Part shown: positions 1 to 64,000 of the stretch, piece after piece
How the letters are laid out: every line of letters starts with the position of its first letter
Numbering within the stretch: the stretch's first letter is position 1
Source of the DNA: Undaria pinnatifida
Lineage: Eukaryota; Sar; Phaeophyceae; Laminariales; Alariaceae
Direction of reading: 5' to 3'
Assembly (NCBI GenBank): GCA_012845835.1
Contig: JABAKD010000028.1
Span: 12,462,717 to 12,526,716, forward strand
Length of the DNA: 64,000 nucleotides
The notes under the pieces: model-generated
Told to the model about the DNA's origin: nothing
What the model saw: only the letters and a program-made list of their open reading frames with translations
Database searches by the model: none
Program-made: the position numbers and the translations under genes

Positions 1-671
1 GCAATCTTACCAACCGTTTACAGTTCATACTAATCAAACGTCTACTTTTGATTGTAGAGCTCTATCCTCTGACTGCATAGCTGTATTCCAGGTACTCTAT
101 AGGATGAGCTCGTAGAAGCAAGGGTCAGACGCGTTGTATCATGGCGGCGCTCGGGGTGTATCCTTTCAGCCCGGCCCGCCTGTCGTACAGTAGCAGAAGC
201 TGCAATAGACATATTTAGTCATTTTTCCCACAGAGTCGCGAAAGTCAAACGGGTTTGTGCATACGAAGTATACCGGGTACAGCAGTAGCACCTGCGGGTT
301 TGTGCATACGAAGTATACCAGGTACAGCAGTAGCACCTGCGTAAATCACACGGGAGTTCTTGGTACCTAGCATCCGGCAAATATCCCGAGACGGCAGACA
401 TAAGCGCCGTCAGTCAGTCAGTCTTGTAGGAGCGCCCACACCAATAATAGTAAATTACGTCTAGACGGCAATCCGCCACAGATCAAGACGCAATCTCCTG
501 CCACCTTTGTTACCTGCTGGTAATCTAAACGGAGGAAAAGCAAAGATCAGGATATCGCGCCATTGGGGGGTGTTGTCTTGGTACCTGATCTCGATGTAGA
601 CGTTGAGGATGCGCTCGCTCCCTGCCGTGCTCAAAAACATCTCCACGCGACCACGGAAGGATACCAGTAAC
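1..671. other. no gene seen; contains a 45-bp tandem duplication
   Basis: I see no supportable gene here. Two adjacent 45-bp copies lie at 251-295 and 296-340. Each begins GGGTTTGTGCATACGAAG and they differ at about one base (CCGGG versus CCAGG). Short open frames on both strands follow the repeat and carry no recognisable domain. Confidence 0.6.
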
Positions 672-869
672 GTACAGTAGTAGCGGTCCCTCTACAGAAG
701 TGCCGGTATGTGCACTATAGAGGGAAACACCGGCACTATAAAAGCGACCGGCACTACTCCGTATAATGTCACTACCGGCTGTTCCCATCTGTGCCAAGTG
801 ATTCCACGGGCACTATAGCGGGCAACCGGCACTACTCAACATGCATTATAGAGGGACTTTTACTGTACC
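672..869. mobile_element. MITE-like element with imperfect inverted ends
   Basis: The left end reads GTACAGTAGTAGCGGTCCCT. The reverse complement of the right end reads GTACAGTAAAAGTCCCTC, giving inverted termini of about 20 bases with a small gap. The interior repeats the words CCGGCACTA and CTATAGAGGG in both orientations. Related CCGGCACT-rich stretches occur near 15120-15270 and 17080-17215, so this looks like a dispersed family. There is no coding capacity and target duplications were not resolved. Confidence 0.45.
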
Positions 870-2517
870 ACTACAGCGATGCCAGGTACGGTAACATTGC
901 GCAAAAAGTAATTCTTCAATATATGTTGCTAATAATAACTGTGCCTTTTATATTAGTTTCAAGGTGTAGAATGACACCAACAGGTCATGCTGATGTCCTC
1001 GAACCTTACATAAAACATTGGTACCAGATATCTGGTATCAAACACCTGATACATGCGAAACGTGGACTCGAAGAGTAAAGTGGAAAACATAAATTGCTGC
1101 GTGGGGCTGGGCACAACAACCAAAAAAAATCCTGGCGGCAGCCAAGGAAACTGGATCGGAACAGGACCCTGGTCGCGGCGACAACCATCGCCCTCCCTCC
1201 GGCTGGTGAGAGGACTGACGGAGGCACCCCCGGCGGGCCCCGCTGGAGGCGCCCTGCCGGATGCATGTTTTGACGCGATTTGGTTTCATAAAAAATACGT
1301 TGATGTTGGCACGTGGTATTGTGCGGCGTTTAAGTAGGACTAACGACATATGCTTTTTTGCCGGAACTCGTCCATGTACTGGCATCGTGATAGCTCCCTC
1401 TATTAATAGTGAGGGGAAATATACTGCCAGTAGATCCTAGCCCAGTACCCGGTTTTATAAACCGCTGCTATGTGAAACTGGTCGAACACCAAAATAAATT
1501 AGCTATGGTAGTCCTGAGGCAGTGCTCACACTCTCCGACTTTGGCGGATCTCTCCCGCTGCCGACCGCCTTCTCGCGCGGCTTTTTCGCCCGGGGGTTGA
1601 TTCCCCCACCTCGATCGCGCCCGTCGTTTACCGCGGATCCACCCGCGAGGCGCCGCACCCGCTCGCGCGAGGACCCGAGGCCGCAATCCACGACGGATTC
1701 TCCACAATCTACGAGGCTTTCCATGCCCTCTCGGCGATAAGGATTGCGCCCCCGCCACGGCCGGCACCGCCGATCTATTCGCGCGGCGCCGCACGCGCTC
1801 GCGCAAGGCCGGAACCTGCGACATGCTCTCCGCAATGTACGAGGACTTTCCCGCTCCCCCTGCGATTTGATGCAATGCCTCGCGACTGGAGCTATAGTGT
1901 GTCTTCGGGTGATAATTTCAGGTGCATACTCTGCGACCTCCGGTGCCCCGAGAGCGCCGGCCGCCTGGCCGGCGCCGCAGCCGTGGGGGGCTGCGCGGGA
2001 AGCCGTCAGCTCGCGATCTATGGCAGGGATGTAAACGCCCAGCAAGCACATGTCGCCCAGGTTTTGTTGCGATAACGCATGATACTCACGTTTAACATTT
2101 GTCGGCGAGAAAGACAGAGAATGCGAGACTGCAATGAACGAGTGCACACATCCGACAGATCAGATCCCTATAGATGATATATTGATCTATTGATGAACAA
2201 CGTATTTCAGGGAAGACAGATCCAGGGTCCACCGGTATGTGATCTGCATGGCAGATATATCATGTTGTGGGGAGAGAGCAGGCTGACCTGAATTACCTAG
2301 CACAGGATTCCTGGGGTCGGACCTGTTCTACACAGATTCTGCGCAACATATGACGCCATAAGGACAGATGCATTATAGGATCTACTGTAGATGATCAAGA
2401 TGACGATCTGTCCGACATGCAAACGAGTGCGACGATTGGAACAGTTCTGCTGGGTAGCTGCATGGGTGAGTGTCCTGCGGGTTGCAAGGCCAACCTTCTT
2501 TCCAGCTAACTGCTGTT
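870..2517. other. no gene assigned; GC-rich island with degenerate repeats
   Basis: Positions 1520-2050 are much more GC-rich than the surroundings and contain two degenerate copies of a GCGCCGCAC-CGCTCGCGC unit, near 1640-1725 and 1780-1850. Overlapping open frames of 70-214 codons exist on both strands, as expected of GC-rich DNA with few stops. None shows a domain or convincing splice sites. A CpG-rich regulatory region or a decayed exon cannot be excluded. Confidence 0.4.
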
Positions 2518-3809
2518 ACCCACGACTCGCGAGGGGGTATTTTAGGGTTTCGACATAAACATGTGTTTTGCAAGCGGGCATGTTTGACGCCTGGAAACTG
2601 AAAATACGAATCGTGTTGCTTCAGTTTTCGAGTTAGTGGTTATTGCTTGTGTTCGGTTGTGCGTCCGAGCGTCGGAGGTATTTCGTACCATGTAAAATGG
2701 TATTTCATAGAAGGTGCGGTCGAACCTCTCGCGAGGAGAAAAATGAGCCATCACACAACAACAGCCGCTGGACAGGGTATCGGGTGTGTGCCCGCAGATG
2801 AGATACGTGTGGTCGGGTGGTATCAATACAGAAATGTGGAGAGTACCCTCATAAACTTTTGCATACCGTTAACATCAAGGGCTTAGCCCCAAGCTTCGCT
2901 CCAACGCTAACACTTCGCGCACCACGCGAGTTGGTCGCCGGCGAAGACCCCTTGCGTTTTCATTTAACCTGATCTAATCCGTCTGATCTGATCTGATCTG
3001 ATCTGATACCTACCTGTTATATAAAGATATCCGAGCCTGTGATGACCCCACAGCTGTCCTTTCAATATCGTTTTCATCCGTGCCCCGGACAACCTAAATC
3101 CATGTATCATCAGGGATTAAACTGGCACTTGGCACTGTTGCTGTTTCGTGAGCGAAGACAATAATGTGCCTACCCACGACTCGCGAGCTCGCGAGGGGTA
3201 TTTTAGGGTTTCGACATAAACAACATGCGTTTTGCAAGCGGGCGTGTTTGACGCCTGAAAGCTGAAACTATACGAATCGTATTGTTTCAGTTTTTGAGTT
3301 GGTGGTCGTTGCTTGTGTTCGGTTGTGCGTCGGAGCGTCGGAGGTATTTCGTACCACGTAAAATGGCATTTCATAAGAGGTGCGGTCGAACCTCGCGCGA
3401 GGAGAAAAATGAGCCATCACACAACAACAGCGGCTGGACAGGGTATCGGGTGTGTGCCCGCAGATGAGATACGTGTGGTCGGGTGGTATCAAAACAGAAA
3501 TGTGGAGGGTACCCTCACAACCTTTTACATACCGTTGACATTAAGGGCTTAGCCCCAAGCTTCGCTCCAGCGCTAACACTTTGCGCATCACGCGAGTTGG
3601 TCGCCGGCGAAGTCCCCTTGCGTTTTCATCTAATCCGATATGATCTGATCTGATACCTACCTGACATGTAAAAATATCCGATCCTGTGATGACCCAAAAG
3701 TTGTCCTTTCAATCTCGCTTTATCCGTGCCCCGGACAACCTAAATACATGTACCATCAGGGATTAAATTGGCACTTGGCACTAATGGTGTTTCGTGAGCG
3801 AAGCAATAA
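2518..3809. repeat. tandem duplication, unit about 654 bp, two copies
   Basis: Copy 1 runs from about 2518 to 3160 and copy 2 from 3172 to 3809. Both begin ACCCACGACTCGCGAG, carry TTTAGGGTTTCGACATAAA and end near TTTCGTGAGCGAAG. Copy 1 has extra TGATC microsatellite repeats near 2985-3008. A 79-codon open frame occurs in both copies (2647 and 3313, plus strand), but many differences between copies change the residue, so there is no sign of protein constraint. The duplication looks moderately old. Confidence 0.8.
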
Positions 3810-3924
3810 GTACAGTAGTTATAAGTCTTCCGTCTGTCGTGTGCAAGCATCTATGCTGCGTATGGTATTACACGTCCCTTCGGTACGATTGTGTGAATCC
3901 CAAAAACAAATACCTTGTACGAAA

Positions 3925-4050
3925 TACAGTCCCAAAAAAAACTCACCCATATACGTAGTATATTACAAGTACCAACAACGCAGCTTGCAAAGATGAGTAT
4001 TGTCCTGAAATTCGTCGAACTCACGGCTGACGTCCTTGAAATATTTTCTA
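3925..4050 (+). repeat. dispersed family B module, copy B1
   Basis: This copy carries the family B signature: AAAACTCACCCATA, then ACAACGCAGCTTGCAAAG, then a peptide-like stretch starting at the ATG near 3993 (MSIVLKFVELTADVLEI when translated). The same module recurs in both orientations across the window, so it belongs to a mobile or amplified element rather than a host gene. Confidence 0.8.
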
Positions 4051-4921
4051 CTTCGAAGTATAAAATACCAGTAAAATACAGCCATCGACTTCGTGCCGGA
4101 TGTGCTCCATAGCTCGTTATTTCGACAGGCTACCCGCAGCACCGACACGCCTTGACCAAGCACAGGGTCGCGTATTTCGAGGCAAACCAGCACGAGATTA
4201 ATGGACATAGGGATATATATATATATCATAGGGTTAACAGATGCGTACTCAACAGATCGGGTGGATGGTCACGCATCGCAGTTCGCATTCTCTGTGCCTA
4301 TGATTTTTCACCACGAAATATAACGTCTTCATGCTGCGCAATGAGGCGATGATGATGAGGCGGCGATGGTGAGAGGGCTGATTCCGTGACCTGCCTACTT
4401 TCGGAATATGAGCCGTCGAAACATCCGACGAAACCCAAAACCAATTGGAGACCGATAGCTCGCCCTCTCGCTCCATGATCGGATAAACCGTATGAGAGCA
4501 TGATTGCTCTCTCACGACTGCCCACCAAGGCAACAAGGACAACAGGGTTAGCTGGACAGTCGGAGTGTGTCCGTCTATCGGCCCACGTAAGCAGAGCACG
4601 GCACACAAAACGAGACGACGCAAAGCAACTTGTTCTGTCTTGGAACATTCAAGGGCACTGCTGTCAGTACTGCCGCGGCCGTGGGTCCATTCTGTTGGCA
4701 TCTCGCGAACAAATGGCGTGCACTACGAAAACGGCAACGAGGCAGACGGGTGGACGAGGCATGTCCAAGGCATGTTATGTCTGGTAATGGTGCTAGATCG
4801 AGCTACCGTACGGGCGTGCTTCACGGCTGTCGCACTACTGCCGTGCACGGATGTGCTTTCGACCTGCGGCGTGAAAGCAGGGCGTGGTGGAAAAACGAAA
4901 GGCGGCACAACGCAAACTCAC
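4051..4921. other. no gene assigned
   Basis: Open frames up to about 150 codons occur here on the minus strand (4249-4701) without recognisable domains. One minus-strand stretch near 4780-4870 reads like coding sequence (VESTSVHGSSATAVKHAR) behind a pyrimidine-rich CGCAG acceptor. Its frame does not match the candidate exon just upstream at 4922-5027, so no model is offered. Confidence 0.3.
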
Positions 4922-5027
4922 GAGGACTGGCTTTCACCGTGCCGGAACTATTGAGCTCCATGCCATCCCCGTCCGTCTTGTGGGCAGAGGGCTTCCGCTT
5001 TTGCGATGCCTTAGATCCCCTAGTCAT
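4922..5027 (-). CDS. candidate first exon, basic hydrophilic protein, function unknown
   Basis: On the minus strand an ATG at 5027 opens a frame of 35 codons starting MTRGSKASQKRKPSAHK. It ends in a strong splice donor, GTGAGT, whose first base is 4921. The composition (Lys, Arg, Ser, Thr) would suit a nuclear or disordered N-terminus. The exon leaves phase 1. A good acceptor lies about 50 bases downstream, but the frame after it hits a stop within eight codons. This is therefore either a short gene, a wrongly placed second exon or a decayed gene. No family is recognised and it is offered with low confidence. Confidence 0.25.
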
Positions 5028-5467
5028 GATGATCCCCTTGATCGTAGCAGATGCAGCAGTCGTATACTCTCCGCTCCAACCTTGGGCAACGAAAACGAAA
5101 CACAAAACCAGGGGTTTCCACCTGAAAAAGTAGCTTTAGAATATTGCATGGTCTTCATGGACCCCGGGGATACAAAAGATGAAGATCCGATGACTCCGAG
5201 ATTTGAGATTCGGCTGCTGCCGCTTCCCTTTGCAGTGTGTAATAACTTGCGTGGGAGACCACCACATTGCATTCTCTTTTCTCCCACCGTCCCACAGGCG
5301 AGAACCAACTACGCCCAGCAGCCATCACCACAGCACAGCAGTAGTAGCAACCCAAGAGTTACACCACCCGAGCGCAGGCAGTTGCGCATGGAAGTGTTTG
5401 GCCAAGGCATCACCAATGCGAGTTCTGAGCAAAGTTCGGAGGAGCTTAAGCCAGTCAGGCGGAGATC

Positions 5468-5722
5468 ATGGCTCTGTCGTCGGCTAGCTCATCCGCGCCT
5501 TCCCACGTCCTCAACAACCACGGAGCGCGGAGCATGCCCCGGGGGCGCCACACAGGTAAAAGTCGGTAAAGGCGATATCTACGGTGGGCGCATAGATTGT
5601 CCTATTTGTATCTTCTTCTACCTTCTTGAGATGCTCCAGCTATGAGCGGCAGCGTGCTGGCACGGCTAGCGCTGGCTGTAGGGTGGAAGTTCTTTCGACT
5701 CTTATTTATTGTCAGGTCTTGA
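5468..5722 (+). CDS. candidate two-exon gene for a 57-residue tail-anchored-like protein
   Basis: The ATG at 5468 opens an exon to 5555 followed by the donor GTAAAAG. A pyrimidine-rich tract and CTCCAG acceptor end at 5639, giving an 84-bp intron. The second exon, 5640-5722, joins in frame and ends in TGA. The deduced protein of about 57 residues has a Ser/Ala/His-rich N-terminus (MALSSASSSAPSHV) and a hydrophobic C-terminal stretch (LARLALAVGWKFFRLLFIV). That pattern resembles a tail-anchored membrane protein. No family is recognised. A longer frame on the same strand (4884-5645) overlaps it but shows no domain. The splice pair and phase support the model, while the small size keeps confidence low. 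Confidence 0.3.
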
Positions 5723-6408
5723 GCACATGTTGTGATGATGCCCGGGGTGTCTCTCTCGTGTCATGCCGGCAAAGTCTCGCAGCTCGCGACTACTCGTGAC
5801 ACGGAGCAGTGAGAGAAGATCCCCGCTATAGCAAACGGGGTAGGTTTGCGCGCGCAGGGAGGGGCTAGACGAGCTTCCTAGGCTGCCGGCAAGGCGGCGT
5901 GCTTGTCGTTGGATCTCGACATGCATGTGATAGAGCAGTGCTTAGCATGTTGCAGTCGTGCTTCTGATTCTCAGAACCCGCTCTCGGCCGCTTTGGGCAA
6001 ACGTCGCGGTGCACACGGTCAGCCAAGGTAGCCACTGATAGATCACAGCAATTCGCGTATGGTGCACAACACATCATCGTAACGCAATAAGATAGAATAG
6101 AGCAAGAGCCCCTCTCCCTCTTTGTCAGCTGCTGCTGCTGTTGCCTTGCTAGGCGGGTTTTGTACGTGGAACTCTTTACATCTAGAAGCGACGTCTTTTG
6201 CTACGAGTACTACAGCTGCTGCTGTGCTTTTTGCTTGTACTCTTTCGGCCCAGGTCAAATTTGCCCTTGACGACGACGCCCCTTGGCAAACAAGCAGGAA
6301 CAAACAACCCACAAACTCAAAACAAACGAAACACGCGACCAAATTGCTTCTTTCTTTTTCCCTTGCTTGTCCTCTCTCCTATTCAATGCTCCATCGTTGT
6401 AGCTGGCC
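5723..6408. other. no gene seen; probable 5' region of the 6.4-kb exon
   Basis: Nothing supportable is coded here. The stretch just before 6409 is rich in short pyrimidine runs (TTTCTTTTTCCC, CCTCTCTCC), as often seen in eukaryotic 5' leaders. No TATA box is clearly placed. Confidence 0.4.
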
Positions 6409-6749
6409 ATGATGGACAAGCTGGACAAGCAAGCCAAGCAGCAGCCGGTGCAACGGTCCCAAAGCTGCGGCGGATTGCTCTGGGCTCTAACTCCCAACGA
6501 CTCAGCCTCCTCTCCGACCATCTCCAAGTGGACACCCCCCCTCTCTCCGACTAGTAGCGGCAATAAATCTGCAGCCAAACGCTCGGGTGCGGGCGGAGCT
6601 GAGGTTGACTCGCGACCCACTGCGGCGGAGGCAGTGGCTATGCTGAAGCGATCGGGGGTGCCCTCTCTGGAGGGAGTGCAGATGCTGAGGCATATGGTGG
6701 GAGCTGCGCCGAGGGCATGGGTTCGCGATTTTAAGATTCGTGGAGGAAG
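6409..6749 (+). CDS. exon of a diaphanous-type formin-like protein (GBD/FH3 start)
   Basis: Tandem ATGs at 6409 and 6412 follow stops, and the frame runs 113 codons to a strong donor, GTGAGT, at 6750; the exon leaves phase 2. The first ~70 residues are Ser/Pro-rich and look disordered (MMDKLDKQAKQQPVQRSQSC). The last ~45 fit the start of the formin GTPase-binding/FH3 repeat: a helix near LKRSGVPSLEGVQMLRHMVG, then the hallmark pattern P-x-x-WV-x-x-F-x-x-x-G-G (PRAWVRDFKIRGG). In characterised diaphanous-related formins this region binds Rho GTPases and the C-terminal autoregulatory tail, controlling actin nucleation by FH2. No later FH3, FH1 or FH2 exon was found downstream, so the gene is either spread over long introns or broken. 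The match is from memory of the family pattern, not from a search. Confidence 0.5.
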
Positions 6750-8367
6750 GTGAGTGTGTTATTCGTACAGTATTGCAGCATCAGTTGCTTGTTGTGTATG
6801 TTACCTGGAACAGGTACTTGTGCGTCGTACGCACGAATCACAGCATATTCTCGATGCTCACTCGTATGATACATACCGGCAGGTAGAGTACTTAACAGGT
6901 TTGTTTGCAATGCTGTGATACGCACCAGCGGGTACAGCGTACTGCGAGGCAATTGATCACGGTAATCTACCAGGTACGATATGGTCTACCTGGTCTGTAT
7001 GAGTATGGTACCCGACATATGGTACACGGGCTTCAGCCTCCTTGCTGCCCAAAGCTTGCTGGATTTTGGAGCAAATCTTGATCTTACTACGAGTAGGTGC
7101 ACTACCCGTCATGAGGATCCTACTGTTGATGGGTTGGGTTTCTCCCACGGGCCAGGAGAGGGCTGTTCAAACTCCAAATTGCACCTCCTACGGCAGTACA
7201 TGCTTGGTTTGCTAGCCGTTTGTGCACCGGTTCCCGTTGTGTCTGTCTATCCTGGGATTCCTTTGCTGATCTGTCAACAAATATGACCTGGTACTACTAC
7301 CTGTTAACCAAACACCGGGTGCAGCGTAGTGTGCTCGCACTAACGGAAAACATAGCAAACTGTAGCCATGCGTAAGCTATGATATGACGATAGATACAAG
7401 TTGCAGTACTTTGTGTAGTATGCGCTAAAGGGTGCTACCCTGTATATACTGCAGCTGTAACAGTTAGTAAACGATGGATGCTTTCCATGATCACCTCCAA
7501 ACCATTGTAGCAACCACCATGCTGTCTGTCGATGTTATCCATGCGTGCATACTGAATATTATGAGGTTAGCTACATGTGATACGTACCAACAGTTGTCAG
7601 AGAGCTCTGTATTGACTCCGTACGGAAGACTCGTCTCCCGTCTCTCCAACCTGCTGCGATTTTTTGCGTTTCGGGACAAAGCAAAAGGTGCACTAGAAGA
7701 GGCTACCACCATGGCGACCTATAATAACTTGTACCCAAACAACGGCGAGTGCTGTTATGATATCATACCAAGAAGAGCGTGCAGCGGCAGTGAAGGTGTA
7801 ATCACGCTGCGCTTGTCTGGCACCTCCTTGCGTGATAATTCGATACAACGGTGTAGATCATTCTCTTATCATGCGGAGTTAGTTTTCCAGCAGCCGGGGC
7901 TGCAAGCGCCACTTTTTTCTGCTATTTTTTTTTTTTTCGCGGCTTTTGTCCCTGAAAGCTGTCAAATGCAGCTAAACTTACGAACCTATTGAGAGTGATT
8001 ATACGATACGAGGATGTGTATGACAGAGCTTCTCGTACGTTGCGTTTTTGGGTTTGTGGATTTTCGGGCGTTGCGTCGTGGCGTATTATATCGTATTTCC
8101 TTGTCATGACATGATACGTGGTTATGGTTACGTCGTCGTCGTCGTCGTTGTACTTTTGGGAGGGCGGTCGTAGCTCATGAGCTAGCGCCTAGATCGGAAG
8201 ATGACGGATAACGGATGACGCTTCTCGTCTTATAATGTACCACTTCGAGTACGTTCCTTTCGTATTCGTTACGTTCCAATCTCACCGAAAATCACCAAAA
8301 TAACGTCGAAATGTTTGTATGCAACACGCGAGCTCAAACTGCTGGCGTTTAATGCGAAAGTTTCGTT
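6750..8367. other. no gene assigned; intron or intergenic DNA
   Basis: If the 6.4-kb exon is live this begins its first intron. An open frame of 172 codons at 7474-7992 shows no FH3-like repeat and ends in a T-rich run, so I did not call it. The region carries many short TACCAGGTA-type words, as elsewhere in the non-coding part of the window. Confidence 0.35.
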
Positions 8368-8571
8368 GTTTTTTTTCATCCTCCGGCGGATGGGGAAAAA
8401 AAATGCTCAAGCTCACCACACTTCCACGTATTTTCATACGCGTCGTGTGTCGATTTAACTCAGTTGCTTTCGCAACCCAACTCTAGCTGGCGGACCCTTC
8501 GGATCCCATTACTCTGTGTAGTGATAGCGTGGGCTGTCCCTATCAGTGGTCCTCGTTACAACCCCGGCAGC
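8368..8571 (-). mobile_element. SINE2 retroelement, copy 1
   Basis: Read on the minus strand the element ends in CATCCGCCGGAGGATG, a small stem-loop, followed by poly(A) (poly(T) at 8369-8376 on the plus strand). Its body contains TCACCACACTTCCACGTA in plus-strand reading and matches 10040-10250, 12993-13117 and 56499-56720. A tail of A's, a shared 3' end and one 5'-truncated copy are typical of retroposition. No protein is coded. Confidence 0.7.
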
Positions 8572-8823
8572 GCAAGCTATAGTTGTACACGGGTGCGTGT
8601 GTATGTCGACCCGGCCTGTCCCCTGAGGGTCAGGTTCGGTGGAGATAGCCACCCGGAATGTCAAATTTCCTATTTTCTTGTTCTGTCGAGTTTCCATTCA
8701 TATCACCCCGGCCCCCCTCTGTTTTTTTTTCCCATGTTTTCACCTGGTGTCAAAAGTATTAGTTTAGGTGGAAGATTGGAATGCGGAAGATTGAGCACTA
8801 TTGGACGTACATCGTAATCGCAG

Positions 8824-8913
8824 TTAACGCCTTCACCACTGGAAAGCCTTTTTGGGTTGCAAATTTACTCGAAGTTACTATAGGGAGGGATTTTGGGGCT
8901 CTAAAGGGGTTAA
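8824..8913 (-). mobile_element. TTAA-flanked 90-bp MITE, copy 1
   Basis: The element is bounded by TTAA at 8824-8827 and 8910-8913. The right end reads CTCTAAAGGGGTTAA in plus-strand reading, and the left end is a mutated counterpart (CGCCTTCACCACTGG). It matches the family core with the words CCAAGTAATTT and GGGTTTCCAGTTGC, here in reverse and diverged. TTAA target use and CCC/GGG termini fit a piggyBac-type non-autonomous element. Confidence 0.7.
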
Positions 8914-10039
8914 TAATCTGGGGTTGGAAGATTGAGCACTTTTGGACGTACGTCGTGATCAGTCGCAGTTATCTGTTTTTTTGTTCGTGGAACGGTAGTG
9001 AAGGAGGCGTATTTGGTCCAGTTTAATAGAGGTGTCGACTTCCATTGATGAACATCCGTGTATGCAAATACTAAGTAAAACCCTGCACACCTCGAGATTG
9101 CTATTATACCGATTGGCACCCTGGTCCCACCCAGACCTCTGCCAGACCTCTGGCATCCTAGTCCCACTCGGACCTGTGGCCTCCCTGCAAAGTGACCCAG
9201 GGTATGATGATAGCTAGCCGCCGGCAGGGCCCAGCACCCTGACCCTCAAAATGACTAAGGCAAGCAACAAATGAATACCCTCACCCCCCCCACCCCCCCC
9301 CAGCCCTCCTCCTAATCCACCAAAACCGAGAGTTTCTACCGAACGGCCACAGCAAAAAGCAACTTAAACTACAGCAGTATGTGCATAATCGCAACATAAA
9401 CATCCCGTAAGAGGGTGTGCAGATTGCAGAGTTTCCTTATTTTTCACCCGGAGTTTCCACCATACGGCCACATCCAAACGCAAAATGCACGACAACCAAT
9501 TGACTACAACATAATCTATAGAGCGTGTGCAGGGGTTAAACGGCCACAGCCAAAAACATATTTGACGACAATCTAACTTGGGGTTAGGGTTGTGGGGTTG
9601 TGGGGTTTCCACCGTAAGACCATGGCGTAAAGCCAACCACCGTACGTGTATACGACCAAAATAAACTACTCGTACAATAGAGGGTGTGCAGGGTTAAATT
9701 ATAGCACAGGGTGTGCAATTAGTGCTCCCCGTCTTTTGGTGGTGATCGAACGCGACGCGCGCGCCAGCGATTGGCTGCTTGCTGAGCGCAACGAACGACC
9801 GATTGTTTGTTTGGCAGCTTCAGCCCCGTCCCCGCCCTTTGGCTGTTCTCCGTTTTGCATGTAATACATACGAGTATAATTCAGCAATTATTGTGGAAGT
9901 GACAACCAAATTGTTGAATTGCGACATGGAATCCGAGAAATGAGAACTCTGCATCAATCAATCCTCAAGAATCCCCATGGGTACGAATACTCTGCTTTTT
10001 GCGTGCTTTTCTTTAGTTTTTGCCTCTGAAAAAAATAAC
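8914..10039. repeat. degenerate tandem repeats around 9329-9720, otherwise no gene
   Basis: Words such as GAGTTTCCACC, ACGGCCACA, AACATAA and GGGTGTGCAG recur three times at uneven spacing of roughly 90-170 bases. A C-rich tract lies at 9283-9300. Open frames are short and without domains. Confidence 0.4.
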
Positions 10040-10250
10040 AGGGTAGGGTAGTAACGGGGGCCGCCGGTAGGGACAGCTCGACAGCTCGCGCTGTCGCTAC
10101 CATGGGAACCGAAGGACACCCCAGCTAGCGCTGGATTGCGAATGCAATTGAATTCAATGTACACACGACGTGTATGAGTACACGTGGAAGTGTGGTTCCC
10201 AAGCCTTATTTTTTCCCCATCCGCCCGAGGGTGAATAAAAAATAAAATAG
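10040..10250 (+). mobile_element. SINE2 retroelement, copy 2 (near full length)
   Basis: This is the plus-strand copy. It starts near GGGTAGTAACGGGGGCC, passes GCTAGCGCTGGATTGCGAA and GTGGAAGTGTGG, and ends CATCCGCCCGAGGGTG followed by an A-rich tail. The arrangement agrees with the reversed copies at 8368, 12993 and 56499. It lies about 25 bp from a SINE1 copy that points the other way. Confidence 0.7.
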
Positions 10251-10274
10251 AAGGTGGAGTTGGCTTTAAATTCG

Positions 10275-10553
10275 CGCTTTTCAGCTCCTGGACAAGCCGT
10301 GGTCACAGGCGTCGTCCCTTCTTCCCCCCGGTTCTTGCCTTCAATTGTTAGGGTGCATAGGGTTCAGCAATCTCTCTGCTCGTCGGGTTTTCATCGAGTG
10401 TTGCTAACTCACGCTCTCGCGTTATCCGCAAGTCAATTTGTGCACAAGAAAAAGTCCCTACTATTGTATGCGAGTATGCACTCGGGGGGGCTCGGACTGA
10501 CGAAACTGCCTATACCAAGCTCGAGGATAACCTGATACGCCACCGGGGCGGCC
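10275..10553 (-). mobile_element. SINE1, tRNA-derived SINE, copy A
   Basis: On the minus strand the head reads GGCCGCCCCGGTGGCGTATC, containing a pol III A-box-like TGGCGTATCAGG. A B-box-like stretch follows, recognisable as the AGTTCGA word in sister copies and slightly altered here. The body (GCGAGAGCGTGAGTTAGCAA) and the tail region (TGTGACCACGGCTTGTCCAG) match the four other copies. The 3' poly(A) is missing or replaced. Confidence 0.75.
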
Positions 10554-10830
10554 GAGATTGGTGGGACCTGGCGAATAACACCAACTACTGTAAACTGCAG
10601 TAGCCAGGTATCGTTTTGATCACCGTATGATACTTACCACTTGCCAGAGGTATGGTGTGAAATTAGTTTTATATGAAACTGGCGTACTCGTACACTGGTA
10701 CCTACCTGGTACACAAAGTTACCCGGCACTGGTAATAAATGATAAAATAAAATGGTCATTGGCGCGATATGTGATATGGTGACGAACGTTAACGGTGACG
10801 AGGTTGTGAACGACATATATATATATTTTT

Positions 10831-11021
10831 TTTGTCACACTTGTACTTTCCAGCATCTGGACAAGCAGTGGTCACAGGTGTCATCCCTTCTTTCCCCGGT
10901 TCTTGCCTTCAATTTTTATCGCGCATAGGATTCAGCAATTCCACTGCTCGTCGATTATTCAGCGAGTGTTCCTAACTCACGCTCTCGCGCTTTCCGCAAG
11001 TCAATTAGTTCGCAAGAAAAA
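10831..11021 (-). mobile_element. SINE1, copy B (tRNA head missing)
   Basis: Only the tRNA-unrelated body and 3' end are present. The body word TGTGACCACTGCTTGTCC and the poly(T)/TATATA stretch at 10817-10832 (an A-rich tail on the element strand) identify it. Loss of the 5' head is what incomplete reverse transcription gives. Confidence 0.65.
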
Positions 11022-11119
11022 AATAAATCATTCCGACCATCGACTGACATTGATTGCTCTTGTACCAGGTATCCGGTTTTTAGGGCCCGTGAACAGCGAC
11101 CCGAAAACGACGATTGCGA

Positions 11120-11290
11120 TATTTTTTTAGCCCGCGGCAGTACGAGTAGGATCAGGACGCGCCCGTCCCGTACGAGTCTTTGCATTGTTGGCGTCGTCGT
11201 TCGGACACTAGTTTTGTCATCGCCATCGCCAACCAGCAGTGGCCGATTCCGTAATCGTCGATTTTGTCGTCAAATTTTCCTTCTCGAGTC
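11120..11290 (-). repeat. dispersed protein-like fragment, copy 1
   Basis: The reverse complement matches the plus strand at about 31785-31925 at most positions, including CCACTGCTGGTTGGCGATGG. In one frame both copies read PLLVGDGDDK followed by a TTTPT motif, and in another both read HCWLAMAM. The two copies differ by an indel near the left edge. It could be a decayed gene fragment or transposon coding exon. No family is recognised. Confidence 0.5.
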
Positions 11291-11512
11291 TCAAAGGGGG
11301 TTAATATTGTCAGGATTTTATAGTCCGCATCACCTGTCTAACAGTCGCTATTAATAATTAGTACGGTGTCTTTCCTTGTCCATGTCCTTGCTTGCTCGCA
11401 GTCTGCAGGTGTTAGTCCTGCGGTAACGTGCTCGTACATGAAGCGAAAGTAGCAGGCGATAAATGCCGTAGTCGCACATGCCCGCAGACCGCAAACCATT
11501 AATTGTCTAAAC

Positions 11513-11592
11513 ATGCATCCATCTTCGCAAGGCTTGGGGTACGCTCTTTAAAGCATGCATCCATCTTCGGAAGGCTGGGGTACGCTCACTGT
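11513..11592. repeat. 42-bp tandem duplication
   Basis: Two adjacent copies of a unit containing CATGCATCCATCTTCG and GGGGTACGCTC. No gene is nearby. Confidence 0.8.
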
Positions 11593-12457
11593 CGACTATC
11601 ATCTGCGTAAAGCTCCAGGCAGCAGGTATCACTCTTGTGCCTACCTGAGTGTACACCCGATGTAGGCTTTAGTGCTAAGAAGGCACAGGTTCCAGGTAGG
11701 GTAAAGAAGTTCGGGGGGGGGGGCGCGACAGCTATTATACCGGTAAGTATTGCGAGGGAAGGAAGCCAGCTTCTAATTTACGACGGCACAAAAAATAGTG
11801 GAATGAGGCCCACGTGTCACGTGCCTGAATCTCCCGTGTCTTTTTGTTCGACGACCGGAATCTCCGTTCAAATCAAACCGAGAAACGGTCGAGTTCTTTT
11901 GGGCCATCTTGACCATCCTCACCAACCGCTTCCAACCAACGCACTGCACTTGACGACGGGTACAAATATCCACCAGGGCGACTTCCTATTGTTGGTTGGT
12001 GTTGGTGTCGGTGTTAATGTTGTTGTTGTTCCGACATGAACTCGCAAAATCAAGTCCGTTTGTGGAGACGTGGATGGCATTCTGGTAGATGCCGAACTAG
12101 CTCGATCTTCGGGCACTCTGGGCCAGCGGATAGGGACAACGCCTGGATTTTTCTCTTACAAATTATGTGTGACATGCAAGTCAAAGGACCAATGAAATTC
12201 GAGTTATGACTGGCATTATGACTTGCACGTTGGCCGTGATTGGTCAACAGTCTTGCCGCCCGCCGCTCGCTGCTGCAGCGAGAGCTCTCACAGCCCGCTC
12301 ACACGAGGAGCAGGGAAAAGCATCCCTGCAGCTCCAGCAGCACCCAACAACATGCACCCGTTGCGGTACATCCGCGCTGTAATATGGCTAGTTGCGTATA
12401 TCGGAACCTGCAATCTGTCACCGCGAGGATGGACTGAGGATAGAGCGGTCGACCCCG
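11593..12457. other. no gene assigned
   Basis: Open frames up to 134 codons (11635-12039) end in a GTTGTTGGT-rich microsatellite and carry no domain. Nothing else is supportable here. Confidence 0.35.
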
Positions 12458-12735
12458 CCGAGTTTTTGTATTTTTTGCCGACCGACCGCACCGCCAGCAG
12501 CAACAGCAACCCCCTTCCGAGGCAGCCCTTGGGCAGCCTATTCACAACAGTAGTAGCAGCAAAGTGTGCGTGTCCCAGAGTCACCCCGACCCAGTTTTAT
12601 TTTTATTGCCGGCCAACCGCACCGCCAGCAGCAAGCCCTCCTCGAGCCTGTAAACAAAGCAGCTATGGCAGAAGATTGTGCGTGCCCCGGAGACACCCTG
12701 GAGCGTGGATCCCGCCCCGTCGATGATCGTGTTGT
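12458..12735 (+). repeat. degenerate tandem duplication covering the 5' end of the 12.67-kb gene
   Basis: Two units of about 130 bp share CGACCGCACCGCCAGCAGCA (second unit CCAACCGCACCGCCAGCAGC) and a GTGTGCGTGTCCC/TGTGCGTGCCCC block. A third related word, TTGCGGTACATCCG, occurs at 12361 and 12735. The second unit contains the start codon of the gene at 12665, so the upstream unit looks like a duplicated, non-functional start region. Confidence 0.6.
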
Positions 12736-12973
12736 TGCGGTACATCCGGATTCCCCGCCGTCTTGTGCCTGTAACGCCGCATGTCGCCGCGGGTGTGTCA
12801 CCAAGGAAGGGTTGATCGGGCTTTGCTTCCCGGTGATTTTGGTGTATTGCTCCGCTGTCATCTTCCTCGTCGTGCAAGCGGTGCCGGCTCCTGTGCCGAA
12901 CCCATACGCTCCTCATCGAGACCGGCCGCTTGTTACGAAACAACACAACAAAGATGTTGGCAGAAGAGAATAA
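12665..12973 (+). CDS. small Cys-rich single-pass membrane protein, function unknown
   Basis: An intronless frame of 102 codons starts at the ATG at 12665 (context GCAGCTATGGC) and ends in TAA. The N-terminal half is Cys-rich: CAC near residues 5-7, then a second cluster SCACNAACRRGC near residues 35-46. One hydrophobic segment follows, roughly residues 51-75 (GLIGLCFPVILVYCSAVIFL onward), then a Pro-rich, basic tail (PAPVPNPYAPHRDRP). The layout suggests a type I or type III membrane protein with paired cysteines able to bind metal or form disulfides. The family is not recognised and function is not inferred. The coding stretch is GC-rich compared with the flanks, and its start lies in a duplicated segment. 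A GT microsatellite and a SINE2 copy follow the stop. Confidence 0.45.
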   Translation: MAEDCACPGDTLERGSRPVDDRVVAVHPDSPPSCACNAACRRGCVTKEGLIGLCFPVILVYCSAVIFLVVQAVPAPVPNPYAPHRDRPLVTKQHNKDVGRRE

Positions 12974-12992
12974 TGGTGTGTGTGTGTGTGTG

Positions 12993-13117
12993 TTTTTTTT
13001 TTTTTCATCCTCCGGCGGATGGGGAAAAATAAAGCTTAAGCTCACCACACTTCCACGTATTTTCATACGCGTCGTGTGTTGATTTAACTCAGTTGCTTTC
13101 GCAGCCCAACGCTAGCT
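12993..13117 (-). mobile_element. SINE2 retroelement, copy 3 (5'-truncated)
   Basis: Poly(T) at 12993-13005, the stem-loop word CATCCTCCGGCGGATG and TCACCACACTTCCACGTA identify the family. Matching stops near 13117, leaving only the 3' half on the minus strand. The insertion sits directly after a GT dinucleotide repeat. Confidence 0.7.
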
Positions 13118-14199
13118 TGTCCTCACAATTGTTTTGAATCGTGGTGGACAACAGAGTTTGGTTCAGGTACAACAGTGCATACGTACATACCAGGGTATGC
13201 GGCATGATCTTCACCACGGCACGTGCCTGGTATGATCAACAGACACAACGAAAGGCCAACCAAATGTGACAAAACCCGACGACAAAAAAAGATAAGAGAA
13301 GGAGAGATGCCACAAAAGATGACATTCATTTTAATGTATGTGTGTGAAAAAAAGACAACCTAACAACCGAACCGCGGCGGTTCAGAGCCAACGACACACA
13401 CAGTAGTTCATTCAGGCGATGGCCTTTTCACCCCTCCGTAGACAACCTTCACGGCCAAAACCCGGGGACATGAAATATGATCCCCGATTTGTGTGAAACG
13501 CCTGATCACATTGTTGAAAAAAAATGCGTGTTTTGCAGTTTGTTTTCGAACACATGATCTACGTGCCATAGACGTGAAAGTATAAAGTACGTTAAAAAAA
13601 AATGCGCTGCGCGCTCATTTTCTTTTAACTGGCGAAAAGTTACCCCTATCGCCGGGAGGTGAGCCGACCTTCGAGCTTAAGAGTAGAGACATTAGAGCTT
13701 CCGCGCTTGCCAGAGACGGTCGTCTGTGTCATCGGTGGGAGAGAGAGCGTAGCATTGCAGGATTGAAAAGACTCAGTGGTCTTTTGTGCCCAGTAAATTT
13801 GGTCGATTTTCAAGGGGGATACCAACTCGGGCGGGCCAGGCTTCGATCGCGCGTGTTACGGCATGTGTATGTCCTTGTACATGATACATAGCTCGTGTAC
13901 GGGTCGGTGATTCTTACTTGAAAAAAACCTACATGTATAATAATATCGTACGATCGTAGCAGAAGCGGCCGTGTTGCCGTGTTCGAGTTTGTGACGAGGT
14001 ATAGTGCCCCTGGACGCTATCTATTCGCACATGCAAGCGTGACATTATCGATACGTCTAGGTAGCTCAACAGCCAGCTTTTCGTCAGAAAACATATCTGC
14101 GTATCACATTCGTATGATATGCTATTGTGTACACGTATCATATTATTCTTGGCGTCGCCAAACGTCATCGCTATTAATATTAATAGTATGAATATCAAT
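13118..14199. other. no gene seen
   Basis: Only short open frames occur, and there are several A-runs (13347, 13519, 13595). Nothing can be assigned. Confidence 0.45.
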
Positions 14200-14298
14200 T
14201 TCTCTTTAGAGCCGCAAAACCCCTTCGTACTCTAATTCCAAGTAATGTGAGCAATTTGTCACCAAGAACGAACGGGTTTCCAGTGGTGAAGGGATTAA
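14200..14298 (+). mobile_element. TTAA MITE, copy 2 (diverged)
   Basis: The copy keeps TTTAGAGCC at the left, ATTCCAAGTAATG in the middle and GGGTTTCCAG near the right, ending GGGATTAA. The left TTAA is no longer intact, consistent with an older insertion. Confidence 0.6.
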
Positions 14299-14352
14299 CG
14301 ACCAAAACATTGCTGTATAATATGACAAGTAAAAAATACCCGTACACTGTGT

Positions 14353-15005
14353 AGGGGTCTGAGTCGGCAGCATTTCACGACTAGTAACTGACTGGTAGCG
14401 CAGTGATTTTTTTTTTTTTTTTTCTCACACTTCTACTTTCCAGCTTCTGGACAAAAGCCGTGGACACAGGTGTCGTCCCTTCTCCCCCCCGGTTCTTGCC
14501 TTCAATTTTTTGTCGCGCATAGGGTTTAGCAATCCCACTGCTCGTCGATTTGTCATCGAGTGTTGCTAACTCACGCTCTCGCGCTTTCCGCAAGTCACTT
14601 TGTGCACAAGAAAAAGTCCCAACGAATACACACGAGTATGCACTCGACGGGGCTCGAACTCACGAAACTGACCTATACCAGGCTCGAGGATAACCTGATA
14701 TGCCACCGGGGCGGCCTGCTATAATGGTATCAATAGCCAACAAACTGACTTTAGTCGGCAAGTCGGTTGGCGAAGCCAACTAAAAGCCAGCCGTCTTGCC
14801 GACGTAAGTCAGGCGGGCGAAGCAAAACGTAATCAGTTCCTTCCGGCCGAGAGGCCCCACCCTCAAAAATTAACAAATTCATCCCGTATCGCACAATCCT
14901 CCTCGCGAGTATGGAAGGCCAATACGTCGGATAGTCGGCACCTCCGGCAAACAACTAAGTATTCGTCCGACAAAGAATTAGTTGGCGGCTCAAGTCGTAG
15001 CTGTT
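14353..15005. mobile_element. MITE family G (GAGTCGGCA ends), interrupted by a SINE1
   Basis: The left part, TGAGTCGGCAGCATTTCACG then ACTAGTAACT, matches the intact copy at 25060-25335. The right part, AAGTCAGGCGGGCGAAGC through GTCGTAGCTG, matches the rest of that copy. A SINE1 copy at 14407-14716 splits the two. The intact copy shows the uninterrupted state, so the SINE came later. Confidence 0.65.
14407..14716 (-). mobile_element. SINE1, copy C (full length, poly(A) tail)
   Basis: The minus strand starts GGCCGCCCCGGTGGCATATC, has a B-box-like GAGTTCGAGCCCC, the shared body, and ends AAGTAGAAGTGTGAGAAA continuing into a run of A's (T's at 14407-14423). This is the best full-length copy. 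An A box and B box about 45 bases apart define a tRNA-derived head. Confidence 0.8.
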
Positions 15006-16446
15006 ATCAGTTTGATTTTGAGTACACCATGCGTTACATGGCAACCAAAAAATCGGCGAGTGAGTGCTATCATATCACGTGACTATTATGGTGCGGGGCT
15101 CCGCGTAAGTGCCGTCTTATAACTAGTGTATAACTAGTGCCTCTCCTCTGTAGTGCCGGTGAAGTGGAGCTCCCTTTATAGTACATCTCTATAGAGAGGA
15201 ACCCTGTTCTCAATAGGGCCGGTGCCCTCGACAGTGCAGGTGCATTGGGGTGGCAAATACCGGCTCTATTGGGACCCCCTCACTGCTCTAGCAGGAACAG
15301 CGGCGGGCTGGCAAATACCGTTTGGGCCCCCTCCACTGCTGTGAAACACGGCCAGCCGCACCGGGTAATATCCCCGTGCTGCGCGCGTACGGTACAGCTG
15401 TCCTTGCATTACACCTTGTGCATACCCCTCCCCCACTACCCCCGGCAGCTCGGGCTGCTTCTGCTTCGTGTTGCCGTATATCTTCATATCGCCCTTTAGA
15501 TTCAACTTTTGCCTTCCACGTGCATAGATATATATATAATTGCCCCCACCCCTCTGTACCCCTCTCCGCCCCTCTCAGGCACCAATGGATCAAAACAACT
15601 ATTGTGACCGCTGTGTACCTCGTGAATCAGCATTACGGGCATCAGCAGTACGGGCACCTTATAGTTTGACACCACGGCCGTAGCCGGTCGCCCCCGGTGC
15701 TGAAACATTATCAATACGTGGTAGATGTAGACTAGAGTAGTGGTTATCGGGGGTTCGAATCCCACATGGGTCGGAGTTTTGAGTTAATTGCTAAAGTATA
15801 AGATCGAAGGAATCCCCTGCTAAGAGCGCCTTCGTCGTGGCAGCGTCGGTATATTAGGCACAACAATTCGATGCGAGTCGACGAGAGGAGAAATGGCTGG
15901 AGTCTTACCGCGGTAAAGATGAAGGTAAAAAGAAGGCGCGTACCGCGGTGGGGAGGGGGGAGAAGAGCCTGCCCCGGGATCTGAATTAGTTCTAGTGAGG
16001 GAGAAGGAGAAAAGACGCGTGGGGAGATGGAAGGGATGGGCATTGAAAAAGAAAACACCGAGAGAGCTCGTAGAGCTTGTCTCTACTATTGATAATAAGA
16101 CGAGGCATCGGCACGGACACTGGTTGTGATGACGTTATGGACACCACTAAACTTTCGTCACACTCAGTGCGCAGGTGATAGGCCATGTGGCAATGCTCCT
16201 ACGCCCGCAGTAGGGCTATTCGAAACCCACTACGGTTGCTGCCCCCGACGTTGGTTGGATGTCTCCGTGTGCTTCGTTGCTATGCATAGTTCCTGGCTGG
16301 CTGTTGTGCTTCGTTTGTTGGATGGCTTCATCTGCTTTGTTGCTGGTTGCTGACTGGCTGGCTATTGTGTTTTTTCATTTTTCTCGTGCCGTCCTGTTGA
16401 CCTCTTTGTTTCTTTTGTTTCCGATCGTGTTTTTCATTTTGTTCCC
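15006..16446. other. no gene; dispersed repeat at 15715-16015 with a B-box-like site
   Basis: Positions 15120-15270 repeat the CCGGTG and CTCTATAG words of the 672-869 element. A perfect B-box-like GGGTTCGAATCCC lies at 15753-15765. The stretch 15870-16015 (GTCGACGAG, GGGGAGGGGGGAGAA, AGGGAGAAGGAGAAA words) recurs at 25480-25655. A third tRNA-derived SINE family is possible, but no full copy pair was delimited. Confidence 0.4.
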
Positions 16447-16505
16447 CAATACTATTTCCAAGTAATTTACCCCTAAATGGGTTTCCAGTTGCAAAGGCGT
16501 TATTA
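16447..16505 (+). mobile_element. TTAA MITE, copy 3 (right half only)
   Basis: TTTCCAAGTAATTT, GGGTTTCCAGTTGCAAAG and GCGTTATT match the right half of the family. The left half is missing. Confidence 0.55.
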
Positions 16506-17449
16506 CACCCGAGAAGAGCCGAGGATTTCGGTTGACGGCACTCTTGCGCCTTGACGGACAGCCGTCAAGGAACTCTTGATACTAGAACTAGTATGATAAC
16601 TCCAAACACGTCGTGACGGGTCATAACTATCAACAGACCGTCAACCAACATCTCTGCTTGAATCGGGTAAGGGTACCCCCCCTCTACTGACTGCTGCACG
16701 TGATACCGAAACAACGCGCACGACGACAGCAGGACAGCAGGTAGTCGACACACGTACCACTTTTTCCCACCATTTTGCCTTGTGTACGGGTCACACATCT
16801 GACACGCGTGACGTGCCGTTGTGTTCCTGTGTCGTCGGGCTTTCGACCGCTTTTCGAGCGACGCGCAGCTGCTGAAACGTTTTTCTGTCGTGTCCTGTCG
16901 ACATCCTAGACATACCATCCCCTCTATACCTCAAGGTGGCTTGCAATTTCGAAGGCCTTGAAAAATCGAGGCATCACAAGGGCACTACTCCATCTATCTA
17001 TGATACATACCGGTACTTCAACCTCCAATTACATACTATGTGCTGCAATCTGTAACCACAGCTGTTGTACATGCTCCAGCCCAATATACAGGCACTACTC
17101 GAGTACCCGCACTATTGGAATAGGATTACTACATAGAGTTATAGAGTTTTCAAGTCGTGCCAAGCTATGTCACCGGCACTGCAGAGGGCAGTGTCACTAT
17201 TTAGCCGACACTACCAATGGAAGCCCGTTAATGCTGTTCGTCTGGTAATCTCGAGAGAAAACGAACTGTGGGGTTAGAGAGGTAAACAATGTGGTTGTTA
17301 ATAGATGAAGGAGGTGAAATATTAATTGTTATTCGAGGCAGACGGCGATGCAACTCTCTGATTTCTTACTAATCTATCGCGTTGACGGGAAAAGTCGAGC
17401 GTCATCAACCGGCGGGTGCGTTTCATATTTTCGGGGCACAGATGTCACC
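16506..17449. other. no gene seen
   Basis: A short inverted repeat, TTGACGG(CACTC)...CCGTCAAGG, lies at 16530-16570. Open frames up to 117 codons lack domains. CCGGCACT words recur near 17165. Confidence 0.4.
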
Positions 17450-18119
17450 GGGAGAGTGTGTGTGTGTGTGTGTTCTTCACATTAAACCGTTCTTCTACTC
17501 GTCGACATCCAGCACACCCAGTGTCCGTACTGATTCTTCACCCTAGAAAGATCGGCTCTGTGGTCACAAGCTACTTTTTTTCTTTCCCCTTCTTATCCTT
17601 ATGAAGGGAGTCTTGCATGGTGGGTAGGTGACGAGCCTCTTTTATTTGGCCCTCCCAGCCTTCCTTCTTCTACTTGTTTCTTTTTTCCGGGGTATTTTTT
17701 TTTTCCCTTCCTTTCCCCCTTGCATGTCCATTTTGGCTCATGCTCGGGGTATGTTTCTATCTCCCGTGCTTTGGCTCCCCTTTTTATTTATTTATTTATT
17801 TATTTTGTCTTGGTTTCTTTCGTTGTTTCTCTCTTTTACAAGGTATTTTGGTTTAATGAGAAGAACACAAAGGGGGGAGGGGGGGAAACAGGAGGAGTAG
17901 AAGGAAAGCCGTCCAAGGGAATGGGGGCAGGGGGGGCAACAGGAGGAATAGAAGGGAGACCGCGGTGGACGAAGGCAGGAAGGAGATGGCAGGCAGGGTA
18001 GCAAGGTACCAGGCCGACTAGTAGGTACATAGCACTTTTCGTCTTTCTCTGGGGTATTTTTTTCCCCTTTGTTCCCTCCTTGCGTGTCCAGGTTTTTGGC
18101 TCGTGTTCGGATTATCTTA
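17450..18119. repeat. partial copies of a dispersed repeat with T-rich low-complexity DNA
   Basis: The segment 17455-17575 (GT microsatellite, CACATTAAACCGTTCTTCTA, TCGTCGACATCCAGC) is a copy of 21507-21625. Two T-rich units with GGGGTATTTTTTT and CTTGC(A/G)TGTCCA recur at about 17690 and 18050. The long Phe-rich open frames on this strand come from T-runs and are not genes. Confidence 0.6.
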
Positions 18120-18660
18120 TTTTGGTTTTACTTTACTTTATTTTATTTCATTTTATTATTATTTTTTTTTTTTTTCCGAGCTTTGGCTCTCCTTTGCGGT
18201 TGGGTTGTTTCTTCGATTTCCCCTTCATTTTGTTTGTTTCATTTTTTGTTTTATTTTTATCTTTGTTTTTATTTGTTTTTTTTTTTTTTTTTTTTTTTTT
18301 GTTTATTTCGTATTTCTCTCTTCCAATGTATTTCTGTTGCTGATGTATGTATGTTGTGCCTGTCGTACCCAGTACTAGGGCATGACATTGCGTTGTCGAA
18401 TGCATTACGATGCATTATCTCTGTGTCGTGGCTTGTGACCACAGAGCTGATCTTTCTAGGGTGAAGAATCAGTACGGACACTGGGTGTGCTGGATGTCGA
18501 CGAGTAGAAGAACGGTTTAATGTGAAGAACACACACACACACACACACGACACAGAGATAATGCATCGTAATGCATTCGACAACGCAATTTCATGCCCTA
18601 GTACTGGGTACGACAGGCACAACATACATACGTCAGCAACAGAAATACATTGGAAGAGAG
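18120..18660. repeat. fold-back repeat: ~105-bp inverted arms around a 120-bp spacer
   Basis: Positions 18120-18538 are the reverse complement of 21507-21950. The arm at 18320-18425 (CTCTTCCAATGTATTTCTG to TCTCTGTGTCG) is repeated in reverse at 18548-18655. The spacer holds CACAGAGCTGATC, GTCGACGAGTAGAAGAACGG and an AC microsatellite. The whole could fold into a hairpin. Confidence 0.7.
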
Positions 18661-19117
18661 AGTACAAGGAGGAGACGAGACATAGTAGTATTAATAGTAG
18701 TAGTCCAGAGTCCAGACATCTATCTCCAACGTCCGAGCCCGTGGATTGTAATGTCGTTGCAGAGGTATTCATATGCAGTCGTGATTGGCTCGGCATATAG
18801 TTGGTACAAAATACCGCCGCACTTCGTATGTCGCACGACAACACCCACTTGGGTTGACGGTCCTCGGTGATCTGACCTAACATAACGGGAGCACGCGCAA
18901 AGAAAAATCGAGATATTTTCGTACACGTCACTCGGCGTTTGCACAGCTCTGCCCGATTTCGGGAAGACCAACTCGGAAAGTGCGCCGGGGAACACCGTAT
19001 TGTGATGGCAACATGGTGTGTTTGGTGGCGTACGAAACCACGCTTTCCCCTCAGCGGTCAAACGACTACAGGATATACATACTGTAATAAACTGGTGCAT
19101 TCCACAGCCGTCAGATT
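18661..19117. other. no gene seen
   Basis: Overlapping short frames on both strands, none with a recognisable domain. Confidence 0.4.
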
Positions 19118-19305
19118 TTGTCATCCTCTAAAACGCGTTTAATTGTTTCTGCGCAGATTGATTTCGCGATGACGCCCGTTGACCCTGGTACAAGCTAGTC
19201 CCAAGGGGGGTCGCCGACGTATACCCAGCAGTTATACTCGCGATCGGAGTATCACACACAACTTGCAAATATGAGTTTCGACGAAATCTTCGATCTCACA
19301 GCTGT
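19118..19305 (+). repeat. dispersed composite repeat with family A module, copy A1
   Basis: The unit begins CAGATTTTGTCATCC, passes GTTGACCCTGGTAC and GTCGCCGACGTATA, and ends with the family A module: GATCGGAGTATCACACAC then TTGCAAATATGAGTTTCGAC and GATCTCACAGCTG. The same order of blocks occurs at 26478-27030 and 28640-28945. Confidence 0.7.
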
Positions 19306-19429
19306 ACGCAGTGTATAGCTGTACGCCTTTCAATTTTTATGATATACTCTTAGGTCCCCGGGTAGCCTACCCGCTTGGTATAGCCCACCAACGGGTACAT
19401 ATTTCCTTTTCCCGAATACCCAGCCCTCT

Positions 19430-19890
19430 AATACCATACCCGTTTCCATATCACGTAATACCCAGCTACCTTGTATGATGTTTAGGATCATGTACCCGTG
19501 TAGTAGGGTAGCGTTTGGTACAGCGCCATCCCCTGCTTAAGGCGTTTAGAGCCCCCGAACCCCTCCCTGCACTAAATCCAAGTAATTTTGTCCCTAAAAA
19601 CGGGTTTCCAGTTGCAAAGGGGTTAAGACGTTTATAGGCATACTGGTCGAATAACTGCTGTCCCAGTTTACCCGGGTGGGGTACCTGGTAAACAGGTTTG
19701 GTACCCGGGTAAGCTAGGTTTTACACTGGTAGAACGGGGTAAAAATTACAAATTGCCAGTGGGTACGAGTGTAGTTTCAGTAGTACAGCCCCCAATACCA
19801 TACCCGCCTCCATATTATTGACGTAATGCCTATGATGTGAGATTTTGGATCACGTACCCGGATAGGCGGGTATTCTTGGTACTGACCCCG
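19430..19890. repeat. two degenerate TACC-rich units flanking a MITE
   Basis: AATACCATACCCG, CCATAT, ACGTAAT, GATGAT/GATGTG and GTACCCG(T/G)(G/A)TAG words occur in the same order at 19430-19530 and 19790-19890. No gene is seen. Confidence 0.5.
19537..19626 (+). mobile_element. TTAA MITE, copy 4
   Basis: TTAA at 19537-19540 and 19623-19626 bound a 90-bp element. Left GGCGTTTAGAGCCCCCGAAC, centre CCAAGTAATTTTGTCCC and right CAGTTGCAAAGGGGTTAA match the consensus, with one changed left terminus. Confidence 0.8.
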
Positions 19891-20134
19891 CTACCCCCGC
19901 TACCATATCCGCGAAACTTCCTAACCTGCTAAACGTACCCTTGCTTGATTGTAATATTATGCGGTGCTTGCTGTGGGTGATCGCACTTGGCCTCGTCGAC
20001 ATCATCTAAGCCGGGATCACGAAAATGCAGAGGAAGTCTGCGGATGTGTCCACATTGATATGGAAAACAAGACAAACAAAATCCGTTGATTTGGTTTTCG
20101 CCTATAGAGCGGATGTGCAATCTGAGAGGTTATC

Positions 20135-20460
20135 CAATGTGAACGGAGGCGTTTGCGCTCAGGGGACGCTACGGCACATTTTTTGTTACCGCAAGAAATG
20201 TCGTTACCCACCCGCGGCTCCGGTTTTTGTCACCTTTTTGTGTTACCAGTACCGGCACCTGCATTGAACACCGAAACTCCCATAAATGAAAAATTTATAT
20301 ACACCCCTCAATGTGAACGGAGGCATTTGCGCTCAGCGGACGCTACCCCACGTTTTTGTTACCGCAAGAAATGTCGTTACCCACCCGCAGCTCCAGTGTT
20401 AGTTACCTGTGTTACCGGTACCGGTACCTGCATTTAACCCCGACACGTACATGAACGAAG
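20135..20460. repeat. 174-bp tandem duplication
   Basis: Copies start CAATGTGAACGGAGGC at 20135 and 20309, share TTGCGCTCAG, GTTACCGCAAGAAATGTCG and end in a GTACCGG(C/T)ACCTGCATT block. Confidence 0.8.
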
Positions 20461-20524
20461 CAGGAAGTGTTGGAGTTAACCCCGATACTTGCCTGAATGG
20501 AACAGTAAGTTTAAGCCAAGATCC

Positions 20525-20814
20525 GGTCGCCCCGGTGGCGTATCAGTTTATCCTCGAGCCTGGTATAGCTCGGTTTCGTGAGTTCGAATCCCCCCGAGTG
20601 CATACTCGTGTAAACTATTGGGGACTTCTTCTTGTGCACATATTGCCTTGCGGAAAGCGCGGGAGCGTGAGTTTGTTTGCAACACTCGATGAATACATCG
20701 ACGAGCAGTGGGATTGCTGAACCCTTTGCGCGGTAAAAAGTAACGGCAAGAACCACACCTGTGACCACGGTTTGTCAGAAGCTGGAAAGTAGATGTGTGT
20801 GAAAAACATATATA
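20525..20814 (+). mobile_element. SINE1, copy D
   Basis: The plus-strand head GGTCGCCCCGGTGGCGTATC contains the A-box-like word. GTGAGTTCGAATCCCCC contains a canonical-looking B box (GTTCGAATC). The body and 3' end (AGCTGGAAAGTAGATGTGTG) follow, with a short A-rich end. Confidence 0.8.
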
Positions 20815-20917
20815 TCACCCCTATGATACCCCCAAAGGGTATTGGAATTTATATACACGCCCTAATCTCATCCCTCATGATTTCCGGACTTGGTTATGTG
20901 GGCTATACTGGTGGAGC

Positions 20918-21006
20918 TTAACCCCTTTAGAGCCCCCGAACCCTCCCTATACTAAAACCAAGTAAATTTGTCCCCAAAAATGGGTTTCCAGTTGCAAAGG
21001 GGTCAA
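20918..21006 (+). mobile_element. TTAA MITE, copy 5 (best left end)
   Basis: The left end TTAACCCCTTTAGAGCCCCC is intact. The right end is AGTTGCAAAGGGGTCAA, with the final TTAA mutated to TCAA. Inverted CCCCTTT/AAAGGGG termini next to TTAA are clearest here. Confidence 0.8.
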
Positions 21007-21506
21007 GCGTCTGGTCGGGTTGGGACCTGGTACCAGGCGATCATTGATATTTGTATTGTGCTTTTTGGTTCGATTGCTCTTGTTTCACTGCATGCCCGCG
21101 GGTCGTCACTCTGACAGCACTTCAGATTTCAGATATATAGCAGGCGCGTTCGTCTGTGCTCACGATTACCGTGCGGTTCGTACGGGGCAGGCAGCCCGAC
21201 CGCTGTAGTTTGTAGCCACGAGTTGGTTCGTTGTGGGAACGGGGGAACTCTATGCTGTAGTTGAGTGGATACCCGCGCCCATGTGAGTTCAGTTTGCGCA
21301 TTGGACTTCTTCACTTGTGCGCCTTTTTCGTATCGTGCGTTTTAGGCGGGAAAGCGTAGTATTTCCCGGACAAATTTTGATGTCATTTGGTTTTTCGGAT
21401 CTTCCTAGGGCTCTAGCACCTTTGTGTGGCCACGGACTCTAGATTTTTGAGGCAACAACAACAACATACCAGTAATAACTACTTGTGTTTTGTAGTACGA
21501 ACACTA

Positions 21507-21950
21507 CGTGTGTGTGTGTGTGTTCTTCACATTAAACCGTTCTTCTACTCGTCGACATCCAGCACACCCAGTGTCCGTACTGATTCTTCACCCTAGAAAG
21601 ATCAGCTCTGTGGTCACAAGCTACGACACAGAGATAATGCATCGTAATGCATTCGACAACGCAATGTCATGCCCTAGTACTGGGTACGACAGGCACAACA
21701 TACATACGTCAGCAACAGAAATACATTGGAAGAGAGAAATACGAAATAAACAAAAACAAAAACAAAAACAAAAAACAAAAACAAAATAAGAAAACAAATA
21801 AAAACAAAGATAAAAATAAAACAAAAAATGAAACAAACAAAATGAAGGGGAAATCGAAGAAACAACCCAACCGGAAAGGAGAGCCAAAGCTCGGAAAAGA
21901 AACATAATAAAATGAAATAAAATAAAGTAAAGTAAAACCAAAATAAGATA
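21507..21950 (+). repeat. dispersed repeat, reference copy of the 17.4-18.6 kb family
   Basis: Starting at a GT microsatellite, this copy holds CACATTAAACCGTTCTTCTA, ATAATGCATCGTAATGCATT, CAGCAACAGAAATACATTGG and an A-rich 3' third (AAACAAAAACAAA). The orderly layout and the A-rich end suggest a retroposed sequence, but no pol III boxes were found. Confidence 0.55.
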
Positions 21951-21995
21951 CTACGTAGGGATGCATGGCTTCTAGGGGTGCATACATATATTTTT

Positions 21996-22095
21996 GTTGG
22001 GTCGCTACGTACTGCTGTGGCAACGTGCCGAGGTCGTTCATTTGTAACGACCTCGGCATGTTGCCACAGCGATATGTAGCGAGTAGCGACCCAAC
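21996..22095. repeat. long near-perfect hairpin, possible small-RNA precursor
   Basis: The left arm GTTGGGTCGCTAC...GCTGTGGCAACGTGCCGAG...TCGTT (21996-22038) is the reverse complement of 22046-22095 across a 7-base loop, CATTTGT. The inner 25 base pairs are perfect if one G-U pair is allowed. A bulge of a few bases interrupts the stem further out. Confidence 0.75.
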
Positions 22096-22388
22096 GAACG
22101 ATCCTACCTGATTTTGCCAACCGCCTGCTCGGATCGCGCGGCAGTGAGAGTGTTGAGAGCACGTTGATTTTTTGGCGCATGTGGAGTACAAATCCGTGCG
22201 TGATATCACATGTATGTACAGATAGATGTGCAGAGTAAATTGGCCCTCTCGCGAGAAACCTGAAATCCGGCTCTAGCAGTAGGTTACATACTCTGGCGGA
22301 GCGAGAAGGAGTCTAGCTTTCGTACGTCTTCCCATATAAACGGCGAGCGCCTGCTACGAAGGCTATACTTATAATACCTGGTACACCA

Positions 22389-22517
22389 CAGCTGCTGTGA
22401 GATCGAAGACTCCGTCGCAAACTTATATTTGCAAGCTGTGTGCTACTCCGATCGCACGTAAGTATCACACACAGCTTGCAAAGATGAGTTTCGACAACAT
22501 ATTCGATCTCACAGCTG
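22389..22517. repeat. palindrome of two family A arms, copy A2 (inside-out)
   Basis: The element reads CAGCTGCTGTGAGATCGAA at its left edge and TTCGATCTCACAGCTG at its right edge, with CCGATCGCACG in the centre. Arms are about 58 bases each. Compared with copy A4, the CAGCTG ends are outside rather than inside. Confidence 0.75.
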
Positions 22518-23047
22518 GAGTGTATTTTTATTCTTATAATATTACTGTGTGTGTCCTCATTAAGGATATAGGTCCGCGACTCCCCTTCGAACTACAGCCA
22601 TTGTTGCTTGTACCGGGTATCAGCTATATGCACGTTCGGATTTTTTCGAAATGGTACGCTATACCAGGTATTAATTAAGGTGTTTTGTTACGAGAGGGCT
22701 AATGCTGTGTATGTGCTACCGCTGTAGATTGGATACTCGTCCTCTTGCCCAGCGGGTCGGTTTGCTTTGTTTTACCGATGCGGCACGACTTACACCCGTC
22801 TTGGGAAGGAAGGGCATCCCGGTGAAAGCTTTCCCTCCTTCTCCGGGTGAGTCATAAACGAAGACCCGTGTGCCTTTCCTCCTTCTTTGGGAGGGTTTTA
22901 CCCTCCCATTGGGCAATTTTTTTTTTTCAAAACCTCGATCGCGAGATGGAGACAACCCACGATCACCCCTCTTCTTTCCGGACACGGTCAGATGAGTGTA
23001 GGTGACAGCGCTGAAACGTTCATCTCGAGCCATGCCCTAGGGCGTGA
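22518..23047. other. no gene assigned
   Basis: A minus-strand open frame of 105 codons (22716-23033) is rich in Lys/Arg/Gly and contains an A-run. There is no domain, and a repeat origin is possible. Confidence 0.3.
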
Positions 23048-23380
23048 GAGGTTGCTAGTCTTGTCCTGTGGTCTTCCGTCAAATCCGCTCAAAATTATAT
23101 TTTTTGCGCGTTGGGAGATGATGTTCGTAGGGAGTTTTTGTCTCAGTTGTCCAAAAACACCAGCCGTAAAGTGAGCACTGCATTACACCAAGGGATAGTC
23201 GGAGCCCCTAACGAGCTCGCGCGTTCAGGTTTCACGACGCTGTCGTTGATTTCTCTGAACGAAGTGTGTGGAGCACACGAAATCACACCGCGTCTACTCC
23301 AAGATCTGCTCGACAATTTCTCAATATGTTTTCAAAGATCGCCGCGAGAAATCCATTTTTTCCGGAAAATCGAAAAGTAA
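23048..23380 (+). CDS. coding-like open frame, function unknown
   Basis: From the stop at 23045 to TAA at 23378-23380 the plus strand is open for about 110 codons. The composition is protein-like, with a helical-looking stretch near VRREFLSQLSKNTSRK (about residue 30) and another near ITPRLLQDLLDNFSICF. No good ATG start lies at the 5' edge, so if real it is an internal or terminal exon. No family is recognised. A chance frame is equally possible. Confidence 0.22.
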   Translation, partial: EVASLVLWSSVKSAQNYIFCALGDDVRREFLSQLSKNTSRKVSTALHQGIVGAPNELARSGFTTLSLISLNEVCGAHEITPRLLQDLLDNFSICFQRSPREIHFFRKIEK

Positions 23381-24702
23381 AAGAAAAAACTACAAAATTG
23401 GACCCATAGACAACCGTCTAGGCGAATTTGGCTGGGATCTTCGGGGTTTTTCTTCAACTGTTAGCCTTCCATTACAGCAGTAGAGCTCACCATTTCTGGG
23501 AGACAATGGTTGACGAAAACTGTGTACGAGAGGGAGGGGGTTTCACCGTACATTGGTTGATTGTGTATTGTTGCGTTAGGGTTGGTCTATATATAATGTC
23601 AACTCGAGGGTATTATAATTCAAAGACTATGTCAACCATTTTCTCGAAAAAGCGGCAAGGTACCCTCTTCCATTAGCACCAGTCTTAGATTTTGGTTGTT
23701 TTTTTTGCTCTTGAGAGGATCACACGAGCCTTTGGGGGTGTGTGTTCCTTTCGGGGGGTTCCGAAACTTTGGGGTCATGAAAAAGGTAACAGCAGCGGTA
23801 GTGATTACCTCGACGAGGTATGCTTCGGGCCCGAAGTACCTCTCCTATGATATGATATGTAACTACTACGTAACCCTTTTGAGGTCCGTTTACATCGACC
23901 AACAAGAGATATGCGATATTGACGAAACATCTAGAGAGAACCTGCATCAGAACGAGTACGATATGAGAGTGCGGTGCGTGTGTCGTGTATCTCCTATATG
24001 CCGTTGCGCACACTACACACAGCAGTAGTAGTGGCCACCCTCTACCCGGCAGAAAGGGCTACGGGTTGTAACTGATTCTGGAATGGTCAATTTTTTCCCG
24101 TCAATGTTTCCCTTTGAAGCTCTATCCAAGGGGGTTAATAGCGTTTCGTCTGAACTTTACCAGGTACTACTGTCCACACTGTTTCTAAGCAACTCTGTCG
24201 TGGTTTCAAGCCGACTTGCCCTTTCTGGAGGAGCAAATCCGGACATTTTTTTCGTGGGTTTTTGTTAATGTTCGAGTAAAATAATCTGTCAGAGGTATGG
24301 TTTTATGATACAGCAGAAACTACAATAAATCTAGTGTGCAATATTATAGCCGTAGGAATAATGCCTAACATAAAACGTGATCACTCCACAGCCAAAGTTT
24401 CGTCCTCTTTGCGTATGAGATGTGGGGAAAGCTTGCATGCACGGCGATATTTTTTGCGCTTGTGCCAGATAGATTACTATGGTGCATGCTTCAAACCCCA
24501 AAAACGCTCCAGGGGCTAACGCTACAACAATAAATTTGCCATCTATTGGTCACCCTACACCCTAAAAAATGTACGTTTTTCCCTTCAAGCTCTGCACTAT
24601 ATATCCAATTCCAAAAGGATGAAACCGTTCTTTTGAACCTTCCGCCTGAGGGCAATGGCAGTGATATCCTCGCAGCTAGTATATACGACGGCCGATTTTA
24701 TA
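23381..24702. other. no gene seen
   Basis: Only short frames with no domain occur. TTAA and GGGG words near 24125-24140 resemble a MITE end but do not form a copy. Confidence 0.4.
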
Positions 24703-24990
24703 AAAAATATTTCAAGGACGTCAGCCGTGAGTTCGACGAATTTCAGGTCAATATTCATCTTTTCGAGCTTCGTTGTTGGTACTTGTAATATACCATATGG
24801 GTGAGTTTTTATCAGGAGGGGTCCTATTTTTCGCGAGTTCGACCCCCCCCCTCCCCGGGGCGTTTTTTTTTGTTCAGGTCAATACTCGTCTTTGCGAGCT
24901 GCGTTGGTGGCACATGTAATATACTATATGGGTGAGTTTTTGTCAGGAGGGGTCCTATTTTCTGCGAGTTCGACCCCCCCCCCTCCCCGG
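24703..24990 (-). repeat. two tandem, partly truncated family B modules, copies B2 and B3
   Basis: In reverse orientation, B2 carries TATTTCAAGGACGTCAGCCG, TTCGACGAATTTCAGGTCAA and GGGTGAGTTTTTATCAGG, then AGGGGTCCTATTTT and a C-run. The segment from TTCAGGTCAATACTCG onward is repeated as B3 at 24876-24990, about 160 bases downstream. Confidence 0.75.
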
Positions 24991-25059
24991 GGCGTTTTTT
25001 TTGTGCAGCAATCGATACGCAGAAAGCGCCTTGGTAGCGTGTGTATGCACGATTTATAG

Positions 25060-25335
25060 AGCTGTGAGTCGGCAGGATTTCACGACTAGTAACTAATCGG
25101 TAGCTGCCGTTAGCCGGCTGATGGCCAGCCGACTGTCCGACCTAAGTCGGGCGAGCGAAGCGAGCCCCCCGGCCAGGGTGCGGGGACGCCCATCGAGGAT
25201 AAAATGCATCCCGCATTCAACAATCCTTCCTACAAGTATGGGAACCAAATAAGTCGAATATGCGGGACCTTCGTGATATGACTATTGGTCCGACTAGTAA
25301 GCAGTTGGTGACTTACGTTATACCGACTCACAGCT
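25060..25335. mobile_element. MITE family G, intact copy
   Basis: The left end AGCTGTGAGTCGGCA and right end TACCGACTCACAGCT are inverted repeats of about 15 bases with one mismatch. The interior is non-coding (AAGTCGGGCGAGCGAAGCG). A second copy at 14353-15005 is split by a SINE1. Target duplication was not clear. Confidence 0.75.
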
Positions 25336-26477
25336 TTAACAACTTGACGTGAAAAGACGAGGGAGGACAATGCTGAATCTCGTTCCCGCGATAAACATGG
25401 AGGTATCCACCATAGGAACGGGGGCGACGGAGTGTCTGCTATATGACCGTGGATGTGTTGTGTATGTATGCACTATGCGACGCGGGTCGACGAGGGAGGA
25501 AAATGTGGTACCCTTCTCGCGGTAAAAACGAAGGCACGTACCATACGAGCAGTGGGGAGGGGGGAGAAACGCCTCCTTACAATGTATTTTAGTGACCTCG
25601 GATCGGATCTGAGGATTCGTCTAGGGAGGGAGAAGGAGAAAGAAAAAGTGCGAATTAACCGCAGAAAAAGGAAGAAGTGTTGAATATCTCACCCCCCCTC
25701 TTTCGCAAAATTAATTCACTACCAACCCACTCCCCCCTCTTAAAATGCAATAATAGTTCTTTTTATTTTATCACAGCAGTATGATACATACTCCTATACC
25801 CGGTATATCTGTCGAGGGTCATGTTTATATGTAGGAATCGCAAACTATAGATTACGGAAACTGAGATGATGTGATAGAGCAGCGCGGAATATTTTTACAA
25901 GAGCAAGTAAAGACGAGTACGTCGCTTCCAAGGCTCGAGCATTCCATCGCAGCTTCAAACATTCCATTCCATCGCAACATAAGCATTCCTTACATGATAA
26001 CGCTACAACAGCAGTCAGTGTTGGCGCCTGCGCTTTTTTTTTTTTTTTTTTTTCGTCCTTCTTCGCAATTTCTTTCTTCCGTTATTTTCTTTTTACTTGT
26101 GTCTTGTGTTCCCCTCCCCGCAAATGAGTACAGCGCCCCGCCCTCCCCCTTATGTTTTCTAGTGTACGCTCTGCGCACACAGAACCGACACGAGACTCGC
26201 GCCGCACCGAGGAGGTGGCTTTACGGGTCTCACCACCCCAAACATACCAGATAAATTAGAAGAATATCACGGTTTATAGAGGTTTGTAGGCTTGTTTTTG
26301 GGGTTCTTGGGTGTTTGCTTTACATGTTACATGCAGGCGTAGACCTACCCCAAGCTTAACCCCTTCCCTGACCCTAACTCAGGCTGAGGCTATGACCTTT
26401 CTTGCGGCGAAGCCGCACGACTTAGGATGATCTGAAGAAAATGTGCGGACCACCTCCTAAAACGTACCATGTTGTCA
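25336..26477. other. no gene; dispersed repeat at 25480-25655
   Basis: Positions 25480-25655 match 15870-16015 (GTCGACGAGGGAGGA, GTGGGGAGGGGGGAGAA, AGGGAGAAGGAGAAAGAAAA). A T-run at 26034-26053 creates Phe-rich frames that are not genes. GATGATCTGAAGAAAATGTG at 26427 recurs near 27168. Confidence 0.45.
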
Positions 26478-27030
26478 GATTTTGTCCCCCTCAAAAACGG
26501 GTTTTATAGTTTCCGCACACAGACTAACATCACCCTGTTGACCCTGGTACGAGCTACACTGCTGTTGTAGTTCCAAGGGAAGTCGCCGACCTATATCAGC
26601 CATTGCAGCCGGTCGCCCCGGTGGCGTATCAGGTTATCCTCGACCCTGGTATAGGTCAGTTTCGCGAGTTCGAGCCCCCCCGAGTGCATTTTCGTATACA
26701 TTCGTGGGGGGATATTTTCTTGTGCACAAATTGACTTTCGGAAAGCGCGAGAGCGTGAGTTAGCAAACACCACTCGATGAAAAATCGACGAGCAGTGGGA
26801 TTGCTGAACCCTATGCGCGATGAAATTGAAGGCAAGAACCGGGGGGAGAAGAGACGACACATGTGACCACGGCTTGTCCAGAAGCTGGTAAGTAGAAGTG
26901 TGCAAAAAAAAAAAAAATCCTTAATGAGGACGCGCACAACCCGTAATACGCGCGATCGAAGTATCACACACAGTTTGAAAAGATGAGTTTCGACAAAATC
27001 TTCAATCTGACAGCTGGAGTGTATTTTTTT
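26478..27030 (+). repeat. composite repeat with family A module A3, split by a SINE1
   Basis: The blocks CAGATTTTGTCCCCC, GTTGACCCTGGTACGAG, GTCGCCGACCTATATC, then after the SINE CCTTAATGAGGAC, CGCGCGATCGAAGTATC and TGAGTTTCGACAAAATC follow the same order as in the uninterrupted copy at 28640-28945. Confidence 0.75.
26609..26917 (+). mobile_element. SINE1, copy E (full length, nested, poly(A) tail)
   Basis: Head GGTCGCCCCGGTGGCGTATC, B-box-like GAGTTCGAGCCCC, shared body, and a 14-base A-run at 26904-26917. It lies between CCGACCTATATC and TCCTTAATGAGG, which are adjacent at about 28714-28734, so the pre-insertion sequence is visible in a paralogue. Confidence 0.85.
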
Positions 27031-27689
27031 TTATAATACCCCGTACCAAACATCCCGCTACCCTACATTGGAAACCCCGATATTCTCCCGTTCTTTCTGC
27101 TGTTCTATCTTTTCTACCCGTTACTCCCAACACTAGGTTGCCCCAACGACAACCTTCCTCTTTTGGATGATCTAAAAAAATGTGCGGGCCACCTCCTAAA
27201 ACGTACCGTATTTTATATGTTTGGTAGTTTACCTGGTGTGTTTGGGGTGATGAAAACCCGATGAAGTCTACTCTGGCACCCAGAGGCTCAAAATGTGCTT
27301 CCGTCCCGCTCCAATTTTCTCATGTTTCTCGTAGTTCGTAATTTTTCATGTAAACCCTAAATTTCGATTCACGAATTTTCTAGTGTTTGATATTTTTACC
27401 CCCATGTACATTTGGATGTTTCTGGTTGCTAACAATTAATCTCTGCCCTAAATCATTCTCGATTTTTACGAATTCTCTAGTTTGTCGTTTTTAGTTTTAT
27501 CATTTACCAGGTGCCAGGTACCAGAGGGTATTACTTCCCTCCGTATCTACCCCATATTAACCCAGCAATATGCCTAGAAATGACTAACCCAAGGGTTCTA
27601 GGGGGTGCTCTTACCCAGGACTAAAGCCCACACGTCCACACAGAAAACGAAATGCAAAATGGTATATTTGAGTAGTAAAGTATAAATAC
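27031..27689. other. no gene seen
   Basis: AT-rich DNA with short frames only. A second copy of the GATGATCT(G/A)AA(G/A)AAAATGTGCGG word lies at 27168. Confidence 0.45.
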
Positions 27690-28545
27690 CAACAGTTACC
27701 ATTAAAGTGGACAAAAAATAGGACCCCTCCCGATAAAAACTCACCCATATGGTATATTACGAGTACCAACAACGCAGCTCGCAAAGATGAGTATTGACCT
27801 GAAATTCGTCGAACTCACGGCTGACGTCCTTGAAATACCTAGTATTTTTTATATAATCTCTGGTTGAAGATTTTTTCAACATTGTTTGATACGCGGTATT
27901 TATGTATGTACCGGCTGTCAAATAAACTTGCCATTATAGTGGACAAAGAATAAGACACCTCCCAATAAAAACTCACTCATATACTCCGTAGTATAGTACG
28001 AGTACCATCAACGCAGCTTGCAAAGATGAGTATTGACCTGAAATTCGTCAAACTCACGGCTGACGTCCTTGAAATACCTGGTATTTTTTATATAATCCCT
28101 GGTTGAAGATTTTTTCAACATTGTTTGATACGCGGTATTTATGTATGTACCGGCTGTCAAATACACTTACCATTATAGTGGACAAAGCATAAGACACCTC
28201 CCAATAAAAACTCACTCATATACTCCGTAGTATAGTACGAGTACCATCAACGCAGCTTGCAAAGATGAGTATTGACCTGAAATTCGTCAAACTCACGGCT
28301 GACGTCCTTGAAATACCTGGTATTTTTTATATAATCCCTGGTTGAAGATTTTTTCAACATTGTTTGATACGCGGTATTTATGTATGTACCGGCTGTCAAA
28401 TACACTTACCATTATAGTGGACAAAGCATAAGACACCTCCCAATAAAAACTCACTCATATAGTATATTACGAGTACCAACAACGCAGCGTGCAAAGATGA
28501 GTATTGACCTGAAATTCGTCGAACTCACGGCTGACGTCCTTGAAA
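27690..28545 (+). repeat. tandem array of family B modules, period about 239 bp
   Basis: The word AAAGATGAGTATTGACCTG occurs at 27783, 28022, 28261 and 28493, giving spacings of 239, 239 and 232 bases. The middle units are almost identical. Each unit holds ATAGTGGACAAAG, AAAAACTCACTCATA, the peptide-like module, a GTTGAAGATTTTTTCAAC stem-loop and ACGCGGTATTTATGTATG. The near identity indicates recent amplification. Confidence 0.85.
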
Positions 28546-28639
28546 ATTAGTTATGAAATAACTGTTTCCTTGACACGAGTAATAAATACCAGGTAACAGA
28601 GTAGTAAAAGTTTTTTTCAAAATTGTTTGATACGTGGTA

Positions 28640-28945
28640 TTATATATTATACAGACTGACTAAAATCATCCTGTTGACCCTGATAGCTACACTGTAGCTG
28701 TAAGGGGAGTCGCCGACCTATATCCTTAATGAGGACACACAACTCGTAATGCGCGCGATCGGAGTATCACACACAGCTTGCAAAGATGAGTTTCGACGAA
28801 ATCTTCGATCTCACAGCTGGAGTGTATTTTAATTTTTATAATATTATATAGAATGAAAAATATGCTTTGGCTGTGAGATCGACCAAAAACGTTTTTTTGA
28901 TCAAAACTCAGCTTTGCAAGCTGCGTGTGATACTTGGATCGCGCG
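28640..28945 (+). repeat. uninterrupted composite repeat with hairpin copy A4
   Basis: After the CTGTTGACCCTGATAGC and GTCGCCGACCTATATCC blocks, positions 28751-28945 form an inverted repeat. The left arm is GCGCGCGATCGGAGTATC to GATCTCACAGCTG; the right arm is GGCTGTGAGATCGACC to TTGGATCGCGCG. Arms are about 70 bases around an AT-rich loop. Confidence 0.8.
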
Positions 28946-30499
28946 TACCGGCTATGTCGAATAACTACCTGTTTCGATGAACAGGGGTTTCGAGACGCCT
29001 ACAAATGACGCAGGGCAGGAGAAGGGATTGGTGAGGGATAGTGATGGCATGCTATGCATAACGTGTTTGTCAGCTTTTTTGCATTTCGTGTAGTCCCGCC
29101 GAAAAAGGACGCGATAATTCGTTTTATACATACTATCTGCGCTTGAATGCTATGTTCTATGTTGTAATAGACAATCCGAGCTGGGCTTCAACAGAGCAGC
29201 TGAAAAAGAGGACCCTTCTCTCTCCTCACACGGAATGATGTACGGTGTGAGTGATCCAGCCGGGTCTACGGAAGGCTGTACGGGCACAACAGCTGGCCTA
29301 AATGTATTACATCCAAGTGCTCTCCCGGCCAGATCTCGAGCTTGCGAGACTCCGGCTTTGGGGTTTCAAGCTGTGTGCTGTGTTGCTGTGTTGCTGTGTC
29401 TTGTGTGAAACTGTATTTTGGTTCGTCTTTTTTTGTCGTTGTGGTCTGTGCCTGGTCCTGAGTCGCTGCTGAGCTATTCGAACACACCACAGCGATAAAA
29501 CGCGATATATGCGCGAATGTGTGCCCCTCAACAACACACAACAAAGTGGGTGCAAACGCCTCCCAACCCGCGAAAAGGTATCAGGATGCCTTCTTTGGAT
29601 ATCTCGGCGGAGGAAGGAATTTGATCGCACTTTCACTCGCGAGGTCCGGAGTAACCTGGGGCTGCCCGACGACTGACATCGATACCCAAAGCGAGGGAAG
29701 AAGTGAAAGGTGTTGTTCGTTGTTTGAGCGTATTTAGGCCTAAGTGTAAAAGGTGCAATACCAGGTGTTGTCTGTTGTGTGAGCTTATTTAGGCCTAAAT
29801 TGTAAAAGGCATGTAAACAAAAATCGACGGCGACGGCGAAAAGAAAAATGTGTCTCAAAAATGAAACGCCTTCGTACGTCAATACTAAAAAAGTGCCTGT
29901 GAACAAAAACGCCTACATATTATACGTGAGGCGAATGCAAAACAGTGACTAATAAACAAGACTGCTTAGTTAGGGAGAGTCCACGACAGAAACAACAAAA
30001 CACGCCTACGTCGAATAAAAAAAAAGATGCCTTTCTTTTGTAGGCGAATTGGAAAGACGAAACGACTCCGGCGAAAAACACCCCACGCAACATAAAATCC
30101 ATCCGCCTGCGGCGGAAAATGTTGCGCGCCCAAAATCGCGTGTTGCGGTTCGCACGCTTAGCCTCCCGGCGGCTGTTGCGCAAAACAATTGTTTTGGCCA
30201 ATATGTTGCGACGGCGCAACAGCTGAGCAACGCCTTGCTCCAAAGTAACCAGCCCACATTAAACACGTTGTTCGGCAAGAAGTTTCTAAGAAGCCTGTAA
30301 CTATCGCAGACTTGTGCAAAAAAATTGCGTGTTATTCGTACTCGTACACATATTTTGTTTCCGCGGGCAGGGAAACACGCGTGAGTTGTCTGAACATTAT
30401 ATGGTACTACGAGTATAATGTATGCACCCTGATCCCAAAACGGACACATGACCCGTTAATGTGCATTAACATTTTTACCCTAATCAGAGCCCTCCAAGC
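28946..30499. other. no confident gene; long minus-strand frame at 29307-29906
   Basis: A 199-codon minus-strand frame (29307-29906) and an overlapping one (29266-29544, with TTTTKKDEPKYSFTQDTATQ) are the longest here. Neither has a domain or both splice ends, so they are noted and not called. A 55-60-bp tandem duplication (GAGC(G/T)TATTTAGGCCTAA) lies at 29705-29815. Confidence 0.35.
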
Positions 30500-30539
30500 G
30501 GCCCCTGAGCCCCACAAGATATACGAATGGTAAATAATA

Positions 30540-31170
30540 GATTGCACCCACGTCGGTGAGAGCGGACCAACTGGTCGGACGCTCGCAGCCAGCCACCCAA
30601 TCGTCGCAAAATAGCTCCGAGAAGATAGTTCGTAGGAACTTGTGCCGAACGAGTTGCAAATGAGGCCAGGGCCCACGGCAGCCAAGACTCTTGTGGCCCA
30701 ACTGTTGGCACCGGGCTGCTATACGCCCGGCGTGATTGATGGCGGAGCGACTAGTCGGCCCCAGTGGGTCGCCAAATCGAGGAGTAGCTTGCTCCGAATG
30801 CACTTGATGATATTTTTTAATTTCCTGTCGAACGCCTTGTATCAGGGAGGGCCCCCACGGTAACTCAAGACTTAAGACTCCTGTGGCCCAACTATGGGCG
30901 GCGGGCTGTCATACACCCCCTATAGGTGAGGGTGGAGCAACTTTCACAACGTTTTTTACAGGAAATTTCTAGCAATTATTCGAGGAGCGATCTTGCCTCA
31001 ATTTTGTGGCTGGCCGTGTGTTCGGCAAGAATTTTCTAACAGGTATGCTAGGAGCGTCAGCCAGCCACTGAATTGAGGCACTACCGCTCCAAGCATGATT
31101 GTTGGGAATTTCCTACCGAACACGTTGTAAAAGAGGCCCCACGGCAGCTAATAAGACGAAGTCCAAGGTG
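30540..31170. repeat. three degenerate tandem units
   Basis: Blocks with GCCGAACGAGTTG/TCGAACGCCTTG/CCGAACACGTTG followed by CCCACGG and TGTGGCCCAACT recur from about 30627, 30817 and 31103. Open frames on both strands follow the repeats. Confidence 0.5.
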
Positions 31171-31589
31171 CTTACAATACGTAGCGGATCTACTGCTGCT
31201 GCACTATCAACGGTCGTTTTTAAAAGAGCGAAATAGAGTCCACCAGCGTATGATACGCTGTCGTGACAAAACACGAATGTGCCAATTTCGCGAATCGTAA
31301 TAAAATCGTGACAACTTTTTTTCGAGAATAATTTAATTCGCGAACAACAAAAATCGCTACCCATCCCTGTACCTGGGGTATTACACGTTACACCTTATGC
31401 ACGTGTCGCGAATCGTGATTTTTTGTGTTGCGTAGAAAAATAGTTACCCTCGTTTAATACGAGTAGTACGACAAGGGATGCAACTTTACTCTTAAGAACG
31501 TGGATCGGTTGGATCTCCCCAGCCTGGCGTTCGTTTTGTGTAAGAAGTTATTGTGATCGTTGTCTAAAACGCTAACCCTACCTCTGCCC

Positions 31590-32460
31590 ACCACGGACTC
31601 CCCGCACACCTGAGGAAGCATATGAACCCCAAGCTACGGTTGCAAGGCGTTCGATGCTCGAGGCGTTTTTTCGTGGCTGTGAAACGCCGCGCCATCTCTA
31701 TGAAACCCTAACCTAACCTTGTTAATTGTATCCCTCACCCACCACGAACCCAACCTTTTACCCCTTGGAGACGTCAGAGGGGGAAAACTACGGCGACAAT
31801 TGACGGTTACGGCAGAGCCACTGCTGGTTGGCGATGGCGATGATAAAATTGGTGTCCCAACGACGACGCCAACATTGCAAAGATTCGTACGGAACGGGCG
31901 CGTCATGGTCCTACTCGCACTGCTGTGTGCTCACGCTATATGCTGGTAGCCGCTCGAAATTATCACTATTGTTGTCTTTTTCGGTCGCTATACTATAATC
32001 AATATATATATATTCAAATCCCAATAGGGTAGAGAGCCATGTGAACCACAAGCTTTGCCAGGCGTTCGATACTCGAGAGTCGTTTTTTCGTTGTTCACGG
32101 CACCTTTGGAAAAGCCTAAACCTCATATAACCCCGTACCTAATCCCAACCCGCCACGGACACAATCGCGCCCCTTGGGAGCCATGTGGACGCCAAGCTGA
32201 GGGTGCATGGCGTTCGATACTAGAGACGTGTCTTCGTTTCTATGAAACGCCACGCGACCTCTTCGGAACCCTAACCGTACATAGCCCAAACTCTAGCCCT
32301 AACCCTAACCCTTGCCTACCACAGACTGACTCCTCGTCAATGTTCGAGGCGTGTTTTCGTTTTTCACACCACTTTTTGAAAACCGTAAACCCCGGCCCCA
32401 AGCCTACCCTACCCTAATCCCAAGCCACGACGGACTCCTCTTGCCCCTCAGGAGCCATGT
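31590..32460 (+). repeat. degenerate tandem repeats with CCCTAA-like words
   Basis: Units of about 160-200 bases contain CCACGGAC, GAGCCATGTG(A/G)ACGCCAAGC, GGCGTTCGATACT(C/A)GAG and ATGAAAC(G/C)C, and end in CTAACCC words. At 32303-32319 CCCTAACCCTAACCC resembles a plant-type or stramenopile-type telomere word but is too short for a telomere. The series is interrupted at 31745-31935 by other DNA. Confidence 0.55.
31785..31935 (+). repeat. dispersed protein-like fragment, copy 2
   Basis: This is the plus-strand copy of the 11120-11290 fragment (CCACTGCTGGTTGGCGATGG, ACGACGACGCCAACA). It lies inside the 31.6-32.4 kb repeat series, suggesting insertion. Confidence 0.5.
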
Positions 32461-32659
32461 GAACGCCAAGCTAAGGGAGATGACGGCGCTGGAGACGGAG
32501 ATAGGCATCAACCGTCGACCACGAGCGAGTGCCGTTATACCCAGGTTCTTGCGCAGACGAGCGAGCACGGGGTCGGTACTTCGGCTGACGAGCAGAGAGA
32601 TAGCGGAGGCGCGAGAGGAACTCCTCAAGGTGGTGCTGTTCCTGCATCTCAGAAACTAG
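32453..32659 (+). CDS. coding-like stretch, possible terminal exon, function unknown
   Basis: After a pyrimidine-rich GCCCCTCAG acceptor-like site near 32444-32452, the plus strand is open for about 69 codons to a TAG (SHVNAKLREMTALETEIGIN near the start, AREELLKVVLFLHLRN at the end). Earlier repeat units carry related HV-x-AKLR starts, so this may be the least decayed of several duplicated exons. No family is recognised. Confidence 0.22.
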   Translation, partial: SHVNAKLREMTALETEIGINRRPRASAVIPRFLRRRASTGSVLRLTSREIAEAREELLKVVLFLHLRN

Positions 32660-32746
32660 GGCTCTGGGTCGCTCTTTTTTATCTAGGTTCGTTGGTGAAG
32701 TGCTTTTTCCCCATTCGCTCACGGCTACGTTTCCGTTCGGTTTCCG

Positions 32747-32985
32747 TCCGGTTACTGTTGAGTTACCGGTGTTACGGCTTGGTTACCGCTGGGTTACCGT
32801 CGGGGAAGAAATTACAGCTCTGGGCCGCTCGTTTCCTCCGTTCGTGGGGTAAGTGATTTTGTCCGCTCAGGGTAATATTACCGTCGGGTTACCGATGAGT
32901 TACTGATGCGTTACCGATGAGTTACCGGTGGATTAACGATGACTTACCGGTGGGTTAACGATGACTTACCGATGATGTTACCGTT
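32747..32985. repeat. 11-bp minisatellite (GTTACCGATGA type)
   Basis: Variants of GTTACCG(A/T/G)TGG and GTTACCGATGA are strung together at 32747-32800 and 32874-32985, separated by a segment with GGCCGCTCGTTTCCTCCG. That spacer recurs in diverged form near 33003. Confidence 0.8.
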
Positions 32986-33049
32986 GGGGAAAAGGTTCCG
33001 GCGTTTGGCCGCTCGTTTGTAGCCGTGACGTGCTCTCGTCCGTTCAGGA

Positions 33050-33330
33050 TACCGCTGCTTTGGACTCACGACGAAAGTTTGGCGTGACTGATGCCTCTTG
33101 ATCGAGAGAGCGTGTCGAAAAGGAACAGTTGTACGCATAACAAGTTGCGGCGTGACTGTTGCCGCTTACACGTGAGGGCGTGTCAAAAATGAGCGTTTCC
33201 TAACCCTAACCCATACAAAATACCGGTCGGGGTGCTCCGTAACTGTTTTTACCCAAGACAAGATTCGGTGTGACCGGTGCCGCTTGAGCGAGAGAGCGTC
33301 TCGAGAAGGAACGAGCGTTCATACGGGCAT
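33050..33330. repeat. three degenerate ~100-bp units
   Basis: GGCGTGACTG(A/T)TGCC, CTTGATCGAGAGAGCGTGTC and similar words recur three times. CCTAACCCTAACCC lies at 33200-33213. Confidence 0.5.
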
Positions 33331-35308
33331 TTGGAGGATGGGTTTGTGGTCTTTTGGGGTGTTAGGGTCGTGGATAGACCTTTTGAGCGCCTATGCTGTT
33401 GACACGCGTGTTGGTTGATGAAACAAGAAATAGATTCAAGTCAAGTTCGCTGCAGAGGTACTGTATTTCCACGCTTGTTCTGTTGCCCGGGGGCATGGCC
33501 TTTAGGTTTCCGTTTTGTGGGAGGCATTTTTTTGTGGGAGTACACTATATCGGCTTGTCTCGCCTTTTCACGGAGCCAGGCTCTCCAGTAAGCATCGAAT
33601 TTTTTGGTAGGAACAAGCGGTTATTTGTTTTGCTGCAAGCGAGCGATCGGAGCGTTGCTTAGCTACCGCCCTCCAGTACGTATCGAGCTACTTCTATTGG
33701 CAAACGGTCGATTTTCGCCACAAGTAACTCCTTGTTGTGTTGCTCTGGTATCGACGTTTCTTGACGAAGACAGTGTGAAGAATTCGGACCGATTCGCGAA
33801 CGGTTCGCAGAACAGTTCGCGTGGTTTCCTGAAGCTTTCACCCGAACCGTTCTCGACCTTTTTTTTTGCTCTCGCGCAACCATCCACGCGTTTTTTTGTA
33901 GTCTGGAGGGTGGAGGGTACCATAAACGTCATCGACCTTCGTTCGCTGCTCTGTCCTTTTGCGTTATTTCCCATTTCTTTTTCTGTGTAGCTGAGATTTT
34001 TGCCGAAGATTTGAGGTCTTATCTCGCACACGCGCGCCCTATGGTACCGTTCCATCGTTCTCGTTCGAATGTGAACCTATCGCGGCGTAGTGTCTGTTAT
34101 CGGTGCCTGACGTGCGCGATCATGACGTGGTAGCTCTAGAGCTGTCTTTTGCTGTTTGTGTTTTTGGGTCAGGAGCCACCTTAGGGAGCGGGGCGTGGGC
34201 TTGTTGTACTCGAGGGAGGCCTGCAGGCGGTGGGTGGCTCATTCCTATTTTTGTTGCGTTGGTTAAGTTGGCGGAGTCGATGGAGTCTTAACTTAAGCTG
34301 GTCCGAATCTCTTCTTGAAGATATTTTTCGACATTTTTTTTTCTATTTTGCGTAGTGCGAGGAGATTGCGCTATTTCTTGATACTGCGTTTTTTTGTTTT
34401 TTTGTTGGTGGTTTTTTCTTTTGAGGAAGAGATGAAGAGGAAATGCACTTCCTCGGATGTGGTCGTTCCGATACTTTTGCAGGATAGCAGACTCGTTGGC
34501 AGGCTTGTCTGCGGCTGGCTGGGTCTCAGCAAAGTGAATGCATCGGAAGTGTGACAGCACTAACTGCTATCGCGCTGTGGTGCGATCAATCCCAGAATTA
34601 GCCTGCTCGGCAGCAACCGCGCTTCCCTATATGGCGTCCCTCTAAAACAAGGAGCCCGGTTTTATGGTATTTTTGTATGTACAGTAAGTGTTGATGTTTT
34701 TGATGGCGTTGATGGTTTCGCGCTTGGCTTAAGTTTGACAAAAAAAAAAAAGTGTCGAGCTAGTTACGACGCGGATGATTTATGTGCCAGGCAGGGGTGG
34801 TAGCTGGGTTATATGCGAGTGTTTCGTTACGTCAATTAGTTGACCCGAATGAAGAAGACGCCTTTCATGTTGGCGTACGCGATTGTGCCGACCGTACCTG
34901 GATGTTTTGTTTTGCTGCAGCACGTTCAGCATCCGCAAAGACGCGTCCGTCCTTACGGCGTGGCGTGCTTGTTTTTTATGGGGTTTAGGGGAATAGCAAA
35001 AGTATGTGACGCCTGCTTCAACCGATAGAGTAGTACCCGAATTTAAACATTTTGCGCGATGTACAAAACAAAAAGAGCTGTGCTTACGTACGTACGTGCG
35101 CATTGCAGCCGTACATTTGTTATGCGGGATGCCCCTGAACACGCTGGGCTGTGTGTGGCAATTTAGGCTTGGTTTGTACGTTGTATCTTATTCTGTATGC
35201 TTGATTTCGCCTCTGCTCTCAAATGGGGTAAGGCCAAGAGGTGGTCGAAATTATGAAAGTATTTCACCGCCATGAATTTTGCATGGGATCCACAAACGGT
35301 CGGTGTAT
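33331..35308. other. no confident gene
   Basis: Overlapping frames at 33604-33990 (plus) and 33663-34055 (minus, Lys/Arg/Ser-rich) are each about 130 codons and mirror one another. No domains or clear splice pairs were found. A T-rich stretch lies at 34330-34430 and an A-run at 34740-34751. Confidence 0.35.
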
Positions 35309-35371
35309 GGGCGCGCGCGGGGGGGCGCGGGGGGGCGCGGGGGGGGCGCGGGGGGGGGGGGGGGGGGGGGG
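35309..35371. repeat. G-rich tract (GGGGGGGCGC repeats then a long G run)
   Basis: Alternating CGCG and G runs lead into an uninterrupted G run of about 20. Four or more G runs in a row could form G-quadruplexes. Its exact length in the assembly is uncertain. Confidence 0.85.
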
Positions 35372-37916
35372 CACGAGATACGTATCTTTCTGTCGAATCA
35401 CTTGACCTACAGGAAATCGCGGGCAGGTGATACCCCTCTGCTGCGGTGTGTATCTACACCATTATAGTATGGATGCGTACGTTATCGTTGTCGCGTGTTC
35501 GGCGCGTCTTCGCTGCAGGTGTATTGGCAACCGTTCTCGGCGACGGAAAAAAATGGGGAGCTGCATGGTGCAGGGGAAGTTTGTTTTCACGGTTGGACAA
35601 ATGCGTTCAACTTTCCTTTATTAGGTCCCGTTTCTCCTACGATGGTTTCGAGGCGGTGCGGTGAGGATTCGCTAATGCCACCTCAGCAGGTGTATCGTTT
35701 CTTGTGCGAAATTTACTTGATTTGCCTATGGTACGCGGGGCCAGGGAGAGAGTGAGACGTTACGAGTGCAATCCAGCCTGAGAGGGCAGTAGTATCTGTT
35801 GGTTGGACCATTGTGCCATGGTGTGAGAGCTCAGCGTTCGACGGGGTGTGGGGTAGAGCGGGACGGGTTTGGTTGGTGTTTGGTAGGTATACGATGAGAT
35901 TAGGGTTGGCCCCGCTTCGTTCCGAGAGGGCCCAAGGTGCGAGTACGAGTAGCAGGCGTTGCGGTAGGTCGGACGAGGGTCGATTTAGGGGTGTTGAGGA
36001 AGATCCCGAGCAAACAAGGGGATGGGCGATACGAAACGAAACGGAGCGGCGCGATACGAAACAAAGCGAAACGAAACGAAACGACACTTGCGGGAAGCGA
36101 TTTGATTGATCTGTGCCTCAAGGTCGTGAACGACGAAAACCCACGGCAGTTGGGTGGGTGTTCAGTATAAAAACCCACAGCAGTGACGTGGAGTTGCGGT
36201 ATAACTCAGCAGTTACGCGGGGTTGCAAACTCAGCAGTTTCACGGGGTTGCGGTATAACTCACAGCAGTTACGCGGTGTTTGGTTATACCTGGCAGTAGA
36301 TGGTTCAGCACGAGGTTTACTGTTAATTGAGGGTTGTCTCAATCTATGGTTTCAATTCGTGCCGTACATATACAGCGACAATTACATGCAGTCGTATCGC
36401 TCTTTGCAGTTTTTTTTCGAGAGATTTAGAGATAGTTGCTCTAAGGTACAAGAGCTTTGATTAGATTTTTCTAGTTTTCGCTCGCTTTTCTTCTCTCGAA
36501 GTTTTCTTGTTGCGTAGTCAGCGGGCTTGTTGGCCAGGTGTCGCAGATGACGGGCGGGCCCTTCTACTGTAGTTCTGCAAGTAGTTTGCTCTAAAATTAT
36601 TGCAGAGGTTACAGTATTTGGTTTTTTGGTGAGATGAGATCGTACCTACTTAATGATATCACTATTAGTATTGATGATTCCTGATATATTACTGCTTGAT
36701 GTAGTAGCTGTTGCAATTGCTTTGTTGGAGTCTTGTCTCGTGGCTTGCATTCCTCTAGTACTGTTACAGCGCTACAGTTTGAGGTATGGAGTATTACTAT
36801 TAATAAGAGAGGCTTTGAGTTACAGGTACGAGTAGCGGAGAAGAATGCGTTGCATAGGGGGCGTGGGCACGGTTAGGTATCGACGAGACCGCGAAACGAC
36901 GCGATTTTTTTTTTTTTTTGTCTTTGAACGATGAGAGGCTTCGACGATCTGGTCGAGCGTCCTTCCTAACTATATCTACTCTACAATTACCTGCCCACGA
37001 CAAACGGTAGTGAAAAGAGTGCAAGGGAAATGCACTATGCACACGTGCCAGGCCTATGTTTTGACACGTGGCCATGAGACGCGGCGCGGTGATGCGTGTA
37101 GAGTGGAACCCGTTACGCTTGAAGCGTGCAGGCGGTTTCAGCGAGTTATTCGCGCTAGGCGAATGTTCCGTGGCGGCCCCCTCTTCCTGCTTACAGTAGG
37201 TGCAACGAAATACCAGGCATTGCATAATATTAATGCTAAAATTATATCAGTAAGAGGAGAAAATAACAGGTACCAGAGGGTACTTTTTTTTGCAATCCAC
37301 GACGACTGCTGCAGCTGCAGCAGAGGTGGTTTTGGTATGCACCGTCCGTAGCACAGACCCGGCGATCATTTGCGTCGCTTTGGACGAAAGCTTCAAATGA
37401 CCCTTTCCTGTAGAGGGGCCGAACTGCGAAAAGTGCATACCATCCAGGCCAGTACTAATATTCCACGAGCAAATACACCAAAATAAGTGCGATGGTTCAT
37501 TCATTTGCCCGCGTCCACTTCTAGTTAGTTCACTCGTAGGGAAACCCCCTCGAACTTCAATTGACGGGTTTCGATTATGTGGGTCCTGGCCACCCTGGGG
37601 AGCAAATGTTCACTCCGGTGGCCGTCTTTCGTACCTTACTGACCCTCACGAAGTTTCAGCTGCTTTTGGCGCTCTGTCTAGTTGTCTTTTAGCCGGCAGC
37701 GCGTGATCCTTCTCGGATTCAAGATGTTTCCATCATAATACGTACTATATGATACAGTAGTTCCATCCCACTCGAACTCTCCACTCGCGCTCCGCAATCA
37801 TCACGAATCGACCGGGTTTTATGGTCCACGTGACACTGCAACCAACGCCATATTATAGCAGCCTTTGCTGCAAATCGACCAAGGTTCGACTACCCCGCCC
37901 CGGGTGCGGGATACCA
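35372..37916. other. no gene; short tandem repeats
   Basis: A GAAAC microsatellite lies at 36028-36090. Four units containing CAGCAGTTACGCGG-GTTGC lie at 36176-36272. The open frames here, up to 141 codons, are without domains. A T-run lies at 36905-36919. Confidence 0.4.
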
Positions 37917-38491
37917 ACCGCAACCTTCCGTTCCTTCAGCGTCCCAAAAAGTGGAAGCAGCGCAAACTGTGCCGACTCGCGCGACCGCGGGCCCGGTGGT
38001 ATCAGCTCCGAGGATTTCCCCTCGTAGGCTCGGAGTTCGTTTGTCCACAATGCAATAGTCCGTTCGTTATCACACGGGGAAGCGCCATGCCATCGGCCGT
38101 GGACCTTCCCGTTTGAATCTCGAGACTTAACTCGTGTTACAATAGAGGTAGCACTTTTTGGCTATTTTGTTTTCTGAATAACGGAGCTCCTTAACTCCAA
38201 ATCGTTGGAAATACGCCATTTTTTTTTGCATGATTCTCATTGTGTACCTAAGCCATGGGAGTTTTCATTCGGCAGCAGTTTTTTTTTTCTCCGAACCAGT
38301 TTTTGGGAGAGGTCTTAAGCTCCCAAATTAAGGAACCTCAGAAAGAAAGTGGTGCACCTCTACCTACCGTAGACCGCGTCATCTCATGAGCTCACAAGAA
38401 ACGCCATTAGTGGCAATGGAACCCCATGACAAAGTGTATCCAACCATTCCATGTACGGTAAAGTGCCCAATGATACGACAACAGCGGTACA
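37917..38491 (-). repeat. 3' LTR of the Ty3/gypsy element, with ~220-250 extra bases
   Basis: It matches the 5' LTR at 37970-38126 and 38377-38491. The segment 38127-38376 is absent from the other LTR, so it is either an insertion here or a deletion there. It contains two T-runs and a small inverted repeat (GGGAGTTT...AGCTCCC). Confidence 0.7.
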
Positions 38492-38988
38492 GCACCCTCC
38501 AGAAGCCCATCTCGAGCTGCTAACCACGAGTTGGCTCAGACTGAGTAGCTTTGATAAGCATAGTTGTCCGTACTTTGGGCAATGGTCAAGTCCAACACAT
38601 CCCGGTCATTTTCACCACTACCTAAGATTTACCACGTTTACTGGCCGTGAACAACGTTTGTTCAGCAGCCGCGTCATCACCAATGCATCTTCAAGCAAAC
38701 CACGCAACAAGCGTCACACCTCAATTTGCGCATGCTCCTTGCCGACACCCAGACCACATAAGGCATGTATATTCCAGTACAGTAGTCACCCGTAAAACGG
38801 AAGCGTCAACCCCGGACATGCTCTGTCCACACACAGCCTCGACGATGAACCGCCAGCTGTGGCTGCGTCAGGTATTATCAGCACCCTGCACAGAAACTCC
38901 AAGTCAGAAAAAACTAGAAATTCAAAATTCAGGCAAAACCGAACATCAGGAACTCAGAATCCGGGACCCCTCCCAAACCACAATGTGA

Positions 38989-39201
38989 TCACAACCGTAG
39001 TCTATACCGCTGTACGAGCGCCCGCTTGTGCTCCGCCTTCAGCCGCAGCGGCTGGAGCTCTTTTCGTAGCACAGCCGGCGCGCCATCAAACACGCGCGAC
39101 ACCGGCTCCCTGGTGCTCTCCGCATCTTCCGGCCCTTTCCAGGCCACCTTGACGACAAACTCGTCGTCACCACCGAGCGGCAGTCGCAGCAAGACTACCA
39201 T
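38989..39201 (-). pseudogene. integrase C-terminal chromodomain remnant
   Basis: About 70 codons include VVKVAWKG, then EDAESTREPVSRVF and PAVLRKEL. The spacing of aromatic, acidic and W/R-EP residues fits the chromodomain pattern in which W-x-EP is usual; here the tryptophan is arginine. Chromodomains guide integration to modified histones in chromoviruses. Confidence 0.6.
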
Positions 39202-39204
39202 GTT

Positions 39205-39429
39205 TCACTGTAACTGATTACGCGCTGGTGGGGACTTCGCCCGCACCACCCTTGCACCTAACTGAAGCCGCTCCGTCATAGGCTCCACGCGTGCAAGTGG
39301 GTCGCCCAAAAACGCCCGACCGAAAACGTCAAGGTGCGTGCGAAAAACGATATCGTGCAGCATCTTGGCACATTCCGGCGGGAAGTCGTGGTCAACAGAG
39401 TTATCGACCGCCGTCTCCAACACGCCCAC
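39205..39429 (-). pseudogene. pol linker before reverse transcriptase (truncated)
   Basis: The frame reads DVFGRAFLGDPLARVEPM and ends shortly after ARVVRAKSPPA. In gypsy elements of this kind this linker leads straight into reverse transcriptase. Here a stop follows and the next conserved frame is the chromodomain, so a deletion of several kilobases is inferred. Confidence 0.6.
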
Positions 39430-39586
39430 CTCGATCCCGCATCTCCACCTCGGAGTCCTGGAATATCATGGGTCGTTGAGACGACAGCATTAGTGTGACG
39501 TTATTGTCCACGTCACCTGGCGCATCGCCGCCCGGCCCGAACGTCGTGACAGCCATCGCCGCCCGCAGCACAGCACCAGTTTTGGG

Positions 39587-40660
39587 CTAGCCCAAAGCAC
39601 GAGCTGTAAGCTCCACCCCAGGGCCATCTTGACGCCCGCATGCATTCAGTACAGATGCCCTGAGCTGCACCATGACGTCGACGCCGAGTTTCTCTCTCAG
39701 CGTCTTCTGCCCGACGATAACCACATCACCTACCCTAGGGAGCACGATAAACGGCATGGCAAACCGGACTGGTCGCCATGGCGTTTCGATCGTCAAGTGG
39801 CGCGGACACGATTGCATCTCAATCTCAATATCACACTCCTAGCCCAACGACGTCACCACACGCGCATGCCCAACAAACGTCTGCGTTGACGCCGTTTAGG
39901 TCAACCCCGGCTGTTCCTGCAGGGCCTCTACCAGCTGCTCCGACATTGTTGAAATGCCTGAGCCAGAATCCATAAGCACCTTGACCTCAGCAGCCGCAGA
40001 AGCACCGGAAACCGCAAGACTCCCCGCGACATGCTGCGTCAGGGGCTTCAAGTGGGGTTCGGTCGCTGCCGTACCCACGCTCGTGTCACCACCTCCACCA
40101 GGTCGTAAAACCGAGACACGCGCGTATGAAATGGTGCTGGAAGCACCACAAGACTGCTGCGACGCGGGTGCCGGCAGCTGCACCGAAACGGCGTGAAGTA
40201 CTGGCGCTGCATTATGTGGCCCAGCACTCCGGGAAACCTGGTGCTGCACCGTCTCGGTGAGCCCGTTATCCACTGGCACCATCTTCTTCCGCGGCACGCC
40301 AATATACACGTAATCGTCGTCATGCGGTGTAGACGCTTCAGGCGCAGCAGGTTCGGTCTCCTCCTTGTGACCTGGCTTGCCACACATAAAATACTCGTTG
40401 TTGTCGTACCAGCGGCTCTGCTCTGATGTCACACCAGCAACATTGGCACTCTCACGTGAGTCGTGCTCGTCAGCAGCACTTCCCTGCGGCTTGGTACCCG
40501 CAGCAGCCACCGACCTAGCGTCATGCCGTTTTCCCGTTTGCCGACGTTCAGTATCGTTGGCCTCAACTACAGCTTGGTCCCGTTGCTGCTTGGTAATCAT
40601 GCTGAACAGTGCGTCAGGATCATGCGTTACGAGATAACATCGCATTTTCCCTTCCACCAT
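39587..40660 (-). pseudogene. zinc-knuckle remnant and retropepsin, split by a frameshift
   Basis: The first frame (40660-39896) holds a degenerate CCHC knuckle: CGKPGH is kept, but the first and last cysteines are replaced. It ends with VKVLMDSGSG, where the DSG triad is the catalytic aspartate motif of retroviral-type aspartic proteases. A second frame (39817-39587) continues with FIVLPRVGDVVIVGQKTLR, fitting the flap and C-terminal half of the enzyme. The protease would cleave gag-pol, but with the break it is probably inactive. Confidence 0.7.
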
Positions 40661-40860
40661 GCGGCGGAACTCGAGCGGCTCGCAGCCTCCGACCTAGCGT
40701 CATGCCGTTTTCCCGTTTGCCGACGTTCAGTATCGTTGGCCTCAACTTCAGCTTGGTCCCGTTCGTTGCTGCTTGGCAATTATGCTGAACAGTGCGTCAG
40801 GATCATGCGTTACGAGATAACATCGCACCTTCTTCCACCTTGCAGCGGAACTCGAGTGGC
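40510..40860 (-). repeat. 179-bp tandem duplication inside the retrotransposon
   Basis: GACCTAGCGTCATGCCG starts at 40511 and again at 40690. Both copies continue through GTTCAGTATCGTTGGCCTCA and GCGTCAGGATCATGCGTTAC. It splits the gag frame upstream of the protease. Confidence 0.85.
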
Positions 40861-41515
40861 TCGATTCCCGCCGCTTTTACCTCAACCAGCACCTTTCCAT
40901 GCTTTAGCGTGTACTGCTGACCGTCGGGTTTCACCACCTCTGTGAGACCGCCGTCAGCAAGGTGTTTTCGCAAGGCACGTTTTCGCATGAACACCCTGCT
41001 GTCCACCGGCACGCTCGCATCCATCTTCCGCACACGGAATATCTGGCGGTAAAACTTCTCATCACTCGTCTGCTGCTTATCGACCACAGCAAACAAACGT
41101 TTTGAGCCCTTGCATTAGCTCCAACTCGGAGAGGTCGACCCAAGGCTTGCAATCATAGAATTCATCAGCCACCATCATTTGGATCGCCGAATCTACTAGG
41201 TCTCGCCTCCTCGCGAGCACTCGGTCTCCTCCATCTTGGTTTGTGATATGCGTCTGCTGCTCGTACTCTTGGTTTGTGATACGCAGCTGCTGCTCGTAGT
41301 CCGAGTGAGTACGCAACAAGAAATTTACACACATCTTCGAAGGTAACAGCATCACCCCCCAACCTAGGTGACCTTTCTCCTTCTATCGTCACCTTGACTT
41401 CTGGCTTCAGTCCGCCACCGGCACGGCCTCCACCTCTCGGGTTGCCCCAACTTGCAGAATGGACTCCGCCAGCACCCTGCGCTCGCGCTCCTTGTGCTGC
41501 TATAGGGTCTTCCAT
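40803..41515 (-). pseudogene. gag region of the Ty3/gypsy element, frameshifted
   Basis: Translation likely began at the ATG at 41515 (MEDPIAAQGARAQGAGG). The reading shifts frame near 41340 into a stretch with ITNQEYEQQTHITNQ, where two near-identical 12-13-residue repeats sit, and shifts again near 41095 into a frame with KVEVKAAG-like wording. Gag proteins form the particle and are poorly conserved, so assignment rests on position before the protease. Confidence 0.55.
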
Positions 41516-41539
41516 TGTTTTCGGCTGGTGTCCGACACC

Positions 41540-41896
41540 AACACGCAAAGCACTGCTTTCAAGCCTCCGAAAGTAAAATTGGTCACGTTTTGGGCAGTAA
41601 GAACAACTTACCCAATTCAATTGAATTATACCGACTCGCGCGAACGCGAGCTCGGTGGTATCAGCTCCGAGGACCCCCCCTCGTAGGCTCGGAGTGCGTT
41701 TGTCCACAATACAATAGTTCGTTCGTTATCACACGGGCAAGTGCAATGCTATCGACCATGGATCTTCCCGTTTGAATATCAAGATCTCAAGAGCTCACAA
41801 GAAACGCCAATAGTGACAATGGAACTCCCTGACAAAATGTATCCAAGCATTCTATGTGTACGGTAAAATGCCCAATGATACGACAACAGCGGTACA
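41540..41896 (-). repeat. 5' LTR of the Ty3/gypsy element
   Basis: On the minus strand it starts TGTACCGCTG at 41896. It shares with the other LTR GCTCCGAGGA, CTCGTAGGCTCGGAGT, TTCGTTATCACACGGG and CCCAATGATACGACAACAGC (plus-strand reading). The inner edge next to the PBS is approximate. Confidence 0.7.
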
Positions 41897-44800
41897 AAAC
41901 GCACTGCCAGGTATATTATGCAAAACAATAACATCTCGGACAGGTAATGATCTAAATCATCGAGATCATCAGTAGATCCTGCATCTTTCGTTATGAGATG
42001 TTGTGCAGGATCTATATTCATAGACTACAGCTCCAACCCAAGAAACATAGGGTTAGATCGTGCAAATCGTACGGCTCCCACCCGGTAGCATTAGCTAGAC
42101 TATAATCTACAGATCTTCCCTGAAATATCTAGATAATTTATTGGGGATCTGTGATCGGCCCGACTTGTGAAAACAATACAAAACAGCAGACGGGCCGATC
42201 TCGGAGGTGCAACGGAAGACCATGGCAACCGAAACGCCGTAGAAAAATCCTGGAAGAGGACAGGCTGGTGTATGGTAGTGGTCTACTAGAAAGGCCTCCT
42301 TCCTTTCTTGACCCAAGTACCAGAGGGAGTCGAACGGTTCGCCTAATTAATGCACCAACTCTCTCTTCGAACTCAAAACAGCCAAGGTGAGAGAGCCTTG
42401 AATAAGGCCCGGGACCTCCGCCTTGCTATGGCATGGTGAACCCAGGGAGATTCGGATAATTCAGTACTGGGCCTATCGCCGGAATGCCCACTTGGAACCG
42501 GCGCCCGCACGCATCGGGATGGAGGGGTGTTGCAGCGATGGGAAGCCCACGAAGAACGGGGGATCAGTGGGAAGAAGCGCCCGCTGTTACCGGGCCGTGA
42601 CCGGGATCTCCGTTTTGTACCCCAATAGTAAATATGCACCGGGCAGGGGTGGTGCTGCAGCGATGTGCGCCACCGGGTAATACGATGACGTGAGATTACT
42701 GTCGGGGCCATTACCACGCGAACGGATCATTGTTTAGGCAGAGATCGAGCTGTCAGAAAGCCCTCTGCTTCATCAATGGAGTAAAAAGAAAGGAGTGTCT
42801 CCGACGGGGGAATCCTTCCATTGTGTGTGGAAAACCCTATTCTATGCGGAAAAGCATGCATGCCTGGTATCTATCGACAGCCACTCTCAAGAAAGAACAA
42901 CAAAGTAGCACCATCATGTGCAGCGTCAACCGATACAGTATGTCCTACCGGCCACGTGTCCACCTGTCCTGTGTCATATCCATGTCGCCACGCAAAGCAC
43001 TTGGTGCTTCCTTAATCAACGCGTCCACTGTTTCAACGTCTAGGATCGACAATTTCAGCTGTAACCTACAGCGCTGTTAGCTCGCCTGCTTAGTCACTGC
43101 CCTCAATTTCTACTAAAGCTAATGCTCTAGCTGTCTGCTCTAGCTCAAAACAGCCAAGGTGAGAGAGCATCGGAATCAAGGCCCGAGGGCTTGTCTCGCT
43201 GCAACAAATATGCCCACCGCCCCCCGATTGAAACTCCTACCTAGTTGTTGAACACTCTGGCCATCTTTGTTTTCGTTCTTTCGCCGGATGCTGCGTTCAT
43301 ACATGTTCGCACACACCCATCCGTTTCATTCCTTCTTGTTGTCCTATTTCTGGCATTATATCACCTTCTGCACTTATTTCGCCGAGCGCGCCTAAAACGA
43401 ACGATCGAAAAGACAAACATGGTGCGGTTAACTGAACCAGCCGGCGGGATGGAACACTATTCCACGACTCCACCCGAAAAACATCACGATTTATCACGGT
43501 ACATCATTGCTACGTGTCAAGGCATAACCCACTACGAATGCACCGCCCAGAGACACGCAAAAACTACTACGCAAACAACCCAGGAGAGAACTCTGCAAAC
43601 ACCGGAGAGATCACGATCTAGACCATCTAGACGATCCTATGAATTCTGCCGTAGTGAGATTGTGGGCGGGACCTGTATACTGCAGGTACAATCCAGGAAA
43701 ACAAGCTGGATAATGCGGAGCATACGTTCCCTGCCGGCAACACGATCTAGACAATGCAGATCGCTATATCATACAAATCAGGATTCCGTCTTCCCTGACA
43801 TACCCAGAGTATCAGATAAGGATCTGAGCTGTGCGACTTGTGAAATGTGACATAGCCTTGATCAGTCGCCCGTCACCAACATAATCGATTCCAGTGTTTA
43901 CGTGAGCGAGCCATGGACTGACTGTATATCCAATACCAGCCCGACATTAAATACAATAAGGTCGATACTACTGCATAATGCTTGAAAAAAGTGTGAAACC
44001 CTGAGATCTTCGTAGAAAAGGGATGATACATAAACATCCCCGGGTCAACCGATAATGGAAGTTTCAATACTGCGGTTTATCTGCATGGCGATACGATAAC
44101 AAACGAGTCTTGGGTTTATGTTAGCAGTATTAATAGTACCGCATGGCCTCAACTCCATATCGAGCTTATATTCGTTGTTTTTCATGTCGAGCTTGTGTTT
44201 GTTGTCGGACTGATACGCCTGAAAGGTAACTTTTCATTGGTGACACGTACTACACGTACGCCCATTAACGGGCCGCTGTGTAATACGCACCGCTGAAATT
44301 ATGCGTGGCAATGTCAACGCTACTGCTTTTCTCGAAATATCGTTAAACAACTATACTCACAGGCGTTTCTTCCCTATCAGCAACGTCAACGGTTGCCCCC
44401 CCCTCTCCCCCCCGCCCTCTCTCGACCCCCCTCTAGGCATACCAACTCCTTCGAGCAAAGAAGTGTACGGATAGATGCGAGAACATAGTTGTGAATGGTG
44501 TGTCGCAGGTGCAAGTGAAAACGCATCAAATTTAGGTGATTTTCAAGTAGCGGTGTGCTGGTTCTCTGCGCTGTGGGCAGCACACGTCAACAACAGCTCG
44601 CATTTTATGTACCGCGGATTGAAAAAAAACGTCACCTTGCCACATGCCCGAAGAAATTTGTCGTACTTACAGCGTGCTCTCGCCAGCACATTCTACTGTT
44701 AGCTAGACTACGGAGGAGCCGAAAACAAGTACGATACGCCGTCCGGGTACGAGTAACGTACCGGGGCTAACGACCTGGACGCATTTAAAATCGTACCCAC

Positions 44801-44932
44801 GCTTTCGGACAACAGACTACTTGGAATTAGTATGGGATCATTTTCTGCACTGTTGGAGCAACAAATAAAATAACAAAAGAAAATGCCGAATATCGGAACG
44901 ATAGTCGTAAACCGGAGCGTGCGATGATCGTC
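41897..44932. other. no gene; inverted and direct short repeats
   Basis: A hairpin-capable pair GATCGGCCCG/CGGGCCGATC lies at 42152-42201. A direct repeat, CTCAAAACAGCCAAGGTGAG followed by AGGCCCG, lies at 42371-42415 and 43145-43190, bounding about 770 bases that may be a deletion product of an element. ORFs up to 201 codons (43245-43850) have no domain. No gene is called. Confidence 0.35.
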
Positions 44933-45625
44933 TCACCGCTTCCGGTCGTGGACAGCGTATCGGCCGACAAACCGCGCTGCCGCCCCAACGGAAGGAGCGC
45001 TACCGCTATCGACAGCGTCACCACCCCATCGGCAACTCGAGCTTAAAGCGACTGAAGGGCGCGCATAACTATCAGCGAAAAAAACGTTCGCGCCTTTGGG
45101 TACGGGGTGGACGCCACGATCGTCCCTTCCCCGACCGCTGGTACCGGTAGCCTCGCCTTGCGAACAAGGGCGGCGGTGGCGGTGTGACAATGCCGCGCGT
45201 TCCGCTCGAACACAGCATGCGCACGTCGGGGATGGAGGCATTTCTTCGCCACTGCAAGGGATACTTCCCCCCCGCCCTACAAAAGGGGCCGTCATAGCCC
45301 CCCCTCCCACCACAGAGTGAGTTTTTATTGCAGAAGGCGTTTTTATGGCTCTCCCCCCCACCGCATAGGGAGTTCTTACTGTAGAAGGCGCTTTTACGGC
45401 GACAACCTCTTTTCGGCGTACTCCATGGGGGGGCGTCTTCCCGGTCCCAATCCGTTTCCTTGCCTGTGTTCTATACGGTTTGCTCCAAGCATTGGAAGCA
45501 ACTAGCAAGGTCGTTGCCGAGGCTGGAGACCCCTCGAGCCCGGACTTTCCAGCCCAGGACGCGTACGCGGCGCTACGGCGATCGGCGCGGCTCGCCGACA
45601 GTGAACGGGGGGCGGAGGGGCTTGC
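44933..45625 (-). CDS. candidate last exon of the polyQ/RS-rich gene
   Basis: After the acceptor CTTATCACAG (last base 45626) the minus strand is open for 230 codons to a stop at 44933. Its phase (0) matches the donor at 46381. The first part reads ASPSAPRSLSASRADRRSAA and LLVASNAWSKPYR. A repeated motif follows (KAPSTVRTPYAVGG, then IKTPSAIKTHSVVGG), then a Cys pair CACC and a His/Arg patch. An earlier donor within it cannot be excluded, so the 3' end is uncertain. Confidence 0.4.
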   Translation of the reverse strand, partial: ASPSAPRSLSASRADRRSAAYASWAGKSGLEGSPASATTLLVASNAWSKPYRTQARKRIGTGKTPPHGVRRKEVVAVKAPSTVRTPYAVGGRAIKTPSAIKTHSVVGGGAMTAPFVGRGGSIPCSGEEMPPSPTCACCVRAERAALSHRHRRPCSQGEATGTSGRGRDDRGVHPVPKGANVFFADSYARPSVALSSSCRWGGDAVDSGSAPSVGAAARFVGRYAVHDRKR

Positions 45626-46381
45626 CTGTGATAAGGAATAGAGTAACCCTTCGGAGCTCTCCATCAGCCTTTGTCGCGATGACAAGTTCCAGGAGGTGTT
45701 CAAAAGGGGAAATGAGAAACGAGTGAAAGCGGGGGAAGGGGGCGGGGGGGGAAAGTTACGACAGCACGCACTATTGCGATCGCCATTGGACATCGGCCGG
45801 AAAAATTCTGGGTAGAGGAGAGCCGACCTGATAAAGGGACAAGGGCAACATCCTTCCAAGTTCTCCGTTAGCCTTAACGCCACGATAGGCTAGGGGGGAC
45901 GCGGTCAAAGGGGGGATGAGAAACGAGTGGAAGTTGGGGTGGGGGAGAGGAGGGCGGAGGTTGCAGCACCATGCACTGCTGTTGCTATTGAACCGTGTTG
46001 TGACATGGCACGGTGAGAGGGGATACTTTTCGGCCCCACATTTTCTGGGTGGAGGGGTCTGTCTGAGATGTGAAAAATAACAATTATTTCGAGCTCTCTG
46101 TTAACCTTGCCGCGACAAAAATTGGGGCGAGGGGCGGTCAAAGGGGAGATACAAAGCGCGCGCAGGGGAGGAGGAAGAGGAGGTTACGAACGAAAACACG
46201 CACTACGTCCAATGATTTCACTCCAATTGAGATTTTGGCGACACATGATCGTGATCTGAAGAGGTTGGACCAGTAGCAGTTAGCGGGGTCTCAAGGCCGA
46301 GACCGTGCCCTCACGGCTCACCCCGCCCCCCCCCCCCTCCCCGCCACCGCTGTAAGGCCTCCCACAAAAAACCAGACTCAC
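45626..46381 (-). repeat. predicted intron made of three degenerate ~210-230-bp units
   Basis: Plus-strand words GAGCTCTCC/AAGTTCTCC/GAGCTCTCT at 45654, 45858 and 46091, followed by AGCCTT or AACCTT, AAAGGGG, ATGAGAAACGAGTG and a G-rich block, define three units, with the first overlapping the exon 3 edge. On the minus strand each unit carries a pyrimidine-rich acceptor-like site ending CACAG, ATCAG or CTCAG at a similar place. Confidence 0.6.
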
Positions 46382-47218
46382 AGCAGCATACACGTACATG
46401 TATTCGGGATCACCCGGGTTTCCCATCCAAGCTGGCTTGGCGCGTAGCGGGGTCGGGGGCTCCGTTCCCAGAAGTTCCGCGCGGCGGTTGAAGGAATCGA
46501 GAACACGCCCTGCTTCCAGCCTGTCCGGGAGGCCATTCGTCGGTGCTCGAGCCCATTCGGTTGCGAGGTAGTCGCACCCACGGCGGTTGCAGCGCCGGAA
46601 AAGCGAGCTGCTGCCGTTCTTATTATTTTTAGTGCCAACGCGAGTAGTGGTTTGTGTTGTACTATCCGCACCAGCCACGCCACGGCGGTCACAGCAGTGG
46701 TGCAAGCAGCGGCGGGGCATGCGGAAAACATCGGGGTCGATCCCATTGGCCTGAAGAGACCTCGCGTACAGGCCGTGGTAGGGCTGAGCTCCCGGTGAGC
46801 GACATCGTGCTGCTGGTGCCGTTGCTGTCGAGTATGTAGTCTGATCGAACGCGAGCGTTTTTTTCGAGGATGCCGACCTTGCCCTGGAAGTAAGATCGGT
46901 GTTGTTGGCGGACCACATGTTTCGTCCCCGGCTCCGCCACCGCCGCCTGTTCTCCTCATCTTCTTCCTCTTCTTCTTCCTCCTCCTCGGCTTTGCTTCGG
47001 TAGGGAGATCGTTTGCGCGAATGACCACGGTCGCTATAGTACGTGTTGTTGTAGGAGTGGTTTTCCGTATCACTGTCCAGCTTTTCTGTATCACTGTCCT
47101 GCTCTCCCAGCTCTCCCAATTCTAGAGCCCTGCCAGTGTGGTACTCGATATGCCGGTGGTCGATACAACTCGGCTTCTTGTCTCGAACGCTCCGCCCCCC
47201 TCCCCTATCACTCCGCAC
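46382..47218 (-). CDS. continuation of the same exon in another frame, RS-rich part
   Basis: Overlapping the previous frame by about 10 bases inside G runs, this minus-strand frame continues for 279 codons to a GTGAGT donor at 46381 (phase 0). It holds Arg/Ser-rich sequence with HSRKRSPYRSKAEEEEEEEE and an acidic run (about residues 77-90), a Cys/His cluster RRCLHHCCDRRG near residue 168 and a second Cys group FRRCNRRGCDY near residue 203. It ends NPGDPEYMYVYAA. The Cys/His groups might bind zinc. The frame change is best explained by an assembly indel in a G run or by a real inactivating indel; an unrecognised small intron is less likely. Confidence 0.55.
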
Positions 47219-47616
47219 CCCCCCCCTCCCCCCCCTCCTCTCCCTCCTCCCCCTCTTCGCCGCCCCCCCGTCCCCCGGCTGCTCCCCTTAGTTGATTGCG
47301 CTGTTCGCAGAGCACGTAATTGCTAGAAGAAGCACTCTCATCCTCCGTGGTCACGCGTACCTCCAAGCCCTTGCCCCGCGTTGCCTCCACGGACACCTTC
47401 CTGGCTCGTCGAGGGCTGTCCTCGATTCGGCTCGGACTTTTCCGTTTCGATTCACGCGGCATACCGTCCATTAGATGCTTTTTTTCACGGTCTCGTCCCG
47501 CGATAGCAGGTTGCGCACAAGGTGACCTTGGTGCCGAGAACTGCTGTTGTTGTTGATGTTGTTGATGTTGTTGTTGTTGTTGTTGTTGTTGTTGCTGTTG
47601 CTGTTGCCGTTGTTGT

Positions 47617-47647
<31 letters not shown>

Positions 47648-48533
47648 TTGTGGGACTATTTTGCGGGGGAAATCCCGTTGTCCGGTTATCCGTGTTCGCC
47701 TCTTCCAAGAAGGACCCCGGTCCTCGATCGCGGCAAATGTTCGGTGTTGTGGTTCTGTTGCTCGAACGGTGCCCCTCGTTGCCTCGTACGCTGGCTGTAA
47801 CGGGTTGACGTCGTTGTTTCGGCGATGACGGGGACGATAGGGGCGTCGTATCCCCGTAAACTTTGTCGCAAACTGGATGGCGTTTCTCCTTTTCTTCGTA
47901 GCTTATCGATACCTTCGCCGAGTTGCCGTCTAGGACGGAAAAATGTGCACGCCAAGGGAGCAGCACGTTTTTATTGCTATCCGACGACTCGATGTTTTCC
48001 GCTGGCGCTCCCCTTCCCCGCCGCTTTGACGCTCTCCTTACTCTTGCGACCGCAAGATGCCCCTCCACTTCTTCAAGGGCCTCGCGAAGAGGAGATCGGT
48101 GATCCACTGCAGTCGTCGCTGAACTTTTTCGTCGAGAATCAGCGCCCCGTCTCTTTCCCCACGATGATGAGCGGCGGTACGTCGTGCCGTTCGCTGCTTT
48201 GTGTGCGTCCTTAACAGAGTCAGAGGTGCTCTTAGGCTGTTTCCTCTCGGTAGAAGAAGAAAACGACAGCAAAAGCGGGTCATTCCGTGCAGAGGAAGGT
48301 GACGACAACAAGAGCGGATCAGACGGCGGCAGCGGTGGTGGTGGTTGTGGTGGTGGTGGTGAAGATTTTCGCGGTAAACCGCATTTTTTGCCTCTCCGTT
48401 CGCGCTCGCCTAGCCGCCGCTCCTCAGTGGCTGCCTCAATGGCAGGTGATGGCGGGGAAGTACGCGGATTTTCTTCTCTAACGTTGGATATCGCTCGACA
48501 CAGCTTGCGGAGTCGAGTCTCCAGGTCGTGGCG
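47208..48533 (-). CDS. large exon, polyQ-containing nuclear-like protein, N-terminal part
   Basis: The minus-strand frame opens right after a CTGCAG acceptor (intron ends 48534) and runs 441 codons. It begins RHDLETRLRKLCRAISNVRE, likely a helix. A Pro run follows near residues 58-72, then Ser/Arg/Lys-rich low-complexity sequence, a short globular-looking stretch with LPWRAHFSVLDGNSAKVSI near residue 180, a polyglutamine tract with His near residues 294-331, and a conserved-looking segment RARKVSVEATRGKGLEVRV near residue 390. It stops in a Gly/Glu run coded by G-rich DNA. Such composition suits a nuclear or RNA-binding scaffold, but no family is recognised. Coding GC and codon use differ clearly from the flanks. 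Confidence 0.6.
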
Positions 48534-48689
48534 CTGCAGGCGTCAAGGTTCAAGCAGGGGTTGTTTGATAGCGTGGTTTGCGGTTGCGCGGGGAGGGGCC
48601 TTTCTGTTTAGCAAAGGGCGGAGATGGCGTGACACCGCGGGCGATAGGATTCTATCAGGAGGGGCGTACTCATTTGTTGCTTGCCTTAC

Positions 48690-48716
48690 GTGGTCATTCG
48701 ACCATTGACCACGCAT
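48690..48716 (-). CDS. candidate first exon of the polyQ/RS-rich gene
   Basis: On the minus strand the ATG at 48716 is preceded by an in-frame TAG 24-26 bases upstream. Nine codons (MRGQWSNDH) lead to a GTAAGG donor starting at 48689. The exon ends in phase 0, and the next exon starts in phase 0 after a CTGCAG acceptor, giving an intron of 156 bp. Such a short exon is easy to find by chance. Confidence 0.3.
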
Positions 48717-49394
48717 CCCTTTCGAGACGGAGCACCGTTCCTACTCCTACTGGAGACACCTCCAACAAGCAGCGGGGTGGCAATTGCGTTTAATCTATTT
48801 ATCGATGGCCGGTGGCAGCGGCCGTCTCAGCGTTGTTCTGCAATGAGCTCACACGTGCTACGGCGGCAAAGCTGCATCCTTTTTCTCAGGGCTTTTCGCG
48901 GGTCATAACCCGAGCCGCCGATCATGCCAGGAGGTTCTCAAAACCTCGTGGGTCCACTGGAGTCGGGTCAGGAGGTGTTGGAAACCTCACGGGACGGGTC
49001 AGATCGGGTCAGGAGGTTTCTTAAATGTCGTAAGTCGTGACAGGTTGCCTTGCTTTTCTTTTCGATGCGATGCTCGTCACTCGAGGACCTCTGTACCCTA
49101 TAACAATACCCAATAGTACCCCATAGTAATGCCCTAAAACCCTATAACAATATAGTACCCATCTGAGGCAAAAGCTTGTTTTTGCAGTGAACCGAAAGCC
49201 GTGCCTTTGTGACGGATGAGAAATCCATCCTATGGCCTACAGTGGGTACAACAAAATAAACCGCCTACTATACATATGATAGAGCAGTATAGTGGAAACC
49301 ACAGTAATAAATTTATAAAATAGATGTGATGTTTGATCTAGCTCAAAATTCCGCACCTAAAGTATAAATACCAACACTTACCATTATATATAGT
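48717..49394. other. 5' flank of the polyQ/RS gene; dispersed GGGTCAGGAGG repeat
   Basis: Positions 48890-49022 (GCGGGTCATAACCCG, GGGTCAGGAGGTGTTGGAAA, GGGTCAGGAGGTTTCTTA) match 50800-50992 in inverted orientation. A short series of CCTATAACAATA/CCCAATAGTACC words lies at 49096-49152. No promoter element is convincing. Confidence 0.5.
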
Positions 49395-49535
49395 GGACCA
49401 AAAATAGGACCCCTCCCAATGAAAACTCACCCTTACCTGGTATAGTATATTATAAGTACCAACAACGCAGCTTGCAAATATGAGTATTGACCTGAAATTT
49501 GTCGAACTCACGGCTGACGTCCTTGAAATATTTTT
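49395..49535 (+). repeat. family B module, copy B8
   Basis: ATAGTGGACCAAAAATAGGA, then CTCCCAATGAAAACTCACCC, ACAACGCAGCTTGCAAAT, and the ATG near 49480 with the MSIDLKFVELTADVLEI reading. Confidence 0.8.
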
Positions 49536-50493
49536 TATAAAATATTTTTTCATACACTGCAAATAAATCAAGAATGACGAGATTCCGACGGTTTCGGGTC
49601 AAGAAACCTCGTCGCGTCGTCATATATATTCGGAAAAATATTCTTTTTTCCCCCCAAAAAAGGTACTGCTGTACCTCTAATGCATCACGCGTCAGCTACC
49701 GTGTACCTGGTATACAACACACAAGATAATACGCCGCCAGCGACGAACTTCAGACCCGAATTTTATCCAAAACTAGCGGGGATACTGCATTGATTGGGAG
49801 GATCTCGTCGATGCCGTTTCCATCGACGCGTCGAGCCATCCGACGCTTGGGATGCAGCAGATTCTGAGGATCTTCTGCGCTTCTAACATGAGGAGCTAGC
49901 TCAATATCAACATCAACATCACCCACCCGAAACGTGACTTCGAAGGCATTCGTTCGCGCAACTCACCGCCAACATTTCTATGCGCTATTCCTAAAAGCAA
50001 AGATGCTCGTAATTTTATCGTGCTCGTAACCGATACCAAGTTCCACGCTTGAGGAGTTTCAGCCGCTCACAAACCTTTAGTCTAACAACTGCAACCCCTA
50101 CCGCATAGCACCGCACTATGGAGGGATCACTCCGTCTCTCGGCGCTTGCACCCTCCCCGTCGACACGGGCTGCGACCCCCCTGCACCTCACCGAAGAACT
50201 CCTCAAGCGCCACAAAGTATCTCGACGACGGTGCATACACACATATATATCGCGAAAGAAAAAAACACAAAGTTGGGGCCTGACTGCAAATTTACAGAGG
50301 AAGAGTCCTCCCACGGTACCTAGGGGTTGCGCTCTTTTTGGGCCACATGGTGGTGCTTACAAGTCCTTCTGAGAACTGGTTAATTGATTTCGAGCTCGCT
50401 CGAGCGAGGAACTGCTGGTTGTTCTGACACCTTTCTGACAGCTTTCTGGCACCTTTCTGACACCTTTTTCGGGCACATTTGTTTTAGGGCTAG
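49536..50493. other. no gene seen
   Basis: Short frames only. Near 50425-50470 the words CTTTCTGACA and CTTTCTGGCACC form a small tandem repeat. Confidence 0.4.
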
Positions 50494-50720
50494 TGTTACA
50501 AGGCTTAGATTGGGTATAAGCAACTGGTTAACCTTTTACAAGTGGTCAAGCGGACTAATACCCCACTATTACCTTAACAAATGGCGTCATCGGCAGAAGT
50601 GTTGGTCGAATAGCTTGAGCGAATGCCTTCGAAGTCATGTTGTTTCGGGTGAGATTTTGAGCCCCTCAAGTTAGATGCTCAGAAAATTCCTAGAACCTTC
50701 CGCTGCACCCCTGCGGTGGG
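50494..50720 (+). mobile_element. single LTR of the TRIM family with a different interior
   Basis: An 86-bp LTR starting TGTTACAAGGCTTAGATTGG and ending CCTTAACA (50579) is followed by the PBS-like AATGGCGTCATCGGCAG. After that the sequence differs from the two complete TRIM copies and instead resembles 57320-57480 (CTTCGAAGT, GGGTGAGAT, TGAGC, GCTGCACC, GGGATGACTC). No second LTR was found. Confidence 0.6.
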
Positions 50721-50799
50721 ATGACTCGAAATTTGACACTCGCTCGCGCGAGAGGTCCCCAGCCGCTGAAACAAGCAGTCACGGCTTTTCAAGGGTCGG

Positions 50800-50992
50800 A
50801 TATTTCCTCGCGGGTCGGATCAGGTCAGGGTGACCCGTACCGACCCGCAATACTAGAAAACATCCTGACCCGATCCCACTCGACCCGTGAGATTTCCAAC
50901 ACCTCCTGACACGACCGGACTCGATCCGCGTTTCTTTCTAGTATCTCCTCATCCGGTCCGCGGGCCGGATCATGACCCGTGAAAAGCGGTGG
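50800..50992 (-). repeat. dispersed GGGTCAGGAGG repeat, inverted copy
   Basis: The reverse complement of 48890-49022, extended by a second block with TTTCTAGTATT/TTCTAGTATC and a CCGGTCCGCGGGCCGGA palindrome. Confidence 0.55.
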
Positions 50993-51262
50993 AAGGGAGA
51001 GACGTGTCCCCACCTACCGCAGTTGCTTTCCGCCGTTACACAGACAAAATCACCTATTTTTTAAAAGTTCGTCCAAGAGTGTTTTATACGGCATGTATCC
51101 ACCTCTCTCTGCCTGATGGATATCCAGCGAGGTCATACACAACTACAACAGCAGTAGTGGAGCATCTGACAGTGCTACTTTCAGGGAGGGGCTGTTTTGT
51201 TTTGCCAACTTCGATGGCGATTTCCCTAATCTACTCATGGAAAAATGAAAACTACGCTTCAT

Positions 51263-51335
51263 TCCGCTGTGAGATCGAAATTTGAATCAAAACTCATCCA
51301 TCTTTTTGCGAGCTGCGTGTGATAGTTCGATCTCC
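51263..51335 (-). repeat. family A arm, copy A5
   Basis: GCTGTGAGATCGAAATTTG, AAAACTCATC, TTGCGAGCTGCGTGTGATAG and TTCGATCTCC match the right arm of copy A4. The opposite arm is missing. Confidence 0.65.
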
Positions 51336-52071
51336 TATTGTAGCACATTTTTGTTTTTTTTTATTGCAGTCAACCCCCCCCCCCCCCCGCGCCGATATCA
51401 CGCTGCGTTGTGAACGGGCGTGGCAGCTCGTACGTAGTTATGCGCAGTTCTGAAGGTGGCTGATACGGCTTACATACCGCGTACGTATTTACGCGTAGTT
51501 CTGACAATGGTTGGTGTGTGAGCAGCATGGTGACCGGATACAGCAGCGGCAGAAAGTAGGAGATACCTGGTGGTAACTTAACATCGCCGTCTCTTGGTCG
51601 TGCCCACCACTACATAGTGCAAGGCAACCACCAGTGAAACAGCAAAAACCAAGTACCAGCTGCAAGGAAGCCAGGCTGAGATAAATGGACGCAGCTTCAA
51701 CATAAATCCCGATGACGAGTTTATGTTGAAGTTGCCGATAGTGCAAATCACACCCTTTCCTAACTCGGAAAAACCAGTTGGCCGGGTCAGTCAGCATCCC
51801 TGTTTCGTACTTCAATCGTCGAAAAACTTTTGTTGCAACCCACCTCGCGAATACCAGCTTCAAGCATGCTGGCGAGTCTGACGTTTGTGAAGCTCGACAT
51901 GTCCACCTGTGACCGCTCGCGCGCCGGTTTTCCAGATGTCTGCGGGATGGATCGTGTCGTAAGACATGTAGGACGGTCATCTACAAGTATTTTAGAAAAA
52001 AGGATGCGTGCTACGAGAGAGGTGCACCAATGCACCACTTTTTTTTCTGGCAGGTTCCTCAATTTGGGAGC
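51336..52071. other. no gene assigned
   Basis: A C run lies at 51376-51389. A minus-strand frame of 163 codons (51489-51980) lacks a domain and splice support. Confidence 0.35.
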
Positions 52072-52161
52072 TTCACCCTTTTACAACTAACTGGAAACCC
52101 GTTTTGGGGGACAAAATTACTTGGATTTAGTACAGGGAGGGGTTCGGGGGCAAGGGGTTAA
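52072..52161 (-). mobile_element. TTAA MITE, copy 6, host of a TRIM insertion
   Basis: The 90-bp copy reads AACTGGAAACCCG, GACAAAATTACTTGG and ends GGCAAGGGGTTAA at 52161. A TRIM element begins at the next base, and TTAA is repeated after that element. Confidence 0.75.
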
Positions 52162-52535
52162 TGTTATAAGGCTTAGTTTGGGTAAGCTATTGGTTAACCC
52201 TTTGCAAGTGGTCAAACGGACTAATACCCCACTAATAACCTTAACAAATGGCGTCGTCGGCAGGACATGGGTTTTTTGGGTCGTGGGTTCGATCCCCACC
52301 ATCCACAATAATAAACTTTTCAGACTTTCCCATGTCGAACTTGAAAAATGCTCTTCCTGGTATCCCCAGGGAATGAAACGGCTTGGATAATTGACAGGTC
52401 CGCCCGTATATCCGGCCGACCTGCTATCCCGCCGTTTCAGGGGGGGGGAGTGTTATAAGGCTTAGTTTGGGTAAGCTATTGGTTAACCTTTTGCAAGTGG
52501 TCAAACGGACTAATACCCGACTAATAACCTTAACA
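52162..52535 (+). mobile_element. TRIM-like miniature LTR element, copy 1 (complete)
   Basis: Two 85-bp LTRs (52162-52246 and 52451-52535) start TGTTATAAGG and end CCTTAACA, and differ at two sites. A PBS-like TGGCGTCGTCGGCAG starts 2 bases after the left LTR. A polypurine tract GGGGGGGGGAG directly precedes the right LTR. TTAA flanks both ends as a 4-bp duplication. The 204-bp interior codes nothing but carries a tRNA-like T arm, GTGGGTTCGATCCCCAC. Confidence 0.85.
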
Positions 52536-52696
52536 TTAAGACCTCTCTTAAGGCAAAAACTGATTTGGAGAAAAATAAAACCGTTACCAGATGAAAACTC
52601 CCATGGCCTAGGTACACAACGAGAATCACGCAAAAAAAAATTGCCCGTTTCCGACGATTTTGGGCTAAGGACCCCGGCATTCAGAAAAAAATTCCG

Positions 52697-52962
52697 CCAA
52701 AAAACGGTATTCCTCTATTGTAGCACGCGTCAAAAAATTATTTATTTTCATGACGAGAAAAAAATCAGCCAAAAAACGGTATACCTCTATTGTAGCACGC
52801 GTCAAAAAATTATTTATTTTCATGACGAGAAAAAAATCAGCCAAAAAACGGTATACCTCTATTGTAGCACGCGTCAAAAAATTATTTATTTTCATGACGA
52901 GAAAAAAATCAGCCAAAAAACGGTATACCTCTATTGTAGCACGCGTCAAAAAATTATTTTAC
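52697..52962 (+). repeat. 72-bp tandem array, about 3.5 near-identical units
   Basis: CCTCTATTGTAGCACGCGTC occurs at 52712, 52784, 52856 and 52928, exactly 72 bases apart. As 72 is a multiple of three, open frames run through the array on both strands (RKKSAKKRYTSIVARVKKLF on plus). A diverged unit follows at 53033-53075. No gene is implied. Confidence 0.9.
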
Positions 52963-53160
52963 AAAAAATATTTCAAGGACGTCAGCCGTGAGTTATTATT
53001 ATTTAAATTTTCACAACGAGAAAACATTTCCGCCAAAAAACGGTATACCTCCATCGTAGCGCGCGTCAAATAATTATTTTATACCTAATTTTCAAGGACG
53101 TCAGCCGTGAGTTTGACGAATTTCAGGTCAATACTCATCTTTGCAAGCTGCGTTGTTAAT
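52963..53160 (-). repeat. two family B ends around a diverged 72-bp unit, copies B9 and B10
   Basis: AAATATTTCAAGGACGTCAG lies at about 52967 and TTTTCAAGGACGTCAGCCG at about 53090. The second continues through TTTCAGGTCAATACTCATC and TTGCAAGCTGCGTTG. The array and the family B end seem to have been duplicated together. Confidence 0.7.
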
Positions 53161-53189
53161 TATTTATTCTATGACGTGCAGGTGTGTGC

Positions 53190-53470
53190 TATCTACTACG
53201 TGTACGAGTGAAGGAGTGTTGTATGACGTGTATATGGGTGTTGGGTAATATGACGCGTGGAAGTGCTGTGTGGCGTGTATGAGTGTTGTGACGTGTAGGT
53301 GTGTTTTACTACGTGTAACATATAGGGCGTGTTGTATGACGTGTATGATGAGTGTTGTATGACGCGTCGTGAGTGCTGTATGACGTGTATGAGTGTTGTA
53401 TGAAGTGCATGAGTGTTGTATGACGGACATGAGTATTATATGATCAAAGTGTACAATAGAAGAAGTGTTA
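53190..53470. repeat. minisatellite of GTGTTGTATGACGTGTATGA type
   Basis: Imperfect units of about 20-27 bases. A related short stretch (GCATGACGCGTAGGATGCAC) lies at 53700-53720. Confidence 0.8.
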
Positions 53471-53567
53471 TGTGACGTGTAGGATGTACGGGACGAGGCA
53501 AATACGAAGTCCGCGCATACCGCACATGCAAAAGTGCGGTTCAAGTAATGATCTGGAATACCCTCGC

Positions 53568-53665
53568 TCAACCGCTTTAGAGCAGCCCCCAAACCCCTTC
53601 CTTATACTTGTACTAATTCCAAGGATTTTGTTCCCGAAACGGGTGTCCAGTTGTAGAGGCGTTAA
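53568..53665 (+). mobile_element. TTAA MITE, copy 7
   Basis: TCAACCGCTTTAGAGCAGCC at the left, ACTAATTCCAAGGATTTTG in the centre, and GGGTGTCCAGTTGTAGAGGC then GTTAA at the right. Both termini are diverged. Confidence 0.65.
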
Positions 53666-55587
53666 CGAGGAACAAGCTCTTGTAGCATAGAGCACTGTGC
53701 TGCATGACGCGTAGGATGCACAGGAACGAACCAAGCACGATGTCAGCGCATACAGCACATACATACCTAGTCTGAACAATGCGGTTTGACTCTTTTCGTT
53801 TTCGCTCGCAACTCGCAATGGCCATGGCACTGCTGCTGTGACCGTCTACACGCTACTACGCAGAACACGACACAGCACACAGAAAACAACAGCTCCACGC
53901 TCAGGCTCTACTGCTGCATGCGTTTGCCACATATGGCGAACGATTAGCACGCTGTTGTTGTTGTTGCTGATCTCCGACGTATCAGTATGTACGTAGCTCC
54001 CTGGTACATTGGATCTGCGAGTACATAGCAGGTGCGGTGCAATTACATGACACGAAAATCCGAAAGTTCGGCCTCAATGGGTTCACCGAAGTCTTCGCAA
54101 ACTCAGCCCCCCCGCTGATCCTGTCAACACGCTAGTAGCCGGGGGGGCGTCACTGACCTATGAGGTCCTGCACGAGCATCCGCGGCCGACGTATTGCGTA
54201 GTGTGCAACGCCGAGTGTCGACTGATTACCCTACCGAACTCACAGCGGGCGGACGTATTGCTTAAACATACAAACACACACGAGGAGCCAAAATAACATC
54301 AACGACTCGTCCTGACACGAGACCGTGCTCAAGCCAAACCTGGAATAGACCACCACTCCCAGATACTTGCTATCTATGTACCAGAGACCCATTCAAGCCC
54401 CCCCCCGCTGGGTCGTATACCAATAGATACATATATCAGCAGCAGCAGCAGCAGCAGCTAGCGCCGTGGGGCTGAAAAAAACCAGAGACGGAACCAATGT
54501 CTCCAATCTCGCACCTCTCGCGTGTAGGAGTGTGATGCACCAGCACCACCAGCAGACTTCATCTTGCCTGCTGTTCTTGCTGTCGTGCGCAAGAATGGGT
54601 GCCACGGCTAAAACTTGCGAAGAAGACGTACGCGTCGAAGAAGTCAAAACCTGGTACATCAAGCTCAGCAGGTGCTACTACTGCGGTTGCTCGATGGGGG
54701 GCAGGTAGATGGAGTCCGTGCTCGCTTGGATTGCTTCACGACTCAAGAGCTTGGTACGTGTGCTAGCTTAAAGAAAGTATGTGACACCCTCGTGCTCGTC
54801 ATGTGCTTCCACGCAGTTCAATCACACCGTCACCGACAGTAGACTTGACGCACACTCATACTTACGAGTACTTACGCGTACTCGTATTATTGTACGTCGT
54901 ACGAGTGCTGCTGGCTGAGCGAGGTCGAGAGTCGGTAGGCGACGTCAACGAACACTTTCTTGACATTTTGACCCACACGACGGGCGAGGCGAACAGCCCA
55001 CGCGTACTCGCACTTTAGTCTAAACTGGTAAATATCGTTCGTTAACGGTTTCAAAAAGGGAAAAAAAACTCACTGCTGCGGGCTGTTCGTAATTTCGCAC
55101 CATGAGCCATCACGCCATAGAATAGCATATCACGTCACAACCTATCATCATCATGATTCAGCCATCACACATCACACGTAGCACAGCCTTCAACCGTCGA
55201 TATATTAGGTGGTCGTAATAATACACCATACATACCGCGACACGAGGAAAAACATAGAGATATGATAGGCGACATGTCGGCACAAAAATAACAACACATA
55301 ATAATAAATCTCTGCGCGCGTGCGATTGGGCGTTTCCCGCTGATACCGAACGCCGCGGAATAGTAACATTAATATTTCGCTCGGCTGCTGGCATGCACAG
55401 CAGCAGCAGTATTATTTCGTTTCAAAGAAAGAGTGAACTTCCGACTCGATTGTGAGGGTTTTAAGGAAGCGCTTATAATAATTCAGAAAACAAAACATAG
55501 TAATACATGATAAGTCAGCCAAAGCGTGCCACCCCCCCATCAATACGCCGCCACAAGGTTTCCCAAGCACCCGCGACATCGGAGGGT
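53666..55587. other. no gene seen
   Basis: Holds a (CAG)7-type microsatellite at 54438-54458 and scattered short frames. Nothing has domain or splice support. Confidence 0.4.
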
Positions 55588-55973
55588 TGTCAAGGAATTA
55601 GTGGAGTATTATTCCGTTTGACCACTTGCAAAAGGTTAACCAATAGCTTACCCAAACTAAGCCCTATAACACTCTCCCCCCCTGAAACGGCGGGATAGCA
55701 GGTCGGCCGGATATACGGCGGAGCTGTCTACATCCAAGCTGTTTCATTCCCTGGGCATACCGGGGAGAGTATTTTTCAAGTTCGACATGGGGAAAATCTG
55801 AAAAAGTTTATTTCACAGTGGATGTGGGGCTTGAACCCACGACCCAAAAAGCCCATATGGTCTGTCGGCGACGCCATTTATTTGTTAAGGTATTAGTGGG
55901 GTATTAGTCCGTTTGACCACTTACTACTTGCAAAAGGTTAACCAATAGCTTACCCAAACTAAGCCTTATAACA
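55588..55973 (-). mobile_element. TRIM-like miniature LTR element, copy 2 (complete)
   Basis: The minus strand holds LTRs at 55883-55973 (with a short internal duplication) and 55588-55671. The interior begins with the PBS-like TGGCGTCGCCGACAG and contains GGGTTCAAGCCCCAC, and a polypurine tract GGGGGGGAG abuts the downstream LTR. The interior matches copy 1. No clear target duplication was seen, and the LTRs are more diverged, so it is older than copy 1. Confidence 0.8.
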
Positions 55974-56498
55974 GGATACCACCATCGACCAACTTGCAAG
56001 GATGCTTATGGTATAGCCTAGACGGGGGATGTTATTATTATGATGTGACTGACTCTATGATAGCCCCCCCCCCAAAAAGCCTGCGGTTTTCTTTAACGAA
56101 CGTTTCATGGCTGCTCGACACACAACAAGGAAGGATACAATTGAAAACAAAGTATCCATATATGTTTTCTTGTGTGCAAAGGCCTATCGATCGATGACGT
56201 CGGGGTGTCGAGGGACATCGTATTTCAGGAGATACGACCGGGAGCTGGCTTTGAAACCGGCGATTTCGCTAAAGGAAAGTTGGGGGGGGCTACTACCGTA
56301 GAACGACTCATGTTATTATGATATACCCCCATTTCTGCCACCGAATTTGAGCGACTCGCAAGAACGAATGACTCTTCTGTACCTCATTGTGCCTTATAAT
56401 AGGCGTTTTTTGTGGCGCAGCGTAGAGCTTACCATCATCATCCACCCCCTTGCGAATTCATATCGCAAAATTAATACAGCACGACGGAGGATTAAGAC
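55974..56498. other. no gene seen
   Basis: Short plus-strand frames only. C run at 56065-56075. Confidence 0.4.
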
Positions 56499-56720
56499 TT
56501 TTTTTTTTTTTTTTGGAAAACAAACAGCTGGATGGGGGAAAAATAAAGCTTGAATCAGCCCACCACACTTCCACGCATATTTTCATACACACACGTCGTG
56601 TGTGTCGTTTTAAGTCATTTTGCCTTTCGCAATCCAGCGCTAGCTGGCGTGTCCTTCGGTTCCCACTACAGCGACAACGTGAGCTGTCCCCATCTGCGGT
56701 CCCCGTCACTACCCCGGAGG
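56499..56720 (-). mobile_element. SINE2 retroelement, copy 4
   Basis: T-run at 56499-56514, CACCACACTTCCACGCATAT, TCGCAATCCAGCGCTAGCTG and GAGCTGTCCCCATCTGCGG match copies 1 and 2 along their length. The 3' stem-loop is degraded. Confidence 0.7.
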
Positions 56721-57319
56721 ACTAAGACTGCAAAACAACAGGGAGGGGGGTCAATCAATCGCGCGAGGGACCCCAAAAGCCACTCACTGCCGAAAAATAT
56801 CCCAAAAGTAACTAACCCCCCGTGGGTGTAGCCTTGTGGTACAATTAAGTCACAGCAGTAGATAGAGCACTATTGACTGTAGGGCACCCCCCCCTCCCCA
56901 TCTTGTAGTATATCACACCCCCTCTGCCATCATTATTAGTGCTCTTTGCTTGGGGCGCGATTGGCGGCACCATTCTCGAGCGATCTGGCGCACGCAGTCA
57001 GTCAGTGTTTTGTACGAGGAATCCATCATGATTGCCGTCCGGCCAGTGCAGTGAACGAATACGACGGCGGCGGCGGCGGTAGGGTGACATGGCCGTTTTT
57101 CATTCTGAGGGTGGTGCCTGGAGCTCTATGTGTGTGCATGAATACCTTTTCACCCAATAATACCTGATTTTGAGTAAACTGAAAGTACGTAAGTGCAGCT
57201 TCCGATGAATACACCCACTCATGCATTATTATAGGTACATCCGAAAGTCAACATTTCAAATATGCTACAAGGGCGACATACGATCTAGGTATATATATTA
57301 TAAAAAATGAAAATACACT
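56721..57319. other. no gene seen
   Basis: Short frames, a C-rich stretch at 56886-56898 and a GGC microsatellite at 57065-57080. Confidence 0.4.
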
Positions 57320-57575
57320 AGCGCATAGCAATAATGGTCGGGCTCTGCGCGAATAACTGTCTTCGAAGTTGTGTATCTCGGGTGAGATATTGAGCTCCGG
57401 ATAAATGTTGGGAGCTCATAAAACTTCTGCGCTGCACCGGTACAGTGTAGCGCGGGATGACTCCCGATAAATGGATGGTATTTTACAAGTACCAACAAAC
57501 AACGAACCTTGCAAAGATGAGTATCGGCTCTAACTTCGTCGAACTCACAGGTGACGTCTTTAAAATTATATGTAG
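57320..57575 (+). repeat. TRIM-interior-like repeat followed by family B module B11
   Basis: 57320-57475 resembles 50600-50720 (CTTCGAAGTTG, GGGTGAGATATTGAGC, GCTGCACCGGTACAG, GGGATGACTC). Then ACAAGTACCAACAAAC, CCTTGCAAAGATGAGTATCG and CTTCGTCGAACTCACAGG form a diverged family B copy whose reading is MSIGSNFVELTGDVFKI. Confidence 0.6.
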
Positions 57576-59133
57576 ACTATATATATAAAAAAAGGGCATG
57601 CACGAGAAAGAAGTGCGGTTTCGTCCACGGTCTTATCTCTGTAAGAATACTGTGGGCGCGTATATAGCGGCACGGGTGGTTTCCGTCTCGCGTTCGCGCT
57701 GTACGCCTTCTTGCGCGGTGTAGTTATCATCACAGTACGGATTCCCACCGTACCCCAGCAAGTTCGTTCTGGGGTGGTGTCTTCGTGTCTGTGGCTGATG
57801 ACGTATAATACCAGGTATATTTTAATCGTTTTTTCATCTCATCGTCATGCTTTCGCTCTCCAAGTAATCAAGAAGAGCGGATGATGGCAATTTACAAAGA
57901 GATAATATGATGACACGTTTTAAGGGCATCAAAGACGCGATTATAGCCTCCCGGGGGGCAGCGCCTAGGACAACCACCGTGTAAAGATAAGAGCGTACGT
58001 CCGTTCGAGAAGAGACAGCAGACAACACGAGCATAGATAGGCATGCACGACTCTCCTGCGACACGCATAACGACGGGCGCGCAAAAAAACACTTTCTTCG
58101 CGAGAGTAGAAAAGATAGATTATGTCAGGGTCCAAAAATGTCTTTTAGTATAAGAACTCACTCACTCTGAGAGCCACACCGCTCGGAAAAAATAAACACT
58201 ACTGGTATCACACAAGCCAAACAAAGAAAAAGTAAAAAGAAAAGAAAAAAAAAAGAAGGAAGGTAGGAAGGGAGGCGAACCCACAGGACCATCGCTCAGG
58301 GCCACCGCAACACACATAAATGGAAGTGACGCAAAATAACATGGCCGGGAGGGTTTCGCCCCCGTCCCTTCCCCCTTCCTCCACTCACCGCTGAAAAAAG
58401 TAAAACGGTGCGAGCAAGTCCGCCAAAAAACAAGAACAGAGAACAAGAGAGCCCCCCCCTCCACTAACCCTTACATGAACAGCCCAACAACTAAAACGAT
58501 TCTACGAACCTGCCAGCCCTGAAAAACAACTACCCAACAGTTCACAACCACGGCCGAAAAATAAATGACAGGTGACACTGATGGGCCGTAGTGCCATCCA
58601 ATTCTTGGGCAACACAACAAAACAACAAAAAAAACGGATGACTTCACGCCGACCGGCATTTTTTTGTCGCATCATATCAGCCCCCCCCCCCCTCCCCCCC
58701 GCCGGCCTCCTTCCGCGTGCATGCTTTCTTCCTTTGCTCATCAACTGCTCACTTCCAGACAGATCTTGCGGGTAATTGATCGTGCTAATTTGCACGAACG
58801 CCTTTCGATCAGGCGGGAAACCCTCCCTCCACGTGGACAAAGCTATTAGCCCGAATCACCACGGCACACACTATCCTACACTAATTCCAAGTTGTTTGTA
58901 GAAAAAAAAACGAGGGGGCAGGCAGTTTTGAACGACTTCACGTGCCACCAGAGCCAGTTGCGTGGTGCGTACCAAAGACATCAATTGCCACCCACAGCTT
59001 TTGACGAGCGACCACAGCTATTAATAGCAACCCTTCCCAGACTTCACTATGGTATACGGAAGAATCATCCAACACAAGTGGCGGTCTAACGGTTACAGCA
59101 TCCGCCATTCGAAGGAACGCTTGCTGCTTGGAT
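57576..59133. other. no gene seen
   Basis: A purine-rich stretch at 58215-58265, a C run at 58681-58692 and a fragment resembling the TTAA MITE centre (CTAATTCCAAGTTG) at 58880. No coding evidence. Confidence 0.4.
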
Positions 59134-59212
59134 ATTGATGACACCTTTCGCGTCCGAACTGTTGGTGACGCCTTTCGCGTCCGAATTGGTGACGCCTTTC
59201 GCGTCCGAAATG
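59134..59212. repeat. three tandem copies of a ~25-bp unit
   Basis: TTGGTGACGCCTTTCGCGTC is repeated three times with small length changes. Confidence 0.85.
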
Positions 59213-59329
59213 CGATAGTACAATAAGATGCACGACATTATCCCATTCCAACTGCTGCGCACTGACGGGAGACGGTGGATAACATCGCACCTGTTATGTC
59301 TTTCGTCGCTATACTTTAATCAAGTACCA

Positions 59330-59515
59330 ACAGGGTTGACGTGCTGCCATAGCTATTCATCAGCCACCACACAGCTACAACTCTTGACAGTTATTGAGTG
59401 CTACCGTATCTATCAGCGAGCTACATCATACCTGGTAGCTAGTAATGTGCTACCATAGCTAATAAAGAGCTACCAGAGCTATTAACGAGCTACCTCACAA
59501 CGCTATTTACTAATA
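59330..59515. repeat. GAGCTACCA-AGCTATTAA minisatellite
   Basis: About seven imperfect units of roughly 20 bases with GTGCTACCATAGCTAATAA and GAGCTACCAGAGCTATTAA. Confidence 0.7.
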
Positions 59516-59634
59516 GCTACGATTCACCTTGTCGCTGTTGAAATAATGCAGCGAGCGCACTATATGTTCACTATTCACCGCCGACGCGTTTTCGGCAGTA
59601 GAACAACCAACCCTCACCACTACGTTTTCCAGGA

Positions 59635-60480
59635 ATAGCAGCAGCATCCACCGCCACTAGCGGAAGCATCACCACCCCCCCCAATTTTTCGGAAGTAGCA
59701 ACAGCAACCACCACCACTAGCAGTAGCACTAACCGCCACCACTATTAATAGCAGTAATTCCAACCACTTAGTAGCAGCAGCAACAAGACCACCAGCAGCA
59801 GCACTAACCGCCACCACTACATTTAGCAACCACCACCAGCCGTGGCACAAACCACCACCACTAGCAGTAGCACTAACCACTACCACCACCACCAGCACCA
59901 ACCATCACCACTTAGTGGCAGCAGCAACCAGCACCGCTAGCAGCAGCACTAACCGCCACCACTAGCAAGCAGCAACCAGCACCACCACCAGTGGCACCTA
60001 CCAGTACCAATAGCATCAGCACTACTACCGGCAGCAACCGGCACCGCTAGCAGTAGCACCAACCACTGCCACTTACTGGCAGCAGCAACCAGCACCGCTA
60101 GCAGCAGCACCAACCGCCACCACTAGCAGTAGGCAGCGCTAACCGCCACCACTGGCAGTAGCACTAAACATCGCCCCCAGTAGCACCACCGCCACTATTA
60201 ATAGCAGCAGCAGCACGAAGCGCCATCGCTAGCAGTAGCATTAACCACTATGGTTACTAATACGGTTGTTAATAGTAACAGCAACCACCACCACTAGCAG
60301 CAGCAAGAACTGCTACCGCTAGCAGCAGCACCACGCATAACCGCTAGCAGTAGCACCAAGTACCACTGGTACCGACACCAAGCACCACCACCATCAATAG
60401 CAGCAGCACCGACCACCACAGTTAATAGCAGCGGCAACAAAAAAACACCACTAGCGGCAGCAATGACCACCACCAGCCGG
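59635..60480. repeat. large ACC/AGC-rich minisatellite
   Basis: Roughly 850 bases of imperfect units such as CCACCACTAGCAGTAGCACT and AACCGCCACCACTA, period near 36-39. Minus-strand Gly/Val/Ala-rich frames are by-products. Confidence 0.85.
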
Positions 60481-60554
60481 GAGCTTCGCGCGTGGTAGGC
60501 GAGGCGTGCGCACAGCAAGGACAAGACGCCACAAGACGACGGTCGGCCATGGTT

Positions 60555-60925
60555 GGTGCCATGCACTATGCCATGATGTCAGCCGCATGGCATGATGCCA
60601 CTCACTTGCATGGGATCATGTCACTCACATGCATGGCATTATGTCACTCAACGTGCTTGTCATGATGCCACTCCGGTTCAAGTAATGATATCACGCGCAT
60701 GGCACGATGCCGCGCACGAGCATATGCACTGATGCCCCTCACTCGCATGTCATGGTGTCACCCATTTATGCATGGCATGATGTCACTCACTTCCATGTCA
60801 TGGTGTTACCCGCGTGCATGCCGTGATGCCATTCACGTGTATGTGATGATGTCACTTCACGTGCATGTCACGCCGCTCACTTGCATGACATCATGTCCTC
60901 CACGTACATGCTAACATATCACGTG
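60555..60925. repeat. GCATG-CATGATGTCACTCAC minisatellite
   Basis: About a dozen imperfect units of 28-32 bases with TGGCATGATGTCACTCAC and variants. Confidence 0.85.
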
Positions 60926-61394
60926 GAACACCAGCAACCCCCTGCCCCCCCGCTTTCTATTATTTACGCCTCGCTTACCGCAAGGCGTGCCCCCAGCCAT
61001 TACAGCTATGTAGGACACAATCGCCCTCGGAATATGAATTAAAAAACAAAACAGGAATCGACCAAATCCTCCTGCCGTAATCATCCGCGCCCTCGCGTCC
61101 CCGTCCCCCTCCTCCCTGTAAAAAGTGAGAAAGATCCATATTCCAACCGCACAACTATAACAAACCCGACGCAGGCTCCTTCCCTCTACGGACTGCGAAA
61201 TAGGCCCGGGCCAAGCCCCTTGACAAAAAAAACAAAAAAATCACTCCCCCCCCCCCCGTCCCCCTCCCCTAACAAAACAAGCCATACAGAATTAACCCAA
61301 AACCTCATCAAAGGCGAGGAACGAGACCAGTTACCAGTAGAATAAATATCAAGCCCGGGGGGTGACGCACCCTTATCCAACAGACACCCCGCGC
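60926..61394. other. no gene seen
   Basis: C-rich tracts at 61242-61270 and short frames only. Confidence 0.4.
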
Positions 61395-61910
61395 GCACTC
61401 AAAACCATAAACGATATATCGATATCTACGATATACCGATATCTACGATGGTTACATCCACAACTACACAACGTAATTACGCCACCTTTTTTTCTTCCTG
61501 CCTGCCTTTCCAAGCGTGGATATAATATCGAACGAGTTTTAATTGAGTACGAATTACGATACGATATTGATAACCGAAAAACCAAATCGATATATACGAT
61601 TCCGATATTCGATACAGTACAGCACGTCGAAACTATTTCGTTCAGTTTTCAGCACAAAAAAAGACGAGATGCCAGGGGATTGAGGAGGGCAACACGGAGT
61701 TCTTCGATTATACGATACATCGAAGGTTCAATATCACTTTCTTTTCGATATGGTAAACGTGTTCAACACGACATATCGAAGTTCGAAATTTTCGATTCGA
61801 TATATCGAAAATATCGATACAACACATCGAAAACCGATATTTCAACATATCGAAATTGTCGATAGAATATATCGAAAACTATATTTCGATAAAGCGAAAC
61901 TCTCGATACG
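61395..61910. repeat. AT-rich CGATAT/TCGAAA repeat region
   Basis: The words CGATATATCGA, ATATCGAAAA and TATCGATA recur dozens of times at uneven spacing. They make a 167-codon frame (61362-61865) rich in Tyr, Ile and Arg that is a by-product of the repeat. Confidence 0.75.
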
Positions 61911-62775
61911 ATGCCAAGCACCACCACCCACCCTGCCCTGCGGGCTGGCGGTGCAATGCTACAGCTCTGCGGGGCATCGCATAGAGGCTAGCTAGGACGT
62001 AGGTGCTGGCAGCGGCGCCGGTGAAGTAGCTAGCGGTCGCGCCGGCTGCTCCGCCTCGGTGTTGATAGTCGGAGTAACTGGTTGCTGATAGCGCGAGCGG
62101 AGAAGGCAGCGCGACGTAGGAGGGCAGGGAAAGCGTCAGAGATACAACGAACGGCCGCCCTCGGGCAAACTTGCACCAACAAGATAAGACGAAACAAGAC
62201 AAGACAAGGCGAGACACGACCCATACAGTATAAGGCGTTCAGCCGCGAAAGCCATGCATATTCTCAATGACATCAACCCCAAAGCCCATCACCAACCTCA
62301 ACCCCAACACCAACACCACGATCAAGGCAACAAGCTCATCTGAAGCAGTGCTCAGGCATACCCTATGCCCTTACCCACAACAAGAATTAAGTGCGTAAGA
62401 CAATTGGTTTTGACTAAAATAGTACAGCTGCCGTAATAGGAATACGCGCAACAGGATATTTGTAACTGTTATCAACTTGTTAATGTTGTTGTTGTTGTTG
62501 ATGTTGTAAAGCGGCAGCATATGGACTGTGGCCTGAATTGAGGCAATACAGTCGTTTTGTAAGGACAGCGTGATATCACCTACTCTGTATTTAGTGCGGT
62601 AGCGGCTATCTCGCTCAGTTTTGACCGCTTTTCGATTCTGAGTTCAACACGTGTATACGGAAACCACTCGATGACGCGTCTCTGACGTCAAGGAGACCGA
62701 ACATCTCCGTAATCCTCGATGACGTCCGACGACCGAGAGAGTCAGTCAAGACCTCGAGGAGGTTATTCCGCCACC
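61911..62775. other. no gene assigned
   Basis: A CCAACACC-rich stretch at 62270-62330 and a GTTGTTGTTGTTGTTGATGT microsatellite at 62483-62507. The minus-strand frame 61879-62217 has no domain. Confidence 0.4.
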
Positions 62776-62955
62776 GAGAAGATCCGTTACCCAAGACGGT
62801 GTCCGCCAAACATATCATATCAAAACATGTCCATCGGAATCTCGATGAAGTTGTCACCCCATCATCGAGAAGATCCGTTACCAAACGGTGTCCATAAATC
62901 TGTCCCTCGGAAACTCGATCAAGTTGTCACCCCATTGACAACATCCGATACCACG
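62776..62955. repeat. 91-bp tandem duplication
   Basis: GAGAAGATCCGTTACC occurs at 62776 and 62867, followed by ACGGTGTCC and CTCGAT(G/C)AAGTTGTCACCCC. A third, partial unit precedes it near 62700. Confidence 0.75.
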
Positions 62956-64000
62956 GAGCACCCCAGATCTCCACGGCTGGGTATGCTCCCGAGATTGTCC
63001 TTCGTCCTATATGCCTCTGTCCTATTTGTCCGCTGAAGGGATAGTGTCCCAATGTCATCAGCATAGGACCCACATGTCGGCGGATCCCTGGCAGCCGGGC
63101 GGGCTGTGCCTACCCGAGCTTGCCACTTCTTCTGTCGCGTCCCGTTGCCCGAGTCCTGCATTAGGCTCGTCGAAACTGCGGCTGCTTTCACGTGGATACC
63201 CCGACGCTTACCGTCTGGGGTAGGTGCGCTCGTAACGTCCGTGCAGCGTTACGAACCGAGTGAACAGCAATATGACTATGATTATGATTATGATTATTAT
63301 GACTATTATGATTATTATGACTATTGTTATTATCTTATGTCTTGTATTATTACGTACAGTACTACTGCTATTTTCGGGTTGTTACCACGCTTGTTGCCTC
63401 CCACGACATGTTGAAAACCAAAACCAGATGCCATTTTCGGGTAGTGATTTCATCCGAAAATGGACCCCCTTTTTCGGGTGGAGGCCGACCCGAAAACGAC
63501 ATCCGAAAATGGAAGCCTGAAAAATGGCCAGTTCCGGGTCTATAAGAAAGGCAAACAGGTTTTGCGAGCCGAAAACGTTCATTTCGGATCCAGAAACGGT
63601 GTTATAAGAGATGGCCTCAGTCATATCGAAAGGCGTCGCGATTTCTACGAGGCGCCGTGAAAAATAGGAACGCGCATTCGCTCCTATTAATAATTATGAA
63701 TATCAACATAATACAAGACTAATGGTGAAAACAGGACAATAATAATATAAACCGACCCAAGACGTTCATCCCATACTCCCACCCACACAACCAACACCAC
63801 CATACGACGCCTGACACCAACACTAACACCAACAACAGCACAAACACCAGCACCATCACGAACACCAACAACACAACAACCAACCCCACATTCTACGCGT
63901 CACCAAAAACTCACCATCACCCTTTGGTCGTTCATGCATCGCATGCACGAGCCTCCTGAGCTCATCACCCTCTATTCAAGCCACACCAACACCAGCACCT
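62956..64000. repeat. no gene; microsatellites and short repeats to the window end
   Basis: A TATGAT/TATTATGAC microsatellite lies at 63270-63335. TTTTCGGGT and CCGAAAATGG words alternate at 63430-63515. An ACCAACACC-rich tract occupies 63780-64000 and runs off the window. Confidence 0.6.

Follow-up and report, generated by a model that had tools for sequence, protein, structure and literature searches.

The 64,000-nt stretch of the Undaria pinnatifida genome analysed here (the window) contains two repeat families, A and B, which carry one short module in common and, when translated, give similar peptides that differ by an in-frame codon. The question raised by this locus is whether the module is maintained as a peptide, as an RNA structure, or as part of the end of a mobile element.

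Copies of the Shared Module

The 16-mer common to both families (GCTTGCAAAGATGAGT) was found 16 times in the window when up to three mismatches were allowed, against 0.49 matches expected from shuffles, and 21,406 times as an exact sequence in the whole genome (10,756 + 10,650; 511,146,479 bp in 68 contigs), whereas its reversed control gave 0 matches; thus, the two families with a common module described in the original prediction are real. Exact 18-mers for A, B, and a third group, C, were present 16,013, 2411, and 1452 times in the whole genome, respectively, with 0 matches for all the reversed controls. A covariance model built on 30 copies and run on a search space of 229,730 bases gave 51 matches at E ≤ 1, 44 of them at E ≤ 1e-4, and these 44 copies were sorted by best score into 17 A, 14 B, and 13 C. 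The module that the three groups have in common, of ~75–95 nt, looks like the 3′-terminal part of non-autonomous, 5′-truncated retroelements, and a common ancestor of A and B, as originally proposed, is supported.

In the window, 17 copies of the module passed E ≤ 1e-4 with the covariance model, and a further, broken copy lies at 24832. The sites listed originally were all correct, but the list was incomplete and missed the C-type copy at 54191. The copies and arrays of the window were as follows:

28647..28841, + strand: A-family copy, probably 5′-truncated, with the tail module at 28766-28836 (covariance model, 80.5 bits)
28851..28931, − strand: inverted A-type tail adjoining the A copy at 28647..28841 (covariance model)
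27692..28545, + strand: tandem array of a 239-bp unit with a B-type tail per unit, at 27767, 28006, 28245, and 28477 (TRF, 3.6 copies; covariance model)
49284..49541, both limits approximate, + strand: B-family copy with a longer 5′ part (from GCAGTATAGTGG) and the B tail at 49460-49533
3973..4046, + strand: B-type tail (covariance model)
24705..24778, − strand: B-type tail (covariance model), with a second, broken B copy at 24832-24897
53086..53158, − strand: B-type tail adjoining a 72-bp tandem repeat (covariance model)
57497..57570, + strand: diverged B-type tail (alignment, stem pairs by eye)
19251..19323, + strand: A-type tail with a 4-nt insertion (covariance model)
22375..22446, − strand: A-type tail, inverted with respect to the 22464 tail as a nested pair (covariance model)
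22464..22534, + strand: A-type tail (covariance model)
26917..27033, + strand: A-type copy starting right where a tRNA-type SINE ends in its poly(A) (BLAST, covariance model)
51241..51323, − strand: diverged A-type tail, 34.7 bits (covariance model)
54191..54265, + strand: C-type tail, its loop one base longer than in the C reference and its frame shifted (covariance model)

The 5′ limit of the B copy at 49284 was set by its likeness to the B copy of locus L004, and no target duplication (TSD) was seen around it. The array at 27692-28545 arose locally and recently by tandem duplication of 239 bp that include a B tail, and it is no feature of the family, since its units 2 and 3 differ at only one base and by 7 nt in length. 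A separate 72-bp tandem repeat (52683-53113; 3.8 copies, 98% match) is interspersed with fragments of B tails at 52970-52994 and 53090-53155.

Thirteen tails at E ≤ 1e-4 were detected in 130 kb, corresponding to 13 ten-kb stretches chosen beforehand (L009–L015 and L018–L023), and this density of ~100 tails per Mb leads to an estimate of ~51,000 copies in the whole genome, with a Poisson range of ~27,000–87,000 and with stretches from only eight contigs. In the published genome of U. pinnatifida, of 511.28 Mb (511,280,173 bp), the repeat annotation contains 36.1% of “unknown” repeats in 785,477 pieces and only 326 SINE copies (PMC7058681). More than one third of this genome is “unknown” repeat, and the tail module would allow tens of thousands of such copies to be classed as LINE-dependent. 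No description of this tail or of kelp SINEs was found in the titles and abstract beginnings of the open-licence literature, in which two brown-algal genome papers mention SINEs (PMC6418280, PMC7318753).

Outside the alga, 51 phage records showed short, weak matches, none of them covering 80% of the query and, among the matches listed, with at most 16% covered, and a 22-letter pattern was not matched exactly in any viral contig. The same pattern had two matches among bacterial and archaeal genomes (L024 and L025). The first one appears to be a chance match, with no extension past the 22 letters. The second one is a C-type tail (L025:3680-3751, 81 bits) at the end of a 3.8-kb contig of a Robiginitomaculum sp. 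MAG, which is probably algal DNA binned with the bacterium.

Element Anatomy and Probable Insertion Traces

Upstream of the 16-mer, a stretch like GCGCGAYCGGAGTATCAC was found in A and in many C copies, and all three groups have in common CGCAGCTTGCAAAGATGAGT or near variants, followed by a variable loop and by TCGAxCTCACAGCTG. According to the alignments, the module is followed by an A/T-rich 3′ end (...TTTTTATAATA in A and ...TTTTTTATAAAATA in B) and then by unrelated flanks; this 3′ end is common to the copies, while the 5′ limits differ from copy to copy, so that a shared 3′ end with variable 5′ truncation is observed. The A copy at 26917, for example, starts only ~45 nt 5′ of the module, and the copy in L007 terminates in (AAC)n.

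The bodies attached to the tail are long and C-rich in A, of ~250 bp and SINE-like in B, and more diverse in C. A copies in L004, L007, and L008 extend upstream into a C-rich, internally repeated mosaic, and upstream of two long A copies a common mosaic of ~2.2–3.0 kb was found to be devoid of any RT-like ORF; this mosaic may consist of more than one element. As for B, its pol III boxes are weak: of two copies, only that of L004 has an exact A box, with a B box with 2 mismatches, and the window copy passes neither threshold. When a tRNA-like head of B was sought, Rfam gave no match at E ≤ 10 over the L004 B copy, and ARAGORN found 0 tRNA genes in the window.

Insertion of the LINE type leaves copies that are truncated on the 5′ side, flanked by TSD-like repeats, and terminated by A/T-rich sequence or short repeats. 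Direct repeats flank a 251-nt B copy inserted within A-like sequence in L004 (AATATTGTATGT), a 182-nt B copy in L006 (AATACTAAATA), and a 275-nt A copy in L003 (AAACACCAGC), and the element lengths between flanking repeats were 170, 182, 251, and 275 nt. In the window, the A copy at 28647..28841 is bracketed by two AT-rich 9-bp sequences (TATTATATA; 28638-28646 and 28842-28850) that are candidate direct repeats. They were spotted by eye and then checked, and they are not part of the count below.

The TSD analysis was carried out on 37 copies, leaving out seven that belong to the array or to the inverted pairs of the window, by searching for exact repeats between 26 nt at the tail end and 400 nt upstream, with the 3′ flanks shuffled among copies as a control. 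Repeats of at least 8 nt were found in 9 of the 37 copies versus a shuffle mean of 2.7 (a value reached in 1 of 1000 shuffles), with the other 28 lacking them. At 9 nt or more, the excess was weak (3/37 versus 0.85, reached in 44 of 1000), and the values were 3/37 versus 0.29 (reached in 2 of 1000) at 10 nt or more and 2/37 versus 0.14 (reached in 9 of 1000) at 11 nt or more. A looser version with all 44 copies gave 9 with repeats of at least 9 nt versus 2.6 in shuffles (maximum 8), some of these 9 belonging to the array. TSDs of variable length are thus observed for the set of copies, not for each of them.

Predicted Hairpin of the Module

The references of A, B, and C fold into one nested hairpin, in which CAGCT/AGCTG, the outer stem, encloses the hairpin TGAGT-A-TCGA...TCGA-ACTCA. 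The A/T-rich end comes after this fold, and the loop has 7, 10, or 11 nt depending on the copy. Changed cells were about four times more frequent in the loop (62/374) than in the 3′ arms (27/612), and by family the proportions were 24/119 versus 6/221 in A and 10/125 versus 8/210 in B; a Fisher p for this contrast is not to be taken literally, since the copies are related. Most C copies were first found with a pattern that covers part of the arms, whereas BLAST searches with a single A and a single B copy had already returned 13 of the 17 A and 13 of the 14 B copies, four of the other five being in loci added later.

The folding energy of the A core was no better than that of its shuffles. Compared with shuffles, the core gave z values of −0.3 (A), −1.5 (B), and −2.4 (C), with similar values on the other strand, so the energy does not fix the strand, as both strands of B and C fold below shuffles. 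When the whole module was folded for eight single copies, seven were not clearly better than shuffles and only that of L007 was clearly below (z −1.86). In the 30-copy alignment, 85.1% of the cells pair versus 27–38% for slid partners, but column shuffles reached 85.3%, and no covariation beyond composition was found; RNAalifold alone recovered only 4 pairs. The constraint as RNA structure suggested originally agrees, then, with the loop/arm rates and with the one fold of A, B, and C, and finds no backing in covariation.

The diverged copy at 57497 has changes in five stem pairs, of which, according to the alignment inspected by eye, four still pair (G-C to C-G, U-G to C-G, A-U to G-U, and U-G to U-A), whereas the fifth, an outer one, no longer does.

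A hammerhead ribozyme (GATGA...GAA) was rejected as a candidate, as no GAAA was seen by eye after the second arm and no Rfam family reached its gathering threshold in the window. Rfam searches around a B copy at E ≤ 10 gave three weak, unrelated matches.

A Candidate Retroelement Tail and Its Possible Partner

Our favoured reading, to which we assign a probability of roughly three in four, is that several families of non-autonomous retroelements that depend on LINEs carry the module as their conserved 3′-terminal RNA tail. It is based on the copy number, the common 3′ end and ragged 5′ ends, the excess of flanking repeats, the loop/arm rates, and the frame-breaking indels described below. The transcripts of these elements would have the module at their 3′ end, where its RNA would fold into the hairpin in vivo and be bound by a LINE-encoded reverse transcriptase, with target-primed reverse transcription presumably starting from the 3′ end. 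Priming from the tail would in turn give copies that agree in their 3′ ends, differ in their ragged 5′ ends, and lie between short duplications.

The likeliest mechanism is recognition of the 3′ tail by a LINE, which is known from published SINE/LINE pairs and has been proposed for RTEX-N1 of Ectocarpus. RTEX-N1_Ec32 is described as the most abundant single family of Ectocarpus, with more than 6000 copies of ~600 bp, a 3′ end in common with autonomous RTE-X LINEs, and a 5′ part of unclear origin (PMC12477816). By its published description, it resembles our elements in being very abundant, short, and non-autonomous (PMC12477816); in contrast, at least three bodies carry one tail here, and no autonomous LINE with the tail was found downstream of the RT-bearing copies examined. 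Fifty-eight SINEs are reported to have 3′-end sequence in common with a partner LINE (PMC3747384), and in the LINEs ZfL2 of zebrafish and UnaL2 of eel, mutation or deletion of the 3′ stem-loops is reported to impair retrotransposition, with experimental evidence of the zebrafish LINE protein binding its own stem-loop (PMC4176376). The elements described here are like these stringent pairs in that a 3′ sequence with a stem-loop, in our case a predicted one, is common to several elements (PMC4176376, PMC3747384), and unlike them in that no LINE with this tail was found downstream of the RT-bearing copies examined.

The search for the partner with the RVT_1 profile gave 3526 RT candidates in the genome, 150 of which were scored; over 30 of these 150 lie within open frames that are 1228–1286 aa long. 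Neither the module nor a covariance model match was present in the 1.1–1.2 kb downstream of three RT-bearing copies, one of a first family (L026) and two that, by eye, belong to another (L027 and L028), so no partner LINE with this tail was found downstream of the three copies, of two families, out of 150 scored RT matches. The 3′ ends of these L026 and L027/L028 copies contain (CA)n and (AAC)n, and those of L026 and L027 were set at the point where their likeness to other copies stops. In addition, a motif scan of 24 sequences, judged by eye, showed no convincing LINE RT.

The lack of the module in the two RT-bearing LINE families examined is one reason to consider that the tail could be a retroelement 3′ end for some other reverse transcriptase, such as that of a Penelope-like element, or a plain sequence tag instead of a stem-loop; covariation equal to that of column shuffles points in the same direction, and so does the table of Ectocarpus elements, in which PLE and DIRS appear besides LINEs (PMC12477816). 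However, loop sites are far more variable than arm sites, and the TSD-like repeats, the 5′ truncation, and the A/T-rich or short-repeat ends are the traces of a LINE-type insertion, so we regard this explanation as unlikely. According to a broader proposal, many unrelated bodies (~5 × 10^4 copies) have acquired one and the same ~95-nt RNA tail, which a reverse transcriptase outside the two RT families examined mobilises, so that an unrecognised tail-recognition system would drive a repeat group that ranks among the most abundant in the genome; this seems to us distinctly improbable. The elements would be an abundant but already known kind of genomic parasite, and the module provides a defined RNA with which to seek the enzyme.

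Inverted Pairs of Tails

Three pairs of tails of the same type lie on opposite strands within 600 bp of each other (28766+/28851−, 22375−/22464+, and 3025−/3565+ in L022), an arrangement that MITEs or foldback DNA transposons would show if the module were their terminal inverted repeat. In the first of them, the abutting A tails form a 50-nt inverted repeat (28752-28801/28896-28945) with arms 86% complementary. Such pairs, however, include only 6 of the 44 copies, and no inverted pair was detected in 19200-19400 or 51200-51450, with only A/T-rich ones in 26900-27100 and 49350-49650. Moreover, the two close pairs of the window are in opposite arrangements, tail-to-tail and head-to-head, as expected of nested insertions, and the tails at 28766 and 28851 look as though one had landed in the A/T end of the other. 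Terminal inverted repeats with a target duplication of fixed length were not found, the copies having instead a common 3′ end, varying 5′ limits, and candidate duplications that differ in length and sequence, which makes a DNA transposon very unlikely.

Rfam searches with the inverted A pair gave 13 matches, all below the cut-offs, the best one to a miRNA family (41.5 of 140 bits), which we attribute to the palindrome. The inverted A-tail pairs at 28752-28945 and 22375-22534 could form long hairpins in read-through RNA and be a source of small RNAs.

The Apparent Peptide

The coordinates and translations given originally proved correct: the frame reads MSFDEIFDLTAGVYF at 28776, MSIDLKFVELTADVLEI at 27777 and 49470, and MSIGSNFVELTGDVFKI at 57507. 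Regarding the rest of the array, the copies at 28016 and 28255 read MSIDLKFVKLTADVLEI, and that at 28487, like the one at 53133, ends in ...VLEN-stop. The in-frame codon difference holds between A and B, where it amounts to three bases and comes from the loop length (7 nt in A versus 10 nt in B), and does not extend to further copies, in which loops of 11 nt occur too.

A reading common to A and B could reflect coding constraint, either on a short peptide (MSxDxxF-LTA-V) or on a longer protein of which this would be the end, so substitutions by codon position and indels were analysed in the 17 A, 14 B, and 13 C copies. Substitutions at positions 1/2/3 were 15/11/27 in A, 10/10/9 in B, and 22/14/22 in C, and the observed versus expected synonymous fractions were 0.377 versus 0.217, 0.241 versus 0.240, and 0.224 versus 0.226, respectively. 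The even spread that the original prediction had named as evidence against a peptide was thus found in B and C and not in A, the only family with a third-position excess (27 of 53 substitutions), in which a single third-position site of the loop accounts for 8 changes. Pooled by codon position, the loop changed in 26/144, 9/115, and 27/115 cells, with second positions changing least, as a peptide would have it, and the 3′ arm in 12/219, 6/190, and 9/203.

Against this, 18 of 20 indels break the frame and only 2 are multiples of three, 8 of the 13 C copies are out of the common frame because of a one-base difference in length, and the common open frame continues past the element into unrelated flanks. 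The original view that this is not an ordinary gene is supported as well. In the copy at 57510, which had been taken as a case of peptide conservation, 6 of 17 residues are replaced with respect to B, while four of the five stem pairs touched still pair.

Gene callers did predict ORFs over the module, and a protein search gave 12 short predicted proteins at E ≤ 1, all of them unnamed. In P0002–P0011, as judged by eye, the A segment is common and the likeness stops near the end of the element, with the remainder differing, and no Pfam family above the cut-off was detected in the window ORF and five of the 12 proteins. Neither change that depends on codon position across the families nor conservation of the frame, both expected of a protein-coding family, was observed, and we consider coding constraint, as proposed originally, extremely improbable. 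What looks like a peptide is most plausibly a side effect of the conserved tail, and RNA structure, as modelled, fits the data better than a peptide, a result close to the “only a structural terminal repeat” that had been offered as a fallback. Short ORFs predicted over such tails need not be genes.

Other Repeats Related to LINEs

Four segments of the window (17839-18542, 21510-21950, 17460-17574, and 18547-18665) are 94–98% identical to the presumed 3′ UTR of the L026 LINE (contig C19, with a frame of 1250 aa), and they appear to be recent truncated or rearranged LINE ends. At contig C22:21636853-21637632, an RVT_1 match lies within an open frame of 6858 aa.

In addition, a tRNA-type SINE of ~285 bp (CGCCCCGGTGGCGTATCAGG...GAGTTCGAATCC, a body, and a poly(A) in most copies) has heads in the window at 26626 (+), 20540 (+), 14701 (−), and 10538 (−), and BLAST matches were found in the window and at seven other loci (including L006, L013, L019, and L020), five of them among the 13 stretches chosen beforehand. 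Its 3′ part (CCTGTGACCACGG-CTTG) is close to the 3′ end of the L027/L028 LINE (CCTGTGACCACGGACTTG), a similarity that suggests a possible SINE/LINE pair.
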